Below are positions 1-64,000 of a DNA stretch of 64,000 nucleotides, piece after piece. Numbering within the stretch: the first letter of the stretch is position 1; each line of letters begins with the position of its first letter. The translations under genes and the position numbers were made by a program. Source of the stretch: Niabella soli DSM 19437. Lineage in GTDB: Bacteria; Bacteroidota; Bacteroidia; Chitinophagales; Chitinophagaceae. The stretch is from the NCBI RefSeq assembly GCF_000243115.2, contig NZ_CP007035.1, forward strand, positions 2,976,001 to 3,040,000. The letters run 5' to 3'. Under the pieces are notes generated by a model. That model saw only the letters and a list, made by a program, of their open reading frames with translations. It did no database searches and had not been told where the DNA came from.

Positions 1-1
1 G

Positions 2-892
2 GCTACTTTTTATGACGATTATGCCACCCGCAAAGCGGCTAAAGTACAGGATATGACGGTAGCCCAAACCATGCAATTGGGTTATGATCTGAAAGTATTT
101 CCTTCCAGGGAAGAAGAAAACAAAATGGGAGCTGTTAAACGAATGTCACCCGCGCAGCGAACCGCCTGGGACGCCTACTATGACCAGGTAAAAAAGGAGT
201 TTGATGAAAAGAAATTAACCGGTAAGGCGCTTACTGAATGGAAATACCAGCGGTATATAAAAGACTACCTGTCTACAGCCAAATCCTTAGACCGGAACAT
301 AGCGGAATTGCTGCACTATCTTGATACGCATGACCTGACCAAAAACACAATCGTAATTTATATGTCGGACCAGGGGTTTTTTATGGGCGAGCACGGATGG
401 TTTGACAAGCGGTGGATGTATGAAGAATCCTTCAGAACGCCTATGGTGATGCGTTATCCCGGCGTTATTAAACCCGGCACCAAAATCAACGGTTATATAA
501 TGAACCTGGATATAGCCCCAACACTGCTGCAGGCGGGAAATGCAGCGGTGCCGGATGCCATGCAGGGCATTTCTTTTCTGCCATTGTTAAAAGGAAAGGC
601 CTATACCCCCAGAAAGGCTATGTATTATCATTATTATGAAAATACGGTACATCATGTTTCTCCGCAGTTTGGCATAAAGGCCGGACGTTATAAACTGATC
701 CGCTATTACGAAAGGGTGAATGCCTGGGAATTATTCGACCTTGAAAAAGATCCGCAGGAATTAAAAAATGTATACGCTGATAAAAATTATGCTAAAGTAG
801 TTACGAACTTAAAAAACCAACTGCTACAACTGATCGAACAGTATAAAGATAAAGAGGCAAAAAAACTATTCTTAACCCCCGTTGCCGATTAA
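2..892 (+). CDS. S1-family sulfatase, C-terminal part (5' end outside window)
   Basis: The frame is open from the left edge, so this is the C-terminal part (about 296 codons) of a longer enzyme; the catalytic Cys/Ser region would lie upstream. Known family: type I formylglycine sulfatases with an alkaline-phosphatase fold, which hydrolyse sulfate esters, often on sulfated glycans. Seen here: the GEHGWFDKRWMYEESFR segment (conserved GEHG plus active-site Lys), RTPMVMRYPG, the DIAPTLLQAG segment, MQGISFLPLL, and the C-terminal subdomain with LFDLEKDPQELKN typical of iduronate-2-sulfatase-like members. Substrate cannot be told. Its TAA stop overlaps the stop of the convergent NAD kinase gene (shared TTAA), so there is no intergenic terminator. 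An internal ATG at 53 exists but the family needs the upstream sequence. Confidence 0.9.
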   Translation, partial: ATFYDDYATRKAAKVQDMTVAQTMQLGYDLKVFPSREEENKMGAVKRMSPAQRTAWDAYYDQVKKEFDEKKLTGKALTEWKYQRYIKDYLSTAKSLDRNIAELLHYLDTHDLTKNTIVIYMSDQGFFMGEHGWFDKRWMYEESFRTPMVMRYPGVIKPGTKINGYIMNLDIAPTLLQAGNAAVPDAMQGISFLPLLKGKAYTPRKAMYYHYYENTVHHVSPQFGIKAGRYKLIRYYERVNAWELFDLEKDPQELKNVYADKNYAKVVTNLKNQLLQLIEQYKDKEAKKLFLTPVAD

Positions 893-1776
893 GCCGGTGT
901 ATTTCTTCTATCGAGGCCCCAGATCAGTTTGGTCTGGAGTGTATGCAGAAAATTATTCTCGCTGAGGCGGATCAGCGCTATGGTAAACCGTTCTTTTCGC
1001 ACCGCCAGTGATACATTTTTGGTCACGATCTCTTTTCTCGAATCCAGCGCGCAGATAATATCATCCGAGCGGCTTTCTATTTCAAAAGAAATGATGCTGT
1101 TATCACTGATCACCAGGGAGCGCATATTCAGGTGGTGCGGCGCCACGGGTGTAATAACAAAATTGCCGGAGTCCGGGAAAACGATAGGGCCACCGCAGCT
1201 TAAGGAATAACCCGTAGAGCCCGTTGGGGTTGCCACCACCAGTCCATCGGCCCAGTACACATTTAAAAATTCTCCGTTGATAAAGGTATGTACTTTGATC
1301 ATAGACGCGGTGTCGCGCTTATGAATGGCAAATTCGTTTAAGCCAAAAGGTTTGTCGCCAAAAAGAGGAATATCGGCATCTAAATGCACCAGTGTTCGCT
1401 GTTCTGTTACATAGGTACGGGAGGCCAGCGCTTTTATGGCCAGTTTTAAATTATCTCTTCCGATGCTTGCCAAAAAGCCCAGGCGGCCGAAATTGATGCC
1501 CATTATGGCAATGGGTTTGTCAGAAACCAGCGCTACCGTGTCCAGCAAGGTACCGTCACCGCCAAGACTGATAATGCATTCCACATCTTTTGAAAGATCG
1601 GCCGTTTCCCGGAATACAGCGGTAGTTGCATCCAGTCCGATTGCTTCCTTTATTTCCTCAAAAAAAGGTTCAAAAACGATCAACTGAAGGTCATAATTTT
1701 TTACTTCGCTGAAAAACGTTTTTACATCCTCCAGCTTTAGCTGATCGATCCCGCGGCTATAAACGGCAATGGTCAT
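889..1776 (-). CDS. nadK: NAD kinase
   Basis: Phosphorylates NAD to NADP in the cytoplasm. Seen: the diagnostic GGDGT loop at residues 72-76 (catalytic Asp74), NFGRLGFLAS, the NAD-binding TPTGSTGYSLSCGGPIV segment, and PVAPHHLNMRSLVI near the C-terminus. The length of 295 residues is normal for bacterial NadK. It is the last gene of a leftward set; only 2 bases separate its ATG from the stop of the Omp85-like gene, so the two are almost certainly co-transcribed and probably translationally coupled. Confidence 0.97.
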   Translation of the reverse strand: MTIAVYSRGIDQLKLEDVKTFFSEVKNYDLQLIVFEPFFEEIKEAIGLDATTAVFRETADLSKDVECIISLGGDGTLLDTVALVSDKPIAIMGINFGRLGFLASIGRDNLKLAIKALASRTYVTEQRTLVHLDADIPLFGDKPFGLNEFAIHKRDTASMIKVHTFINGEFLNVYWADGLVVATPTGSTGYSLSCGGPIVFPDSGNFVITPVAPHHLNMRSLVISDNSIISFEIESRSDDIICALDSRKEIVTKNVSLAVRKERFTIALIRLSENNFLHTLQTKLIWGLDRRNTPA

Positions 1777-1778
1777 GG

Positions 1779-3269
1779 TTAAAAAATATCCTTCTTTTGT
1801 AAATATATGCCCTTTTCACCTAAATGATTAATGGACAGCTCTACCTTAAGCGTAAAATCATATCCCGTAAAAATATCAAACCCAACACCGCCGCCGATCA
1901 GGAACCGGTTGGAAAGGCGGTTTGCAGGACTTGGATTCGGATCATAGGCATACCCCGCATTTGTAAATACCTTTCCGTATATCTTTAAAGGGATTGGTAT
2001 GGGAGAAAACCATTTTGTTTTGGGAATACTAAAACTGAAATTGGTTAGCCGGGTTGCCAATGTGGCCGTCAGAATTCCACCCGCCACGCCATCCATTACA
2101 TAATATTCATACCCGTGCAAAAACATATCGCCATACCCCAGCAATTGCCGGTTGTAATAAGGCTGGTTAAACGGCGCTTTAACGGTTCCCGATGCTCCTA
2201 TACTATAAAATGATTGTTTTCCCAACTGCCAATACCCTACCCCCTTGGCGGTCAGTTGCCAAACATTCATATCATTATTAAACCCCTGTTTTGAGGCATA
2301 GAGCTCGCCCGCATAGCCTCGTGTAGGATAAGCATTATAATCAAGATTCTGGTACCGTACGCGGTAATAGACCATAGGGTATTTTAAAAAATGCTGTGCT
2401 CCTTTAAGATATTGCGGATTCATAATAAACACCGTATCTCCAAAGCGCGCCGATTGGTAGCCGATACCAAAATAATGGGTGGTATAGAATTTCTTCCGGT
2501 AGGTCAATTCCAGATTCGCGTTAAAGAAATTTTTAAGATAATCCGTGGTTTTAACAAACTGCTGTTTATCAAATTTTGTATCATATAAGACCTCATGGTT
2601 CTTACCCAGGCTTACCATTACATTCATGCCCCATTTCATACCCTTATCAATATAAGGGCGCTGATAGCCCAGGGATAATTGTTTGGTATACCCCGTAATA
2701 AAATAGAACCGGAGCTTGTCGTTATTGCCGGTAATATTGTCCCATAACAATTTGACCCCATAATCAATGCGCGACACAGCGGCCCCTTTTTCAAAAAGCC
2801 ACTGGTTCAGGTTCCGGTCTACCGGCTTGAAATAAGGAAACGGCCAGATATACCAGCGCTCTTTTACTATAATTTTAATATCGATAAAAGGAGGGTCCAA
2901 CTGCAGAACCGAAAGATTTACCATATGAAACAGGCTCAGGTTCATCAGTTGCGTCTTCCCGATATTAAACAATGTCGGTATTTCTCTCAGTACAATGGAA
3001 TCCCCTTCTTTAAAGGGCAATTCCCGCAACAGGATCGGCTCGTTCGTTTTGTTATCCCCTTCAAAAATAATATCCCGGATAATAAATTTGCTATCCAGGT
3101 CTCTGGGCAAACTGTCGAGCCCATAATCATTCTTCGTAACCGGAGAAGCGGAGTTCGCATTTTTTAATCCGCTGATGGTTGTATCGATCTGCGCATATAC
3201 CGCGGAAAAGCACCCCGATAAAAGAAGGATAAAAAGCAGGATGCTATTTTTCGGGGTTTTAATTTTCAC
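1779..3269 (-). CDS. Omp85/BamA-like outer-membrane beta-barrel protein with POTRA-like domain
   Basis: Exported protein of 496 residues. Seen: an N-terminal signal peptide ending around AVYAQ; a POTRA-like segment at about residues 60-135 (FIIRDIIFEGDNKT...LLRELPFKEGD...IKIIVKERWYIWP); then a long stretch of alternating aromatic/polar strands typical of a 16-strand Omp85 barrel (YRVRYQNLDYNAYPTRGYAGEL, GGGVGFDIFTGYDFTLKVEL). Omp85 proteins insert or translocate proteins or lipids at the outer membrane. With only one or two POTRA repeats this is not the essential BamA (five POTRA), and is more like the short surface-antigen (D15) proteins of Bacteroidota. It lies between the CBS gene and nadK in one leftward unit. 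Confidence 0.85.
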   Translation of the reverse strand: MKIKTPKNSILLFILLLSGCFSAVYAQIDTTISGLKNANSASPVTKNDYGLDSLPRDLDSKFIIRDIIFEGDNKTNEPILLRELPFKEGDSIVLREIPTLFNIGKTQLMNLSLFHMVNLSVLQLDPPFIDIKIIVKERWYIWPFPYFKPVDRNLNQWLFEKGAAVSRIDYGVKLLWDNITGNNDKLRFYFITGYTKQLSLGYQRPYIDKGMKWGMNVMVSLGKNHEVLYDTKFDKQQFVKTTDYLKNFFNANLELTYRKKFYTTHYFGIGYQSARFGDTVFIMNPQYLKGAQHFLKYPMVYYRVRYQNLDYNAYPTRGYAGELYASKQGFNNDMNVWQLTAKGVGYWQLGKQSFYSIGASGTVKAPFNQPYYNRQLLGYGDMFLHGYEYYVMDGVAGGILTATLATRLTNFSFSIPKTKWFSPIPIPLKIYGKVFTNAGYAYDPNPSPANRLSNRFLIGGGVGFDIFTGYDFTLKVELSINHLGEKGIYLQKKDIF

Positions 3270-3293
3270 ATCAGACGGATGGAGTGCGCGGCA

Positions 3294-3953
3294 CTATATA
3301 CTTAAATAATTCATCAGGTTTTCATAGTTGTCCTTGAGCTCATTGGTGTACAACTCTTCACCAAAGTAATATTTCACCGTATAATCATAGCGTTGAAAGC
3401 TGGCCACTATGTCGGAAATCTCTAATTTATTAATACGCAGCGTTATCTCCACTACTTCTCTTTCGCGGATCTGTTTTGTGTTCAGTTGGGTAATTTGCGC
3501 ATCGTTCGCCTCTACAATTTTACCTATTTCTGAGAAGGAATACTGCCGGGCTTCCACTTCCAATACCAGCAGTCCGCCGGCATCCTGTAATTGTAAAAAA
3601 TCGGCAACATGCCCTGCCAGCGTTACCGCTTCAATGGTTCCAACGAGATTATTTTCATGATCAACAATCGGCACTACGGAAAGATGATGTGCCGTTGCCA
3701 GTGCAAATGCTTTTAAGAAATGCTCATCCTCCTTAACCGAATAGTTGAGCAAAGGCTGTTGTATTGCTTCCAAAGAAAGTTCATCATCAACATCCAGCAA
3801 CGTATTTTCGTTCACCAGCCCTGCCAGCTTTCCTTCCCTGGTAACCGCAAGATCTGTAACATGATGCTCCTGCATAAGGTTCAGCACCTGGTAAACCCTG
3901 TCCGACAATTTTAATTGTGGTAATGCTTCAAAAGACAATTCTTTCATTAACAT
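3294..3953 (-). CDS. CBS-domain protein (AcuB-like)
   Basis: Cytoplasmic protein of 219 residues. Seen: two CBS motifs at about residues 8-58 (VLNLMQEHHVTDLAVTREG) and 70-120 (HHLSVVPIVDHENNLVGTIE), which in this family bind adenine nucleotides, followed by a C-terminal ACT-like segment (about 128-200). This CBS-ACT arrangement is that of AcuB-like proteins. A GGAAG stretch precedes the first ATG; a second ATG two codons later (3947) is equally possible. It sits 24 bases upstream of the Omp85-like gene and 27 bases downstream of the hydrolase, so all four genes to nadK read as one operon. Function in this organism is unknown. Confidence 0.85.
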   Translation of the reverse strand: MLMKELSFEALPQLKLSDRVYQVLNLMQEHHVTDLAVTREGKLAGLVNENTLLDVDDELSLEAIQQPLLNYSVKEDEHFLKAFALATAHHLSVVPIVDHENNLVGTIEAVTLAGHVADFLQLQDAGGLLVLEVEARQYSFSEIGKIVEANDAQITQLNTKQIREREVVEITLRINKLEISDIVASFQRYDYTVKYYFGEELYTNELKDNYENLMNYLSI

Positions 3954-3980
3954 AGCTTCCTTTTGCAGGTAAGACAGCTT

Positions 3981-4763
3981 TTAGGAAACCTTTGTTGCAA
4001 TAGCTCCCTGTCTTTGCAAGAAATTAAGTAAAATTTTATTGAACTCTTCGGGAACCTCCATCATTGGGGCGTGTCCGCAATGATCGATAAAATGCAACTC
4101 GCTGTTAGGCAGTAATTTCTTAAACTCTTCTGCCACAAACGGTGGCGTTACATTATCGTTCTTTCCCCAGATCAGCAAGACTGGTATGGAGATGCGGTTC
4201 AACTCCTCGCCGAGATTATTGCGGATGGCGCTTTTTGCCAAAGCAATAATTTTTATAACCTTCAAACGGTTATTGGTTATTTCAAAAACCTCGTCCACCA
4301 GCTCGTCGGTAGCCATCGCCGGATCATAGAACGTGTATTCCGTTTTTTTGCGGATATACTCGCGGTCGCCTCTTTTAGGGTAACTATCGCCCATTCCATT
4401 TTCAAAAAGGCCGGAGCTCCCGGTTAAAATGACCGTTTTTACCAGTTGCGGTTCATTGCGCAGCAGGTATACCAACCCAACGTGCCCGCCAAGTGAGTTA
4501 CCCAGCAAATGAACGTCTTTGTACCCCCTGGCATCAATGAATTTGTTCACATATTTTGCAAGGCCGCTTACGCTGGTATTTAAAATATCCATCTCCAGCA
4601 ATGGCAACATCGGCACCACTACCTTCATGTGATTTTTAAAGAAATCTACCAGCGGGCCAAAATTGCTTAGTGCACCAAACAAGCCATGCAACAGCACCAG
4701 CGTTTGTCCCTCGCCCTCCTCGATATATCTGAATTTATCGTGCTGTTTTATCTCGTATTCCAT
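3981..4763 (-). CDS. alpha/beta-fold hydrolase
   Basis: Cytoplasmic hydrolase of 260 residues with the complete catalytic triad: nucleophile elbow GNSLGGH (Ser90), acid Asp203 in WGKNDNVTPP and His231 in DHCGHAPMMEVP. The oxyanion HGLFG motif lies at 26-30. No signal peptide. The closest general type is the BioH/MhpC/epoxide-hydrolase-like group; substrate cannot be inferred. It is the first gene of the leftward hydrolase-CBS-Omp85-nadK unit. The 127 bases upstream are AT-rich and hold its presumed promoter. Confidence 0.88.
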   Translation of the reverse strand: MEYEIKQHDKFRYIEEGEGQTLVLLHGLFGALSNFGPLVDFFKNHMKVVVPMLPLLEMDILNTSVSGLAKYVNKFIDARGYKDVHLLGNSLGGHVGLVYLLRNEPQLVKTVILTGSSGLFENGMGDSYPKRGDREYIRKKTEYTFYDPAMATDELVDEVFEITNNRLKVIKIIALAKSAIRNNLGEELNRISIPVLLIWGKNDNVTPPFVAEEFKKLLPNSELHFIDHCGHAPMMEVPEEFNKILLNFLQRQGAIATKVS

Positions 4764-4890
4764 TAGATTTTTCCGGCAATATAGCCGCTAATATATTGAT
4801 TTTAAAAATGATTCGACCTGTTAATTTATATAAAAATATTAAATTCTGTATAAAAACACGGCTGGCCAATAGGTTAATTTATTATTTCCA

Positions 4891-5418
4891 TTAAGTTGCG
4901 GCCTTTTCAAAGAAATGTTCCAACTGTACAAACAAGTCTTTAAACGCAGGAATGATAACGCCCATGATCCCTATCGCCCGCTTTCCAAAAGCCTCAATAA
5001 AGGGAAACGCAGTGGATTTTGCTATTGTTGTACCGGGCAATAACTGCAACTGATTGACGTAAAACAACAGAATTGCATACGCCGCAATATAAAGCATCAC
5101 AAAAAGTAAAATACCTCCCAGGCGGTTCAGCCAGCCCAATAATACCTTCTCCATAGAAAGCTGTATTAACCGGGCCACCCATTTTACCGCGATGATAACC
5201 CCAATGAGCACCGCAATAAATGCAATAAAGGGCAACCATTTATCGGATACTTTTACGACGGTTCCGATCCGCGTGGCTACAACTGCAGACAGCTTCATTG
5301 CCGCTGCCAGCCCGATGACAAAAGCCAGGTAAGAAAAAATGCCTACAACAAAACCCTTCCTGTAGCCCTTAAATACTGCAATGCACAGCAGGACCGCGAA
5401 AATGAGATCGATGATCAT
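4891..5418 (-). CDS. CvpA family membrane protein
   Basis: Small inner-membrane protein of 175 residues with four hydrophobic segments (about 2-20, 25-45, 62-82 and 100-122), starting MIIDLIFAVLLCIAVFKGYRKG, the typical N-terminus of the CvpA/colicin V production family. Members are linked to envelope homeostasis and bile or stress tolerance; the molecular role is unresolved. Its ATG directly abuts the yqeY stop codon (zero spacing), indicating an operon with translational coupling. Confidence 0.85.
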   Translation of the reverse strand: MIIDLIFAVLLCIAVFKGYRKGFVVGIFSYLAFVIGLAAAMKLSAVVATRIGTVVKVSDKWLPFIAFIAVLIGVIIAVKWVARLIQLSMEKVLLGWLNRLGGILLFVMLYIAAYAILLFYVNQLQLLPGTTIAKSTAFPFIEAFGKRAIGIMGVIIPAFKDLFVQLEHFFEKAAT

Positions 5419-5871
5419 TTATTTTGCCAGTAGCTCTTTTACTATTGCGGAAATCGCTTTCCCGTCGGCTTTGCCTGCCAGTTCTTTGGTGGCCGCGCCC
5501 ATCACTTTACCCATATCGGCCGGACCGGCAGCTCCTGTTTGTTCGATGATCTTTGCAATAACAGGTTTTAATTCCTCCGGGCTTAGTTGCGCCGGCAGGT
5601 ATTTTTCCATTATTACTATTTCCTCTTTTTCTTTTTGCGCGAGGTCCGGACGGTTTTGTTTTTCGAAAATATCCAGCGAATCCCTGCGTTGTTTTACCAG
5701 CTTCTGCACCAGTTTTATTTCATCATCGGCAGAGAGGCTTTCTTTGGCGCCCTCGGCGGTTTTGGCCAGCAAAATGGCTGCTTTTATAGCTCTTAAACTA
5801 CGCAGACCAGCTTCATCTTTTGCCAGCATCGCTTTTTTTATATCTTCATTAATGGTTTGTTCTAAAGACAT
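5419..5871 (-). CDS. yqeY: GatB/YqeY domain-containing protein
   Basis: Protein of 150 residues matching the YqeY family across its whole length: MSLEQTINEDIKKAMLAKDEAGLRSLR, LSADDEIKLVQKLVKQRRDS, a central acidic segment and the C-terminal GKVMGAATKELAGKADGK motif. The fold is that of the tRNA-binding tail domain of GatB; a tRNA-related role is inferred for the family but not proven. First gene of a pair with cvpA. Its leader carries a run of degenerate heptamers about 20 bases before the ATG (see repeat entry). Confidence 0.93.
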   Translation of the reverse strand: MSLEQTINEDIKKAMLAKDEAGLRSLRAIKAAILLAKTAEGAKESLSADDEIKLVQKLVKQRRDSLDIFEKQNRPDLAQKEKEEIVIMEKYLPAQLSPEELKPVIAKIIEQTGAAGPADMGKVMGAATKELAGKADGKAISAIVKELLAK

Positions 5872-5890
5872 GGTTGTAAGATTTAAGTGT

Positions 5891-5939
5891 TCAGTTGTCA
5901 GTTATCAGCTTTCAGCATTTTGCGTTGAGCATTCAGCAT
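5891..5939 (-). repeat. heptamer direct repeats in the yqeY leader
   Basis: Four contiguous 7-mers TCAGTTG, TCAGTTA, TCAGCTT, TCAGCAT (plus-strand spelling) and a fifth TCAGCAT 14 bases further on. The tract lies between the gldC stop and the yqeY start, so in the transcribed direction it is the yqeY 5' leader. Confidence 0.75.
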
Positions 5940-6286
5940 TAAGTAGCTTTTTGCTGCTCCAGTTGTTTTTCCTGGAACCTTTTATAAAACGCCTGCGCAA
6001 AGGCCTTCATATCATTTACCTGGTCGTGATACTGCGTGGCACGGCCATAGGTATCGGCCATCGTCATAATAGACTGATAAAAGAAATCGGCCATTTCATC
6101 CACCATCATTTCTTTGGTCCAGAGGTCGATCCGCAATGCGGCTCTTTCGGCCCCGTCCCAAAGGGACAGCATTATGGCTTTTGCTCTTTTGGCCTGTTCG
6201 GCGGTACTGGCAGTGGCGACCCAGGTAATATCCTGCGGCACTTTATTCTCGTCCAGCTCAACATCAATAGTAATCGTAGACTTCAT
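5939..6286 (-). CDS. gldC: GldC-like gliding motility protein
   Basis: Protein of 115 residues that matches my memory of the GldC family over its length: an N-terminal TITIDVELDENKVPQDITW, then LSLWDGAERAALRIDLWTK and MMVDEMADFFYQSI, then a helical C-terminus rich in Lys/Gln. In flavobacteria gldC lies near other gld genes and supports gliding/type IX secretion, but it is not essential and its biochemical role is unknown. The ATG at 6286 was chosen because an upstream extension would use GTG and a proline/arginine-rich sequence unlike the family. A TAnnTTTG box ends about 20 bases upstream. Confidence 0.85.
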   Translation of the reverse strand: MKSTITIDVELDENKVPQDITWVATASTAEQAKRAKAIMLSLWDGAERAALRIDLWTKEMMVDEMADFFYQSIMTMADTYGRATQYHDQVNDMKAFAQAFYKRFQEKQLEQQKAT

Positions 6287-6305
6287 AATCAAAACAAATA
6301 AAGCG

Positions 6306-6313
6306 CAAATGTA
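6306..6313 (-). promoter_or_regulatory. predicted -7 box of gldC
   Basis: TACATTTG on the minus strand fits the Bacteroidota sigma-ABfr -7 consensus TAnnTTTG; predicted transcription start about 14 bases before the gldC ATG. No good -33 box seen. Confidence 0.5.
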
Positions 6314-6469
6314 AGGATTCGGCTTCAGGCGGGCAAGGGGGCGGGGCGGAGGCACTTTTTGCCACTGAGTACAGAATCACTGAGAGCATTTCGAGAACAG
6401 TTCGCCATCGGCCGGAATCGGCGTATAACATATCGCCTTCCCGCTTTACCGGCCCAAAATACATTTTAG

Positions 6470-7540
6470 TTACCTGCGCTTGCCGCCCAGGAGCGCTTCC
6501 AACCCCCCGCTAAGATTATTTAATGGAGCGTGCTTTTCTATTGCTTCAATATAATACTGCCGCAGGGATTCATTTTTGTACAGCTCCATCATTTTTGTAC
6601 CCAGTGATGCTTCATCACCAGCCAGGTATGCGGGCAAGGCGGGGAAGGAAGAGGCGGGGAAAGGGTCCGGCACCAGGGTTGTAGTACCACAACTCAGCGC
6701 TTCTGCCACGGCCGCGGGGAAACCGTCGTCCGTTTTGGCGCTGATCGCCGCATAGGCCGCCCCCAGGGCTTGCGCATAAGTGTGGGATGCCGACTGTCCA
6801 AACAATACAATATCGTCTTTATATTTATAGGAGCTGATCATGCCAAAGACGTTCCCAAAGGCCGTTTCAGGATTAAACCCCCTATGCGTTAATACCAGTT
6901 TCCAGTTGGTTTGCTGCATTTTTTTAAACCGGGAAAATGCCTTCAACACCAATACCAGCGATGCCGGGGTCCAATGACCATCGGCACCAATAAAAAACTC
7001 TTTACCCTCCGTAACTGCTTCTTTAAAGCGCTCTTGTCCGGCAGGATCAACAGTCCCCGGTCCCTCACTAATTATGGCTTTTGTTACAGTGATCCGGCGC
7101 GCGTCAACTCCGGCTTCCGCTATCAGCCGGGTTTTTATTTTTTCCGAACTCACTATAACACCTGCCAGTTTTTGAAATAAAGGAATATCTTTTTTTGCTG
7201 TTTCGTACCGGTCATTCAGGAGCAAAAACTGTGGGATATCAGTCCTGACCACATCCTTTACATCAAAAAGCAGCAAGGCTTCGATACCTTTTTTCTTTAG
7301 CAGCCGGGGCAACACCTGGCGCCGGCCGGCCAATGCGCCCCACAACTTCGTAACGCTGTCAGCGAGTGGCAAGCACTGGACGGAAGGATTCAGATCGTTT
7401 AACTTTACGCCGGTTCCACTATAAAAAACGATAGTTTCCGGAGACGGCTGCCACCCGGATATATTATTGATTATCAATAAATTATTTACATTTTGAAGCA
7501 GATCCCTGCCCGTATTTTTACTATAAACGCCTATCTTCAC
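6470..7540 (-). CDS. GT4-like glycosyltransferase (GT-B fold)
   Basis: Cytoplasmic protein of 356 residues with a two-Rossmann GT-B layout. The second domain opens at about residue 182 (FFIGADGHWTPASLVLVLKAF) and carries the conserved nucleotide-sugar EX7E-like segment DGFPAAVAEALSCG at 272-285. The first domain is divergent. Such enzymes transfer a sugar from a nucleotide donor to a glycan, lipid or protein; donor and acceptor cannot be told. It stands alone, not inside a polysaccharide cluster, and is transcribed divergently from the DUF4290 gene with closely spaced promoters between them. Confidence 0.75.
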   Translation of the reverse strand: MKIGVYSKNTGRDLLQNVNNLLIINNISGWQPSPETIVFYSGTGVKLNDLNPSVQCLPLADSVTKLWGALAGRRQVLPRLLKKKGIEALLLFDVKDVVRTDIPQFLLLNDRYETAKKDIPLFQKLAGVIVSSEKIKTRLIAEAGVDARRITVTKAIISEGPGTVDPAGQERFKEAVTEGKEFFIGADGHWTPASLVLVLKAFSRFKKMQQTNWKLVLTHRGFNPETAFGNVFGMISSYKYKDDIVLFGQSASHTYAQALGAAYAAISAKTDDGFPAAVAEALSCGTTTLVPDPFPASSFPALPAYLAGDEASLGTKMMELYKNESLRQYYIEAIEKHAPLNNLSGGLEALLGGKRR

Positions 7541-7591
7541 TGTTTAACCGGTGTTAAAAGAAAAATCTTTTCAAATAAATACAATTCCGTT

Positions 7592-7599
7592 TATCTTTG
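7592..7599 (+). promoter_or_regulatory. predicted -7 box of the DUF4290 gene
   Basis: TATCTTTG fits TAnnTTTG. It would start transcription near 7606, giving a leader of about 70 bases. A second match, TACATTTG at 7650-7657, would give a much shorter leader. Confidence 0.5.
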
Positions 7600-7609
7600 T
7601 AACCAGCTG

Positions 7610-7617
7610 CAAAGGTA
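7610..7617 (-). promoter_or_regulatory. predicted -7 box of the glycosyltransferase gene
   Basis: TACCTTTG on the minus strand, 10 bases from the rightward -7 box. The two predicted start sites fall within a few bases of each other, so RNA polymerase could not occupy both promoters at once. Confidence 0.5.
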
Positions 7618-7676
7618 TAGCGTAACCATTTACATTGAACTACTTTACATACATTTGAGCGATCCCAATTATTTTT

Positions 7677-8366
7677 ATGGAATATAATACTACTAGGAAC
7701 AAGCTGATCATACGGGAGTATGGCCGCAACGTGCAGAAGATGGTGGAATACATACTGACCATTGAAGACCCCGAAAAAAGAAAAAGAAATGCCGACTCGG
7801 TTATAGAGCTGATGGCTATTTTAAATCCTTCCCTTAAAACGGTGGAAGATTATAAACACAAGTTGTGGGATCACCTTTTCCAGATCTCCGATTTTCAACT
7901 GGATGTATCCGCGCCTTATCCCAAACCCACCCCGGAGGAATTAAGTGCCCGGCCGGATCCACTGCCCTATCCTACCCGCAGTTCCAAACTGGCGCACCTG
8001 GGGTCCAACCTGGAAGCCCTTATCGAACGGGCATTGCAGGAAACAGATCCTGAAAAAAAACAGGGTTATGCCAATAGCATTGCCTACTACATGAAACTGG
8101 CGTACAGCAACTGGCATAAGGAAGTGGTGCATGACGATGCTATACAAAGCGAGCTCAGTGACATTACCGACGGGCAGTTGACCTTTACCAATACCCCAAG
8201 TGTAAAAGCATTTCGCCCCGATAACGGCGGCCGCGACCGCGATAAAGGAAACTTTAATAATAAGCGGAATAAATTTCAGCAGCGCAGCGGCAATAATGGT
8301 AATAACAACAATAATAACCGCCGTAATAACAATGGGGGCGGTTTTAAAAAGAAGCGCTTTTTATAA
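7677..8366 (+). CDS. DUF4290 domain-containing protein with Asn/Arg/Gly-rich tail
   Basis: Protein of 229 residues. Residues 1 to about 175 match the Bacteroidota-specific DUF4290 family (EYNTTRNKLIIREYGRNVQ, KRNADSVIELMAILNP, HKLWDHLFQISDF). The last 45 or so residues are low-complexity, made of Asn runs with Arg, Gly and Lys and ending FKKKRFL, a composition typical of RNA-binding or disordered tails. No signal peptide, so cytoplasmic. The function of the family is not established; the basic disordered tail suggests, but does not show, nucleic-acid contact. Followed 23 bases later by an intrinsic terminator. Confidence 0.85.
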   Translation: MEYNTTRNKLIIREYGRNVQKMVEYILTIEDPEKRKRNADSVIELMAILNPSLKTVEDYKHKLWDHLFQISDFQLDVSAPYPKPTPEELSARPDPLPYPTRSSKLAHLGSNLEALIERALQETDPEKKQGYANSIAYYMKLAYSNWHKEVVHDDAIQSELSDITDGQLTFTNTPSVKAFRPDNGGRDRDKGNFNNKRNKFQQRSGNNGNNNNNNRRNNNGGGFKKKRFL

Positions 8367-8389
8367 ACCCGCATTTCAACTTTTTCAAA

Positions 8390-8419
8390 GGGCCTTCCGG
8401 AATACGGGAGGCTCTTTTT
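8390..8419 (+). terminator. intrinsic terminator after the DUF4290 gene
   Basis: GGGCCTTCCG, a 5-base loop, then CGGGAGGCTC (10 pairs including two G-T), followed by five T. Confidence 0.85.
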
Positions 8420-8536
8420 ATTTGAAGCGATTTTTTAAACTGTTGCACCAAAGCTATTTTTACCGTTAAACGGACAGATCAAACAATTGCTGATTACTGC
8501 AAACCACAACTGCATTCATTTAACAAAACAAAACAC

Positions 8537-9025
8537 ATGAAAAAACTTTTATTGCTTTTGGCCATAACATCAGGCATATTCAATGGAATTTATGCTCAAA
8601 ACGAGCCGCCCGCGTTCGTAAAAATATCATCTAAATTCCTGGTTACCGATGCCCCTGCAAAAAGCATCTTTGCTGTAGCTACCCAACCGGCATTTAAATG
8701 GAAAGGGGGCAAAAGTCCGGAGCATTATCAAAAACTGAAAAGGGCCGGTATTATATTGACCGGGGTAGGCGTTGCCAGCATTGCCGGGGGTATCGCATTA
8801 GCCGTAACGGGCAGTAATGAGAACCCGGTTATGGGCACGAACAGTGACTACACTCCGGGCGATAGAAAAATCATCGCGGGCGTTTTGGGAATAACTGGCG
8901 GCCTTACCGCGCTGGGCGGCGGTATTACCATGTGGGCTATTGGCAATAACCGTTTAAAGAAATATGCGGACAAGGTGCAAATTAATGCAGGAGCAAGGTC
9001 CGCCGCAGTTGTGTACCGGTTTTAG
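8537..9025 (+). CDS. small exported protein with two Gly-rich hydrophobic segments, function unknown
   Basis: Not recognised. The 162 residues begin with a clear signal peptide (MKKLLLLLAITSGIFNG, cleavage after IYAQ). The mature part has a short polar region, then two Gly/Ala/Ile-rich hydrophobic segments at about residues 72-95 (GIILTGVGVASIAGGIALAV) and 113-136 (IIAGVLGITGGLTALGGGIT), separated by a polar loop (NENPVMGTNSDYTPGDRK), and a basic C-terminus. The paired glycine-rich segments look like a membrane hairpin. Single gene, bracketed by terminators, so probably its own transcription unit. Confidence 0.75.
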   Translation: MKKLLLLLAITSGIFNGIYAQNEPPAFVKISSKFLVTDAPAKSIFAVATQPAFKWKGGKSPEHYQKLKRAGIILTGVGVASIAGGIALAVTGSNENPVMGTNSDYTPGDRKIIAGVLGITGGLTALGGGITMWAIGNNRLKKYADKVQINAGARSAAVVYRF

Positions 9026-9048
9026 GGCTGTGTCCGGGCCCCTGTTCT

Positions 9049-9079
9049 AAAAAACAAAAGCACCCCTTGCGGAGTGCTT
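9049..9079 (-). terminator. intrinsic terminator after tsf
   Basis: Read on the minus strand: AAGCACTCC, loop GCAA, GGGGTGCTT (one mismatch), then TTGTTTTTT. It closes the rplM-rpsI-rpsB-tsf unit. On the plus strand it has only three T, so it is a weaker terminator for the exported-protein gene. Confidence 0.8.
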
Positions 9080-9091
9080 TAAAGCTATATT

Positions 9092-9123
9092 AAACCTATG
9101 AAGTTTTAAAAACCTCATAGGTT
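9092..9123. repeat. inverted repeat just downstream of tsf
   Basis: AAACCTATG at 9092-9100 pairs perfectly with CATAGGTTT at 9115-9123. It lies between the tsf stop and the terminator; it may be part of 3'-end formation or a repeat remnant. Confidence 0.6.
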
Positions 9124-9129
9124 TGTATG

Positions 9130-9966
9130 TTATCCCAGCGCTACTCTTTTAAATTCAGTAACGGTTACATTGCCGCTTTCTTTTAAGTAATCAGCTACAG
9201 ATTTACCTGCATCTTTTACAAAAGCCTGTGCGGTTAATGTTTGTTCTTTGAAGAAAGCACCTAATTTGCCTTCGGCAATTTTAGCCAGCATTTCTTCAGG
9301 TTTACCAGCCATCTTAGGATCTTCTTTCATGATATCCATGATAACGGTTTTTTCACGGGCAACTACATCAGCAGGCACGCTTGCTGCATCAACAGCCACG
9401 GGGCTTAACGCTGCTACCTGCATCGCCACGTCTTTTCCTACTTCAGGAGCCTCTTTATCTAACCCTACCAACACACCAATGCGGTTAGCACCATGAATAT
9501 AAGAAGCTACATAAGGAGCGTCTACTCTTTCAAATTTAGTAATACCGATCTTTTCGCCGATAGAAGCTAATTTATCATTTACCAGGTCTGCTATTTTTGC
9601 GCCATTAATTTCAACAGCACTCAGCTCATCTGCGCTTTTTACGTTGTTGGCAATAGCCGCATCAGCAATGCTTTTTACAAAAGCAATAAAATCTTCGTTC
9701 TTGGAAACGAAATCCGTTTCGCAGCTCACACATACCACAATACCTGATTTGTTATCGGCAGTTGTTTGCGCGATCACCACGCCTTCTTTTGCTTCGCGGT
9801 CGCTTCTTTTAGCAGCCACTTTCTGTCCCTGCTTGCGCAGCCAGTCGATCGCAGCTTCAAAATCACCATTGGTTTCCGTTAATGCTTTACGGCAATCCAT
9901 CATACCAGCGCCTGTAGCCTGGCGTAATTTATTAATGTCCTGTGCGGTTATTGTTACGGTACTCAT
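9130..9966 (-). CDS. tsf: translation elongation factor Ts
   Basis: Guanine-nucleotide exchange factor for EF-Tu. Seen: the N-terminal UBA-like domain (ITAQDINKLRQATGAGMMDC, DFEAAIDWLRKQG) at about 5-47 and the hallmark TDFVSKN motif at 84-90 that contacts EF-Tu, then two core subdomains. The length of 278 is normal. Last gene of the leftward ribosomal set, 210 bases after rpsB, with its own predicted TAnnTTTG promoter and a leader of three TTTCAAG-type heptamers directly before the start codon. Confidence 0.98.
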   Translation of the reverse strand: MSTVTITAQDINKLRQATGAGMMDCRKALTETNGDFEAAIDWLRKQGQKVAAKRSDREAKEGVVIAQTTADNKSGIVVCVSCETDFVSKNEDFIAFVKSIADAAIANNVKSADELSAVEINGAKIADLVNDKLASIGEKIGITKFERVDAPYVASYIHGANRIGVLVGLDKEAPEVGKDVAMQVAALSPVAVDAASVPADVVAREKTVIMDIMKEDPKMAGKPEEMLAKIAEGKLGAFFKEQTLTAQAFVKDAGKSVADYLKESGNVTVTEFKRVALG

Positions 9967-9970
9967 GTTA

Positions 9971-9991
9971 TTTCAAGTTTCAAGTTTCAGG
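9971..9991 (-). repeat. heptamer repeat in the tsf leader
   Basis: Three consecutive 7-mers TTTCAAG, TTTCAAG, TTTCAGG (plus-strand spelling) ending 4 bases before the tsf ATG. An inverted copy of the edge, AACCTGAAAC, lies at 10161-10170 near the rpsB stop. Confidence 0.8.
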
Positions 9992-10018
9992 TTACTGGTT
10001 GCATATGTTGATCAGCAG

Positions 10019-10026
10019 CAAACATA
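10019..10026 (-). promoter_or_regulatory. predicted -7 box of tsf
   Basis: TATGTTTG on the minus strand fits TAnnTTTG; predicted start about 47 bases before the tsf ATG. It would let tsf be transcribed apart from the upstream ribosomal genes. Confidence 0.5.
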
Positions 10027-10176
10027 ACCTGAACTTATTTTTTGGAATCTTAAATTATTATTAACTCGGCAATGAACAGGATGCGTTCTTATACCGGAAA
10101 AAGATTCAGGCTCAAAGCGCAATGTTCAGTTATTAAAAATAAACGGAACAAGGAACCTTAAACCTGAAACATGGAA

Positions 10177-11073
10177 TTACTTCCGGGGTGCTCCGCTTCT
10201 GGAACCGCCACCGGGGGTAGTTCTGCGACGCTGACCGGCACCGGCGCCTGCACCAGGTGCAGTACCACGGCCTCTTCCGCCACGGCCACTTTCAGCCTCA
10301 GCTTCTGCCTGTAATTTTGCCGCTTGTTTTTCCTTTTCGTCTGCAAAATTATCTTCTACCTCATCGTCTTTCGCTGCTTGTCTTTCGCTCAATCCTTCAG
10401 CGATAGCTGCAGTAATATAGTTAACAATGATCGCTATTGATTTAGTAGCATCATCATTTGCGGGAATTGCGAAATCCACTTTGTTAGGATCACCATTGGT
10501 ATCTACCACACCGAAAGTACCGATGCCTAAGCGTTTTGATTCTGCTAACGCGATGTGCTCATGACCAATATCAACAATGAACAAAGCAGCAGGTACGCGG
10601 CCCAGTTGCGCAATACCGCCTAATACTTTCTCCATTTTATCTTTATCACGCGTTAAAGTCAAACGCTCTTTTTTGGTAATGCTGTCGAAAGAACCATCGC
10701 TCAGCATTTTTTCGATGCTTTGCATTTTCTTTACCGACTTCCGTACGGTATTGAAGTTGGTAAGCATACCACCCAGCCAGCGCTCGGTTACATAAGGCAT
10801 ACCCACTTTTTGAGCGCATTCTGTAACGATATCTTTCGCCTGCTTTTTGGTACCTACAAAAAGGATCTTTTTGCCGCTGCGCGCGATCTGCTTCATTGCT
10901 GCCGCAGATTCCTGCAAGCATTCCACCGTTTTGTTCAGGTCAATAATGTGGATCCCTTTCTTTTCAGCAAAGATGTAAGGCAACATTTTGGGGTTCCATT
11001 TCTTTTTTAAGTGGCCAAAATGTACACCCGCTTCCAGAAGCTGCTGTTGTAATGATGTATTATTATTTTCCAT
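10177..11073 (-). CDS. rpsB: 30S ribosomal protein S2 with Arg/Gly-rich C-terminal tail
   Basis: Small-subunit protein S2: LLEAGVHFGHLKKKWNPKM at the N-terminus, RWLGGMLTNFNTVRKS, and PAALFIVDIGHEHIALAES. The S2 core ends around residue 230. The remaining 65 or so residues are first acidic (DDEVEDNFADEKEKQ), then Ala/Glu, then Gly/Arg-rich (GRGGRGRG, QRRRTTPGGG, ending SGAPRK). The tail is longer and more RGG-like than in enterobacterial S2. Located between rpsI and tsf in the conserved order. Confidence 0.97.
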   Translation of the reverse strand: MENNNTSLQQQLLEAGVHFGHLKKKWNPKMLPYIFAEKKGIHIIDLNKTVECLQESAAAMKQIARSGKKILFVGTKKQAKDIVTECAQKVGMPYVTERWLGGMLTNFNTVRKSVKKMQSIEKMLSDGSFDSITKKERLTLTRDKDKMEKVLGGIAQLGRVPAALFIVDIGHEHIALAESKRLGIGTFGVVDTNGDPNKVDFAIPANDDATKSIAIIVNYITAAIAEGLSERQAAKDDEVEDNFADEKEKQAAKLQAEAEAESGRGGRGRGTAPGAGAGAGQRRRTTPGGGSRSGAPRK

Positions 11074-11079
11074 CGTACT

Positions 11080-11112
11080 AATTTGAAAATTTGATAATTT
11101 GATAATTTGAAG
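11080..11112 (-). repeat. AATTTGA-type tandem repeat in the rpsB leader
   Basis: Four tandem units with a TTTGA core (AATTTGA, AAATTTGA, TAATTTGA, TAATTTGA) occupy most of the 48-base rpsI-rpsB spacer and end 6 bases before the rpsB ATG. Confidence 0.8.
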
Positions 11113-11121
11113 ATACCCCGA

Positions 11122-11511
11122 TTAACGTTTAGAGAATTGGTAGCTCTTACGTGCTTTTTTATGACCGAATTTCTTACGTTCAACAGAGCGGGGGTCTCTT
11201 TTTAATAAACCGGCTGCTTTTAATGCAGGGCGGAACTCAGCATTTACATCAACCAATGCACGGGAAATACCCAGCATGGCCGCTTCTGCCTGGCCTTTAA
11301 CCCCACCGCCTGTAGCAGTAATTTTTACATCAAATTTATCTGCTGCTTCAATGGTTTTAAGCGGACGCTCTACCTGGTTCTGTAAATATACCAGGGAGAA
11401 ATATGTTTTGTAGTCTTTATCGTTAACGGTAATAGCACCGGTACCCTTTGATAAGAAAACGCGGGTGATGGCTTCCTTCCGGCGTCCGACAGCATTTTTT
11501 TGTTTTTCCAT
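11122..11511 (-). CDS. rpsI: 30S ribosomal protein S9
   Basis: Protein of 129 residues with the S9 signatures: GRRKEAITRVFLSKGTG, the GGGVKGQAEAAMLGISRALV block, RDPRSVERKKFGHKKARK, and the invariant C-terminal SKR that reaches the P-site tRNA. Follows rplM by 38 bases, the near-universal rplM-rpsI pairing. Confidence 0.98.
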   Translation of the reverse strand: MEKQKNAVGRRKEAITRVFLSKGTGAITVNDKDYKTYFSLVYLQNQVERPLKTIEAADKFDVKITATGGGVKGQAEAAMLGISRALVDVNAEFRPALKAAGLLKRDPRSVERKKFGHKKARKSYQFSKR

Positions 11512-11523
11512 TATTTATAATTT

Positions 11524-11551
11524 CTTATTTGGAATTTAGGATTTGAAATTT
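11524..11551 (-). repeat. heptamer-like repeat in the rpsI leader
   Basis: CTTATTT, GGAATTT, AGGATTT, GAAATTT: four successive 7-base units ending in TTT (plus-strand spelling) fill the rplM-rpsI spacer. Confidence 0.6.
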
Positions 11552-11993
11552 AGAACTTCAGTTCTTTAGGTTGTTGGGCAGTGTGCGGATGAACGTCCCC
11601 TGCATATACAAATAACTTTTTGTACATTTTACGACCCAGGCGGTTTTTGGGAAGCATCCCTTTAACGGCTCTTTCAATAATTACTTCCGGACGACGTTTT
11701 TGCAGATCGGTTGCGTATTCTTCTTTACGGCCACCGGGGTATCCGCTGTAAGTGTCATACACTTTATGCTCCATTTTGCTACCAGACAGTTTTACTTTTT
11801 CGCAGTTCGTTACAATAATGTAATCTCCGGTATCTACGTGTGGCGTATAGCTGGCTTTGTGCTTACCGCGCAAAATAGCCGCAATACGGGAACACATACG
11901 TCCTACAGTTTGATTAGTACCATCTACAACGTACCAGTTACGCTGCACGGTAGCCTCGTTCGCATGTTTTGTGGTGAAATGTTGTTTGCTCAT
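11550..11993 (-). CDS. rplM: 50S ribosomal protein L13
   Basis: Protein of 147 residues with the L13 landmarks [58 protein letters not shown] and a C-terminal [13 protein letters not shown]. First gene of the leftward rplM-rpsI-rpsB-tsf unit. A TAnnTTTG box lies about 60 bases upstream, and the leader can fold a short CCGGG/CCCGG hairpin (near 12020-12035) that might serve autoregulation; that is a guess. Confidence 0.98.
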
Positions 11994-12054
11994 TTTTAAT
12001 TTAATTTTTTAAAGTAACTCCGGGCTATCCCCCGGCCTTTTTTATAAAGGACTG

Positions 12055-12062
12055 CAAAGGTA
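12055..12062 (-). promoter_or_regulatory. predicted -7 box of the rplM operon
   Basis: TACCTTTG on the minus strand, followed by G/C-rich initiation sequence; predicted start near 12049, giving a leader of about 55 bases. Located just beyond the terminator of the inhibitor/protease cluster. Confidence 0.6.
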
Positions 12063-12084
12063 ATCGAGTATGGGCTGAAAATAA

Positions 12085-12114
12085 TAAAAAAAAGGAACTA
12101 TTTTTAATAGTCCC
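12085..12114 (-). terminator. intrinsic terminator closing the protease/inhibitor cluster
   Basis: Minus strand: GGGACTAT, loop TAAAA, ATAGTTCC (one G-T), followed by nine T. It separates the chagasin gene from the rplM promoter. Confidence 0.85.
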
Positions 12115-12194
12115 CTTGCAACAAGTTGATTTTCAGTAAAAATTTTGACTTACTTTAATTATAGAATCCTCCGGCAAGCCTTTTTTCCTTGCGT

Positions 12195-12494
12195 TCAGAC
12201 CACAGTAGCCTCAATCACGACGGTTTTTAACGGTTCCTTGTCGGTTTCCCAGATCCGTTTTTGTTCCAGTTTTATGGAAGACACGCCCTTTCCGGTTCCA
12301 ATAACCGACACATTGGTAACTGAACTGCCCCCAACCGGTTCATTTTTACGCGGCTCCCGTTCGGTGCCCGATAATTTAACACCGGTTACCTGCTCATCGT
12401 TTTGTGCTATCACCCAGCTATACCCTGCCCCACCCAAACTTTCCAACTGCAACTGAACCGTTTCTCCAATTTGCAAAGTGATCTTCTTTTCCAT
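12195..12494 (-). CDS. chagasin-type (I42) cysteine protease inhibitor
   Basis: Protein of 99 residues matching the I42 inhibitor family, tight reversible inhibitors of papain-like (C1) cysteine proteases with an immunoglobulin-like fold. The three inhibitory loops can be placed: GAGYSW at 22-27 (family NPTTGYxW), PVGGSS at 54-59 (family GxGG) and KRIWE at 79-83 (family RPW/F, here with Ile for Pro). No signal peptide, so it should act in the cytoplasm, like the two C1 proteases encoded just upstream. It is the last gene of that leftward cluster, 179 bases after the domain protein, and is followed by a strong terminator. Inhibition of the neighbouring enzymes is inferred from linkage. Confidence 0.85.
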   Translation of the reverse strand: MEKKITLQIGETVQLQLESLGGAGYSWVIAQNDEQVTGVKLSGTEREPRKNEPVGGSSVTNVSVIGTGKGVSSIKLEQKRIWETDKEPLKTVVIEATVV

Positions 12495-12673
12495 GGTCTA
12501 AAATTAAACTAAAATAACGGGCGTCCGTACATGGCTGTATTAACCCGGCTAAAAAGCCGCCAGATCAATTGTGGCGGCCGGCCTGCTACATCAAAGAGTA
12601 ACAGTCCTCTGCAGCTCCAAAAATGAAATGACGACTTTGATAAACCGTATAGCATCAGCTTCCGCCCTGGCAG

Positions 12674-13042
12674 TTACCAGGCGTATAACTCGTACACCTT
12701 ATTATCGGCCTCGGTCCGTACATTCACCACGCTGTTTTTATCGCGCGCGTGGCAGCCGATCATCAAAAGGGCCAGAAATGCCTGGGTATTGGTTTCTTTA
12801 ATTCTTCTGAAACCCATACCACTGACGTTCAGCCAGGCATTGTTATTTTCTGCAATGCCCCAGGTGCCCACTATTTTTACATTGTTGTTCCAGGCCGTAA
12901 GTCCTCCTGCACCCGGGGGGAGCAAGGTGGGCTCATTTAACCTTTTGCTGCTTACCGCTTCTGCTGCCAGGCCCGGAGTAACAGGCGCAGTGGCGCTTTT
13001 TTTTGCTGATTTTTTGGCCGTAGCCTTTTTAACTGCGTTCAT
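12674..13042 (-). CDS. small protein sharing the C-terminal domain of the adjacent papain-like protease
   Basis: Not a family I can name. The 122 residues have a Lys/Ala-rich N-terminus (MNAVKKATAKKSAKKSATAP) resembling a histone-H1-like tail, a Pro/Gly linker, and at about 55-121 a domain that aligns with residues 307-370 of the upstream protease: shared pattern K/R-I-x-G-x-W, NNAW, G-W/F-R-K/R-I, a hydrophobic LL stretch with Cys, then K-N/D-x-x-x-x-V and a terminal x-IY/LY. The start at 13042 is preferred over an ATG at 13099 that would overlap the protease gene; the spacing to the protease stop is then 28 bases. It may compete with or dock onto the protease; that is inference. Confidence 0.7.
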   Translation of the reverse strand: MNAVKKATAKKSAKKSATAPVTPGLAAEAVSSKRLNEPTLLPPGAGGLTAWNNNVKIVGTWGIAENNNAWLNVSGMGFRRIKETNTQAFLALLMIGCHARDKNSVVNVRTEADNKVYELYAW

Positions 13043-13070
13043 TGTGTAGTTATTTAATCCGTTAAAATAT

Positions 13071-14186
13071 TTAATTATAGATCTGATCGATGACTGCATT
13101 GGTCAGGTGGATACTAACCGCCGTTCCCCGGTTCTTTGCAGAAATACATTGCGCAAGCAGGTTCAGGTGAATATTATCGCTTGCGGGTGAAATTTTCCTC
13201 CATCCAAAATTCTCGATATAAGCCCAGGCATTATTAGCAACATCATTGGACCATAACCCAAGGATCCGCTGGCTTCCGGTCCACAATGTTTCAACAATAC
13301 CATTTACGCCGTACATTTCGGCATCGATACCGCATTGGCCGTATCCGATCCTGAAAAAACCGGATTCTCCAAAACCGGGGCCCCAGCTGTTTTTACAGAT
13401 CCAGCATTGGTTTACATCATCATAACCCACCACGCACACACAGTGACCGCCTTCCACGTGATTGTTTGCCCTGCGGTAGACCCCGGACCGGTAGCTGAAG
13501 AAATCGGTGTATACCGTAAAACAGGCTTCCAGTGCGCCGCGGGTGCTGATCCAGTCTTTCATAGAGGCGGTTGTGGTTAGTTTTGTAAACCCGCTTATTT
13601 TCATTAGTCGGTCGGCCGCATTACTGCAGGTATTGCAGGCCTGGTCGCCGGGGGTATAGGGAAAACAGGCTTCATCAACCAGGCCCTTATCCCTGAAGGC
13701 AATCAGCGCCCTATCGGGCCACCATCCGTTAGCGCAGTTACGGCCTTCACTTTTAGCATAGCAATAAAACAATTGTGCTTCTGAAAAATCAATGCTCAGT
13801 GCGGGGTTTCCTCTTTGAATGCGGTAAGCGATCTCTGCAGTGGCAATGGTACCAAAGGCAACGCAGGAGCCGCAGGAGCTTTGGTTTTTAATGGACGTTA
13901 CAAAATTCTGGCCGCTTCGGTTTCTCCAGTCAAAGAGCGTAGGATAGCCAAATGCTTTTTTCTTTTTAATACCTTTTCCAGCGGCCGAAAGCTGAAACGC
14001 TTTCAGAGCTTTTTCCGAAGCGTTTTCCCGGGCCGTCAGCGATCGCTCCTTAGGGCCGGGGGTAAAACCCAGGAAATACTTACGTTCCGCTTCCGTCATG
14101 GCGGTAAACTCGTTATTGGCGGCTTGCCAGGTTAAACCCGACTCAGTGATGGAGGACTGAATGGCCGCAACGTTAATTTTTGACAT
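13071..14186 (-). CDS. papain-family (C1) cysteine protease with extra C-terminal domain
   Basis: Protein of 371 residues. Seen: N-terminal region of about 80 residues that could be a prodomain (LTWQAANNEFTAMTEAERKY), then the C1 catalytic domain: oxyanion Gln102, nucleophile Cys108 in NQSSCGSCVAF, His248 in VEGGHCVCVVGYDD, Asn266 in WICKNSWGPGFGESG. The Trp that normally follows the catalytic Cys is Val. Several further Cys (C142, C151, C174, C184, C187) could form disulfides or bind metal. Beyond residue 305 is an extra domain repeated in the next gene. No signal peptide is visible, unusual for C1 enzymes. Second gene of the protease cluster. Confidence 0.9.
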   Translation of the reverse strand: MSKINVAAIQSSITESGLTWQAANNEFTAMTEAERKYFLGFTPGPKERSLTARENASEKALKAFQLSAAGKGIKKKKAFGYPTLFDWRNRSGQNFVTSIKNQSSCGSCVAFGTIATAEIAYRIQRGNPALSIDFSEAQLFYCYAKSEGRNCANGWWPDRALIAFRDKGLVDEACFPYTPGDQACNTCSNAADRLMKISGFTKLTTTASMKDWISTRGALEACFTVYTDFFSYRSGVYRRANNHVEGGHCVCVVGYDDVNQCWICKNSWGPGFGESGFFRIGYGQCGIDAEMYGVNGIVETLWTGSQRILGLWSNDVANNAWAYIENFGWRKISPASDNIHLNLLAQCISAKNRGTAVSIHLTNAVIDQIYN

Positions 14187-14333
14187 TTTGTTTTTGTTGT
14201 TTATTTAAAAAAATGGATTGACATTAGTGTGTAATAGGATTCCATACCCATTGCCTGTGGGGCATAGTGATCCCATTGCAGTTTTAGGTTTATTGAACTG
14301 CTGGTGTTAAGAGCGTAACTTTAAAGCTGATGG

Positions 14334-15116
14334 TTACTCAACATTCCGTATGGTCCAGAAATCCTGGCAGAAGCTGCTATTGGAAATAAAGGCATAGGGC
14401 ATCCAGAAATAGCCTTTAATACCCCAGCCGGTATTCCATGAATTTCGTACCAGCACGGCCTGCCGGGCATCATCATAACCCACAGCCATAACAGCGTGCC
14501 CGCCCAGTACGTTTTCCTTGGAAATATTGGGTAAAGGCATTATTCCTGTATCCGCAACTTTTTTTGTCATAAAGCTGTCGTAAACGGTAAAACCAAACGC
14601 AAAAGGATAGCCTTCTGCAAGACAGCTTTTGATGGACGTAAGGTTAATAGGTACTTTCCAATAAGAGAGCACTTGGTTCTTTAATGCTGTTTTATAACAG
14701 GAAGCAGGAGGCTTTTGTGTAAATTTGTTTTCGATATAAGGCCAGTCCTTTTCAGGACAAATCCCCTGTTTATTCAGAGATTTTATACCATCCCGCAGGT
14801 AGGCGCCGCTATCAGAATTTACAGTGTTCATCAGCACCCGTTCATTATAGTAAAGAAAAAGCCGGGAAGGCATAAAATCCTTTTTACGCTGCTTTATTTT
14901 ACCAAATTCAAAGGCACCGGCAAGGGCGTTGGCTGTGCAACTTCCAAGCCCCCCCTGGTCATAAACTTTGGGGCATCCCTTTCTGAGGTCGATCCGGGTG
15001 GGTATTTTCAGCATTACCCTCAGCGGTGCAGCATAAATAAAATCTCTTGCATCCGGCAGATCGGGGATCCAGCCAAGGGCTCTTTTTGTTTGTTGGGGTT
15101 TGGAGGCTTTTGCCAT
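14334..15116 (-). CDS. papain-family (C1) cysteine protease, short form
   Basis: Protein of 260 residues with the full C1 set: Gln54 and Cys60 in DQGGLGSCTANALAGAFEF, His207 in LGGHAVMAVGYDD, Asn225 in VRNSWNTGWGIKGYFWMP. The residue after the Cys is Thr rather than Trp. The N-terminus (ALGWIPDLPDARDFIY) is the substrate-like lead-in found in bacterial C1 proteins with this compact architecture; there is no large prodomain and no signal peptide. First gene of the leftward cluster, 147 bases before the second protease. Its sequence is far from its neighbour, so the two are not a recent duplication. Confidence 0.9.
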   Translation of the reverse strand: MAKASKPQQTKRALGWIPDLPDARDFIYAAPLRVMLKIPTRIDLRKGCPKVYDQGGLGSCTANALAGAFEFGKIKQRKKDFMPSRLFLYYNERVLMNTVNSDSGAYLRDGIKSLNKQGICPEKDWPYIENKFTQKPPASCYKTALKNQVLSYWKVPINLTSIKSCLAEGYPFAFGFTVYDSFMTKKVADTGIMPLPNISKENVLGGHAVMAVGYDDARQAVLVRNSWNTGWGIKGYFWMPYAFISNSSFCQDFWTIRNVE

Positions 15117-15284
15117 TGTGTTATTTGTTTAAAGGAGGATTATTATTATTCCTTATAAAGTTACTACATAACGCAAGGGCGGGCAATACCCAGATTGAGC
15201 GAACCCGTTTTTTAACAACTTCTATTGGCGGGTATTGATGTTGTGTTGACGTGGATTATAATCGCCTGAGGCAATAGAATAGGG

Positions 15285-15307
15285 ATGCGAGGCTACAAGC
15301 CTCGCAT
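15285..15307. repeat. perfect hairpin palindrome between the DUF218 and protease genes
   Basis: ATGCGAGGCT, loop ACA, AGCCTCGCAT: a 10-bp perfect stem with a 3-base loop and no T-run on either side. It sits downstream of the DUF218 gene. It resembles a REP-type palindrome more than a standard terminator. Confidence 0.7.
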
Positions 15308-15369
15308 AGCTGCATAGCCGGTTTCATTTTACCGGGCCCAAAATCCTTTCTTGGCGAAAAAGACCGGGT

Positions 15370-16614
15370 TTACGGATCCAAAGGGTCCCCCGTATTGATC
15401 TGTGTGGAACAGGCAGCAGGATAAAATGCCACTGTTGTGTCCGACAATTGTTTCATGCGCTCAAAAGGGAGGTATTTCAGATCTCTCCTGCAGACCCGCT
15501 CAAAATTTTCTCCGGCAATGTATCGGATATGAGCAACATCGCTTACCCCCAAAACGGGTTTATTTGCCGGCACTTTATTCTCGTATAGGATGCGGTTTGC
15601 ATTCCGGATGTTGGTGGTAGTATGGCGGGCATGCGGCTCTATAATGATCACACCGGCAGGAACGGAGAGGCTATCCGTTAAATATTTTTTCATTTCCACC
15701 GCTTCGCAATATTTGGTCTGAAAGGGATGCACATATCCCCCGCTAACAATAATAAAAGGCGCCTTGCCTGATTTAAACAACGCGGAAGCCGCTGCGCACC
15801 TTTCTTTATTGTGCACACTAATAGGCACATCGGGCGTCTCGGGGCCTTCCCCAAAAACCAGTATGGCGCTAAAAGGAAACTGCCGCCATTGAACAGACCG
15901 GATTTGCTGACAGGGTTGTTCATTTATCTTGCTTAAGGGAAGCAACCGGGCAGCTTCATCGTGACGATTCAACTGCAATATCCTGAGACAGATGCGGAGT
16001 AGTGGTTGAAAAAATAATTCTTCTTCCCTTCCATTTTCAAGTACAGCCGTTATAAGATGCCCGACTGAATCAAAGTAGGGCGGGCTATTTACAGGGAAAG
16101 ACGCAGCATCTACTTTGGGATACTGCAACCCTTTATTTTGAAGATACGCCCTGATAATATAATTGATTCCGGCGGCTTCTTCTTCCCATGCCTCCCTGAA
16201 TAAAGAAGCATCAGGAAGCGAATCACTTAATTTATAGAAACCCGTTGCACGAATACTATCCTTTATCCATTGCCGGAGCTTTCCGTTGTTTTGAAACAAG
16301 CTGCTCAATTGCCTTGCTATCGCCGCGTCTTCCCCTGGCTTTATCAACATTGCATCGGCAATGCAAGCTAAGTTAGCACAGGAATCTATCGCCTGTTGCA
16401 GCACCGTGCGCTTTTGCACCATTAACCGTTGCAAAACGACATCAGCAGCAACCGCTGTAGCTACCGGAGGATGCGCTTCCATTGCATCCAGTAAATAAAA
16501 GATCCGTTTTTGTAAAATCCTGGTTTCGTCCTGGTGAATGCCCTCCTGGCTATAAGATACAAAGGTACTGCAAACAAGACCGAACGTTAGGGCAATAACA
16601 GAAAGGCGTTTCAT
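15370..16614 (-). CDS. exported DUF218 (YdcF/ElyC-like) protein
   Basis: Protein of 414 residues with a signal peptide (MKRLSVIALTFGLVCSTFVS, cleavage near SYSQ). An N-terminal helical region of about 240 residues has no family I recognise. The C-terminal part (about 250-400) is a DUF218 domain: AILVFGEGPETPD, a Rossmann-like SGKAPFIIVSGGYVHP, YCEAVEMKKYLTDSLSVP and EPHARHTTTNIRNANRIL. DUF218 proteins such as SanA and ElyC act in envelope integrity or peptidoglycan precursor metabolism; the specific reaction is not known. It stands alone, leftward, with a MITE-like element in its upstream region. Confidence 0.8.
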   Translation of the reverse strand: MKRLSVIALTFGLVCSTFVSYSQEGIHQDETRILQKRIFYLLDAMEAHPPVATAVAADVVLQRLMVQKRTVLQQAIDSCANLACIADAMLIKPGEDAAIARQLSSLFQNNGKLRQWIKDSIRATGFYKLSDSLPDASLFREAWEEEAAGINYIIRAYLQNKGLQYPKVDAASFPVNSPPYFDSVGHLITAVLENGREEELFFQPLLRICLRILQLNRHDEAARLLPLSKINEQPCQQIRSVQWRQFPFSAILVFGEGPETPDVPISVHNKERCAAASALFKSGKAPFIIVSGGYVHPFQTKYCEAVEMKKYLTDSLSVPAGVIIIEPHARHTTTNIRNANRILYENKVPANKPVLGVSDVAHIRYIAGENFERVCRRDLKYLPFERMKQLSDTTVAFYPAACSTQINTGDPLDP

Positions 16615-16634
16615 TTTTTAATACTTATTTTGTT

Positions 16635-16771
16635 GAGGCTGTATCATAAGGCTCCATTGTCATACCTCCCGATAGCCATCGGGATGATCCGTAATAACGT
16701 ATGGTTATTAATAGCTTCTGAAACAAATTCAGAACGACCTTTCGTTGTAAAACAACTTTTGATATAGCTTC
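16635..16771. mobile_element. MITE-like element with imperfect terminal inverted repeats
   Basis: Ends GAGGCTGTATCATAAG (16635-16650) and CTTTTGATATAGCTTC (16756-16771) are inverted copies matching at 13 of 16 positions. The 137-bp body has no ORF but holds four small hairpins: CCCGAT/ATCGGG (16668-16683), TAATAAC/GTTATTA, CTGAA/TTCAG and GTTGT/ACAAC. No clear target duplication was found. It lies between the TIM-barrel gene and the DUF218 gene, filling almost the whole spacer. Confidence 0.55.
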
Positions 16772-16787
16772 TTCAGTTTATAATTAA

Positions 16788-17753
16788 TTATTGATAGGCG
16801 GGCCGTATATATTTTTCCTGGATATATTGCTGGTACAGGAACTCGTAACAGGCCGCAAGATCCCGCAGGTTCTTATAGTGGCATTCGTACATAAAGGGAC
16901 CTGTATACCCTGCCTGGTACAACGCGTCAATAATAGCGGGCCAGTTATTCATTCCTTTGCCCGAACAAGGGTAATAATGCAATTCATGCGCACCATCACC
17001 ATCTGCAACATGGATGAACCTGAGCCGGCGCCCCAATGCCCGGATCAATTGCTCCGGGTGCAAAATATGGTTCATATCAACCGCGCCGTAAATATCCGGG
17101 GGCAGGCGGTTCAGAATACCCATCATCTCCTCAACGGTTCTGCAAAGTGGCCGTTCAAATTTTATCCCTTTCCGCTCCACATACAACTCCGGCCCTGTCA
17201 TATTTTCTATAACGCAGATGGCGTTGATGTCTTTTACTGGTTTTTCCAGCTCCTGCACTGATTTTATAAGCTGCAGAATATGTGCCTCCCGATGATCCGG
17301 ATCAAGATACCAACTGGGGTGAAATAATACCACTTCCGGTTGCAGCACCCGGCAGAGCTGCAGCACTTTTTTATGGGCCGCCACCACCCTTTTCCGCACC
17401 GCTTCATCCGTAAGGGAAAGATCGATCCATTGCCCATAGGCCATATGAATGGCAGCGATTTTTATTCCTGCAGCAACTGCCGCTTTCTTTGCGCTTGCAG
17501 CTTCAGCGGCCATTTTATTATCGTCCCATTTAAAATCACCCTTTGCATCAAACCATTCGTTCACGCCTACCTGCAGGCAGGAAATTCCGGCAGCTTTTGC
17601 GGATTGCATACTTTCCGGGGTGATTTTTGATATGGATATGGAATAACCAACGGCCAGTGGACGGGGAAGCGAATCCGGCACAAAAGAGTTGCCTAAAACC
17701 GGTACAACTGCCACCCACAGGATCAACAGAAATAAATAATTTATTTTTTTCAT
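16788..17753 (-). CDS. exported sugar phosphate isomerase/epimerase-like TIM-barrel protein
   Basis: Protein of 321 residues with a signal peptide (MKKINYLFLLILWVAVVPVLG). The mature part is an AP-endonuclease-2/xylose-isomerase-like TIM barrel: ISCLQVGVNEWFD, VVLFHPSWYLDPDH, CVIENMTGPELYVERK, GAVDMNHILHP, LRFIHVADGDGAHELHYYP and PFMYECHYKN. The likely metal ligands (Glu, Asp/His, His, Glu) are all present. Such exported barrels often accompany Bacteroidota Sus loci and are assumed to act on sugar or polyol derivatives in the periplasm. It begins 45 bases after the SusD stop and is probably the last gene of the ECF-FecR-SusC-SusD unit. Confidence 0.85.
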   Translation of the reverse strand: MKKINYLFLLILWVAVVPVLGNSFVPDSLPRPLAVGYSISISKITPESMQSAKAAGISCLQVGVNEWFDAKGDFKWDDNKMAAEAASAKKAAVAAGIKIAAIHMAYGQWIDLSLTDEAVRKRVVAAHKKVLQLCRVLQPEVVLFHPSWYLDPDHREAHILQLIKSVQELEKPVKDINAICVIENMTGPELYVERKGIKFERPLCRTVEEMMGILNRLPPDIYGAVDMNHILHPEQLIRALGRRLRFIHVADGDGAHELHYYPCSGKGMNNWPAIIDALYQAGYTGPFMYECHYKNLRDLAACYEFLYQQYIQEKYIRPAYQ

Positions 17754-17798
17754 TATTCTTTAGTATTGTTTTCAAAAAAAGTAATTACGCTCATTGCT

Positions 17799-19559
17799 TT
17801 ACCAGCCCGGATTCTGGACAAGACTTTTATTCAGGGTAAGCTCCTCTAAAGGAATAGGATAATAGTAATCCTTCGGCTCCTGAAACTGGATCTTATTTCT
17901 ATAAGGATAAAAGTTTCCGGAAGTGCCGTTGGTTAATGGCCGCTGACGGATATTGATCTTGGTGGCCACCCCTGCCGGCGCTCCGGAGGCATCCCCATCG
18001 TAAAGATAAACATCCGGTTTGCCATCGTTATTGAAATCAAAAGCACCTAAACGTGAAAAATAAATGCCCAGCATCGGTTGTTCCAGTTTTTTACCATCTT
18101 TCCATCGCATCAGGTCATCCCACCGCAGGCCTTCATTAAACATTTCGATCCGGCGTTCCCTGCGTATTTCCAGTATTATTCCTTTATTGGCACCGGCAAC
18201 ATTGGGATATTCCGCACCCAGGTAAGTGTCCGGATTGCCATTGTCATGAACCAGGTTTGCCGGAGGCATCCCTGCCCGGCTTCTTAGTTTATTAATGGTA
18301 TTGTCAAGATCCGCCTGGGTTAAGGTACCCAACTCTGCTTTTGCCTCGGCGTTAATAAGAAGCGCTTCCGCATAGCGGAATAAGATAATATCATTATAGG
18401 CACTGCTGGCGCCCCACTGATCCCTGGTGGCTAATGCTTTTATTACGCGATACCCGGTTGTAGTAATGTTCAGGTTAACCGGCTCCACTGCTGTTTCGCC
18501 ATAGACCGTAAAACCGGGACCTGCTACAATCTGCGTCAGGCGCGGATCGCGGCGCTGCATCTCCGCGTAAAAACCCAGTGTATCGTGGCCGGCAATATCT
18601 GTAAAGCGACTGCCATCAGCCATTAAAAAGCCGTTTACAAAATCTTTGGTAGCGCCCCATGATCCGGATGTTGGCGAGGTCATTAAATAGGACAACGTAT
18701 GATGTGCAAATGTGGGGTTGTAATCCTTGGCCAGAATGGTTTCTGTTGCGTCCTGATCGCTTCGCGCAAAAAGCGTGCGGTAAGCCGCAGCGGCGCCCCC
18801 GGTTGTAAACAGTTTGTAGGCGCCGGAGCTGATCAGTTGCCCCGCCGCATCAGCAGCGTCCTGCAGCCACTTTTCTGCCGAGCTTTGCAAATTCAGTTCT
18901 GTATGATATTTCCTGAAAGTACCTTCATGCAGGCAGATGCGCGCTTTTAAGAGCAATGCCGTATACTTCGTAATTTTGTTAACCTGCACTTCTGCAGACA
19001 AATTCGCAACGGCATTATTGATATCGGCAAGCACGGAATCCATTACTTCGGTCCTGGGGTCGCGGGCTTTATACAGATCGGCATCCCCTGCTTCCAGCAC
19101 CTTACTATACCAGGGTACATCACCAAAGGTTTTAACCTTGTCAAAATAGAAGTAGGCCCTGAAAAAACGGGCGATGGCGCCGTATTTAATCCTGGCGGCT
19201 TCATCCGGGCATTTCTGATAATTCTGAAAAAAGAAATTAATAGCCCGCAGATTAGACCATGCCCAGCCACCGGAACCTCTTTGTACGGGTACCAGCCTGG
19301 TACCCGTAATCTGGGCGGGCTCAATCAGGGATACAACGTCATCCGAAGTAGAAAGGCCATAAGTAGCATCATAAAGATGGTAATCCGGCAACATATCATA
19401 AAAATCGTTGGTATACACTTCCAGATCAGTAGCAGTATTAAAGAACTGATCGGCATCCAGCCGGTCCTTTGGAGGTTGGTCCAGATAGTTTTTATTACAA
19501 CTGCATAACAATAAAATGGCCCCTGTAAAAAATAATATAGTATTTAGTAGATTCTTCAT
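17799..19559 (-). CDS. SusD/RagB-family surface lipoprotein (system 1)
   Basis: Protein of 586 residues, lipoprotein signal with lipobox LLCSC (lipidated Cys21). SusD features: YLDQPPKDRLDADQFFN after the anchor, TPR-like helices (LLKARICLHEGTF), the C-terminal ILEIRRERRIEMFNEGLRWDDLMRWK motif and the closing YYYPIPLEELTLNKSLVQNPGW. It acts as the substrate-capturing lid on the SusC channel at the cell surface. The gene follows its SusC partner by 29 bases. Substrate unknown. Confidence 0.95.
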   Translation of the reverse strand: MKNLLNTILFFTGAILLLCSCNKNYLDQPPKDRLDADQFFNTATDLEVYTNDFYDMLPDYHLYDATYGLSTSDDVVSLIEPAQITGTRLVPVQRGSGGWAWSNLRAINFFFQNYQKCPDEAARIKYGAIARFFRAYFYFDKVKTFGDVPWYSKVLEAGDADLYKARDPRTEVMDSVLADINNAVANLSAEVQVNKITKYTALLLKARICLHEGTFRKYHTELNLQSSAEKWLQDAADAAGQLISSGAYKLFTTGGAAAAYRTLFARSDQDATETILAKDYNPTFAHHTLSYLMTSPTSGSWGATKDFVNGFLMADGSRFTDIAGHDTLGFYAEMQRRDPRLTQIVAGPGFTVYGETAVEPVNLNITTTGYRVIKALATRDQWGASSAYNDIILFRYAEALLINAEAKAELGTLTQADLDNTINKLRSRAGMPPANLVHDNGNPDTYLGAEYPNVAGANKGIILEIRRERRIEMFNEGLRWDDLMRWKDGKKLEQPMLGIYFSRLGAFDFNNDGKPDVYLYDGDASGAPAGVATKINIRQRPLTNGTSGNFYPYRNKIQFQEPKDYYYPIPLEELTLNKSLVQNPGW

Positions 19560-19588
19560 TTCACTCTGTTTTAAATAGTTCAGATGGC

Positions 19589-22500
19589 TTAGAGTTGTAA
19601 ATTCACTCCAAATGAAAACGTTTTCCCAATGGGATAGTCCTGCAGATCCGTTCTGTTGACCGCTGAGCCGGGATCGGAAAAGTTGGTTCCTGACCCTGCC
19701 TGTTCGGGATCCACATATTTTGTCAGCTTACCGAACCGCCAGGTGAGTATGTTTTCGCCGCTGAAATAGATCCGCAACTGTTTTACATTAATTCTCCTTA
19801 ACAGCGATTGTGGAAGGGTATAGCCCACGGTAAGATTCTTAACCCGCAGGTACCCTACATTTGTCAGGTAGTAATCATTGAACTCATACAAATCCCTGTT
19901 GGCGCCTAATGCATCGTATCCCCTGTAAATTTGCGGGTAATAACCATTGGGATTATCAGGGCTCCAGGCATCTGCCACCAGATCCTTCCGGATAAAGGAA
20001 GAGTAAGGGCGATCATAGGTTCCCCAATAAATAAACCCGGTGGGATACCAGTCCTGGTGCATGACGCCGGCGCCCGCAACCAGAATGTCAAAATTTTTCC
20101 AGTCTGCCCCCAATGTAAATCCAAACGGGAACTGCGGCATGGCATTTCCGATCGGCTTCAGGTCCCCGTGATCTGCCAGGGTATAATTTCCATTGTCGAT
20201 CACCCCGTCCCCGTCAAGATCAACGTATTTAATATCTCCTGCCCGGAGTTTTTTCCATTCGGTATTGGTTACCACGTTAAAGATGTAGTTATATACTTTG
20301 CCAAGGTCCTTGGATGGATTGCTGAACTGGCTTTGATAAGCGGCTGCTTCCTCATCGGTTTTAAACTGGCCGTCTATATGATACCCCCAGATCTCTCCCA
20401 GCTTCTGGCCGTTCCAATAGGTGCTCATAAGACCGTTGGGGTTCGGGTAGCTGGTAATGACCCCCTTAAAATTATACAGGCTGAGGGTAGCATTTACATG
20501 CAGCGGGGATTGACTGACCATAAACTGATCATTATAGCCCAGGCTTAATTCAAAGCCCCTGTTCCTGAGGCTGGCAATATTCTCCTTGGGTTCGGAGGCA
20601 CCAAAGACACCGGGTAAGGGAGATCCGGGCACATACATACCAGACGTATTTTTTTGATACCAGTCAAACGATGCCGTAAGTTTATTTCTTAAAAAACCCA
20701 GATCTATTCCGTAATCAATGGTGCGGGTACTTTCCCAGCTTACCACACTGGGCAGGGGCGATGGTGGTCCCACATAATTCAGCCTGCTGCCGCCCACCAG
20801 CCAATTGGACTGGCCAAGACCCAATATCCGGGAAAACGTATAAAGCCCCACATTCTGATTGCCCAGTTTACCATAGGAGGATCTTAATTTCAAGGTGCTG
20901 ATGGCATCCTTTAAGGGTTCCCAGAATTTTTCACTGCTAACAAACCAGCCACCGGAAACGGAAGGGAAAAAGCCCCAGCGGCTAACGGCAGGGAACCGGG
21001 AAGAACCGTCGTAGCGGGCATTTACCGCCAGCAGGTATTTGTTTTTGTAGTCATAGTTAAATCGTCCAAAATATCCCTGCACGGCCCAAATACTTGCCGC
21101 GCCGTCCGCCCGCAGCAGGTTGGTGCCCAGATTCAGGTTAGATAAGCTGCTGATGAGCAGGTCTCCCTGCTGGGCTGTAATGTCATCAGAATTGTAGTTT
21201 TCCTGGTTATAGCCCAGCATTAGTTTAAAATGATGATCAAGGGCCACATTTTTTGTATAAGTGCCGTATATGTTCAGCACGTTGTAATAATTCCGGTTGC
21301 GCACTTCCGTAAGGCTGTTTACACCGGTTGTTTGCCGCAACATTTTCGGGCCGGTCAGGTAGTCGAACTTATTCAGGCGCGTGGAGTTTGCAATATGATT
21401 GATGGTATTGCTGTAGTCAAAATTCAATACCAATCCCTTTGCAGGCGTAAGCACCCCGCTAAAGGTATTTATAAACTGTTCGGAATAATTCCGGATCCAG
21501 TTATTACCCGCTTCCAAAGCGGCCTGGGCGCCTCCCCCGTAATAATCGAAAGGAACTCCGTTTATTTCATTGGGTTGAAAAGGAAATAAATAGTACCAGG
21601 TGGTATTGCTCCAGATGCCACCGAAACCGGTCTTGTACCCTCCGTACTCGATCTGGTTATTGGTGCTGAACTGTATATTGTCTGAAAGCCGCAACCAGTC
21701 CGTTGCCTTGAAGCTGACGTTTGCTTTCAGATTATACTTAACCAGGTTAGCATCCACAATGTTCTGTATGCTGGATGTTTTGTAATACCTGCCCGAAAGG
21801 TAGGCCTGGATCCTGTCATTACCACCGGAAACAGCTATGGTATGGTTCTGGAAAGGCTGCCATTTGCGGAACAGGTAATCATACCAATCTGTATGGTAGA
21901 AGAATTTATTTTCCCCGTTTGGCTGGGTCCTGTAAAAAGGGGCGAGCTTGCCCTGCGATACCAGTCGTATAGTATCCCAGTCGGCGCCGGTATACCCGGT
22001 ATAATTTGTGCCATTATACCCCAAAAGGGCAGCATCCACCGTTTTCCCGAATTCATAGGGGTCATCGATAAAATCGGTACGGGTAGTGGGGGTGGTCCAG
22101 CCCAGGTTATTGGTATAGTTAACAGCCAGCTTGCCCTCTTTTCCCTTTTTGGTTGTTATTAATATCACTCCAAAAGCACCGCGGGCGCCATAAATGGCGG
22201 CGGAAGCCGCATCTTTTAAAACGGTCACGCTTTCTACATCGGCCGGGTTGATCCGTTCTATATCGCCCTCAATGCCATCCACCAGGATCAACGGGCCTCC
22301 TCCGTTAACGGAATTGAAACCGCGGATATTGATGTCAGGAGTGGCACCGGGATCGCCATTATTTGACTGGATATTTAAGCCCGGCAGCAATCCCTGCAAT
22401 GAAGTTGCCAGGTTGGGCACCGGCCGGGAAGCAATATAGGTTGACCCAACCTGGCTGATAGCGCCGGTAAGATCTCCTTTTTTTTGCGTGCCATACCCTA

Positions 22501-23173
22501 CTACCACCACATCGTTCAGCCCGGTTACCTGTTCCTCCAGCGCAATACTGATCGCTGCTTCGCTGTTCACTTTTATTCTTTTTGACTGATAGCCCACGCA
22601 GGTAATTTCCAGTTCTACCGGCAGGTTGCCGGGAGTCCGGAGGGTAAACCTGCCGGCACTGTCCGTGGTAGTTCCTATGGAAGTGCCAACGATCAGAACA
22701 GAAACATTCGACAGCGGCTGGCCGTCTCTTTTTAGTACCCGTCCGTGAAGGACCAAGGGAGGCGGGGGCGGCAAGGACAGGATCGCCCCATCCGGAACAT
22801 TATTGTCCCTGGTGGATCTGATGACGATTGTTTTGCCAATAATCTCATAAGAAAGCTTTTCTCCCTTTAAGGCCGCTGCAAGCGCTTGCTGAAGGGATGC
22901 GTTCTTTACTTTGATCGTTATCCTTCCCGACGCATTTAAAATTTCGGAGGTGGATACCAGTTCATACCCACTTTGTTGCCTGATCTTTTTCAGAACCACC
23001 TCCAGGGGTACATTGGTCTCCGTAAGGGTGATCTGGGAATAACCCCTTGCGCTTACGTGAATGCAGGCTATCAATAACATAATAGGAATCAGCTTCATAA
23101 TCTTCAAGATTTGGCTTGAGCATTCCGGTGAAAAATGCCGCTGGTAAGCAAGTAAAAGAACTTTTAAATCCAT
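19589..23173 (-). CDS. SusC/RagA-family TonB-dependent transporter with STN signalling domain (system 1)
   Basis: Outer-membrane transporter of 1194 residues. Order: signal peptide (to about 47, ending ARGYSQ); STN domain at about 48-122 (VPLEVVLKKIRQQSGYEL, ITIKVKNASLQQAL), which contacts a FecR anti-sigma factor; carboxypeptidase-D-like beta-sandwich at about 141-220; plug from about 226 (VVVGYGTQKKGDLTG, NIRGFNSVNGGGPLILVDG, VESVTVLKDAASAAIYGARG); then the 22-strand barrel ending TFSFGVNLQL. Together with the upstream FecR and ECF sigma genes this is a trans-envelope signalling transporter: substrate binding should release the sigma factor. 144 bases separate it from fecR. Confidence 0.95.
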   Translation of the reverse strand: MDLKVLLLAYQRHFSPECSSQILKIMKLIPIMLLIACIHVSARGYSQITLTETNVPLEVVLKKIRQQSGYELVSTSEILNASGRITIKVKNASLQQALAAALKGEKLSYEIIGKTIVIRSTRDNNVPDGAILSLPPPPPLVLHGRVLKRDGQPLSNVSVLIVGTSIGTTTDSAGRFTLRTPGNLPVELEITCVGYQSKRIKVNSEAAISIALEEQVTGLNDVVVVGYGTQKKGDLTGAISQVGSTYIASRPVPNLATSLQGLLPGLNIQSNNGDPGATPDINIRGFNSVNGGGPLILVDGIEGDIERINPADVESVTVLKDAASAAIYGARGAFGVILITTKKGKEGKLAVNYTNNLGWTTPTTRTDFIDDPYEFGKTVDAALLGYNGTNYTGYTGADWDTIRLVSQGKLAPFYRTQPNGENKFFYHTDWYDYLFRKWQPFQNHTIAVSGGNDRIQAYLSGRYYKTSSIQNIVDANLVKYNLKANVSFKATDWLRLSDNIQFSTNNQIEYGGYKTGFGGIWSNTTWYYLFPFQPNEINGVPFDYYGGGAQAALEAGNNWIRNYSEQFINTFSGVLTPAKGLVLNFDYSNTINHIANSTRLNKFDYLTGPKMLRQTTGVNSLTEVRNRNYYNVLNIYGTYTKNVALDHHFKLMLGYNQENYNSDDITAQQGDLLISSLSNLNLGTNLLRADGAASIWAVQGYFGRFNYDYKNKYLLAVNARYDGSSRFPAVSRWGFFPSVSGGWFVSSEKFWEPLKDAISTLKLRSSYGKLGNQNVGLYTFSRILGLGQSNWLVGGSRLNYVGPPSPLPSVVSWESTRTIDYGIDLGFLRNKLTASFDWYQKNTSGMYVPGSPLPGVFGASEPKENIASLRNRGFELSLGYNDQFMVSQSPLHVNATLSLYNFKGVITSYPNPNGLMSTYWNGQKLGEIWGYHIDGQFKTDEEAAAYQSQFSNPSKDLGKVYNYIFNVVTNTEWKKLRAGDIKYVDLDGDGVIDNGNYTLADHGDLKPIGNAMPQFPFGFTLGADWKNFDILVAGAGVMHQDWYPTGFIYWGTYDRPYSSFIRKDLVADAWSPDNPNGYYPQIYRGYDALGANRDLYEFNDYYLTNVGYLRVKNLTVGYTLPQSLLRRINVKQLRIYFSGENILTWRFGKLTKYVDPEQAGSGTNFSDPGSAVNRTDLQDYPIGKTFSFGVNLQL

Positions 23174-23317
23174 AACTTCGTTTGGCCTGTCTGTCCGGCA
23201 GGAAGGTTTTAGTTAATACAATAATTGTCCGAAAGCGATTTTTATTAGCTTAGCCTGCATTCAAGCCGGGTTGTGCCGCAAACACTTCCCGGTTTTTTGT
23301 GCTGCTTTATCTGCTGT

Positions 23318-24559
23318 TTAGGTTTTGGCCGGCATAATGATAATTTTATTTCCGTTTATCTGAAAGCGTACGCCTCCGGTAGCCTCCAGTATCTTCAATA
23401 CCTGCGCAAGATCTGCCTCTTTTGAAATGGAGCCCCAGAAGTGTTGCCTGATAGCGCCCCTGTACTCTACCTGAACATCATACCACCGGGCGATCTGCTG
23501 CATAATGGTTTGAATATCTGTGTCCTTGTTAAAAACAAATCGCCCGTTCTTCCAGCCCATTACCTCGTCCAGGTCCACATTGTCCACAATGCTGATATTG
23601 CTGGCTACCTGCGCCTGCTGTCCAGGTTTTAATACCCTGGAGGCGCTCCCTTTTATTACCTGTACGGCCCCGTCCAGCAAGGTGATCCGGTCTGCCGCGT
23701 CATCCTTATAACTGTTAATATTAAAACGGGTTCCAAGATCTACCGTTTCGATCCCATTGGCTATCACTTTAAACGGCATCGAAGCATTATGCGTCACTTC
23801 AAAATATGCTTCACCCGTAATTTCCACTTTCCGTTCCCTGCCTGAAAATGCCGTGGGAAAACGTATAGATGAAAGTGCGTTTAACCAAACCTTGGTACCA
23901 TCTGCTAAGGTGATCTGGTATTGCCCTCCCCGGGGCGTGGTAATGGTATTATAAAGTGGTGTTCCCTGTTTTTCATTTCCCATATCATATGCCAGGGCAC
24001 CGTTGTTCAGCTTAATGATACGGGTAGTTCCCTGCATTCCCAGCATGCCATTTTGGGCAGTGTCCAGCACCACTACCTCCCCGTTGGCAAGGGTCAGCGA
24101 TGCCCGGTTCCCCCCGGGCCGGATGGTGTGTTGCGCCCTGCTTACCACAGGTTGCTCTTTCACTATCTTATCCCCACTACTGAAATGCAATACAAGAAAA
24201 TAGCCCGCCAGTGCAACGGTTATCAAAACCGCGGCCGCTGAAAGCCCTGTTTTTAAAGTCCGGGAAATAGAAAACCGGCCCCTGGCAACCTTCAGCGCCT
24301 GGCCTTCTTTATTTATATGCCTTTCAATCTTTTCCCAAACTTCTGCTGCCGCGGTTTCCTGCACAGCAATTTTCTCTGCAGAAAAAATCGCCCGTAATTG
24401 TTCCTCCGCCTCCCGCATCTGGTCAAGGTTTGGAGGGGCCGTGTGTATCCATTCTCTCCAAAAGGCAGATGCATGTTCACTATTGTCTCTTATCCATTCG
24501 ATAAAAAAAGGGTCTTCCAGGAACGCTCCGGCAGTATATGTATTATAGTTTTTATTCAT
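23318..24559 (-). CDS. FecR-family anti-sigma/sigma regulator
   Basis: Inner-membrane regulator of 413 residues. Seen: cytoplasmic N-terminal helical part (about 1-100), one transmembrane segment (about 105-126, TGLSAAAVLITVALAGYFLV), the periplasmic FecR domain (about 195-290: TPRGGQYQITLADGTKVWLN, FPTAFSGRERKVEITGEAYF, PFKVIANG) and a C-terminal DUF4974/STN-like domain (about 335-410). It relays occupancy of the STN domain of SusC to the sigma factor encoded 112 bases upstream. Confidence 0.95.
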   Translation of the reverse strand: MNKNYNTYTAGAFLEDPFFIEWIRDNSEHASAFWREWIHTAPPNLDQMREAEEQLRAIFSAEKIAVQETAAAEVWEKIERHINKEGQALKVARGRFSISRTLKTGLSAAAVLITVALAGYFLVLHFSSGDKIVKEQPVVSRAQHTIRPGGNRASLTLANGEVVVLDTAQNGMLGMQGTTRIIKLNNGALAYDMGNEKQGTPLYNTITTPRGGQYQITLADGTKVWLNALSSIRFPTAFSGRERKVEITGEAYFEVTHNASMPFKVIANGIETVDLGTRFNINSYKDDAADRITLLDGAVQVIKGSASRVLKPGQQAQVASNISIVDNVDLDEVMGWKNGRFVFNKDTDIQTIMQQIARWYDVQVEYRGAIRQHFWGSISKEADLAQVLKILEATGGVRFQINGNKIIIMPAKT

Positions 24560-24671
24560 TTAAGCCAATCGTTTGCAGGCATCCGCTAATAAAGGACAGT
24601 GCGATTGCATTTTTTACCCCATCAAAACGGATCTTTTTTTAAAATTTTTCTGTTTTTATTATTTAGCAGCG

Positions 24672-25283
24672 CTAAGCGAATATTTCCCGGCAACAAGCAG
24701 TTAATAAACCGAGCAGCAAAATATCAGACACATGTAATAGTTGTTTCAAGGTATCAAGACCTCTCGCCTTTAGCTTGTACACCGCTTTAAGAGAGCTGTT
24801 CATTATTCTGGCTATTTCCTCATAGTCCAGTTCTTCAAAATAACGCAGATAGATGAGCTCCTTTTGTTTGGGTGTTAGCTGGTTGAGTGCGGCCAGTAAT
24901 TTTTGTGTTTGTAATAAGTGTGATTCCCTGGCGATATATTTTGATTCGGCAGAAAATACCATTTCAAATTCATCCTTCATCTCCAGCGACCGTACTGGTC
25001 TTTTACTGCTTTGCTGTATTTTATTATACAATGCAGACCGGAGCGATACCAGCAGATAGGGTTTTATTTTTGTGATGTTCTCAAAATTGGATCGGTTAGT
25101 CCATATTTTTATAAAAAGATCCTGTATGGTATCTTTTACCAGTTCTTCATTGGCCGTAATCCGCACGCCATATTCATACAAGCTTTTGAAATGGTTAAAA
25201 TAGATATTGGCAAGCGCCTCCTGTTTTCCTTCCTTTAAGGATTGCCATAAATGATAGTCATCCTTTATATCTTCTGCCGGCAT
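24672..25283 (-). CDS. ECF RNA polymerase sigma factor (FecI-like, Bacteroidota type)
   Basis: Protein of 203 residues. Region 2: NIYFNHFKSLYEYGVRI, VKDTIQDLFIKIW; region 4: LTPKQKELIYLRYFEELDYEEIA, SSLKAVYKLKARGLDTL (helix-turn-helix). The ATG at 25283 gives the usual length; a longer form would need a TTG start at 25352. The C-terminal tail after region 4 is unusually hydrophobic (ILLLGLLTA, then Cys-Cys). With FecR and STN-SusC it forms a classic cell-surface signalling set that should direct transcription of the SusC/SusD unit. Transcribed divergently from the dioxygenase gene. Confidence 0.93.
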   Translation of the reverse strand: MPAEDIKDDYHLWQSLKEGKQEALANIYFNHFKSLYEYGVRITANEELVKDTIQDLFIKIWTNRSNFENITKIKPYLLVSLRSALYNKIQQSSKRPVRSLEMKDEFEMVFSAESKYIARESHLLQTQKLLAALNQLTPKQKELIYLRYFEELDYEEIARIMNSSLKAVYKLKARGLDTLKQLLHVSDILLLGLLTACCREIFA

Positions 25284-25467
25284 ACCGCTTTTAAATAAGG
25301 AGGAAGATACATCTTTTATCGAAAGAAAAACAAAGTGCGTTTTGTTTCGCAAACTTTCTAGCCGTCACCGGTATCCCCTGCACACAGGCTATTGGGAGGA
25401 TAACATTACCTGATCGCCGTAACCAAGTATTGGCGTAATTTTATTGCTTAATAGTAAAACAATAGCG

Positions 25468-26301
25468 ATGGCAGTACCTGCAACTATTTTAAAAGAATTA
25501 GAAGTGCCTTATAAGGTCACAAAGGAAAACGTTGAAGCCTATAACAAGAACCGGTTTATAAAACTAAAGCACGTATTGTCTGCCGGGGCCATTGCGGTTT
25601 TCAATGAAATAATCGCCGCGCAGGTTGATAAAATGAATACCGTTACAACCGCGCTGGCGCAAAGAGATACCTATGGTAAGGCTTTTTTACAGTTGTTTAA
25701 TTTATGGCGGGAAAACGCCGATATAAGATCGCTGATATTCAGCAGGCGGCTTGGAAAAATTGCTGCTGATCTGATGCAGGTGGAAGGTGTACGGATGTAC
25801 CACGATCAGGCATTATTTAAAGAAGGCGGCGGCGGTATTACGCCCTGGCATGCCGATCAATATTACTGGCCGCTGGAAACAGACAAAACCATTACGGCCT
25901 GGATCCCCTTGCAGGAAACCCCGCTGGAAATGGGTCCTTTGGAATTCAGCGCCGGCAGTCATCAGATCATTGAAGGACGCGATTTATCGATCGGCGATGA
26001 AAGTGAAACCTTTATGGAGCAGCGTTTAAAAGTGACGGATTTTGAACATATCATTGAGCCTTTTGATGCGGGTGAAGTAAGCTTTCATTCCGGCTGGGTG
26101 TTTCACCGGGCCGGGGCCAACACTACCCCCGGTACCCGACGGGCGATGACCATTATTTATATGGACCGCGACATGAAATTAATAGCTCCGAAAAATAAAA
26201 ACCAGCAACTGGATTGGGACACCTGGTGCCCGGGAGCAGCTATTGGCGCGGTCATTAATACACCGATGAATCCGGTTTTATACGACCGGAATCAATTGTA
26301 G
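25468..26301 (+). CDS. phytanoyl-CoA dioxygenase (PhyH) family Fe(II)/2-oxoglutarate oxygenase
   Basis: Protein of 277 residues. Iron ligands are visible in the double-stranded beta-helix: His128 and Asp130 in TPWHADQYYW and distal His213 in WVFHRAGANT, with Arg224/Arg225 (GTRRAM) to hold 2-oxoglutarate. Family members hydroxylate small molecules using O2 and 2-oxoglutarate; many bacterial ones act on secondary metabolites or amino acids, and the substrate here is not deducible. The ATG at 25468 is preferred over a TTG at 25444. Monocistronic; an 11-bp perfect inverted repeat starts just after the stop codon. Confidence 0.92.
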   Translation: MAVPATILKELEVPYKVTKENVEAYNKNRFIKLKHVLSAGAIAVFNEIIAAQVDKMNTVTTALAQRDTYGKAFLQLFNLWRENADIRSLIFSRRLGKIAADLMQVEGVRMYHDQALFKEGGGGITPWHADQYYWPLETDKTITAWIPLQETPLEMGPLEFSAGSHQIIEGRDLSIGDESETFMEQRLKVTDFEHIIEPFDAGEVSFHSGWVFHRAGANTTPGTRRAMTIIYMDRDMKLIAPKNKNQQLDWDTWCPGAAIGAVINTPMNPVLYDRNQL

Positions 26302-26302
26302 T

Positions 26303-26340
26303 GTTAAGTGAAACGTGAAGAGGAACAGGTTTCACTTAAC
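26303..26340 (+). repeat. inverted repeat after the PhyH gene
   Basis: GTTAAGTGAAA and TTTCACTTAAC form a perfect 11-bp stem with a 16-base loop directly after the stop codon. There is no T-run, so it may be a 3'-end stabilising structure or a repeat remnant rather than an intrinsic terminator. Confidence 0.65.
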
Positions 26341-26358
26341 GTTCAATTCTATATCACT

Positions 26359-26394
26359 AAAAACAAAAAGGCGCCCGTAAAGACTTACAGCGCC
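26359..26394 (-). terminator. intrinsic terminator after the beta-barrel gene
   Basis: Minus strand: GGCGC, internal GTAAGTCTTTAC, GCGCC, then TTTTTGTTTTT. Confidence 0.75.
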
Positions 26395-26419
26395 GGATTG
26401 CTTATGTTATATTTTTATT

Positions 26420-27520
26420 TCAGAGCTTTATGGTAACGCCCATATTAAGAAAATAGTCGGCAAAAGCTGCATCACCGTTCACTTTTTTGCCTGTATCCTC
26501 CGATATCAATTTATCAGCATAGCTTTGGATGCGATTCCGCTGCAGCGCTACCGGGGCGGATAAATAGATGCTCGTCTTCCTGACGGTGTAAGCAATAACG
26601 GGCTCTGCAGATAATATATAGCCCGGTCTTCTGAATCCTTTGCTTCCACCGATAAGATCATTTGCGGGAAGCCCTTCAATACGAAGGCCGGCAGACGCAT
26701 TAAAACCGCCAGACATAAAAGAGGCCCCCACCCTGGCCAGGTATTGATCGGGCACGCTCATTGTGTTGGTGTAATACCGGAGAGCATTAGCACTAACGGC
26801 ACTGCCCCTGCTGGTGGAAACGCCATTTTGTTCCACCGGGCTAAGCAGGTAATAGGCCGTAGCGTACAGTCCTATTTTGTGATTGAAGTTATAGAACCCG
26901 TTCAGCTCGGTAATGATGCCCGTGCCACCGTCGCCCAACTGGATGGATTGATCTACCGGGCCCATCACTGCACTATCGGCGCCAGCCACCGTTTGCTTGT
27001 GAAAATAATCCTGCACGTTATAATTTCCTGTTGGCAGTTTAATCCCTAACCCGGCCTGTATATTTCCTTTGTGTGATTGATGCGGATTTAACAGCCATTT
27101 GTATCCCACAATGCGTATATCGCCCAATCCGAATGATTTTGTTGAACGGCGCGCATCAGGCGAAGTGCTGCTGTTGCCGTAATGTTCATACAGGGAGGAA
27201 CGGGTATTGCTGTTTACCGGGATCGTAACCGCCAGTGACCAGCTTGCGTTAAAATTACGGGTCAGGGTCATGTCCAGGGTATAGGAATGATTAATTACCT
27301 CGGTACCATTCTCTTCCCTTTGTTTTTGCTCCTCGGTGCCCACAAAATGTTTATACGAACGGAAATACCGGTTATTAAAATTCAGTTGCCACCCTTTTGC
27401 CTCTTCGGGTTGTAACAGGGTGCAGGTATTTCCATTACTTCTTACCGCCACACAACCTTGCGCAGCCGACTCCTGATAAACCACCAGGCTTATCAGGAAC
27501 ATTAGCAAAGAATATTTCAT
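26420..27520 (-). CDS. outer-membrane beta-barrel protein (transporter-like)
   Basis: Protein of 366 residues with a signal peptide (MKYSLLMFLISLVVYQESAAQ). Mature part begins with a two-Cys loop (GCVAVRSNGNTC) followed by amphipathic strands (WQLNFNNRYFRSYKHFVG, FGLGDIRIVGYKWLL, QAGLGIKLPTGNYN, LNGFYNFNHKIGLYATAYYLL), resembling the Phenol_MetA_deg/OmpL-like barrels of unknown cargo. Its ATG overlaps the stop of the haloperoxidase-like gene (TAATG), so the two are translationally coupled. Confidence 0.75.
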   Translation of the reverse strand: MKYSLLMFLISLVVYQESAAQGCVAVRSNGNTCTLLQPEEAKGWQLNFNNRYFRSYKHFVGTEEQKQREENGTEVINHSYTLDMTLTRNFNASWSLAVTIPVNSNTRSSLYEHYGNSSTSPDARRSTKSFGLGDIRIVGYKWLLNPHQSHKGNIQAGLGIKLPTGNYNVQDYFHKQTVAGADSAVMGPVDQSIQLGDGGTGIITELNGFYNFNHKIGLYATAYYLLSPVEQNGVSTSRGSAVSANALRYYTNTMSVPDQYLARVGASFMSGGFNASAGLRIEGLPANDLIGGSKGFRRPGYILSAEPVIAYTVRKTSIYLSAPVALQRNRIQSYADKLISEDTGKKVNGDAAFADYFLNMGVTIKL

Positions 27521-28866
27521 TAATTAGTTTTAGTTTTTATGAATTTCAGTCGCTGAACGATCAAATCGCCCACTTTTTTTCCGTACTCCGTACTAATAAT
27601 GCAGGAATGATGATAATGGATGCCGCCGTAAAAACGCGCCCAATTATTTTCAATAGCAGCCGCCCGGAAGGAAGGATAAGAACGATTGGCAATGCCAAAC
27701 TCCAGCTCGGAAGAATCGGTATAGGCAAAATTATCCCCAAACACTTTGGTTAATGCCTCTGCATTTGCAGCAGAAACCGTAGAATGGCCACAGGTATATT
27801 CGGGGAAGGGGGGCGTTTGCAGCAACGGCCGCCAATCGGGGTTGATGTACTTATTGATTACTGTTTCCGGCCGTACTGTATTGTATCTGAATTTCGCTTC
27901 CCAGCACTGGATAAAAGCGTCAAATTGAGCAATAGCCATAATGGTGTAAGCATACACGGTTTTGGCATAATCGGCCTTTGCTTTTTGAGCGGCAATGCCC
28001 GCAATGCTCATCCAATGACCGGCGGGGGAAAACTTTTTAGTACCAAACATCACATGGCCCGACACATTTAATTTAAAAGGATTATCATCCCAGAAATTGG
28101 CAATATGCTTTTGCTCGTCGGTCAGGCTGTCGCCCGCATTCTTAATTGCCATTACTTCCTTGTAGTAGGGACTGTTTTTATCCTTTACATTAAAAGTGTA
28201 TTGCGGCGGGGGTATAAATTGTGTGGCGCTATCCAACACCAACGGGCGAATCTCATCCCAATGCGGTTCCAATGCCGATGTGTAAGCAGGCGGGGTAGGT
28301 ATCCATCGTCCTTCTTCATTAGTAATAGTATACTTGGGCGCACTGCGGGTTTCGGCATAATTATCTTTTTTACTCCATGCCATGATAGCTGCCGTGATGG
28401 TATCTGCAAATAACCGGGTTGCCTGCATGTCCGCTTTGGTCATACCCATATCCACTATCTTTTTCTTCAGGCTGTCAACATATTCTTTCATACTTCCCGC
28501 CGGAAATGTAACCGCCTCCCCTACTTTACAAAATGCCAATAAGGAAGCAAAATTGAAGTCGATCTTTCCGTTGGTAGTATCCGGCTTCGGTAAAGTGTGC
28601 AGGCCTTTTACCTGACCGGCAAGGGAGTAATACTGATCCGGATAACCCGCCGCAATAACTTCATAGGCGGCAACACTTGCATACATATAATTCCTCGACG
28701 CAGTTATAGGTGCAAAATTATTGCCCATTACCACGGTATTCAATTCGTGAACGGCCTGGCTGAAAACAAGCGGATCGGCAGTATATTTTTTATACCCGTT
28801 GTTTGTTTGCGTGCATGAAATAAAAACTACTGTAGCCGCAATTGCAGCAATAAATAAATTTTTCAC
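27520..28866 (-). CDS. vanadium-dependent haloperoxidase/PAP2-superfamily lipoprotein
   Basis: Protein of 448 residues with lipobox (Cys18 in VVFISC). The C-terminal half has the vanadate/phosphate-binding triad of the acid phosphatase-haloperoxidase superfamily: KFRYNTVRP (K-x6-RP), YTCGHST (Gly-His, with Cys for the usual Ser) and ARFYGGIH (R-x5-H). N-terminal helices match the bacterial VCPO-like group (TASRNYMYASVAAYEVI). It could be a haloperoxidase or a phosphatase; sequence cannot decide. The GTG at 28866 was chosen because it gives a compact lipoprotein signal; a GTG at 28908 is the alternative and no ATG is available. Coupled to the downstream barrel gene. Confidence 0.85.
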   Translation of the reverse strand: MKNLFIAAIAATVVFISCTQTNNGYKKYTADPLVFSQAVHELNTVVMGNNFAPITASRNYMYASVAAYEVIAAGYPDQYYSLAGQVKGLHTLPKPDTTNGKIDFNFASLLAFCKVGEAVTFPAGSMKEYVDSLKKKIVDMGMTKADMQATRLFADTITAAIMAWSKKDNYAETRSAPKYTITNEEGRWIPTPPAYTSALEPHWDEIRPLVLDSATQFIPPPQYTFNVKDKNSPYYKEVMAIKNAGDSLTDEQKHIANFWDDNPFKLNVSGHVMFGTKKFSPAGHWMSIAGIAAQKAKADYAKTVYAYTIMAIAQFDAFIQCWEAKFRYNTVRPETVINKYINPDWRPLLQTPPFPEYTCGHSTVSAANAEALTKVFGDNFAYTDSSELEFGIANRSYPSFRAAAIENNWARFYGGIHYHHSCIISTEYGKKVGDLIVQRLKFIKTKTN

Positions 28867-29026
28867 TGATTTTTTTTCTGATTGATAAAATACCGGCAAA
28901 AACTTCACTGTTGTTCAGCAAACAATAGTCGCTCACCGGCCGGGATAAACATGAAACGCGCAGACAGCTTATGAAAACAGGCAATGATGTGCCCGCCATC
29001 TAAAAGTGCATCGTTTCAATAAAAAT

Positions 29027-29584
29027 TCAGGATTGAAGATCCGGAGGTTGTGCCGGAGCCTTCAGAAACGCCTCGGGCAGCGCTATTCTCAGTTTTGGAA
29101 AAACCGGGCTTAAACAACGAGTGGGTAACGCAGCAATATCAAAAGAAGAAACGGTATCATCATAGTCGCCCAGGCTTAGTTTTACAGTGGTGCTCTGTTT
29201 TTTATCCTGCCGGGAGCCGTCGAGGCCATTAATGTCTTTGAAGAACTCATTGGCTTTTGCGGTGATCCGGCGCTTCGAATCATTGGGAATACACTTCAAT
29301 ACCAGTGCTCCGTTCTCTATTTTGCGCTTTACATAACGGTAATACTGGCCGTGAAATTCAATTTCCCCATAATGCCGTTCATATTCCGGCTGATCCGTAA
29401 TATAGGGCATATTCAGGGGTACGCGAATTTCGATCAATGCAGCTTCATCGTAGTCGTTCCGGTCGATCTTTGCCTCCAGCCGCTGATCCGCATTGTGTGT
29501 CAACCATGTGGTCATAATCCGGTACCCTGCCCAGTTAAAAGCAAGTAACAGAAATAATATTATGGCGGTTATCGTTTTCAACAT
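29027..29584 (-). CDS. membrane-anchored protein of unknown function
   Basis: Not recognised. The 185 residues start with one hydrophobic segment (MLKTITAIILFLLLAFNWAG), a signal anchor, followed by a soluble periplasmic part with short beta-like segments (AALIEIRVPLNMPYITD, GEIEFHGQYYRYVKRKIENG) and a C-terminal Pro/Leu-rich stretch. It lies 160 bases upstream of the haloperoxidase-like gene in the same orientation, so may be in the same unit, and diverges from the SRPBCC-like gene. Confidence 0.7.
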   Translation of the reverse strand: MLKTITAIILFLLLAFNWAGYRIMTTWLTHNADQRLEAKIDRNDYDEAALIEIRVPLNMPYITDQPEYERHYGEIEFHGQYYRYVKRKIENGALVLKCIPNDSKRRITAKANEFFKDINGLDGSRQDKKQSTTVKLSLGDYDDTVSSFDIAALPTRCLSPVFPKLRIALPEAFLKAPAQPPDLQS

Positions 29585-29734
29585 TTGTGTACCTTCAACA
29601 CATCGTTAACAAATTAACAAAATAATTAGTATTTGGCCAATAATTTTTTTAGGCCGCTTTATCTGCGGCCTGGCATCATTATCCAGAGCAAATATTTGAT
29701 ATTTTTGTTTATTGTTTTTGAAACTATTTTATTT

Positions 29735-30661
29735 ATGAAGCGGGCGGTCTTTGTCACTATATCTTTCTTAATCCTTGTCGTTTTTATTTACTCTTTTGTT
29801 CCTGCCAGAGGCGGTTTTGAACAAACGACACCTATTGGCGCGCCGGTAAGTGCCCTGCGACGGTATATGGCCACCCCGGGCAATCTCAGGCAATGGTGGC
29901 CGGGTGTTTTTATAAATGATTCAACCATCAGCTATAAAAACTGCCGGTACCAGATCAAACAGATTTCCCTTTCCGGTTTGCTTTTCACTGTCTTTTCCGG
30001 GAAAGATTCGCTGCAGGGCAGCCTCCAATGCCAGGAGATGGACCAGGGCAAAACACCGCTTTTATGGAACTGCACCCTTCACTACTCCAATAACCCGGTG
30101 AGTAAAACGAATCAGTTACTCCGTATGAGCGTGTTTAAAAATAATATCCGGGAATTAACACAGGAGGTGAAAAGGTTTTTTGAAAACCCTGAAAATATTT
30201 ACGGATGCAAAATAGTGCGACAGAAGGTAACCGATTCCGTATTACTTGTTACACAACGCAGTTTTAACCATCAGCCTGCCACAGCGGAGCTCTACAGCAT
30301 TATTTCAGATCTGAAAAAATATGCAAAAAAGTATCCGGTTGCGGTGACGAATTACCCGATGCTCAACATTAATAACGCGGCGTCTTCGGTTTTTATAGCC
30401 ACTGTTGCCCTGCCCATCGAAAAAGAAATACCAACAGACCCTGCATTTATGATAAAGAAAATGGTTTTGGGGAATATTTTGATGGTTGAGGTAAAAGGAG
30501 GGCCGGGGGCAATAGCGCAACATCGGAAAGCATTGCTTCAGTTTGTAAATGATAATCACCTCGTATCTCCGGCCATGCCGTTTGCCTCTCTGGTTACCGA
30601 CCGGGCAGCCGCCCCCGACAGCACCCAATGGATCACCCGGTTATATTATCCTGTTTATTAG
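29735..30661 (+). CDS. membrane-anchored SRPBCC plus GyrI-like ligand-binding protein
   Basis: Protein of 308 residues with an N-terminal membrane anchor (VFVTISFLILVVFIYSFVP). Residues of about 25-170 resemble an SRPBCC (START-like) pocket domain (TPIGAPVSALRRYMATPGNL, QWWPGVF), and about 180-308 a GyrI/effector-binding-like domain (IEKEIPTDPAFMIKKMVLGN, VKGGPGAIAQHRKALLQFV, ending TRLYYPVY). This fusion is common in Bacteroidota and has no known role; ligand binding is inferred from the folds. The ATG at 29735 is preferred over a TTG at 29633 that adds a sequence unlike a signal. Confidence 0.7.
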   Translation: MKRAVFVTISFLILVVFIYSFVPARGGFEQTTPIGAPVSALRRYMATPGNLRQWWPGVFINDSTISYKNCRYQIKQISLSGLLFTVFSGKDSLQGSLQCQEMDQGKTPLLWNCTLHYSNNPVSKTNQLLRMSVFKNNIRELTQEVKRFFENPENIYGCKIVRQKVTDSVLLVTQRSFNHQPATAELYSIISDLKKYAKKYPVAVTNYPMLNINNAASSVFIATVALPIEKEIPTDPAFMIKKMVLGNILMVEVKGGPGAIAQHRKALLQFVNDNHLVSPAMPFASLVTDRAAAPDSTQWITRLYYPVY

Positions 30662-31485
30662 GGGCTCAGGTGTTTGTCAGCCGGTAAGGCGTGAAGACGG
30701 TAAGCTTTGATAATAAACGGGGATCAAAATTATTTTTAAGGGGTGTACCTATGGCACACCAAATGATCTGCGGCCGTAACCTGTCTACCAATCGGTTGTT
30801 CCAATGGAACAAGACAGACCAAAACGGTTCTGATAATGAACCGGTATCAAAATTATCATACCGGACTTACGGATTCTCCTTCATTGTGATCAAAGCAGGT
30901 GGGGTGCTCGTTAGCTAAGAGCAATAGCAGGCCTGGCTTGCTTTCGAAATGGATCGTGCCGATGGCACTCAATTCCCTATATTTGGCTCATTACTTCGGA
31001 ATAAATTCCGAAGTTACCTGAAGAACGCAAGCCTCTGGCTTTCTGTCACATTGAGCATATGATTAAACTTGTTGAGACCTCCAGTCAGTAAACGTTGAAG
31101 AGGCGTAGCCTCGGTTTAATGGATTAACAAGGAACTTTAGTTTCTTGTTAAGAGCGCGCAACTAAAAGTAGAGAGCCATCGGCCCGGCCTATAAGCTGAT
31201 CCTGCAGCGATACCCCATTAGTCAATCAGCATCACAAGTATTTTAATAAAATTGATACCGGTTTATTCTGATTCCCGGAAGCTTTGTATTGGGACCCCTT
31301 AAATTAAATAATGCCTTCGGCATAACCCATTTTTAGAACCATATATTATAATGATTAACCGTGCCGCATAGCAGCTACCCATTGAAAAGCAATAATGATA
31401 ATTTTGATGACGGTTCAGTATGAGCGCTTGAAAACAAGATCTTCCCGTCTTTCCGCATTCCCGGCTTATGGTCAGCTACAATGAT
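30662..31485. repeat. non-coding palindrome-rich region (cluster of short hairpins)
   Basis: This 824-base stretch has no credible gene. It is packed with short, mostly perfect palindromes with small loops: 30742-30760 (GGTGT/ACACC), 30796-30812 (TTGTTCCA/TGGAACAA), 30825-30843 (CGGTTC/GAACCG), 30841-30864 (CCGGTAT/ATACCGG), 30956-30968 (GTGCC/GGCAC), 30993-31014 (ACTTCGGAAT/ATTCCGAAGT), 31029-31041 (AAGCC/GGCTT), 31100-31112 (GAGGC/GCCTC), 31124-31151 (12-bp stem) and 31311-31323 (ATGCC/GGCAT). No T-runs follow, so they are not a terminator series. The first 90 bases recur near 49.4 kb. Confidence 0.8.
30724..30812 (+). repeat. dispersed 90-bp repeat, copy 1
   Basis: Matches, in opposite orientation, the copy near 49.4 kb with about a dozen differences. 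Shared blocks include TCAAAATTATTTTTAAGG, GCACACCAAATGATCTGC and CTACCAATCGGTTGTTC. Contains two hairpins whose paired arms have changed between copies. Confidence 0.85.
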
Positions 31486-34400
31486 TCATTTCAACTGCAA
31501 CACCTGCAACGCGGCATTATTCTTTGCCAGCAGCACTGCCTGCTTATTGTTGATTGTAATGGGCCGGATCTTTTTAACCACGCCATTTATAAGCAATGGG
31601 TTAAGCGATGCATAAGCAAACCGGCCGCCGCCCTTATTAACCAGCAAGGTACCGTAATCCGCATCCTGCCGGCCGATCTGCACATTATTAAAATAATTAT
31701 TGCCGCCTAAAAGAATGTCCGGGAGGCCATCCTTATTTACATCAATATCCATTGCAGTATTACAGATACTCAATTGCGCCTGAAAAGGCAGGTTCATGGG
31801 CCGGTACGTTCCGGCATTATTGAGCAATAAGCTCGTAGAAAAATCATTCGCCTGGTATTTCTTGGCTTCATTCATGGCATCCGCGCCTAACAGATCCGTA
31901 ATGGACGCATTAGCAAAATCCTGTGCGTATAAAAATTTTTTCTTAAGAGCGGGCATCTGCTTGTCCAGGTCTATTTTAAATGAAAAGGGAATTTCTTTAC
32001 CCCCCACATCATAGGTCATAATACCCATTGGCCCGGGGCTATTATTAAAAGAATTAAAATAGAGCCCAACCCCTTCGTTTTCTTTTGATTGCAGCGGTGT
32101 GTTCTGCCCAATGTTACCTACAAAAAGGTCGGGCTTTTGGTCTCCATTGAAATCAGCAACCAGCAAACAACTCCACCAGCCTTTATTATTGATTATGGGT
32201 TTGCGGGTGCAGGTATTTCCGCTAAACGCAAAGGCATCCACTCCGCCCCATTCGGAACAAAGGACCAGTTCTTTTTTCCCGTCATTATCCAGATCGGTCC
32301 ATTTTGCATCGCTTATAAACCCGGCATATTGCAATGCTTTCGGGTAAGCAGCAGTGGCATCCGTAAATGCCCCATGCCCGTTATTCAAAAGCAAATAAGA
32401 AGCCGGTAACATTCCGAAATTGCCGGGCACATTACTGCTGCCAATAAACAGGTCGGTATAGCCATCGCTGTTAAAGTCGCCTGCACATACCACACTTTGC
32501 GTGGTGTTAATACCGGGAAAGGCGTTCCCTTGTTTTATAAATGTTCCTTTACCGTCATTCAAATAGAGCAGGGGTTGCAGCCGCGGATCCTTACCAAAAT
32601 ATTCATCGCCGCCGGTAGCAATAACAAGATCTAAATAATGATCGTTATTCACATCAACAAAAACAGCGTCATTATCTTCAATCAAACTATCTGCGGCCAA
32701 AGCCGGCTGCAGTGTTTTCGTAAAGTTCCCATTCGCCTGTTGTATAAAAACAGCATTATGCCCGCCTTTTGCTGCGCCAATAAAAACATCATCCAGCCCA
32801 TCGTTGTTGATATCGCCCACACAGAGGGCAGGTCCTTTAGCCGATTGCATCCGGGGCATCAGCGGGTCCAGGTTAAATTCGTCATAGTCGTTTTCTATAT
32901 GTTTGTAGAGTAACCCCGTTCGCGCCGTAATATCATCGAAATAAGAAGGGTGTTTTTTAAATTCCTGGATTACCCCATAGTCAAATTTAGGTAGCCCCGG
33001 GGAGTAAGAAACCACGAGCTTCTTTTTATTTAAAAGATCGATCCGCTGATAGCTGTTATCCGGCCACACGACCACGGCAGAATCAATGGCTGTATTATTC
33101 AAACCTACAAGAACGGGCACCTGCATGCTGGACTGAAAACCATGTACCGGGTAATTTTCATAACTCCTGATGCTATCCTTTACAAACAGGATAAGCTTCG
33201 CTCCCAGTGCATTTATATTTTGAGCAGGACCATATAAAGACACCGTTGCATACCGGTTCTGCGCGGTATCGTTAATCTGATTTTCATAGAGCACGGCGGG
33301 ACCGTTAATATTATTTACGACAATGTCCAGGTCGCCATCGTTATCTAAATCTGCATAGATAGCGCCGTTTGAAAAACCAGGCGGGTTATCATCAATACTA
33401 TCTGTAACATCTTTAAAAGATACCGCACCGGTATTCAGATAAAATTTATTGGGAATTTTTATCTCGGGAAACCGGGACACGAGCTCCGTATCTTTTTCAA
33501 TGCCGGCTCCGGATTGCAATTTTCCCTGTATGGCAGTATTCGAAATATAGTCGATATAATCAATATCATTCATACGCTTGGGGATGCCATTCGAAATGAA
33601 CAGGTCCTTTAACCCATCGTTATTAAAATCGGCAAACAGCGGCGCCCAGCTCCAATCGGTTGCGTAGATCCCCGCATAAAACCCGACCTCGCTGAAATGC
33701 CCGTTGCCGCGATTGAACTGCAGGTTATTCCGTGCATACTGCGGGCTGTAGCCCAGGCTTAGTTTATAATTAAAAACATTATAATTCTCTTCTGTAACCG
33801 ATCGCTTCAAGGTCACGGGATTATAGGGCATCATATCCAGCGAAATAATTTCAGGCAGCGCATCATTGCTGATGTCTGCCACGTCCACTCCCATTGTGTA
33901 CTTACTGGTATGTTGCAACTGGCTGTCCGTTGCATCCTTAAAGGTGCCGTCCTTTTGATTGATATACAGGTAGTCATTTTCATGAAAATCATTTCCCACG
34001 TAAATATCCGGATACCCATCCATATTGATATCTGATACACAAACACCCAATCCATAACTAATGGGGTTGCTATAGATCTTTGTTTGAGGGGTGGCATCGG
34101 TAAAGGTCCCGTTCCCGTTGTTGCGGTAAATGCGGTCACCCGCCTGCAGGTCCGGCTTATTCATAAAAGCGCTGCGGGCAGCATAATGTCCTTCATTGCT
34201 GATGGCGTGATTTAATAAAAACAGATCCAGGTCGCCGTCGCCATCATAATCGAAAAAGACCGCCTGAGTGCAATAACCGGAAAAATCGATACCATATTGC
34301 TGCGCCTCATCTTCATAAAAAGGAACACCCTTCTTAATCCCTTTGCAAACCAGCAACTGATTTTTAATACTGTTGGGGGCGCCCTTATTTACCTTACAGA

Positions 34401-34830
34401 TGTAGAGGTCCATCAGTCCATCGTTATTAATATCTATCACGGATACCCCCGTGCTCCAGCCAGAGTCTGACCTTATATTCGCCTCTTGGGTAACGTCTTC
34501 AAATTGCAGGTGCCCTTTATTCAGGTACAGGGCGTTGCCTCCCTGGTTGGCGGTAAAAAAGAGATCGATCAACCCATCATTATTAAAATCGGCCGCGCCA
34601 ATGCCCCCGCCGTTATAATAGTACATATAATCAAACAGGTTAAACTGCGCGGTTGGGTGCAGATTATTGGAGAACTGAATGCCGCTTTTATCTGCGGAAA
34701 CGACTTTAAAGAGAGAGTGCTTTTTTTGATTGGAGCATCCTAAGAACACCGTAACCAATAACAATAAGGCGCCCGTCAGTGCATTTTTAAAAAACCGTTT
34801 TTTATCTTTTATAAAAATAGATCCTGTCAT
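31486..34830 (-). CDS. FG-GAP/VCBS-repeat lipoprotein with ASPIC/UnbV domain (second of a pair)
   Basis: Exported lipoprotein of 1114 residues (Cys32 in FLGCS). Seen: many calcium-binding FG-GAP/VCBS repeats with DxNxDGxxD loops (AADFNNDGLIDLFF, DINNDGLMDLYICK, ADLDNDGDLDIVV) forming probably two seven-blade propellers, separated by an ASPIC/UnbV segment at roughly the middle (NALGAKLILFVKD, then VVVWPDNSYQRIDL). Proteins of this type occur in Bacteroidota Sus operons and are thought to sit at the surface; ligand unknown. The ATG at 34830 is used because the longer ORF (to 34968) runs into a MITE-like element and gives no signal peptide. Paralog of the upstream gene. Confidence 0.9.
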   Translation of the reverse strand: MTGSIFIKDKKRFFKNALTGALLLLVTVFLGCSNQKKHSLFKVVSADKSGIQFSNNLHPTAQFNLFDYMYYYNGGGIGAADFNNDGLIDLFFTANQGGNALYLNKGHLQFEDVTQEANIRSDSGWSTGVSVIDINNDGLMDLYICKVNKGAPNSIKNQLLVCKGIKKGVPFYEDEAQQYGIDFSGYCTQAVFFDYDGDGDLDLFLLNHAISNEGHYAARSAFMNKPDLQAGDRIYRNNGNGTFTDATPQTKIYSNPISYGLGVCVSDINMDGYPDIYVGNDFHENDYLYINQKDGTFKDATDSQLQHTSKYTMGVDVADISNDALPEIISLDMMPYNPVTLKRSVTEENYNVFNYKLSLGYSPQYARNNLQFNRGNGHFSEVGFYAGIYATDWSWAPLFADFNNDGLKDLFISNGIPKRMNDIDYIDYISNTAIQGKLQSGAGIEKDTELVSRFPEIKIPNKFYLNTGAVSFKDVTDSIDDNPPGFSNGAIYADLDNDGDLDIVVNNINGPAVLYENQINDTAQNRYATVSLYGPAQNINALGAKLILFVKDSIRSYENYPVHGFQSSMQVPVLVGLNNTAIDSAVVVWPDNSYQRIDLLNKKKLVVSYSPGLPKFDYGVIQEFKKHPSYFDDITARTGLLYKHIENDYDEFNLDPLMPRMQSAKGPALCVGDINNDGLDDVFIGAAKGGHNAVFIQQANGNFTKTLQPALAADSLIEDNDAVFVDVNNDHYLDLVIATGGDEYFGKDPRLQPLLYLNDGKGTFIKQGNAFPGINTTQSVVCAGDFNSDGYTDLFIGSSNVPGNFGMLPASYLLLNNGHGAFTDATAAYPKALQYAGFISDAKWTDLDNDGKKELVLCSEWGGVDAFAFSGNTCTRKPIINNKGWWSCLLVADFNGDQKPDLFVGNIGQNTPLQSKENEGVGLYFNSFNNSPGPMGIMTYDVGGKEIPFSFKIDLDKQMPALKKKFLYAQDFANASITDLLGADAMNEAKKYQANDFSTSLLLNNAGTYRPMNLPFQAQLSICNTAMDIDVNKDGLPDILLGGNNYFNNVQIGRQDADYGTLLVNKGGGRFAYASLNPLLINGVVKKIRPITINNKQAVLLAKNNAALQVLQLK

Positions 34831-34841
34831 TGAGAATGTCT

Positions 34842-35003
34842 TATTATCCGGATGCAATTCAAATTTTCGCCTGAAGCGGTGATCGTTTTCGCACGTCACT
34901 TCGAGGGCAACGAGAAGTCTCCCCCGTTTTGATGAGATGTCTCTCCCAACGGTTGTCGGGGTCGACATGACGATAGCAAAAATTTGAATTGCCCCTATTA
35001 TCC
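34842..35003. mobile_element. MITE-like element with 17-bp inverted repeats and 8-bp flanking duplication
   Basis: Inverted ends GCAATTCAAATTTTCGC (34854-34870) and GCAAAAATTTGAATTGC (34976-34992) match at 16 of 17 positions. Both sides are flanked by the same 8-mer TATTATCC (34842-34849 and 34996-35003), as expected for a target-site duplication. The 105-base interior encodes nothing but has its own inverted half-sites (CGTCACTTCGA and TCGACATGACG). It sits exactly between the two FG-GAP genes; one flank includes the first base of the stop codon of the upstream gene. Confidence 0.7.
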
Positions 35004-38000
35004 TATTTCGTTTGTTTTCTAAAGATCGCTAACGGAGCATTGTTTCTTGCCACTAAAATAAGTTGTCCTTTTGCGGTATTGATCACCTTAACGTCTCTTA
35101 CTTCCCCTTTCACAAACAAACCGCTTTCATTATTGGAAAGATATTGAAAGCCCGACCGGCCATCACCAATAAAACTCAGTCCATAGCTGGCATCCAGCCG
35201 CCCCACTTCCGGTTTGAACCCATAAAAATTGCCGCCCATGAAAATGTCGGGGGTCTTATCATTATTAAGGTCCGTAATTACGATCCCAAAAACGGGCGCT
35301 ATCTGTCCCATAACCGGCAACGGCATTTGCCGGAAGGTATTATTGCCCTCGTTGATGAAGACCGTCGTTTGGGTTTGATTTGCATGCAACTGAAGCGCAC
35401 CGTTCATTTCCTCCGTTGTAAACACTTCGTCAATGGATTTGCCCGCGTAATCTTTATAATACAGAAAGCGCTTCTTTAAGAGCGGCAGCTCCGTAACCAG
35501 GTCCGACTTCAGATAAAACGGGTAAGCTTTGCCGTCCGTTTTATAATATACCGGTATGCTTTCCGATCTGCCGGTGTGGAAGAAATCATTCACATACAGC
35601 GTTGCAGGGTATTGAACGCTTGCTTTTATTTTAGAGTTCAATCCAAAATTACCGGCGATGATATCGGGCTTGCCATCCTTATTTACATCGGCTACCTGTA
35701 AACAGTTCCACCATCCTGATGACTCCGGAATTTCATGACTTTTTTGAAAAGAGGTACCATCGTATTTCAAAACGGTAACGGGCATCCAGTCGCCAACGAT
35801 CACCAGTTCATTTTTTCCATCGCCGTCAATATCGGCCCACTGCGCGTCAGTAACCATCCCCAATTGGTTCAGTATCGCGGCAGCTTTATTTGTAACGTCT
35901 TCAAAAATCCCCCTACCCTTATTATGCAGCAGTGCACTATTGGGCGGCATACCATAGCTTCCGGGTATATCCCGCGCTCCAATAAAAATATCGGGCCATC
36001 CGTCCCGGTCATAGTCTATAATTTTTACACAGGAGGCATTTAAAGACAGGAAGGGTAAGGAGCTAGCCGGGGCTTTTGAAAAATTTCCTTTTCCATCATT
36101 CAGGTACAACCGGGGTCTTAAAAACACCGATCCGATTCTCTCCTGGTTGCCGCCGGAGGCAACAATAAGGTCTATATCGCCATCCTTATCCACGTCCGCG
36201 AACTGAGCGCCTATATCTTCATAATTCGCATCTTGCTCCAGTACCGGTTGTTTTAGCTGCGTGAACGGGCCTGCCGTCGTTTGTATAAAGATCTTGGCTG
36301 TATCTCCGGCAGCCCCTCCCATAAAAAAGTCTTCCAGTCCATCGCTGTTTATATCGGCAACTGCCAGTTTTGGTCCTTCGGTAGAGAGCATTTTCGGGAT
36401 CAGCCGTTCGTTGTCAAAATCAATAAACGCGTTTTCTTTGTGGGTAATAGCTCCCTGAAGCAATTCATTAGTGACCTCTTTAAAAAATGGCGGATGCGGA
36501 TCTTGCCAGGGAATGAACGGCAGGCTGGCAGCACTTTGCTTTAGCGTCAGCAAGGTATCTGCCTTAATATTTTTTAGTACCTGCACTTTTAAATTTGGCC
36601 AGCGGATAACCAGCGAGTCTATTGCATTGACGGTTCCCAAACCAAAATTCAGGACCGGTTCCACGCAGCTTTCAAAGCCCCGTTCGGGGATCGCTTCCAG
36701 CACCTGCATTTGATTTTTGGCGTAGAGCGTTACCCTTGAGCCTACGCCAAAAGTGTTCATACCTTCGCCCTGTAATTGCACTTTTAAATAATGATGCTGC
36801 AGCACCTCGCTTGCTTTGTTGCGATACACAAACGCTTCCATATTCTCATTATTCACTACAAGATCCAAATCTCCATCTCCATCCAGATCACCATAAGCGG
36901 CACCATTGCTAAAGCTTGGCGTTGCCAATCCCAGGAGGGTACTTGCATTTTTAAAGGTCAGGTTCTTATTGTTTAAAAAACCATAGTTGGGAATGGGAGT
37001 GGAGGGAAGCTTTGCCAGTATCGCCTTAAAGTCGAATTTGCCCGCTTGTTTTACCTGTTTGAGCAAATCGATCCCACCAAAATAATCCAGGAAATCCTGG
37101 TTGGTGAGGTCCTTGCTGATCCCGTTGCTGACAAAAATATCTTTCCAGCCGTCGTTGTTAAAGTCGAAGCTAAGGGCACCCCAGCTCCAGTCGGTAGCCT
37201 CTATGCCTGCCAGTTGCGCAATTTCGCTAAAGGTACCATTACCATTATTTAACTGTAAACAATTCTCGGTAAACTGATGATGAAAATCGTTTTGCAGTTT
37301 TGCATTAAAAACATCATAATCATCAAAGCGGGTCATTTCCTTTAGCCGCTTGTCCCCTTCGGGCAGCATATCGGTGGTAAATACATCCAGCCAGCCATCG
37401 TTGTTGATGTCCATCATATCACTTCCCATAGAAGCCTGGCTCATGTGCCCCAGCGCGTCGTCCGACACTTCTTTAAACGTACCATTTTTTTGATTGATAT
37501 ACACATAATCTTTCTCAAAAAAATCATTGCTTACATATAGATCCTCCCAGCCGTCGTTATTTAGATCTCCAACAGTGATGCCCAATCCAAATCCTATTTC
37601 ACTGCCATAAATATTGGCCTGCGCGCTTACGTCGGCAAAGTGCCCGTTATCATTTCTGTATAGCCGGTGACCGCCGTTCGGACTTCTGATGTTCCGCAGG
37701 TTCTTGTTATACCCAAAACTTTCAATAGGCCGGTAACTGTTGTTCAATACAAAACAGTCCAGGTCCCCGTCATGATCATAATCAAAAAAAACAGCCTGGG
37801 TGCTCAGGCCCGTATCGTCCAACCCGTAGGCATGCGCTTCTTCTTTAAACGTACCATCCTTTTGATTTATATAGAGCTCATTGGCCCGGTCATCGCCCTT
37901 AATATCTCCGCTATTGCTAATATAAATATCCAGCCAACCATCGCCATTCACATCCGCCATGGTAACGCCGGTATGCCATTTATGAATGCCTTTGACGCCC

Positions 38001-38332
38001 GCTTTAGCGGTAATATCTTCAAACTTCCAGTTGCCTTTATTCAGGTATAGTTTGCAATCGCTCTGGTTGGAAGTAAAGAATACATCCGGTTTGCCGTCGT
38101 TGTTGATATCTCCAATGGCCACGCCGCCGCCGTTATAAAAATTACGGTATCCAAAAACATTGAAGCCCAGGGTGTCAATTACCTTATTGTTAAAGCGGAT
38201 CCCGGTTGCGGCTGATGGTTGTAGCTCAAACAGGTTTTCAAGCTTTTCATCTGCTGCATCCTTCGCTGCCGGTGCTTTACAGGACCCCAAAAGAAATAAA
38301 GTTATAACGGAGAGAAAAGTAACGGTCTTCAT
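35003..38332 (-). CDS. FG-GAP/VCBS-repeat lipoprotein with ASPIC/UnbV domain (first of a pair)
   Basis: Exported lipoprotein of 1109 residues (Cys18 in FLLGSC). FG-GAP/VCBS calcium loops recur (IGDINNDGKPDVFF, MADVNGDGWLDIYI, YGDLDGDGDLDLVV, ADVDKDGDIDLIV, ADIDGDGKNELVIV), with an ASPIC/UnbV segment near residues 505-590 (NTFGVGSRVTLYAKN, ERGFESCVEPVLNFGLG). Same length and layout as the following gene, so an old tandem duplication. It follows SusD by 75 bases, but a terminator-like palindrome fills that gap, so its expression may be lower than that of SusC/SusD. Confidence 0.92.
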   Translation of the reverse strand: MKTVTFLSVITLFLLGSCKAPAAKDAADEKLENLFELQPSAATGIRFNNKVIDTLGFNVFGYRNFYNGGGVAIGDINNDGKPDVFFTSNQSDCKLYLNKGNWKFEDITAKAGVKGIHKWHTGVTMADVNGDGWLDIYISNSGDIKGDDRANELYINQKDGTFKEEAHAYGLDDTGLSTQAVFFDYDHDGDLDCFVLNNSYRPIESFGYNKNLRNIRSPNGGHRLYRNDNGHFADVSAQANIYGSEIGFGLGITVGDLNNDGWEDLYVSNDFFEKDYVYINQKNGTFKEVSDDALGHMSQASMGSDMMDINNDGWLDVFTTDMLPEGDKRLKEMTRFDDYDVFNAKLQNDFHHQFTENCLQLNNGNGTFSEIAQLAGIEATDWSWGALSFDFNNDGWKDIFVSNGISKDLTNQDFLDYFGGIDLLKQVKQAGKFDFKAILAKLPSTPIPNYGFLNNKNLTFKNASTLLGLATPSFSNGAAYGDLDGDGDLDLVVNNENMEAFVYRNKASEVLQHHYLKVQLQGEGMNTFGVGSRVTLYAKNQMQVLEAIPERGFESCVEPVLNFGLGTVNAIDSLVIRWPNLKVQVLKNIKADTLLTLKQSAASLPFIPWQDPHPPFFKEVTNELLQGAITHKENAFIDFDNERLIPKMLSTEGPKLAVADINSDGLEDFFMGGAAGDTAKIFIQTTAGPFTQLKQPVLEQDANYEDIGAQFADVDKDGDIDLIVASGGNQERIGSVFLRPRLYLNDGKGNFSKAPASSLPFLSLNASCVKIIDYDRDGWPDIFIGARDIPGSYGMPPNSALLHNKGRGIFEDVTNKAAAILNQLGMVTDAQWADIDGDGKNELVIVGDWMPVTVLKYDGTSFQKSHEIPESSGWWNCLQVADVNKDGKPDIIAGNFGLNSKIKASVQYPATLYVNDFFHTGRSESIPVYYKTDGKAYPFYLKSDLVTELPLLKKRFLYYKDYAGKSIDEVFTTEEMNGALQLHANQTQTTVFINEGNNTFRQMPLPVMGQIAPVFGIVITDLNNDKTPDIFMGGNFYGFKPEVGRLDASYGLSFIGDGRSGFQYLSNNESGLFVKGEVRDVKVINTAKGQLILVARNNAPLAIFRKQTK

Positions 38333-38339
38333 TGCTGAT

Positions 38340-38376
38340 AAAAAAATTGAAGCAATAATTTAAATTATTGCTTCAA
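38340..38376 (-). terminator. perfect 30-base palindrome plus T-run inside the Sus operon
   Basis: TTGAAGCAATAATTT joined directly to AAATTATTGCTTCAA, followed on the minus strand by seven T and then, 7 bases later, the ATG of the first FG-GAP gene. The shape is that of an intrinsic terminator, though the stem is A/T-rich and needs a few bases opened for a loop. It lies after SusD, so it may act as a partial terminator or an RNA processing/stability site that sets the SusCD to FG-GAP ratio. Confidence 0.75.
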
Positions 38377-38407
38377 TAAAAATAGGTTAAAATATAATTA
38401 ATAAATC

Positions 38408-40084
38408 CTAGTACCCGGGATTTTGAACAAGCCCCGAATTAGCTGTCATTTGCTGAGCCGGGATCGGGAACACCATAGTATGCTGATCAGGATCCTTGGC
38501 TTTACCCGGCACCCTGGCCCTTGTAAAGTAGTCGCCATTGCCCGCTACTTCATACCGGATCAGATCATCGCGGCGCACGCCTTCATAAGCCATCTCGCGG
38601 CCTTTTTCTGCCAACAAGGTAGTGAGATTAATCGTAGTAAGGTTGAAGGAAGAGTTACCGCCGTAGGCCCTTGTACGCAATTGATTCACCAGAGGCAACG
38701 CTGCCCCCGGGTTACCTAAACGGATCTGGGCCTCTGCCTTTATAAGTAAGATCTCTGCCAGGCGGAAAATGATAATATCGTTATCCATATCATTGCCGCT
38801 TTTACCGGAATTGGGGCTGGGAAAGTATTTGATATTCCGCACTCCGGCCAGGCGGCCCTGGGCGCTCGGATCAGAAAACAAAGTGAAATTAGGGTTAAAG
38901 GCCAGGGGGAACCCGGTCTGCGCATCCAATATATAATTAGCTGAAGGCCCGGCAACCACCACGTTTTGCGAAGGCGGGTAATTGTAAGTACCTATAAATT
39001 GCTGCCCTATCAACCACTGGCCGCTGCGCATATCCCTGTAAGTTCGCAAGGTATTGCTGCCGCTTGCGGCATAGGAGGAAGTGGTATCGAAATTATTATA
39101 GAAATCAGCGGCCGAGCAGAAGCCATTCCACAAATTGGCCCCGGTAGACATTCCAAAAGCCAGGTAGCTTTGATAATGTAAAATAGCATTCTCCCAGCTA
39201 CTCACTTTGTTGTTGATATGATCGGTAACTACGGCAAAAATATTTTCGGTGCTGGAGGGTCCATTGGTAGGCGCAAAATTGTCGAAATAATTGCTCATCA
39301 ATGAATACTTATTGGAAAGCAGGATGGAATCGCAATAATCGCTGGCCTTCTGCCAGGCCGGTGTGCCCGCGGTATAGCTCAACCCCGGTTTTCCTGTAAG
39401 CACCTGGGCGTTCAGATACATCCTGGCCAATAAAGCAAAAGCAAAATACCTGGTAACCTTTCCGTATGTGGAGGCATCCACGGTAGTGGTAAGATAAGGA
39501 AGACTGCTCTGTACTTCTGATACAATGAAATTAAAAACATCCGCCCGGGCTTTTGTGGGGCTGGTAGTGCTGGTGGTGGTGTCTGTAACGATCGGGATAT
39601 TCCCAAATACATCCATCGCCATAAAATAATAATAAGCGCGCAATGTTTTTACCTGGGCCAAAATAACCGGCAAGGAAGATGGCGCCGGCTTAATACCGTT
39701 TACAGCGGTGATGATATTGTTACAACTGCTGATGGCATTAAAAATATCATTCCAGCCATTATTCCAGTTGCTGTTCGTCTTTTCGTAAGTATGCTTCCAA
39801 AGGGCATCCCAGTGGCCGGCATCTCCCCAGTCGTTACCACGGGTAGGCACCACAATATCATCCGCCGTGCACTCCAGCATGGTAGCAATACCGGCGTCTA
39901 TGGCCGAAATAGAATTAAACCCCCCATATGCTGGCGCCACACCGGCAGTGATCTGGTCCGGTGTTTGCCAATAGGAACCGCTTCCTACGACACTGTAGGT
40001 TTTTACATCCAGTTTCGTACATGAGTTTAGCGCAATCATTCCCAGCAAACCCACACACAAACCTTTAAATATTTTATTGTTCAT
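38408..40084 (-). CDS. SusD/RagB-family surface lipoprotein (system 2)
   Basis: Lipoprotein of 558 residues (Cys22 in ALNSC). SusD hallmarks: paired helices with LKTLRAYYYFMAMDVFGNIP, FALLARMYLNAQVL, the FRLAEILLIKAEAQIRLG segment, LAEKGREMAYEGVRRDDLIRYE and the ending VFPIPAQQMTANSGLVQNPGY. Follows its SusC by 36 bases. Lies upstream of the two FG-GAP lipoprotein genes. Confidence 0.95.
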   Translation of the reverse strand: MNNKIFKGLCVGLLGMIALNSCTKLDVKTYSVVGSGSYWQTPDQITAGVAPAYGGFNSISAIDAGIATMLECTADDIVVPTRGNDWGDAGHWDALWKHTYEKTNSNWNNGWNDIFNAISSCNNIITAVNGIKPAPSSLPVILAQVKTLRAYYYFMAMDVFGNIPIVTDTTTSTTSPTKARADVFNFIVSEVQSSLPYLTTTVDASTYGKVTRYFAFALLARMYLNAQVLTGKPGLSYTAGTPAWQKASDYCDSILLSNKYSLMSNYFDNFAPTNGPSSTENIFAVVTDHINNKVSSWENAILHYQSYLAFGMSTGANLWNGFCSAADFYNNFDTTSSYAASGSNTLRTYRDMRSGQWLIGQQFIGTYNYPPSQNVVVAGPSANYILDAQTGFPLAFNPNFTLFSDPSAQGRLAGVRNIKYFPSPNSGKSGNDMDNDIIIFRLAEILLIKAEAQIRLGNPGAALPLVNQLRTRAYGGNSSFNLTTINLTTLLAEKGREMAYEGVRRDDLIRYEVAGNGDYFTRARVPGKAKDPDQHTMVFPIPAQQMTANSGLVQNPGY

Positions 40085-40120
40085 TTTATATCAATTTAGT
40101 TAATTAAAGTTTGCCATTTT

Positions 40121-43100
40121 TTATTTAAAGCTTGTTGTAAACCCTAAAGTAAAGGAACGGGTTTTGGGATAATAAGCATCTCCTTGGTTCCCACCGGTAT
40201 AGGAAGCATCTATATATGACTGAGTGCCCGACACATGGATTTCCGGATCCAGCCCTTTATAAGGAGTGATCACAAATACATTGTTCGCTGCAAAGAACAC
40301 TTTTAAATTCTGGAACATCCGGGTGGGTTTGAAGTTGTACGCCAAATTCAGGTTATCCAGCCGCAAATAACCGGCTTTTTCCAGCCAGTGGTCCGAGGCC
40401 ACCGGGCTGTTGCTGATCCCGTTTGTTAAGGCCGCCACGGTACCATTGTTACCGCCAAAACGGTTAATATTATCCAGGGTCATATTGGTATTGTTATAAA
40501 TCTTAGCCCCACTTACGCCCCTGAAGAAGAAACCCAGCGCCCAATTCTTATAGGTAAGATCTGTCCGGAATCCATAGGTAAATTTAGGAGCCGGATCTAT
40601 ATAATATAATTTTGCCTTGGTATTATCCGTGGTGGTGGTACCATCACCCATATCGAACAATTCGTTTCCTTTGGAATCCAATCCAACATAATGGGCCATG
40701 TAAAATATATTGGGCGTATAACCACTCACAATATACGTAATGGGCGCACCGCTCAACCCCCGTCCCTGGGCACTTCCCTGGGGAATAGAAGGGGTGGAAA
40801 GATCAAATACCGCAAACCCGTTATCATATTTCCCTGAAAGACTGGTGATCATAGTTTTAACCGTGCTGAACTGTCCGCCAACATTCCAGGAGAAATCGGA
40901 CTTCCGTACAACGGCATAATTCAATGCTGCCTCCACCCCTTTATTGGTCAGCGTACCCACGTTGGCCAACACCGTGTTTACCACGTTACCGGGGCTTGGA
41001 AAGGGCAACGTGTAGTTATACAGGAGCTTTTTACTGATATCATTGAAATAGTTGATATTACCGGTAAGGCGATTATTAAGAATTCCAAAATCCAACGCAA
41101 CATTACGGCCATTTCTCTGTTCCCACTGAAGGTTAGGGTTGGCATTCTGAGTAGGAGCATAGGCGGTCAGCCATTGGTTACTGGCAGCATCGTAAAATGA
41201 TTTAGCACCAGTAATAGGAACCCCATATAACCTATACTTTGAATAAGGAAAAATATTCTCCTGGTCACCCGTAATACCCCAGCCGGCAGATAATTTCAGT
41301 TCATTGATCCAGGAAGCATTCTTCAGGAAATTTTCCCGGCTCAGCCGCCACGCAACAGATGCTGATGGGAAGGTTCCCCATTCCTTACCCAGTTTGGAAG
41401 AACCATCCTGGCGCACACTGGCTGTTACATAGTATTTCTGATCCCAGTTATACAGGAACCTGCCCAGGAAGGAAATCAACTTATACTCCTCTTTATAAGA
41501 ATCGGCCGTTTGAAAGGCTTTTGGCGCTGCGCCCAGGTTCCAGGCGCCCAGGTTATCCAATAGCATTTGGCTGGCTCCCGGATCGTAATAATCGTGAGAA
41601 TAGTAGTTATATTCGTAAACAGCAGTGGCATTAAAATTGCTCTTGCCCCAACTGTTCACATAGTTTAAATGAAAGTCTCCATGCTTGGAGTCATAATTTT
41701 CCGTTTTTAAATTGGCCGAGTTGGTATTGTTAACCACCGGGAATACGGGTTGAAAAAATTCTGTTTGGTTATTAAAATAATTCAACGCCCCCAGTACGCC
41801 AAAGCTGAAACTTTTGAACAGTTGGTAATCCACTTTGCCGGTGAGGACGGTTAATTTTTCAACGCCTTTATTGGTAGTAAGCATTTGCGTCTGAACCGGG
41901 TTCTGCATAGCAAAATCAAAATAAGAATAATAGGACCCGTCGGAGTTATATACAGGATAAACCGGGGGGGTGCTATACGCATAATAAAAGATAGGCGGAT
42001 TTACCAGTTTCCTGTTGGTAACCGTATTCACTCCGCTTACATAAATAGTCAATTTATCATCCAGCGCTTTCTGCTGTGCATTGAAGCGCAAGCCTACCTG
42101 TTCTTTCCCGGTATTGATCACGATACCGTCCTGTTTCAGATAGGTACCCGAAGCGCGGTAGTTAAACCCGCCCGATCCGCCTGAAATAGAAAGAGCATGA
42201 TTGGTGGAAAGCGCCGTACGCAATAATGCATCCTGCCAGTTCGTATTGGCTCCTTTGTCAAAACCCTGGATGGTAGAGTCTATTTTCCCTTGGGAATTGC
42301 CATTGATCTGCCCCAGTTTGGTAACACCTGCGATCCATTGGTCGCGGTTAGCCATATCATATGTTTTGGCAACCTTGTCCACACTTACAGATCCTGTATA
42401 AGAAACCTGGGTTCTGCCGGCCGCGCCCTTTTTCAGGATTACGTTAATAACGCCGTTGGATCCCCTGGAACCATAAATGGCGCTGGCAGAGGCGTCTTTT
42501 AACACGTCAATGGAAGCAATATCGTCTGAAGGGATATTGGCAAATTGATTGGGGTCATCCAAAGGAACCCCATCTACTACGATCAATGGCGACTGTCCGC
42601 CCGATAGAGAAGTCTGACCTCTTAACCGTATAGATATCCCCGCATTGGGGTCACCACCTGGAATCGTCACCACCAGACCCGGTACTTTACCCTGGATAGC
42701 CTGTGCTGTATTTTGCAGGTTACCCGTTGTAAAATCTTTTGCCGAAACCTGCGCAACTGATCCGGTCACATCTTTTTTACGGGCGGTACCATAGCCGATC
42801 ACCACCACTTCGTTTAAGCCGGCTGCTGAGGACACCAGTCCCACCAATATGCTGTCTTTTCCAGCAATAGTTACGGTTTGATCGGCATAGCCCACAAAGG
42901 ATACCTCCAGGCTTTTGGTATTGGCAGGTACCGACATCGAAAAGGTACCGTCGGGCTTGCTGACCGTTCCCAATGCGGCTCCTTTTACCTGAACAGACGC
43001 TCCCTGGATCGGGGACCCGTCCTTTGAATCATACACACGTCCTGCGACGGGTTTATTTTGCGCACTTGCTGAAAGGGTACCTAAAAACAGTACGGATGCC

Positions 43101-43132
43101 AGTATTGCTCTGCGCAATCGTTTGCATAACAT
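40121..43132 (-). CDS. SusC/RagA-family TonB-dependent transporter (system 2)
   Basis: Outer-membrane transporter of 1003 residues without an STN domain: signal peptide (cleavage near ASAQ, residue 25), carboxypeptidase-D-like domain at about 27-110 (VAGRVYDSKDGSPIQGASV), plug from about 115 (VVIGYGTARKKDVTGSV, SIRLRGQTSLSGGQSPLIV, DIASIDVLKDASASAIYGSRG) and the barrel ending SFTLGFTTSFK. Lacking STN, it should be controlled by a one-component regulator; the NUDIX-type regulator gene lies 192 bases upstream in the same direction. Confidence 0.96.
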   Translation of the reverse strand: MLCKRLRRAILASVLFLGTLSASAQNKPVAGRVYDSKDGSPIQGASVQVKGAALGTVSKPDGTFSMSVPANTKSLEVSFVGYADQTVTIAGKDSILVGLVSSAAGLNEVVVIGYGTARKKDVTGSVAQVSAKDFTTGNLQNTAQAIQGKVPGLVVTIPGGDPNAGISIRLRGQTSLSGGQSPLIVVDGVPLDDPNQFANIPSDDIASIDVLKDASASAIYGSRGSNGVINVILKKGAAGRTQVSYTGSVSVDKVAKTYDMANRDQWIAGVTKLGQINGNSQGKIDSTIQGFDKGANTNWQDALLRTALSTNHALSISGGSGGFNYRASGTYLKQDGIVINTGKEQVGLRFNAQQKALDDKLTIYVSGVNTVTNRKLVNPPIFYYAYSTPPVYPVYNSDGSYYSYFDFAMQNPVQTQMLTTNKGVEKLTVLTGKVDYQLFKSFSFGVLGALNYFNNQTEFFQPVFPVVNNTNSANLKTENYDSKHGDFHLNYVNSWGKSNFNATAVYEYNYYSHDYYDPGASQMLLDNLGAWNLGAAPKAFQTADSYKEEYKLISFLGRFLYNWDQKYYVTASVRQDGSSKLGKEWGTFPSASVAWRLSRENFLKNASWINELKLSAGWGITGDQENIFPYSKYRLYGVPITGAKSFYDAASNQWLTAYAPTQNANPNLQWEQRNGRNVALDFGILNNRLTGNINYFNDISKKLLYNYTLPFPSPGNVVNTVLANVGTLTNKGVEAALNYAVVRKSDFSWNVGGQFSTVKTMITSLSGKYDNGFAVFDLSTPSIPQGSAQGRGLSGAPITYIVSGYTPNIFYMAHYVGLDSKGNELFDMGDGTTTTDNTKAKLYYIDPAPKFTYGFRTDLTYKNWALGFFFRGVSGAKIYNNTNMTLDNINRFGGNNGTVAALTNGISNSPVASDHWLEKAGYLRLDNLNLAYNFKPTRMFQNLKVFFAANNVFVITPYKGLDPEIHVSGTQSYIDASYTGGNQGDAYYPKTRSFTLGFTTSFK

Positions 43133-43201
43133 AAGCTTATTTTTTATTTATAAAAAACCAATAACTACAATACTCTGATCGAAACACGGCAAAGGACGAA
43201 A

Positions 43202-43209
43202 CAAACATA
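43202..43209 (-). promoter_or_regulatory. predicted -7 box of SusC system 2
   Basis: TATGTTTG on the minus strand fits TAnnTTTG; predicted start about 65 bases before the SusC ATG. The presence of a separate promoter, after a T-rich end of the regulator gene, suggests that regulator and transporter are separate units. Confidence 0.5.
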
Positions 43210-43299
43210 AACGTCAATAATCACAGACAGCACTTCTCATGTATCAATGTGTAACAACTACACATTCTATATCAAAAATAGGGATTATTTTTAATTTGC

Positions 43300-43326
43300 A
43301 AAAAAAAAGTTAAGAAAGGACTAACT
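43300..43326 (-). terminator. weak terminator at the 3' end of the NUDIX regulator gene
   Basis: Minus strand: AGTTA, 9-base loop, TAACT, then nine T. The stem begins inside the stop codon region. Short stem, so only tentative. Confidence 0.4.
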
Positions 43327-44014
43327 ACTTGAGATGCTTCTTATTAAACCGGTATAATTTACCCGGCCGGTGCGATACATTATCTTCCATTTCATTAAGG
43401 TCCACCAGCCATTTTTTGATGGTGATCTTCTTCCGGAAGTTGCGGCGGTCGAGGGTTGTGGCCAAAATCGCTTCATATAATTCCTGCAGTTCCCGCAAAG
43501 AGAATTTTTCGTTTAAAAGGTTGTGCACTACGGGGTGTTCTTCTATCTGGCCCCTCAGGTGTTCCAGGCAGGTATTCAGTATTTCCTTATGGTCAAAGGC
43601 CAGTTTACCGATCGTTTGTACCGGGTGCCAGTGCAGGTCATTATTGTCGATCTTCAGTTTATGGCTGTTAATATTGATCAGTGAATAATAAGCCGTTGAT
43701 ACCACCCTTCCGGAAGGGTGTCGCTTTACCGCGCCAAAAGTGTGCACCTGTTGTAAATACACGTCATCCAGATCGGTGCGCTCCTTTAAAATACGGTAGG
43801 AAGCCTCATCCAGGTCTTCATCAGGACGTACCAGGTCGCCCAAAAGGGAATACAGGCTGGCAAACTCTTTTAAGTCAGACTTTATCAGCAGCACTTTCAG
43901 CTCCTTTTCTTCATATCCGAAAATTACACAGTCTACTGATACAGCAATTTTAAAATATTCAAGGTGACTGCTTTTTTCAAGCGCCGCCGTTTTAAGGTTT
44001 CCGATTTGGGTCAT
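43325..44014 (-). CDS. NUDIX-winged-helix transcriptional regulator (NrtR/AraR-like)
   Basis: Protein of 229 residues: an N-terminal NUDIX domain (about 20-150: VSVDCVIFGYEEKELKVLLI, LLGDLVRPDEDLDEASYRIL) and a C-terminal winged helix (about 160-229: FSLRELQELYEAIL, RRNFRKKI). The NUDIX box is degenerate: the REuxEExGu part reads RILKERTDL, losing two catalytic Glu and the Gly, so it should bind but not hydrolyse its ligand. In Bacteroidota such proteins control sugar-use genes. Located just upstream of the second SusC gene, it is the probable regulator of that locus. Confidence 0.9.
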   Translation of the reverse strand: MTQIGNLKTAALEKSSHLEYFKIAVSVDCVIFGYEEKELKVLLIKSDLKEFASLYSLLGDLVRPDEDLDEASYRILKERTDLDDVYLQQVHTFGAVKRHPSGRVVSTAYYSLININSHKLKIDNNDLHWHPVQTIGKLAFDHKEILNTCLEHLRGQIEEHPVVHNLLNEKFSLRELQELYEAILATTLDRRNFRKKITIKKWLVDLNEMEDNVSHRPGKLYRFNKKHLK

Positions 44015-44033
44015 GGTTTTAGGTACTTCTCAA

Positions 44034-44041
44034 CAAATGTA
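44034..44041 (-). promoter_or_regulatory. predicted -7 box of the NUDIX regulator gene
   Basis: TACATTTG on the minus strand; predicted start about 14 bases before the ATG. Confidence 0.5.
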
Positions 44042-44122
44042 ATCAATTGATGTGTTATTTATACATAACCGTCTTTGCGGAATATTCAACATTTTTAGCA
44101 TTTGCCTCTTTCGGTGAAAACA

Positions 44123-44359
44123 ATGGCTCACGGATTACACGGATTCTCACAGAAGGGTTTTAAAAATCTGTACAAATCTGCAGCGTCTGTGCGAAACATT
44201 TCACCGCGTCTTTGCTCCTTTGCGTCGTTGCGTGCAATATATATGGCTCACGGATTACACGGATTTTCACAGAAAGGTTTTAAAATCTGTGCAAATCTGT
44301 GCCATCTGTGAGAAACATTTCACCGCGTCTTTGCTCCTTTGCGTCGCTGCGTGCAATAT
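44123..44359 (+). repeat. two tandem copies of a 118-bp non-coding repeat
   Basis: Copy 1 is 44123-44240 and copy 2 is 44243-44359, separated by 2 bases and differing at about ten positions. Each begins ATGGCTCACGGATTACACGG, passes through CACAGAAAGGTTTT, ATCTGTGCAAATCTGTG and ends with CACCGCGTCTTTGCTCC then GCGTGCAATAT. Inside are 9- to 10-base direct repeats (CGGATTACA/CGGATT). Short ORFs opened by the repeat are not genes. It occupies most of the 377 bases between the NUDIX regulator and ligA, so the ligA promoter must lie in or just after copy 2. Confidence 0.9.
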
Positions 44360-44364
44360 TTTAA

Positions 44365-46485
<2,121 letters not shown>

Positions 46486-46495
46486 AGAGAGATCC

Positions 46496-46520
46496 CGCAG
46501 ACTTCGCAGACGCGCGCAGA
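46496..46520 (+). repeat. CGCAGA triplet repeat remnant downstream of ligA
   Basis: Three CGCAGA motifs at spacings of 9 and 10 bases. Similar in style to the CGGATTACACGGATT repeat upstream of ligA; likely another worn copy of such a repeat. Confidence 0.45.
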
Positions 46521-46605
46521 ATTTTTCGCCGGCGCACATTCAGTGCTTTCTGGTGACCCGTGGGACCCGTGCGACTGATACGGTTACAAAATTGATACGA
46601 ATCAC

Positions 46606-46623
46606 CCCCGCATTCATGCGGGG
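46606..46623. repeat. perfect GC-rich inverted repeat upstream of the DUF2461 gene
   Basis: CCCCGCAT, TC, ATGCGGGG. No T-run follows. Could be an operator or a transcript-end structure for ligA; undecided. Confidence 0.55.
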
Positions 46624-46669
46624 TCAACGCCGTATTCTGGTTAAAAAAAATCTTGTACTTTTATGTCCT

Positions 46670-47338
46670 ATGATTCAATCCTCCACCCTGAAATTTCTCC
46701 GGGATCTTAAATCAAATAACAATAAACCCTGGTTCGACGCCCATCGCAGCGATTACGAGGCCGCACGGGATAATTTTGCAGGTTTTATCAATGCTGTTAT
46801 CAAAGAATTTGGGAAGTACGATCCTTCTATTGCTCATTTAACTGCGAAAGATTGTATGTTCCGCATCAACCGCGACGTACGTTTCTCCAAAGATAAAAGT
46901 CCCTATAAGGCCAACTTCGGCGCCAGCATTAATGCAGACGGCAAGAAATCGATGAAAGCAGGGTATTATTTCCATCTGTCCCCGGGAGAGCATTTTGTGG
47001 GCGGGGGTTTATGGCACCCGCAGCCGGCCGATCTGAATAAAGTGCGCCAGGAAATCGATTATAACCTCCCTGAATTTGAAAAGATCCTGAAAGCAAAAAA
47101 ATTCAGGGATACTTATGGGGGCCTCTATGTGGAAGAAGGGCAATTACTTTCGCGCCTGCCCAAAGGGTATGAACCGGATAACCCTGCCGCCGAATACCTG
47201 AAACACAAGAGTTTTATCGCCACTTCGGACCTTACGGATGCTGAAATTTCATCTAAACCCTTATTGAACAATATAGTAAAAGCCTTTCAGGCACTACAAC
47301 CGCTGATCACTTTCATCAATAAAGGAATTGATGAATAA
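46670..47338 (+). CDS. DUF2461 (TIGR02453) family protein
   Basis: Protein of 222 residues matching the TIGR02453 family over its length: LKFLRDLKSNNNKPWFDAHR, the core CMFRINRDVRFSKDKSPYK, FHLSPGEHFVGGGLWHP and LPKGYEPDNPAAEYLKHKSF. Widespread in bacteria and some fungi; biochemical function not known. The ATG at 46670 is chosen because translation upstream gives a sequence unlike the family. A TACTTTTA box ends 7 bases before it, so the transcript could be nearly leaderless. Confidence 0.9.
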   Translation: MIQSSTLKFLRDLKSNNNKPWFDAHRSDYEAARDNFAGFINAVIKEFGKYDPSIAHLTAKDCMFRINRDVRFSKDKSPYKANFGASINADGKKSMKAGYYFHLSPGEHFVGGGLWHPQPADLNKVRQEIDYNLPEFEKILKAKKFRDTYGGLYVEEGQLLSRLPKGYEPDNPAAEYLKHKSFIATSDLTDAEISSKPLLNNIVKAFQALQPLITFINKGIDE

Positions 47339-47397
47339 CAAACGTTGTTTAACTGCGGAATTAATCTGCATTAAGTAATCTTTATATTTCAAAATCG

Positions 47398-47405
47398 TAA
47401 CTTTG
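47398..47405 (+). promoter_or_regulatory. predicted -7 box of purF
   Basis: TAACTTTG fits TAnnTTTG; predicted start about 14 bases before the ATG. Confidence 0.55.
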
Positions 47406-47425
47406 CATTTCTTTTTTGAAATATT

Positions 47426-49273
47426 ATGAGTGATCCCATAAAACACGAATGTGGTCTTGCTTTTGTAAGACTCCGCAAACCCTTCTCCCATTATCTGAAA
47501 AAGCATGGAACCGTTATGTGGGGGCTGAATAAGCTGTACCTGCTAATGGAAAAACAGCATAACCGTGGACAGGATGGCGCAGGTATTGCCAGTATTAAAC
47601 TGAACGTGGAAGCGGGCTACCCCTTCCTGCACCGGATGCGCAGCGCTGAGCCCCAGGCCATCTCAGCCCTATTCAAAAACATTGCGGATGAGGTGGACGA
47701 AGTGTGCCGTTACAACCCGGATGCGTTAAAACACCCCGGATTAATGAAAGGGCATATCAAATTCCTGGGAGAATTATTACTGGGCCATCTGCGTTACGGT
47801 ACACAGGGGAGAAATAATGCCGATTTCTGTCACCCCTTCATAAAAAGAAATACCGTTCCCGCCCGGAACCTCGCATTAGCCGGGAATTTCAACCTGGTTA
47901 ATACAAATGAGTTATTCGAAAAACTGGGCATTGTTCCCGGAACCTTTCAAAAACAAAGCGACCTGGCAGCCATGATGGAGATCATCCACCATTACCTGGT
48001 GGAGGCCGATAAAAAGCATCCGGAAAAGGCAGATATAAAGGCGGTGCTGCAGGAAGTAATCCCCATGTTTGACGGCGGTTTCACGGTGGGCGGTTTAACC
48101 GGCGACGGGCTGGGGTTTGTATTCCGGGATAAACACGGCATACGTCCCTGCTATTATTATATTGATGAGGATGTGATCGTAGCCGCTTCGGAAAGAGCTG
48201 CCATTCGAACCACCTTTAATGTGGGCGAAAATGAGGTAAAGGAACTGATGCCGGGCAATGCATTAATTGTACAGGCAGATGGCGCTTACGAAATTTCGGA
48301 GGTCGTTACCCCCGGCGAGCGTAAGGCCTGTAGTTTTGAGCGCATCTATTTCTCCCGCGGCAGCGATGAAAAGATCTATAAGGAACGTAAGGCACTAGGC
48401 CTCAACCTTAGCGAACAGGTGTTAAATGCGATCGACTTTGATCTTAAAAATACCATTTTCTCTTACATACCCAATACGGCAGAAGTAGCTTTTTTAGGGC
48501 TGCATAAGGGGATGAATCTTTACCTCAATAAAATAAAAACGGAGCGCATCCTGAGCTGGGGAAAGGATTTTGATGAAGAGAAACTGAGCGAGATGGTCAA
48601 TCGCCGCATCCGTATCGATAAAATTGCGATCAAGGATGTAAAAATGCGCACTTTTATTACAGAAGATGCCAGCCGTAATGAAATGGTGCAGCACGTTTAT
48701 GATATTACTTATGGCACGGTGCGCCCGGGCATTGACACCATTGTGGTGATCGATGACTCCATTGTAAGAGGTACCACCTTAAAAGAAAGTATCATCAAAA
48801 TGCTTTCGCGGCTGCAGCCCAAAAAGATCATTGTGGTTTCCTCCTGTCCGCAGATCCGCTATCCTGATTGCTATGGGATCGACATGAGCAAGATGGGCGA
48901 CTTTATTGCCTTTAATGCTGCTGTAAATGTATTAAAAGACAAGGGCGAAGAAGGGTTACTGGATGAATTGCTGCAAAAATGCAAGGATCTTAAAGAAAAG
49001 AACCTGCTGCATACAGAAAATGTAGTAAAACAATTATATAAAAGCAGCACGGTGGACGAGATCACTGATAAGATCGCGGAAATGATCACGCCTGCGGGGC
49101 TGAACATCCCGGTACAGGTGATCTTCCAAAGCATTGACGACCTGCATAAGGCCTGTCCTAATAACCTGGGCGATTGGTATTTTACCGGCAACTACCCCAC
49201 ACCCGGCGGTAACAAAGTGGTAAACCAGGCGTTTATGAATTATATGGAAGGAAAGAATGAAAGAGGATATTAA
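47426..49273 (+). CDS. purF: amidophosphoribosyltransferase, long Bacteroidota form
   Basis: Class II glutamine amidotransferase fused to a phosphoribosyltransferase domain, first committed step of purine synthesis (PRPP plus glutamine). Seen: Cys9 as probable N-terminal nucleophile after an 8-residue propeptide (MSDPIKHECGLAF), HNRGQDGAGIA, HLRYGTQGRNN, the PRPP-binding loop VVIDDSIVRGTT and CPQIRYPDCYGIDM. At 615 residues it is over 100 longer than E. coli PurF; extra length lies in the glutaminase domain and a C-terminal tail. Bacteroidota often carry such a long form beside a standard one, so it may be a specialised paralog. Confidence 0.85.
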   Translation: MSDPIKHECGLAFVRLRKPFSHYLKKHGTVMWGLNKLYLLMEKQHNRGQDGAGIASIKLNVEAGYPFLHRMRSAEPQAISALFKNIADEVDEVCRYNPDALKHPGLMKGHIKFLGELLLGHLRYGTQGRNNADFCHPFIKRNTVPARNLALAGNFNLVNTNELFEKLGIVPGTFQKQSDLAAMMEIIHHYLVEADKKHPEKADIKAVLQEVIPMFDGGFTVGGLTGDGLGFVFRDKHGIRPCYYYIDEDVIVAASERAAIRTTFNVGENEVKELMPGNALIVQADGAYEISEVVTPGERKACSFERIYFSRGSDEKIYKERKALGLNLSEQVLNAIDFDLKNTIFSYIPNTAEVAFLGLHKGMNLYLNKIKTERILSWGKDFDEEKLSEMVNRRIRIDKIAIKDVKMRTFITEDASRNEMVQHVYDITYGTVRPGIDTIVVIDDSIVRGTTLKESIIKMLSRLQPKKIIVVSSCPQIRYPDCYGIDMSKMGDFIAFNAAVNVLKDKGEEGLLDELLQKCKDLKEKNLLHTENVVKQLYKSSTVDEITDKIAEMITPAGLNIPVQVIFQSIDDLHKACPNNLGDWYFTGNYPTPGGNKVVNQAFMNYMEGKNERGY

Positions 49274-49420
49274 AATGAAGAATAAAAAATATTGAACAAG
49301 GAATATAAAAGTAGACCGGGTTTCAGAAATGAAAAACCCCAATCTGCAGCAACTCCCTCCTTATTTTTTATTCCTTATTTTGCATTTCTTATTTCAATCA
49401 GGAATCATTTCCTCCGGTTT

Positions 49421-49507
49421 TGTTCCATCAGAACAACCGATTGGTAGCCGGTTAGAACAGCAGATCATTTGGTGTGCTGTAGGTACACTCCTTAAAAATA
49501 ATTTTGA
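49421..49507 (-). repeat. dispersed 90-bp repeat, copy 2
   Basis: Inverse orientation of the 30.7-kb copy, same three long blocks. Lies alone, without the rest of the palindrome cluster. Confidence 0.85.
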
Positions 49508-49650
49508 ACCCTATTCACATCCAATCTACCAAAACGAATAATCGTTGAATATTTTACATTGGTAATGCTACATTTTCCCACTCCGTAAAAACGAGATCCC
49601 CTCAGTTTTGCAGCTACCGGGATGACGTTTGTGTTGGTAGATGGGGTTTC

Positions 49651-49691
49651 AGAAATAAAAACCCCGTCCACTGTTACCGTAGACGGGGTTT
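49651..49691 (-). terminator. intrinsic terminator after SusD system 3
   Basis: Minus strand: AAACCCCGTCTAC, loop GGTAACA, GTGGACGGGGTTT (13 pairs, one G-T), then TTATTTC. It partly overlaps the GGGGTTT hairpin read on the plus strand. Confidence 0.9.
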
Positions 49692-49719
49692 ATTATTTAA
49701 GATCAGATTGTGTTTTCTC

Positions 49720-51450
49720 TTATTGATTTTGCGTTAACACTCCCTGTGCACGGTCGATCTGCTCCTGCGGGATCGGCATTCCCTTGGTCCAATCCGGGTA
49801 GGTGAGTGTGGGTGTTACCGCAGCTGCGTTAACATAGTTCTTTTCAAAATTAAAGTAAGAGGTCAGCACCGCCTGGATAGTGCCCCAGCGTGTGAGATCA
49901 TAATAGCGGTGCCCTTCCAGGGCCAGCTCCAGCCTTCGCTCAAACCGGACAGCATTCCGCGCATAGTCCTGGCTCGGGAAAGAGGGGTAAGTTGCTATCT
50001 TATAAACGGCGGCAGGAACGCCGGTATCCGTTAACACGGGGTCCAGGTGGGAAGCCCGCGTCCGCACCGCATTCACCCAGGTTCTGGCCTGTTCGAGCGC
50101 ATTGGTTTCCACCGCGCATTCAGCCGCCATCAGGTACACATCAGAAAGCCGGATAATATTTACATTTTGCGCGGTAAGGTAGTTGGCGCCGTTAGCCACA
50201 TTGCCCGGGAAATCAGCCTGGTTAATATTTTGTTTTACCGCTACAAACGGTCCGCCAAAAGGCTGGTCACGGATCCAGCCGGGTACCAACGGGCCCCAGT
50301 CGCGGTACTGCACCTGCCTCCGGCCAATTGTATAGTCAAACCGGGGGTCAAAAACCAGACCGGTATTTACCCTGTAATTATCAACAGCCGCCCCGCTCAA
50401 CCCCTGATCTGATACATAGGGATTGGTCCGGTAGCTGCCATCCAGATAAGGCAAACCATCGGGGCCTACTTTAAAGGCATTTACCAGGTCAACAGATGGC
50501 TGAAAAAAACCGCAACAACCGCCGGGGGAGTTCCCGTAAAGACCATTCAGCATATCACCCACATTGGCATTATCCCCGCTTCCGTCCGCATTGATAACGC
50601 TTTGGGCCACCAGGATCCCTTCTGCGCCATTCTTGGTTTTGATATTAAAATTAGCCGTAAACGATAAACCTGTTAAAGCGGGTTTTTTATTGATCACATT
50701 AGTAAACAGGGGCAACGCATCACTGTATTTTTTCTGGTAGAGATATAATTTTCCCAGGTATGCTTCCGCAGCATATCTATCTACCCGGCCCACCTGGCCC
50801 AGGGGTTTTGAATAGTCTGCGGGTAAGCCGGCTATCGCTGCTTTAAAATCGGCCTCGATCATCGGGAACACATCCTTATCATTTTTCACTTTTGCTGCAT
50901 CTGCGGTACTCATTGTTTCATCGATATAAGGGATATTTTTAAACAACCGCGCCAGGAAAAAATAATAATGGCCCCGCAGCATTCTTGCTTCTGCAGTTAT
51001 TTGTGCAGCGCGGTCGTCGCTGAATTTTGCGCCACTGCCCGCTTGCACCACCTTAAGAAGTTTAAGCGTGTTATTACAACGGATCACACCTTCGTAGTAC
51101 ACGCGCCACATACCGGGCAGTTCATCATTGGTGGGCAGCACATTGTGCAATTCGATATCGCTCATAAGTGATTGGTCTGAGCTGTTACTGCCTTTATGGG
51201 CATCATCCGCCCCTACTTCGCCGAAAAGCCACTGGCTGGGGCCGCTGGAATAGTTGCCCCAGGTACCGTTGATATTTCCGTTCATAATACCATAAGCGCC
51301 GATCAGCGCCGATTCCACTCCATTGGTATTGGCCAGTTGGGTTTCGGAAAGAACACCCTGTGGCTTGGCATCCAGGAATCCCTTTCCACAGGAATATACC
51401 GTAGCCAGCACCGAAAGGAGGAATATAGCTTTATATAGTTTCTTTATCAT
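49720..51450 (-). CDS. SusD/RagB-family surface lipoprotein (system 3)
   Basis: Lipoprotein of 576 residues (Cys21 in ATVYSC). SusD features: FLDAKPQGVLSETQLAN, AEARMLRGHYYFFLARLFKN, AAEAYLGKLYLYQKKY, RLSDVYLMAAECAVE, RFERRLELALEGHRYYDLTRW and the ending MPIPQEQIDRAQGVLTQN. The start at 51450 gives a normal lipoprotein signal; a TTG at 51471 is less likely. Follows SusC by 24 bases and ends in a strong terminator, so the locus is only SusC plus SusD. Confidence 0.95.
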   Translation of the reverse strand: MIKKLYKAIFLLSVLATVYSCGKGFLDAKPQGVLSETQLANTNGVESALIGAYGIMNGNINGTWGNYSSGPSQWLFGEVGADDAHKGSNSSDQSLMSDIELHNVLPTNDELPGMWRVYYEGVIRCNNTLKLLKVVQAGSGAKFSDDRAAQITAEARMLRGHYYFFLARLFKNIPYIDETMSTADAAKVKNDKDVFPMIEADFKAAIAGLPADYSKPLGQVGRVDRYAAEAYLGKLYLYQKKYSDALPLFTNVINKKPALTGLSFTANFNIKTKNGAEGILVAQSVINADGSGDNANVGDMLNGLYGNSPGGCCGFFQPSVDLVNAFKVGPDGLPYLDGSYRTNPYVSDQGLSGAAVDNYRVNTGLVFDPRFDYTIGRRQVQYRDWGPLVPGWIRDQPFGGPFVAVKQNINQADFPGNVANGANYLTAQNVNIIRLSDVYLMAAECAVETNALEQARTWVNAVRTRASHLDPVLTDTGVPAAVYKIATYPSFPSQDYARNAVRFERRLELALEGHRYYDLTRWGTIQAVLTSYFNFEKNYVNAAAVTPTLTYPDWTKGMPIPQEQIDRAQGVLTQNQ

Positions 51451-51474
51451 ACAATAATGTTTTAAAGTCAATGT

Positions 51475-54400
51475 TTAGAATGTAACGTTTAAACCAACCA
51501 GGTACTGGCGAGACATTGGGTACATTCCCTCATCTACCCCGGGTGCTGCATAGGTGCCCGGAGCAGACGTAACTTCAGGATCCAGCCCGCTGTATTTGGT
51601 AACGGTAAACAGGTTAGTGCCGCTTACATATAACCGCAGGTTTTTGATCTTATCTTTCAGCGCGCCGTTCATTTTGAAGTTATAGCCGAGCTGCGCCAGT
51701 TTCAATTTGAGGTAGCTGGCATCCTGCACAAAGTAGCTATTAGACAGCATTTCAATGGAATTACGGCTCCTGTAAGGCGCAGGTATATTGCTATTGGTAT
51801 TGGTGGGGCTCCAGGCGTTCAGCATCCGGTCGCTCACGGCGCCATCAAACAGGCTCAGGTCGGTATACAAACGCGTCATATCAAAGTTTTGATTACCCTG
51901 GGATCCGTTAAAAAACAGGGAAAGATCAAAGTTGCCATAGCTTGCATTAAAATTAACGCCGTAGATAAATTTCGGATGGGGGCTGCCGATATAGGTCATG
52001 TCATTATTATTAATTACACCATCTCCGTTAACATCTGCATAATGGAAACCACCCGCGTGCGCTCCCGGCTGTTTTGAGGCATTGGCTTCATCAGCGGTCT
52101 GGAACAGCCCCAGCACTTTATAGCCATAGAAGGCGCCAAAGGGAAGCCCGGCCTGGATTACAGAAGGCTGCACAGAGCGGTTGCTAAGCATGAACACTCT
52201 TTTTACTCCCGGCGCCAGGGCATCCAGGTTATTTATGTTTCTTGAAAAGTTAACGCCCGCATCCAAATGAAATGGCTTAGCAGTGGAAACACTGTTATAA
52301 TGGTAATTCAACACAAGTTCAAAGCCCTTGTTGCTCATCTGGCCCAGGTTTACCCAGGGAGATCCCCCTCCGCCAACGGCCTGTGCCGGTAACGCCAACG
52401 GATAAAGCAGGTCTTTTGTTTTTTTGTTATACACATCAAAAGATCCATCTATTGTATGATTCAGTAGCGTAAAGTCAAGTCCCAGGTTCAGGGACTGCGC
52501 CTGCTCCCATTTAACATTAGGATTGTCATAGGATGATGTCCATACGCCGCTGGCCAAGCTGCTTCCTCCTATGGGATAGTTAGAATAATTGATAGCAGAC
52601 TGGAAGAATTTCAGGTACTGAAAATCGGGAATATTCTGGTTACCGGTAACCCCCCAGCCCGCACGGAGTTTCAGATCGTTCACCCATGATACACTTTTCA
52701 TGAATTCTTCATTGGATACCCTCCAGGCCAGGCTCGCAGCAGGAAAGTTACCATACTTATTGCTGGGACCAAAACGGGAGGACCCATCCCGGCGCAGGGT
52801 TGCCGAGATCAGGTATTTATCCAGGTACCCGTAATCTACTCTTCCAAAAACAGAATAGAGCGAACTTGGCTGTATGATTGTATTGCCGGCCACAGGGGTC
52901 GCGGTTGCCGTGTTCATATAATAATAGTTCATATCCCCCATCAGGAAAAAGCCGGTAGCATTACCGTTCAGTATCCTTGCCTGGGATTTTACTGCTTCTG
53001 TACCCGCCAGTACGGTAAGGTCATGTTTCTCAGCAAAACGCTTTTTATAGGTAAGGGTATTGGACCAGGTCCAGTCTGTGTTCCAGCCCATGCTTTCACC
53101 AAACGTATGGTTGTTATAGCTTCCCTCCGCACGTTCAGGGTTAGGATAGCCCACTGATCTGCTGTTCCAGCTTTCATATTGGGTTCCGAAAGTGGTTCTC
53201 AGGTGCAGGCTCTCCAGGATCTTAAGATCGGCAAAAGCGCTTCCAAAAAACCGGTTGGAAGTGCTTGTATTGTCCTTAGCCCGGTACAATGCGGCCATCG
53301 GGTTCTCGGCATTACCCAGCAGGTTACCGCGGCTGCCCGCAAAATTGCCCATAATGTCGTATACCGGTATAATGGATTGAATACGATAGGCCCAGCCGAT
53401 AGGCGAGCCTTCACCCATATATTGCCCCGCCGTATTTACATTCGTTGAGAACCCCTGGTTCTGCGTACGGGAATACAGGATATTCTCTCCCAATTGCAAC
53501 CGGTCATTAAATACCGTAAAATTACTGTTGGCACGAACGGTATAACGCTTAAACCCGGTGTACTTTACGGTGCCCTCCTGGTTCATATAGCTTCCACTCA
53601 CCGCGTAATTGGCTTTGTCTGCCCCGCCGCTCACCGTAAGCTGGTAGTTCTGGATGGGCGCGTTCTGGGTAATGGTCCGGTACCAGTCTGTACCTGCTTT
53701 GTTGGCCTGGGTGATCTGGTAAAAAGTAGTTCCATCCATTGTGTAATTATACAATTTGGGATCGGCCTGGGCTGCTGTGATCTTTTGCCCATAAGTTCCC
53801 CCCGCCAGCAAATAATCCGGCAATGTAGGCTTATTAGGGTCGCTTCCATAATAATCATTTGTTATGGGCAGCCCTGCGTTCTTGAAGCCGGCGTAAAGGA
53901 AATCAGCAAATTGCTGCGGGTTCATATACTTTGGAAACCGCCCCCTGTTGGGGTTCTGGGTACCATAATACATATCCAGGTTCACCCGTGGCGCACCTGA
54001 TTTTCCTTTTTTTGTAGTAACAATAACTACCCCGTTATTGGCGCGGGAACCATAAATAGAAGCCGCAGACGCATCTTTTAATACCTGCATGCTTTCAATA
54101 TCAGTAGCATTTAACCAGCTTAGTTTCCCCTGGTAGGGCATTCCATCAATAATGTATAACGGATCATTATTATTAATGGTACTAAAGCCGCGGATCCGGA
54201 TCTGCGGCGTAGCGCCTGGCGATCCGTCATTCACCACCTGCACACCCGCAGCTTTACCCTGCAGCGCTTCAATAGGGCTGGCCGCCGGCTGCGATTTTAA
54301 TTCAGACATATCCACCACGGCCACAGAACCCGTCAGGTCCTTTTTCCGGGCCGTTCCATAACCGATCACCACTACATCTGTCAGATCCGACACATCCGAT

Positions 54401-54693
54401 GTTAAGGTTACCGCAATAGTAGCTGCCGCCCCAACTTTTGCTGTTGTAGCTTTAAATCCTACGCTGGAAAGTTCCAGCACATCTCCGGATTTGGCATTGA
54501 TGGTAAATTTTCCATCCTGGTTAGTAGAAGTACCTGTGGTACCCCCCTTTACAATAACAGACACATTTGGAACCGGGTTGCCTTTGTCATCGGTAACCGT
54601 TCCGGTAATTGCTTTGCCCTGGCTATAGCCCTGTAAGGCAAGCCCAAAGCAGAAAAGCAGTAAAAGCAAGGAGAAAGCTTTTGTTCTCTTCAT
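51475..54693 (-). CDS. SusC/RagA-family TonB-dependent transporter (system 3)
   Basis: Outer-membrane transporter of 1072 residues without STN: signal peptide (cleavage near GYSQ, residue 25), carboxypeptidase-D-like domain (ITGTVTDDKGNPVPNVSV), plug (VVIGYGTARKKDLTGSVAVV, IRIRGFSTINNNDPLYIID, IESMQVLKDASAASIYGSRA) and a barrel ending in QYLVGLNVTF. No regulator or degradative enzyme is linked to this pair, so neither control nor substrate can be proposed. Confidence 0.96.
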   Translation of the reverse strand: MKRTKAFSLLLLLFCFGLALQGYSQGKAITGTVTDDKGNPVPNVSVIVKGGTTGTSTNQDGKFTINAKSGDVLELSSVGFKATTAKVGAAATIAVTLTSDVSDLTDVVVIGYGTARKKDLTGSVAVVDMSELKSQPAASPIEALQGKAAGVQVVNDGSPGATPQIRIRGFSTINNNDPLYIIDGMPYQGKLSWLNATDIESMQVLKDASAASIYGSRANNGVVIVTTKKGKSGAPRVNLDMYYGTQNPNRGRFPKYMNPQQFADFLYAGFKNAGLPITNDYYGSDPNKPTLPDYLLAGGTYGQKITAAQADPKLYNYTMDGTTFYQITQANKAGTDWYRTITQNAPIQNYQLTVSGGADKANYAVSGSYMNQEGTVKYTGFKRYTVRANSNFTVFNDRLQLGENILYSRTQNQGFSTNVNTAGQYMGEGSPIGWAYRIQSIIPVYDIMGNFAGSRGNLLGNAENPMAALYRAKDNTSTSNRFFGSAFADLKILESLHLRTTFGTQYESWNSRSVGYPNPERAEGSYNNHTFGESMGWNTDWTWSNTLTYKKRFAEKHDLTVLAGTEAVKSQARILNGNATGFFLMGDMNYYYMNTATATPVAGNTIIQPSSLYSVFGRVDYGYLDKYLISATLRRDGSSRFGPSNKYGNFPAASLAWRVSNEEFMKSVSWVNDLKLRAGWGVTGNQNIPDFQYLKFFQSAINYSNYPIGGSSLASGVWTSSYDNPNVKWEQAQSLNLGLDFTLLNHTIDGSFDVYNKKTKDLLYPLALPAQAVGGGGSPWVNLGQMSNKGFELVLNYHYNSVSTAKPFHLDAGVNFSRNINNLDALAPGVKRVFMLSNRSVQPSVIQAGLPFGAFYGYKVLGLFQTADEANASKQPGAHAGGFHYADVNGDGVINNNDMTYIGSPHPKFIYGVNFNASYGNFDLSLFFNGSQGNQNFDMTRLYTDLSLFDGAVSDRMLNAWSPTNTNSNIPAPYRSRNSIEMLSNSYFVQDASYLKLKLAQLGYNFKMNGALKDKIKNLRLYVSGTNLFTVTKYSGLDPEVTSAPGTYAAPGVDEGMYPMSRQYLVGLNVTF

Positions 54694-55154
54694 ACGACAA
54701 TTTTAAAGTTAGAAATGCGGTTTGTTTTTTTCGCTAGAAAATGAAGGTAACATTTCATTAACAAAAAACAAATTTTATTATGTTGATCGCACACAATATT
54801 TCTTAACCAAGCCCATGGCTGCTTACAGCCGTTATCAGTTGTTATTTTTCGTTCCGGGCCTCAACTTCAACGCCCTCCCGGCCTGTCATCTGCCTATACA
54901 TCCGTAATCGCTGTTACGGCCGCCGGCATATATTTATCCTGATAAAAACAGTGCGTGGCCTGGCCTGCGGCTCCGCGATACCGCCTGATCGCCGCAGGCG
55001 ACCTTTTTCATCCTTTACTACCTCTTAATCCCCGTTTATTTCATGGTTTTGCGCCGCCATGGTTTGCACCACACCCTCACGAAAATATCTGCCACGCATT
55101 TTGTTTTATTTTAGTAAACTTGCAAAGCACTTCTTCAAAAAGTTATTCTTATTC
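54694..55154. other. non-coding divergent spacer (SusC 3 / sixA)
   Basis: 461 bases with no credible gene. It must hold the SusC promoter at its left end and the sixA promoter at its right end. The only clear structure is the inverted repeat described separately. Confidence 0.6.
54963..54999. repeat. inverted repeat upstream of sixA
   Basis: GCCTGCGGC and GCCGCAGGC pair perfectly over 9 bp with a 19-base loop; the loop also contains CGCCTG able to pair with the distal CAGGCG, so two alternative hairpins exist. A short T-run (CCTTTTT) follows on the plus strand. Confidence 0.6.
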
Positions 55155-55643
55155 ATGAAAACGTTAATTATCATACGCCATTCCAAAGCCGAAAAAGGAT
55201 CGGGCAGGGACATAGACCGGCATCTTACGGAAACCGGCCATCGCGACGCAATCCAGGTAGCAGAACTATTAAAATCCAAAGGATATGAGATCGACAAGAT
55301 CCTGTCGAGCAATTCGGAACGGACGAAACGGACGACCCAGCTTTTCTCAGGGGTATTGGGCATCGACAATGATGCGGTTTTTTTCTTCGAGAGCCTTTAC
55401 CTGGCGGATGTGCTGGGCATATCAGAAACAATTGAGCTGTATGGCGGATCAAAAGCGAATACCCTGGCGGTTGTGGGCCATAATCCCGGCGTAACGAATT
55501 TTGTTACCGATCTTACCCATACGTCGATCGACAATATCCCGACTTCGGGCGTAGCGGTCATGGAAGTTGACCTGGAAGATTGGGCCCAATTGGGAAGCGC
55601 GGGTAAGAAGCTGGTAGCTACTTTTTCACCGAAGGATCTTTAG
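55155..55643 (+). CDS. sixA: SixA-type phosphohistidine phosphatase
   Basis: Histidine-phosphatase (RHG) fold protein of 162 residues: IIIRHSKAEKG with the phospho-accepting His9, LSSNSERTKRTTQLF, and the second catalytic His109 in VVGHNPGVTNFV. SixA removes phosphate from phosphohistidine of phosphotransfer (HPt) domains. The ATG at 55155 places the RH motif at its normal position; an upstream ATG would add an unrelated sequence. It converges on the histidine kinase gene, whose signalling it might modulate, although the kinase has no HPt domain. Confidence 0.9.
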   Translation: MKTLIIIRHSKAEKGSGRDIDRHLTETGHRDAIQVAELLKSKGYEIDKILSSNSERTKRTTQLFSGVLGIDNDAVFFFESLYLADVLGISETIELYGGSKANTLAVVGHNPGVTNFVTDLTHTSIDNIPTSGVAVMEVDLEDWAQLGSAGKKLVATFSPKDL

Positions 55644-55717
55644 AGTGGATAATGTAAAATATTGAATGTAACATCAACGCCGGATCCCGCATCCGGTAAC
55701 TGGTATCCAGCAGCACA

Positions 55718-56800
55718 TTAACCATTCACTACCGCCGCTTCATCCTTCCCCCAATCTTTCTTTGCCGCCAGCGTAAACCCAATGGTCGTGCCCACATTTT
55801 CCGTGCTGCGTATATGAATGGTTTGCTGATGCGCTTCAATAATATGTTTGCAGATTGCCAATCCCAGCCCACTGCCCGTTACGTCCATACGCCGGCCACA
55901 TTCCGTGCGGAAAAACCGCTCAAATATTCTTGGCAGGCTTTTCTCTTCGATCCCCACGCCATCGTCACTTATTTCAACAAGGATCCTTTTATCATCTGTT
56001 TTGTAAATCCCCGCCTTCACTGATCCGTTGGTTTTCCCGTATTTGATCGCATTCTCAAACAGGTTCAAAACCACCTGCCGGACCCTTTCCTTATCGGCAT
56101 TAACCGTTATGGGAGCCTCACATCCTTTTTTTATGCTGAAATGAATATTTTTTTGCTCGGCTTTTATAGAAATGCTTTCAAATGTTTCTTTCAGCAGATC
56201 CTGGATCACAAAATTGCGTTTTACGATGGTGATCTCGCCCCGTTCCAGACTCGATATTTCATCAAGATCCTGTAGCAGCGTGGTAAGGCGGTCGACATTG
56301 ACCGCGGTTTTTTCGAGAAATTTCCGGTTGAGGAGCGGGTCGATCATATCCCCTGCCAGCAACGTCTCCACATAGCTTTGTATAGCGAAGACCGGCGTTT
56401 TAAATTCGTGCGACAAATTTTGCAGAAATTCCCTCCGGAACTCTTCATTGGCCTGCAGGGTGGCTACTTTCTGCTGATTTTCCTGTGCCCAGTTTTCAAC
56501 ATCCACCGCTACTTCGTCCAAGCTTTTTTTGGGTAAAATGTATTTATAATAGGTTTCCTGCCGGCGCGTTGCCTTGGTTTGATAAATAAATTTATAAATA
56601 ACTTTGATCTTTCGGTAGATAAACCGTTCCAGCACAATGCTGATCAACAGATACCCCCCGATCAACACGACCAGGAAAGAGATCAGCGCCGCTTTCCATT
56701 CATGCTCGATCGCCAGATCAATTAAGCTGATAGGAGCGGCAAGACCCAGCGCGGTAAAGAAAGACAATTTGCGGGGCGAAAGGTTCTTCGGGTCAAACAT
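55718..56800 (-). CDS. sensor histidine kinase (PhoR-like)
   Basis: Inner-membrane kinase of 360 residues. Two closely spaced hydrophobic segments (about 12-30 and 37-57) leave almost no periplasmic loop, so sensing is probably in the membrane or cytoplasm. Then a coiled linker, the HisKA H-box FLQNLSHEFKTP (His131) and HATPase: NLFENAIKYG (N box), EISDDGVGIEE (G1), RIFERFFR (F box), TGSGLGLAICKHI (G2). It follows the response regulator by 86 bases in the same direction, so the pair is co-transcribed. Confidence 0.95.
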   Translation of the reverse strand: MFDPKNLSPRKLSFFTALGLAAPISLIDLAIEHEWKAALISFLVVLIGGYLLISIVLERFIYRKIKVIYKFIYQTKATRRQETYYKYILPKKSLDEVAVDVENWAQENQQKVATLQANEEFRREFLQNLSHEFKTPVFAIQSYVETLLAGDMIDPLLNRKFLEKTAVNVDRLTTLLQDLDEISSLERGEITIVKRNFVIQDLLKETFESISIKAEQKNIHFSIKKGCEAPITVNADKERVRQVVLNLFENAIKYGKTNGSVKAGIYKTDDKRILVEISDDGVGIEEKSLPRIFERFFRTECGRRMDVTGSGLGLAICKHIIEAHQQTIHIRSTENVGTTIGFTLAAKKDWGKDEAAVVNG

Positions 56801-56886
56801 ATTTCACTTTTGTAAGGCAAAAACGAATGATCAAGTTGAAAAGTTTACAAGGGCCTTAGTAACTTTTCAACCTATAAACGTGTCAA

Positions 56887-57564
56887 CTATACCTCAAACT
56901 TATAACCTACTCCTTTTACAGTAGTAATACAATCCATCTCCAGTTTCTGGCGTATTTTCCTGATGTGGACGTCGATGGTGCGATCTCCGACAATTACGTC
57001 ATTGCCCCAGATAGCGTTCAGGATCTCATTCCGCAAAAAAACACGGCCGGGCTTTAACGCCAGCAGGTACAGCAATTCAAATTCTTTTTTCGCCAGGATG
57101 ATCTCTTTTTCTCCATTTTGAACCACAAACCTTTCAGGATCAATGGTTATAGGACCAGCTTTAATAGATTTAGTATCTTCCTTATGGATTCTACGCAACA
57201 GGGCGGCAACCCTGCTCAACAGTACTTTCGGGCTCACCGGTTTGCTTACATAATCATCTGCTCCTGTCTCCAACCCCCTGATCTGGGTAGACTCATCATT
57301 AAGGGCCGTCAGAAACATAATAAGCGTTTCTTTAAAAACATCCTGCGTCCTCAATACCTGGCAAACCTGAACGCCGGTTTTTTTGGGCATCATCATATCC
57401 AGGATAATCAGGTGAGGTTTTACCTGTTTTGCTTTTTCAATAGCCTCGTCACCGTCCTTTGCTGTTGTTACATTATAACCTTCTTTAATAAGATTATAAG
57501 ATAATATATCAAGCAAATCCGGCTCATCATCTGCCACTAAAATTTTATAGCCCTGGTTCTCCAT
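56887..57564 (-). CDS. OmpR/PhoB-family response regulator
   Basis: Protein of 225 residues: receiver domain with acidic pair Asp12/Asp13, phospho-acceptor Asp56 in LIILDMMMPKKTG and the Lys of DDYVSKPVSP; C-terminal winged helix (about 125-225) with EFELLYLLALKPGRVFLRNE and DRTIDVHIRKIRQKLE. Partner of the histidine kinase that follows. PhoB/PhoP-like; the target regulon cannot be told. Confidence 0.96.
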   Translation of the reverse strand: MENQGYKILVADDEPDLLDILSYNLIKEGYNVTTAKDGDEAIEKAKQVKPHLIILDMMMPKKTGVQVCQVLRTQDVFKETLIMFLTALNDESTQIRGLETGADDYVSKPVSPKVLLSRVAALLRRIHKEDTKSIKAGPITIDPERFVVQNGEKEIILAKKEFELLYLLALKPGRVFLRNEILNAIWGNDVIVGDRTIDVHIRKIRQKLEMDCITTVKGVGYKFEV

Positions 57565-57581
57565 TTAACAGAAATTTAAAG

Positions 57582-57589
57582 CAAACCTA
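57582..57589 (-). promoter_or_regulatory. predicted -7 box of the two-component operon
   Basis: TAGGTTTG on the minus strand fits TAnnTTTG; predicted start about 12 bases before the regulator ATG. Confidence 0.5.
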
Positions 57590-57650
57590 ACCGTATTTTT
57601 TTATTCTGATACCTTTTTCGCGATCCGATTACACAGAGTTAATAATAAAT

Positions 57651-57658
57651 TAATTTTG
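57651..57658 (+). promoter_or_regulatory. candidate -7 box of the first large exported paralog
   Basis: TAATTTTG fits TAnnTTTG and would give a leader of about 118 bases. Confidence 0.4.
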
Positions 57659-57782
57659 ATTTGAGCCCGCTTGTGCCATTTAATTAGTTGAATAATTGCC
57701 GTTTAAGCTATGATGGTACAAATTTTGCGTAGATTTTAACTTAATATTTATAATCAGGCTGTGTAATTTGAGGTTTATGTAT

Positions 57783-60023
57783 ATGAATAAATTTTTGCCG
57801 GTTCTCCTGCTGCTGTTATTGTCCCTGCAAGTATCTGCTCAAAGAAGATCTAAACGTAAAAAAAAGAATGTGCCGCAGGTGGTTGCCGTTGTGGATACCA
57901 TTCCGGCCTATACACCGGCAATGATCCGCCTGAAATTACACGAGAATATTGATGCCGACCAAAAAGCTTTACTCGCCAGCGATGGCAACGCCGACGGTAT
58001 TTTAAAAGTTGGGGTGGACAGCAAGGTAAACGAAGCCGTTACCAATGCGGCAACCAAACAGGTGAACTGGTTGCAATATCGCCTGGAAACCGATCCCAAA
58101 CTGGACCAGCGTTTAAAGGCGAATTACCTCTCCGGCATCTCCGAGATCCTTCGGTTTGTAAAAACGGGATGGAAAAGAAATGAAGTGGATGCCGCCTACC
58201 TGCCCCAGATCATAACCGCCTATCAGAACTGTATAGAAGCCGACCGGAATAAACAATCCATAGCGCCGGTGATTCGTCCGCTGCCTTACGATGTAGCCTA
58301 TACAAGCATTTTACCCCGTGTGTTTAAAGATAATCCGGGGTATAAGGAGACCAAAGGACTGGTTTTGGTAAAGCTCAGCCAAAAATATCCCCAGCGGACC
58401 TTTGCAGCGTTAAAGGCCGACCCGGAGTCGCCTTATGCGGATAGCCTTATAAGAGTAATGGCGCATAAATATCCCCAGCAGGTATATGATTATGCCCAGG
58501 CAAATAATAAACTCAGCTATAAACTCCAGGGAATAGAAGATGATCCGCTGATCACTCATATTGTAGCCATGGCCCGCAGCGACAGTAAAAGCGGACAGTT
58601 TTATTTTCCGTTTTTGGACAACATAGTGAAGGGAAAAATCACTACGAAGGACATCGACAATGCCAAAAATGATCCGGTAAAATATTTCCGCCTGCTGGTA
58701 AATACCGAGATTGAATATACCACGCGTATGGCCAATGGTGATACGGCCATTGGGTACAAGAGCCTGCTGGCCAAGATGGAGCAAAAAGCGAAAGATGATT
58801 TCATCGCACCCATCAACGGACTTCATGAAAGCCCGGACGCCATCCGGTTCAGGGCTATTCAGCCTTTAAGAGCTGAAGATCTTTATTATGTGGCGGTACT
58901 CACGGATGGACTGATCTATACCAGCAGCTATACCAACGGCGTGTATCCCCTGATGATGAAAAAAGCCGGCAATAAAGGCGATGAGCTGCTGAAGAAACTA
59001 AACTTCGACCACTACCGTAAATTTATTGCCCAGGCCGCTGCCTACAATACATTGAGAAATTTCCTGGGATCCTTTCAAAATCAGGAAGATACAAAGAATC
59101 TCATGACCACTTTCGTAAGTAATCTTGAAAAATCGGATGGTCTGGAAGATGGCGTGGATGTGGCAGATTCCTATGCCAGTGTTTATGAAACCCTGCCCGA
59201 TCTGTCTAAGCAAATGCTGGAAAACGTAAAAAATAACCTGGACCGGAATCAGCATAACCGAAACAAAAAAGGAGTGGCCATCTACAGCATTCTGTACAAC
59301 CTGTTTCTTTCAGCAGACTCCACCAACCATATTGATCTTACACAGAAATTGCATATACCGCCGGTATACGATGTATCATTTAAAAGCCTGGCGAACGAAA
59401 AAGGAGAAGTGGTGTGCCAGGTGTTTTTCTATGGCGATAAAGACGGTCAAACCATTTTTAATGGCTTCCTGGGAATGTTTAATTCCAACTGGAAAATTGA
59501 CCGCAGCAATAAACAATGGGTAGTCATCCGGTCAGTAAAAGGCAATCCTGTAGCCATCTATGCCAACCGGCCGTTAGATGAAACCAAGGGCGAAGACGAC
59601 GCCGCCCAGCGGGCATTGAATGCCTACCTGGAAGATCATAATCTTTACCCAACCGTTACCATACATCGCGGCCACAGTTACTGGGCGCCTTCCACCATCG
59701 ATTATATGTCACCCACTTCAAAACTGGTATTTATGGGCTCCTGTGGCGGCTTTAACCTGATCGACTCTATTCTGCGGAAATCGCAGGATGCACATATCAT
59801 CGCTTCCAAGCAAATTGGTAAAACGGCCATCAACAAGCCCTTCTTCCTTTTATTAACCGAAAAATTACGGACCGGAAAAGATATTGAATGGATCCCCTTT
59901 TGGAAGGAATTTAAAAAAGCTGCCAATGTACCTGGTTTTGAAGACTATATTCCTCCCTATAAAAATTTAGGCGCCATTTTTATTAAAGCCTATAAAAAAG
60001 AAACCGGGCAAACCGATGTGTAA
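57783..60023 (+). CDS. large exported protein with HRGH...GSCGG motif (paralog A), function unknown
   Basis: Not a family I can name. 746 residues: signal peptide (MNKFLPVLLLLLLSLQVSAQ) followed by a basic stretch (RRSKRKKK), then about 580 mainly helical residues with conserved GLHESPDAIRF, YYVAVLTDGLIYTSSYTNGV and GLEDGVDVADSYASVYETL. The C-terminal part has HRGHSYW (His628, His631) and, 23 residues after the second His, FMGSCGG (Cys654). A His-Gly-His then Gly/Ser-Cys after a hydrophobic strand is the layout of clan CD (caspase, gingipain, CHAT) peptidases, so a caspase-like fold is inferred, not shown. Start: ATG at 57783; 57777 also possible. A close paralog follows. Confidence 0.75.
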   Translation: MNKFLPVLLLLLLSLQVSAQRRSKRKKKNVPQVVAVVDTIPAYTPAMIRLKLHENIDADQKALLASDGNADGILKVGVDSKVNEAVTNAATKQVNWLQYRLETDPKLDQRLKANYLSGISEILRFVKTGWKRNEVDAAYLPQIITAYQNCIEADRNKQSIAPVIRPLPYDVAYTSILPRVFKDNPGYKETKGLVLVKLSQKYPQRTFAALKADPESPYADSLIRVMAHKYPQQVYDYAQANNKLSYKLQGIEDDPLITHIVAMARSDSKSGQFYFPFLDNIVKGKITTKDIDNAKNDPVKYFRLLVNTEIEYTTRMANGDTAIGYKSLLAKMEQKAKDDFIAPINGLHESPDAIRFRAIQPLRAEDLYYVAVLTDGLIYTSSYTNGVYPLMMKKAGNKGDELLKKLNFDHYRKFIAQAAAYNTLRNFLGSFQNQEDTKNLMTTFVSNLEKSDGLEDGVDVADSYASVYETLPDLSKQMLENVKNNLDRNQHNRNKKGVAIYSILYNLFLSADSTNHIDLTQKLHIPPVYDVSFKSLANEKGEVVCQVFFYGDKDGQTIFNGFLGMFNSNWKIDRSNKQWVVIRSVKGNPVAIYANRPLDETKGEDDAAQRALNAYLEDHNLYPTVTIHRGHSYWAPSTIDYMSPTSKLVFMGSCGGFNLIDSILRKSQDAHIIASKQIGKTAINKPFFLLLTEKLRTGKDIEWIPFWKEFKKAANVPGFEDYIPPYKNLGAIFIKAYKKETGQTDV

Positions 60024-60084
60024 TCTTTTGCGTCTTGGTTTTGTTAAAAGATAGCAGCAGCCTGTTTTTGCACAAAAAAGGGCC

Positions 60085-60092
60085 TAGTTTTG
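60085..60092 (+). promoter_or_regulatory. predicted -7 box of the second large exported paralog
   Basis: TAGTTTTG fits TAnnTTTG, with TTTG 14 bases upstream as a possible -33 box at short spacing. It suggests that paralog B has its own promoter within the 98-base spacer. Confidence 0.5.
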
Positions 60093-60121
60093 CGCATCGA
60101 AGCATTTAAGAATCGTATTTT

Positions 60122-62323
60122 ATGAAAAGATCGGCATTAGTTTTTGGATTGGCAATCGCATCCGTAACCCAGGTATTTTCCCAATCAGAAAATTCCGCTG
60201 TACCGGACTATACAGTTCCTGTTACCCGGCAGTTATTACACGACAAAATCAACAAACAACAAACGTTATTATTAGGCAGCGACGGCAAAGCCGATAACAG
60301 TTTTGTAATTGACAATAATGAAAGTGCCAGCAGGGTAGCCACCAGCGCTATCACTTCGAAAGTGGACTGGCTGGAGTATGAAATAGAATCCAACGCCAAG
60401 ATCGATAATCGCATGAAAGCCGGCTATCTTGCCGGTATTGTGGATATTCTGAGCCACATGCGCACCGGGTGGCTTAAAAAAGAAGTAAACCCCACGCATT
60501 TTGACCAGATCATCGCCTTGTATAAAAAGCTGATCGAGGCGAACCAGGAGAAAGGCTCCCTGATCCCCTATATTTCTTATTTCCCTTACGATATTGCCTA
60601 TACGGCAACGCTGCCCCGGATCCTGGAGGAAAACCCGTCGTACAAGGAGATCAAAGACATCGTATTATTAAAATATTGCCGGCAATATCCCAGCAAAACC
60701 TTTCAGAAGCTGGTAAGTTATCCTGATGCGCCTGCAGCCGACAGCCTGATTAAAGCCGTTGGACGACAATACCCGGAGCAATTATATTCCTATGCTCAGG
60801 GTTACGACAAACTGGCCAACAAAATACGCAGCATCAAAAATGATGATTTTGTAAAAACGGTGGTTGATCTTTCGCAGCAAAAAAGCGGGCAAATGTATTT
60901 TCCCTTCCTGGATAATTTGGTAAAGGGAAAAATATCCATTGCCCAACTGGATGCCGCTAAAGATGATCGCTACAAATACTACCGTCTTTTGGTAAATACC
61001 CAGCTCGATTATGTGCAGCGGGCCCTGAACGGGGATACCGCCATCGGGTTCCGGGAACTGACCAACCGGTTGGAGAAAAAGGCTTCTGATGATTTTATTA
61101 TGGAGATCAACGGGCTGCATGAATCGCCGGATGCCGTGCGGTTTAAATGTATTCAGCCGCTGAACGCCCAGGAGCTTTATTACCTGGCCGTACTTACGGA
61201 TGGATTGATCTATACCAGCAGCTACACGCATGGCGTGTACCCGTTAATGATGAAAAAGATCAACGACCGGGGTGATTCCCTGCTGCTGTCGGTTCATTTT
61301 GATCACTATCGTAAATTCATCAGCCAGGCGGCTGCCTACAATACCTTAAAGAACTTTTTCACCACTTTTAAAAGCGAAAACGACGCCCGGGACCTGATGA
61401 CGGCATTTGTAAGCAGCCTGGAAAAATCAAAAGGCCTGGAAGACGGGGTGGATGTGGCGGATTCCTATGCCAGCGTATATGAAACCCTCCCCGACCTTGC
61501 GGGACAGATGTTACGCAACATCCGCAGAGGATTGGATGCCAATCGAAGTTCACGTAACAAACGGGGTGTTGCTATTTACAACATATTGTATAAGTTGTTC
61601 CTCTCTGCCGATTCCTCCAATAATATTAACCTTACCAAGGAGCTTGGCATTCCCCCCGTTTATACCGTGCCGTTTAAAAACCTCACAAACGAGAAGGGAG
61701 AGGTAATTTCACAAATGTTTTTTTACGGGGATGAGGACGGACAAATGGACTTTGATATTTTCGTTCGCACCTTTAGCGCCGATCCCAACTGGAAAGTGGA
61801 CCAAAGCAACAGCAACTTTATTGTAGCCAAATCAGTTAAAGGCGCGCCGGTTTATGTATATGTTAACCGCCCCCTTCCTAAGGTTGAGGATGGAGACAGT
61901 AAGGCGCAAAACGCCATGGAACAATACATGGAGGATCATAATCTTTCGCCTACCATCACGTTTCACCGGGGGCACAGTTACCATGCGCCTACAAGCGTCG
62001 GGTATATTACACCCACTTCCCGCATTGTATTTATGGGGTCCTGCGGCGGATTTAACCTGATTGATTCTATTCTGAAAAAATCAAGCGACGCGCATATTAT
62101 CACGTCCAAGCAAACAGGGTACAGAGACATTAACCTGCCGTTTATACGTATATTATTAGAAACATTACGGGATCAGCACGATATTGACTGGATGCCCTTC
62201 TGGAAAGAATTCAGGGAAAAAGCCCACGTAACAGGGTTAGAAGACTATATTCCTCCCTATAAAAACCTGGGCGCCCTCTTCATTAAAGCCTATAAAAAAG
62301 AAATGGGAGAGGATGATCTGTAG
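60122..62323 (+). CDS. large exported protein with HRGH...GSCGG motif (paralog B), function unknown
   Basis: 733 residues, clearly homologous to paralog A over the full length, with very high similarity in the last 120 residues. Signal peptide MKRSALVFGLAIASVTQVFS, without the basic stretch of paralog A. The motif is kept exactly: HRGHSYH (His615, His618) and FMGSCGG (Cys641), the same 23-residue spacing, then FNLIDSIL, DAHIITSKQTG, MPFWKEF and EDYIPPYKNLGALFIKAYKK. The Cys and His being invariant while flanks vary points to a catalytic or binding role. Tandem copy, 98 bases after paralog A. Confidence 0.75.
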   Translation: MKRSALVFGLAIASVTQVFSQSENSAVPDYTVPVTRQLLHDKINKQQTLLLGSDGKADNSFVIDNNESASRVATSAITSKVDWLEYEIESNAKIDNRMKAGYLAGIVDILSHMRTGWLKKEVNPTHFDQIIALYKKLIEANQEKGSLIPYISYFPYDIAYTATLPRILEENPSYKEIKDIVLLKYCRQYPSKTFQKLVSYPDAPAADSLIKAVGRQYPEQLYSYAQGYDKLANKIRSIKNDDFVKTVVDLSQQKSGQMYFPFLDNLVKGKISIAQLDAAKDDRYKYYRLLVNTQLDYVQRALNGDTAIGFRELTNRLEKKASDDFIMEINGLHESPDAVRFKCIQPLNAQELYYLAVLTDGLIYTSSYTHGVYPLMMKKINDRGDSLLLSVHFDHYRKFISQAAAYNTLKNFFTTFKSENDARDLMTAFVSSLEKSKGLEDGVDVADSYASVYETLPDLAGQMLRNIRRGLDANRSSRNKRGVAIYNILYKLFLSADSSNNINLTKELGIPPVYTVPFKNLTNEKGEVISQMFFYGDEDGQMDFDIFVRTFSADPNWKVDQSNSNFIVAKSVKGAPVYVYVNRPLPKVEDGDSKAQNAMEQYMEDHNLSPTITFHRGHSYHAPTSVGYITPTSRIVFMGSCGGFNLIDSILKKSSDAHIITSKQTGYRDINLPFIRILLETLRDQHDIDWMPFWKEFREKAHVTGLEDYIPPYKNLGALFIKAYKKEMGEDDL

Positions 62324-62337
62324 TCTAACATAAAAGT

Positions 62338-62388
62338 CACTGAGGCACAGCATCACGAAAATTTTTCAGAGGGTTCTGTGCCTCAGTG
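62338..62388. repeat. perfect 13-bp inverted repeat between convergent genes
   Basis: CACTGAGGCACAG and CTGTGCCTCAGTG enclose a 25-base loop. It lies between convergent genes and might end transcription in both directions, but there is no T-run. A degenerate relative (GCCACTGAG, ACAGAATCACTGAG) is visible at 6361-6386. Confidence 0.75.
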
Positions 62389-62424
62389 GCCATATCCTTA
62401 ATTCCTCAATGATTTAGCCACCTT

Positions 62425-63117
62425 TTACTGCTTCCACAACTGAACGCCGCCATCTATCCCGTCTTCATTAGTAACGATGCTCATAGTGGCATCCAGTTCA
62501 AAGGTTATTTTCTTTGCGTTTCCGCCACCAATAAATAAATGATCATAGTTAAACGTGGTTTTCAGAATCTTCAGGATCTTTTCCAGGCGTTTATTCCAAT
62601 CTTTTTTCCCCAGGGCATCATAGGCTTTTTGGCCGATACAGTGGTCATAGGTCTTACTATCAAAACAGGGATGTTGCCCTATTTCCAGGTGAGGCAATAG
62701 TTTTCCGTTCAGAAAAAAAGCCGTTCCAAAACCGGTGCCCAGGGTGATCATCATTTCGAACCCATTCTCTTTTATACAACCCAGGCCCAGCATATCAGCA
62801 TCATTCACCACCCGTGCCGGTTTGCCCAGCGCTTTTGTAAGCAAGGTAGCCAGGTCCACCTTATCCCAGTATTTTGAGCCAAGATTAGGCGCAGTATGAA
62901 CAATATTATCCCGTACATACCCAGGAAACCCGGCAGCGATCCTGTCGTAGGTAAATCCCTTTACTAATTCCTTTATCGTTTGTATAAGATTTTGCGGCGT
63001 AGCCGGGTCCGGCGTGGGGAGTTTTATATAGTCGTGCACCAATTGCCCCTTTTCGTTCAATGTGCTCGCCTTTACTTTGGAACCGCCAATATCAATTGCT
63101 AAGGTAATTGCTCCCAT
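62425..63117 (-). CDS. ROK-family kinase, polyphosphate-glucokinase-like
   Basis: Protein of 230 residues: ATP/polyphosphate loop TLAIDIGGSKVKAS at the N-terminus, RIAAGFPGYVRDNIV, catalytic Asp in VVNDADMLGLG (Asp108), ITLGTGFGTAFFLNG, and EIGQHP. The short length and the EIGxHP segment resemble polyphosphate glucokinases rather than the longer ROK repressors, and no DNA-binding domain is present. It should phosphorylate glucose using polyphosphate or ATP; the donor is not determinable. The ATG at 63117 removes a 10-residue TTG-initiated extension. Confidence 0.85.
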   Translation of the reverse strand: MGAITLAIDIGGSKVKASTLNEKGQLVHDYIKLPTPDPATPQNLIQTIKELVKGFTYDRIAAGFPGYVRDNIVHTAPNLGSKYWDKVDLATLLTKALGKPARVVNDADMLGLGCIKENGFEMMITLGTGFGTAFFLNGKLLPHLEIGQHPCFDSKTYDHCIGQKAYDALGKKDWNKRLEKILKILKTTFNYDHLFIGGGNAKKITFELDATMSIVTNEDGIDGGVQLWKQ

Positions 63118-63374
63118 TTCTGCTGTTTTGAGCGAAAAGATACGCAAGATTCTATGCCCTTTAAAAAAAATTGTGCGGATAATTACGCATAGATTTTAGA
63201 ACCGTTGCCTATACGAGTAAACCACGAACCGAAAACCGCCACGAATTCCATCGTTCTGCATTGCAGGCATTAAAAAATTAACAGGCAGACAACAGAACCA
63301 TTTTATGCGTCCGCCCTGCTCCTTTTTGACCTTTCATCTTTCACTATTCACGGGAATAACTATCTTGCAGGTTC

Positions 63375-64000
63375 ATGACCGAGGCAAAAAAAACTTTTTT
63401 CGATATTTCCAAGTTAAGACGCATTTTCCACTATGCAGCTCCCTACAGGAAAAAATTCTATTTGTCGGTCGCCCTGGCTATTCTGCTGGCCCTCATCACG
63501 CCCCTCCGCCCCTTGCTGATTCAACTGACCGTTGATAAATATATAGCTCATTCCATTCCCCGTATGGTAGTAGCCATCACCCTTATTCAGGGAATCATCA
63601 TTCTGATAGAAACGGCCATGCGTTTTTCTTTTTCTTTTACCACCGCCTGGCTGGGGCAGGCCGTGGTAAAAGATATACGCGATGGTGTTTATAAAAAAAT
63701 ACTGAACCTGAACCTCAGGCAATTTGACCGTACCCCCATCGGAACACTTACCACCCGGACCATTAACGATATTGAATCCATAAATGATATTTTTTCTGAC
63801 GGACTGATCCCTATTGTTGCCGACCTGCTTTCCATACTTTGTGTGCTGGTTTACATGTTTTGGGTCGATTGGCAACTGACGTTGATAGCCCTGATCCCCT
63901 TCCCGATCATGATCATCGCCACCTATTATTTCAAAGAGAGTATTAACAGGTCTTTTTTTAAAGTACGTAATGCTGTAGCCGCACTAAATGCTTTTGTACA
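63375..64000 (+). CDS. ABC transporter, transmembrane domain (3' end outside window)
   Basis: The frame runs open to the right edge, giving about 208 residues. Translation starts MTEAKKTFFDISKLRRIFHY, then four membrane segments (FYLSVALAILLALITPL, MVVAITLIQGIIILIETAM, DLLSILCVLVYMFW, LTLIALIPFPIMIIATYY) of the type I exporter fold, with the coupling-helix region DGVYKKILNLNLRQFDRTPI and TRTINDIESINDIFSDG. The ATPase domain would follow beyond the window. Such half-transporters (MsbA/Sav1866 type) export lipids, drugs or peptides. A TATCTTGC box lies about 14 bases before the ATG. Confidence 0.88.
   Translation, partial: MTEAKKTFFDISKLRRIFHYAAPYRKKFYLSVALAILLALITPLRPLLIQLTVDKYIAHSIPRMVVAITLIQGIIILIETAMRFSFSFTTAWLGQAVVKDIRDGVYKKILNLNLRQFDRTPIGTLTTRTINDIESINDIFSDGLIPIVADLLSILCVLVYMFWVDWQLTLIALIPFPIMIIATYYFKESINRSFFKVRNAVAALNAFV

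Follow-up and report, generated by a model that had tools for sequence, protein, structure and literature searches.

A secreted protein family of Chitinophagaceae with an invariant histidine and cysteine, encoded beside a two-component system

The gene pair and its two-component system

The stretch of DNA analysed here, hereafter the window, comprises 64,000 nucleotides of the Niabella soli DSM 19437 genome (contig NZ_CP007035.1). It carries two tandem genes for secreted proteins, which we call A and B, and a response regulator (RR) and sensor histidine kinase (HK) encoded on the opposite strand beside A (Table 1). An earlier note, made from the sequence alone, had described two open reading frames of about 740 residues with signal peptides, homologous from end to end and adjoined by a two-component system, and this layout holds with its coordinates unchanged.

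Table 1. Features of the A/B locus; positions are counted in the window.
Feature	Positions	Strand	Basis or detail
Sensor histidine kinase (HK), two membrane segments	55718..56800	-	
OmpR/PhoB-type response regulator (RR), divergent neighbour of A	56887..57564	-	
Candidate RR operator: three half-sites in a direct repeat of 11-bp period, WTWAY-N6-TTWAY-N6-TTWAY	57628..57654	+	
Protein A, 746 aa, secreted	57783..60023 (stop codon included)	+	ORF list; signal peptide read from letters
A, putative signal peptide, residues 1-19, MNKFLPVLLLLLLSLQVSA before Q; predicted cleavage site	57783..57839	+	Sequence; family starts
A, helical N-terminal domain of no known family, residues 47-510, with R355 and Y379-T380-S381 conserved	57921..59312	+	
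A, alpha/beta C-terminal domain, residues 536-746, common to Azospirillum plasmid proteins	59388..60020	+	
A, HRGHSY, residues 628-633	59664..59681	+	His631 codon 59673-59675
A, GSCGG, residues 652-656	59736..59750	+	Cys654 codon 59742-59744
Protein B, 733 aa, secreted, tandem paralog of A	60122..62323	+	ORF list, homology, tree
B, HRGHSY, residues 615-620	61964..61981	+	His618 codon 61973-61975
B, GSCGG, residues 639-643	62036..62050	+	Cys641 codon 62042-62044

A and B are 56–58% identical across nearly their full length and are the sole two family matches in the source genome (4.70 Mb, one contig). Both open with a hydrophobic signal sequence that, as read from the sequence, ends in VSA or VFS before Q. 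A signal-peptide-like start was seen in 64 of the 64 family starts read, with an A, S or G before Q at the junction in 61; these starts were picked by a script that favours signal peptides, and 3 of 67 divergent loci had no readable start. In the tree, the A-type and B-type sequences of Niabella fall into two clades with supports of 0.998 and 1.0, which places the duplication before the split of the species included. Two copies are present in all nine Niabella-type genomes (four of four of the genus in the family sample and five of five named Niabella loci). Because the copies lie far apart in three of the Niabella-type genomes (G022, G119 and G189), the tandem order is not general.

The association with a two-component system extends well beyond Niabella. 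Context was read at 71 loci, made up of 10 genome-contig matches, 60 loci from the stronger family matches and the window itself; six are of the Niabella type, and the set leaves out the most divergent members of the family. The RR gene lies immediately 5' of, and divergent from, the A-family gene in 63 of the 71 loci, with the HK gene next in 59, and lies within three genes of it in 67. Within PhoB/WalR-type systems, the RR resembles PhoB most closely (TIGR02154, 224.5 bits, below the cut-off of 296.2) and the HK resembles PnpS (222.2 bits, below the cut-off of 400). Each of the best 25 rows for the two proteins is likewise below cut-off, the HK appearing PnpS/WalK/PhoR-like. Only a few residues separate the two membrane segments of the HK, which leaves it almost no periplasmic loop.

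Regulators of the PhoB/WalR type bind direct repeats with an 11-bp period, and a repeat of this form lies between the RR gene and A. Across the family, TTWAY-N6-TTWAY occurs in 34 of 56 intergenic regions between RR and A-family genes (shuffled mean 4.3, maximum 11), the 56 being what was left of 64 after removal of four regions outside 60–400 bases and four near-duplicate Niabella regions. The half-site was chosen from these same regions, so the scan of gap lengths, rather than the raw count, serves as the control: TTWAY pairs at the other gaps between 2 and 12 occur in 0–10 regions. The triple form of the repeat is not enriched genome-wide, with 12 matches vs 13 for the reversed control (one pattern tried), and among the genes around the 12 genomic sites no phosphate gene was recognised by eye. 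On these counts we rejected a genome-wide regulon of the repeat; with no genomic excess, the triple pattern looks like a local operator and is no proof of a large regulon.

Relatives of the RR that are 48–57% identical to it were found in 15 of 15 given genomes of other Bacteroidota families and in three of four good Chitinophagaceae genomes that lack an A-family gene, so the two-component system does not depend on the gene. Our own reading of these sequences is that an old regulator may have had a secreted gene added beside it in Chitinophagaceae.

The wider neighbourhood is less constant. An ABC transporter gene is present in 43 of the 71 stretches, ATP synthase genes (named from sequence) often come after it, and the other neighbours vary. 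In the window a ROK-type kinase gene (62425-63147, minus strand) stands between B and the ABC transporter; its product scores best against polyphosphate-glucose phosphotransferase (127.5 bits, vs a cut-off of 250), and such a gene was seen in only six of the 71 loci. Adjoining the HK gene is one for a SixA-like phosphohistidine phosphatase (55059-55643, plus strand; 66.4 bits, cut-off 74.5), and positions 49720-54693 of the minus strand hold what we take to be a TonB-dependent receptor and SusD-like pair. At five loci (L096, L111, L112, L117 and L118) genes presumably for a PiT phosphate transporter-like protein and its accessory protein come after the two-component system, a possible link to phosphate.

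Distribution of the family and its invariant residues

The gene was found in 163 of 167 good Chitinophagaceae genomes, in 187 of 195 overall and in 99 of 101 genera. In a sample of 395 Bacteroidota genomes there was no match outside this family, all 14 matching genomes being Chitinophagaceae. A profile of the C-terminal domain gave the same picture: it found nothing in the eight Chitinophagaceae genomes without a match, and in the phylum sample it matched 17 of 392 genomes, 15 of them Chitinophagaceae. The remaining two matches are weak (E 0.0015 and 0.0029) and we judged them to be chance; one lies in a 46-aa frame with a stop, and the other aligns to 46 positions of the profile within a 1287-aa frame that, where visible, encodes a different multi-domain protein. 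Scanning genome contigs with A alone as the query returned 10 loci, nine named as Bacteroidota and one from a metagenome-assembled genome titled Sphingomonadales (VHAT01000016.1). The latter locus has the usual Chitinophagaceae gene order, and its label is probably wrong.

Among plasmid records, 4 of 72,556 matched, all through Azospirillum plasmid proteins (for example on NC_016587.1 and NZ_CP054617.1); no relative was found in phage records or viral contigs. Like A, the Azospirillum proteins keep HRGHSY and GSCGG in a C-terminal domain about 28% identical to that of A, and they keep R355 and the YTS motif in the N-terminal domain. They differ in being shorter (591–674 aa, as annotated or read), are annotated as hypothetical and have a different neighbourhood, with ethanolamine ammonia-lyase genes nearby in two of the three read. 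The three Azospirillum loci lie on large plasmids typed as non-mobilizable.

We aligned 131 sequences, namely 128 from Bacteroidota, A and B counted, and three from Azospirillum; nine matches shorter than 600 aa, and rows sharing identical last 300 residues, were left out. The earlier note had singled out HRGHSY and GSCGG, at an equal spacing of 23 residues in A and B, as invariant, and had asked whether the histidine or cysteine is freely replaced among homologs. Neither is: His631 and Cys654 are each present in 131 of 131 sequences, as are R629, G630, S632, G652 and G655. The remaining motif positions are less strict (Y633 130/131, S653 128/131, H628 125/131, G656 123/131). H628 is not invariant, being replaced by N in five sequences and by Q in one. 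The distance from His631 to Cys654 is 23 residues in 130 sequences, A and B among them, and 22 in one.

This conservation bears on whether the shared motifs could merely reflect the duplication that gave rise to A and B. The two genes are tandem and their products 56–58% identical, as such a reading would have it, but the same residues are fixed in all 131 sequences, the Azospirillum proteins included, and the least similar aligned pair is only 23% identical over the C-terminal domain. We consider the chance that duplication alone accounts for the motifs to be practically nil. Across the 128 Bacteroidota rows, 14 positions of A are invariant and 7 of these 14 fall inside the two short motifs. 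Cys654 is the sole conserved cysteine, the second-commonest cysteine column reaching 61 of 131, so a conserved disulfide was rejected.

Invariant residues are also found outside the C-terminal domain. R355, T380 and S381 are each present in 131 of 131 sequences and Y379 in 130, so the helical region is more than a passive linker. These residues belong to a second conserved cluster, at A residues 340-480 (58800-59222), which contains N345, H348, R355, YTSS and DVA and is partly kept in Azospirillum.

Library searches gave the family no name. No match above a curated cut-off was obtained for A or B in Pfam, NCBIfam, PADLOC or PHROGs (best E 0.036), and Pfam returned no row for A at E<=10. For the caspase family itself, PF00656 (Peptidase_C14), there was no row for A or B at E<=10 and none in the source genome (G000). 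When 53 relatives of the C-terminal domain were compared with Pfam (53 of 57 chosen rows; L115, L122, L145 and L146 left out), scattered weak rows appeared, the best at E 0.0015 for Toprim_3 in 2 of the 53; in an Azospirillum protein Toprim_3 scored 17.4 bits vs a cut-off of 27.2. Of three sequence searches against the PDB, one returned nothing and the others a single row each, at E 1 and E 0.71.

Predicted fold and comparison with caspase-like proteins

An AlphaFold2 model of full-length A built with 18 sequences (mean pLDDT 83, pTM 0.67) has helices over residues 47-510 and then an alpha/beta domain to the C-terminus. The signal sequences, library scans and model agree with the earlier note's description of a large secreted family whose long helical N-terminal region belongs to no known family. 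Modelled separately, the C-terminal domain is again alpha/beta (pLDDT 86.8, pTM 0.86). By DSSP assignment of the model, His631 lies two residues past a strand (625-629) and Cys654 three residues past the next (648-651), with one helix between them. The model terminates in helices and the source genome (G000) has no PF01364 match; we rejected cargo of the type IX secretion system (T9SS), other examples of which carry a C-terminal beta-sandwich sorting domain.

Clan CD comprises, among others, the caspases and metacaspases (C14), clostripain (C11), legumain (C13), gingipain (C25), CHAT and separase. According to PMC4357240, these peptidases have a sheet of six strands, and the catalytic histidine and cysteine stand where strands 3 and 4 end on their C-terminal side. 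As in the clan, the predicted C-terminal domain of A is alpha/beta, the histidine precedes the cysteine and each would lie just past a hydrophobic strand; a small residue also precedes the cysteine. The order of the two residues led us to reject the papain-like clan, in which Cys precedes His. Separase and TPR-CHAT proteins, which belong to clan CD, also have a helical N-terminal part.

Two features of the motifs set the family apart from clan CD. Gly usually follows the catalytic His in clan CD, whereas the A family has Ser there in 131 of 131 sequences; the Gly is not universal, as the one measured C11 protein has Ala and the CHAT matches have several residues at this position by crude patterns. 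The spacing of 23 residues is also shorter than that of C25 (34–35, 23 of 24 measured), CHAT (37–105, 18 of 23), C14 (46–108, 17 of 21) and C11 (46, one of seven), where the spacings were taken with crude patterns that missed one C25, five CHAT, four C14 and six C11 sequences.

The clan CD sets came from Bacteroidota genomes, with 21 of 25 C14 loci, 24 of 25 C25, 24 of 25 CHAT (one more dropped for a stop) and 7 of 10 C11. In profile comparisons, the C-terminal domain of the A family matched none of the four significantly (P 0.11 for C14, 0.053 for CHAT, 0.15 for C25 and 0.14 for C11). A GTPase control profile scored better than all of them (P 0.035), a rough control from 25 of 25 loci in which at least one row is empty because the flank of fixed length runs into a contig end. 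With all 131 rows the values were 0.14 for C14, 0.098 for C25, 0.055 for CHAT, 0.14 for C11 and 0.05 for the GTPase set, and column-shuffled profiles scored at least as high as the real one in 5 of 40 cases for C14, 1 of 40 for CHAT, 5 of 40 for C11 and 10 of 40 for C25. Comparisons within the clan gave 2.8e-6 (C14-CHAT), 0.0026 (C11-C14), 0.0037 (C14-C25), 0.013 (CHAT-C25), 0.028 (C11-CHAT) and 0.28 (C11-C25), five of these six pairs outscoring the best comparison of the A family. When the profiles are aligned locally, the best alignments place Cys654 on the catalytic Cys of C14, CHAT and C11, non-significantly and with the caveat that conserved cysteine columns attract one another; the alignment to C25 does not. 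Membership of the A family in clan CD is not established by profile comparison of these sequences.

The fold searches gave a similar result. Foldseek found no match for the full model of A at E<=0.001, and for the C-terminal domain there was none at this threshold in the PDB (best E 6e-3). Among the best 50 of 1106 rows for the domain (E<=10), most are Ras-like small GTPases and no clan CD chain appears. In a fold search of the viral library with the C-terminal domain, again no match reached E<=0.001 and GTPases were frequent. The P-loop of Ras-like GTPases has the form GxxxxGK[ST]; sought after the first strand of the C-terminal domain it was absent, the consensus loop there being FFYGDKDG. 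As the family differs from small GTPases in lacking a P-loop and carrying a signal sequence, a GTPase function is unlikely. The GTPase rows may be due to a strand order that is partly the same in Ras-like and caspase sheets.

These results are relevant to whether the C-terminal domain is some other Rossmann-like alpha/beta fold with an independently acquired His-Cys pair, for example in an envelope acyl transferase, esterase or amidase. The preponderance of Ras-like and other G-domain proteins, not caspases, in the best 50 Foldseek rows would fit such a fold, as would the lack of a significant clan CD profile match, the Ser after His and the short His-Cys spacing. However, the G-domain neighbours are likewise non-significant, none reaching E<=0.001, their function is an improbable one for a protein with this loop and signal sequence, and the order of strand, His, strand, Cys is that of clan CD. 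We regard another fold as possible, if rather doubtful.

Of the caspase-fold cysteine peptidase proposed in the earlier note, the conserved His and Cys stand, and in the model they follow successive strands in the order of clan CD; the caspase fold is a hypothesis, with no significant fold or profile match, Ser after His and a short spacing. The A family is perhaps a distant caspase-like protease.

A putative envelope hydrolase

Because His and Cys are unchanged in all aligned relatives, the family is probably an unrecognised enzyme. We give about an even chance to A and B being putative His-Cys hydrolases of the envelope, most likely peptidases, made under the adjoining two-component system. 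After export, Cys654 would act as the nucleophile and His631 as the base, in a site shaped by the RGHS and GSCGG loops. The bond that the C-terminal domain hydrolyses would be an acyl or a peptide bond, and peptidase action on an envelope protein is the likeliest case; the N-terminal domain may bind the substrate or control access. The RR would bind the direct repeat and set production of the A-family protein. B is a second copy. Since the HK is almost without a periplasmic part, the enzyme would be the output of the two-component system rather than its periplasmic sensor.

The tight linkage to the two-component system also suits a protein that is no enzyme, such as a periplasmic binding protein or a signalling partner of the system, in which HxxH and Cys hold a metal or thiol signal or are the relic of a dyad. 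H628, H631 and Cys654 could be metal ligands, and DbfQ of Vibrio cholerae is reported (PMC12714742) to be a periplasmic protein that acts on the two-component system next to which it is encoded. Yet the HK has hardly any periplasmic loop through which a signal could be received, six of 131 sequences lack H628 (N in five, Q in one), and G630, G652 and G655 show the same invariance as the dyad, a pattern more in keeping with an active site. A non-enzymatic role thus seems unlikely to us.

It is tempting to go further than a hydrolase of the envelope and see here a new exported family of clan-CD-like cysteine peptidases with a helical-repeat N-terminal domain in a separase-like layout, a signature gene of Chitinophagaceae whose product serves one conserved two-component system as its dedicated effector in the envelope. 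We offer this tentatively, as less likely than not.

The family is undescribed and is unnamed in the libraries tried; among the papers listed on caspase-like and clan CD proteins, Chitinophagaceae and two-component systems, none describes it by title or opening of the abstract. Its near-universal presence in the sampled Chitinophagaceae and its absence elsewhere in the phylum sample suggest that it is likely to be important for the way these bacteria manage their envelope. Should the dyad be catalytic, A and B would represent an additional enzyme family, possibly related very distantly to the caspases, and one with a genetic handle built in, namely a regulator of its own, a candidate operator and the two natural copies of Niabella, which can be compared.
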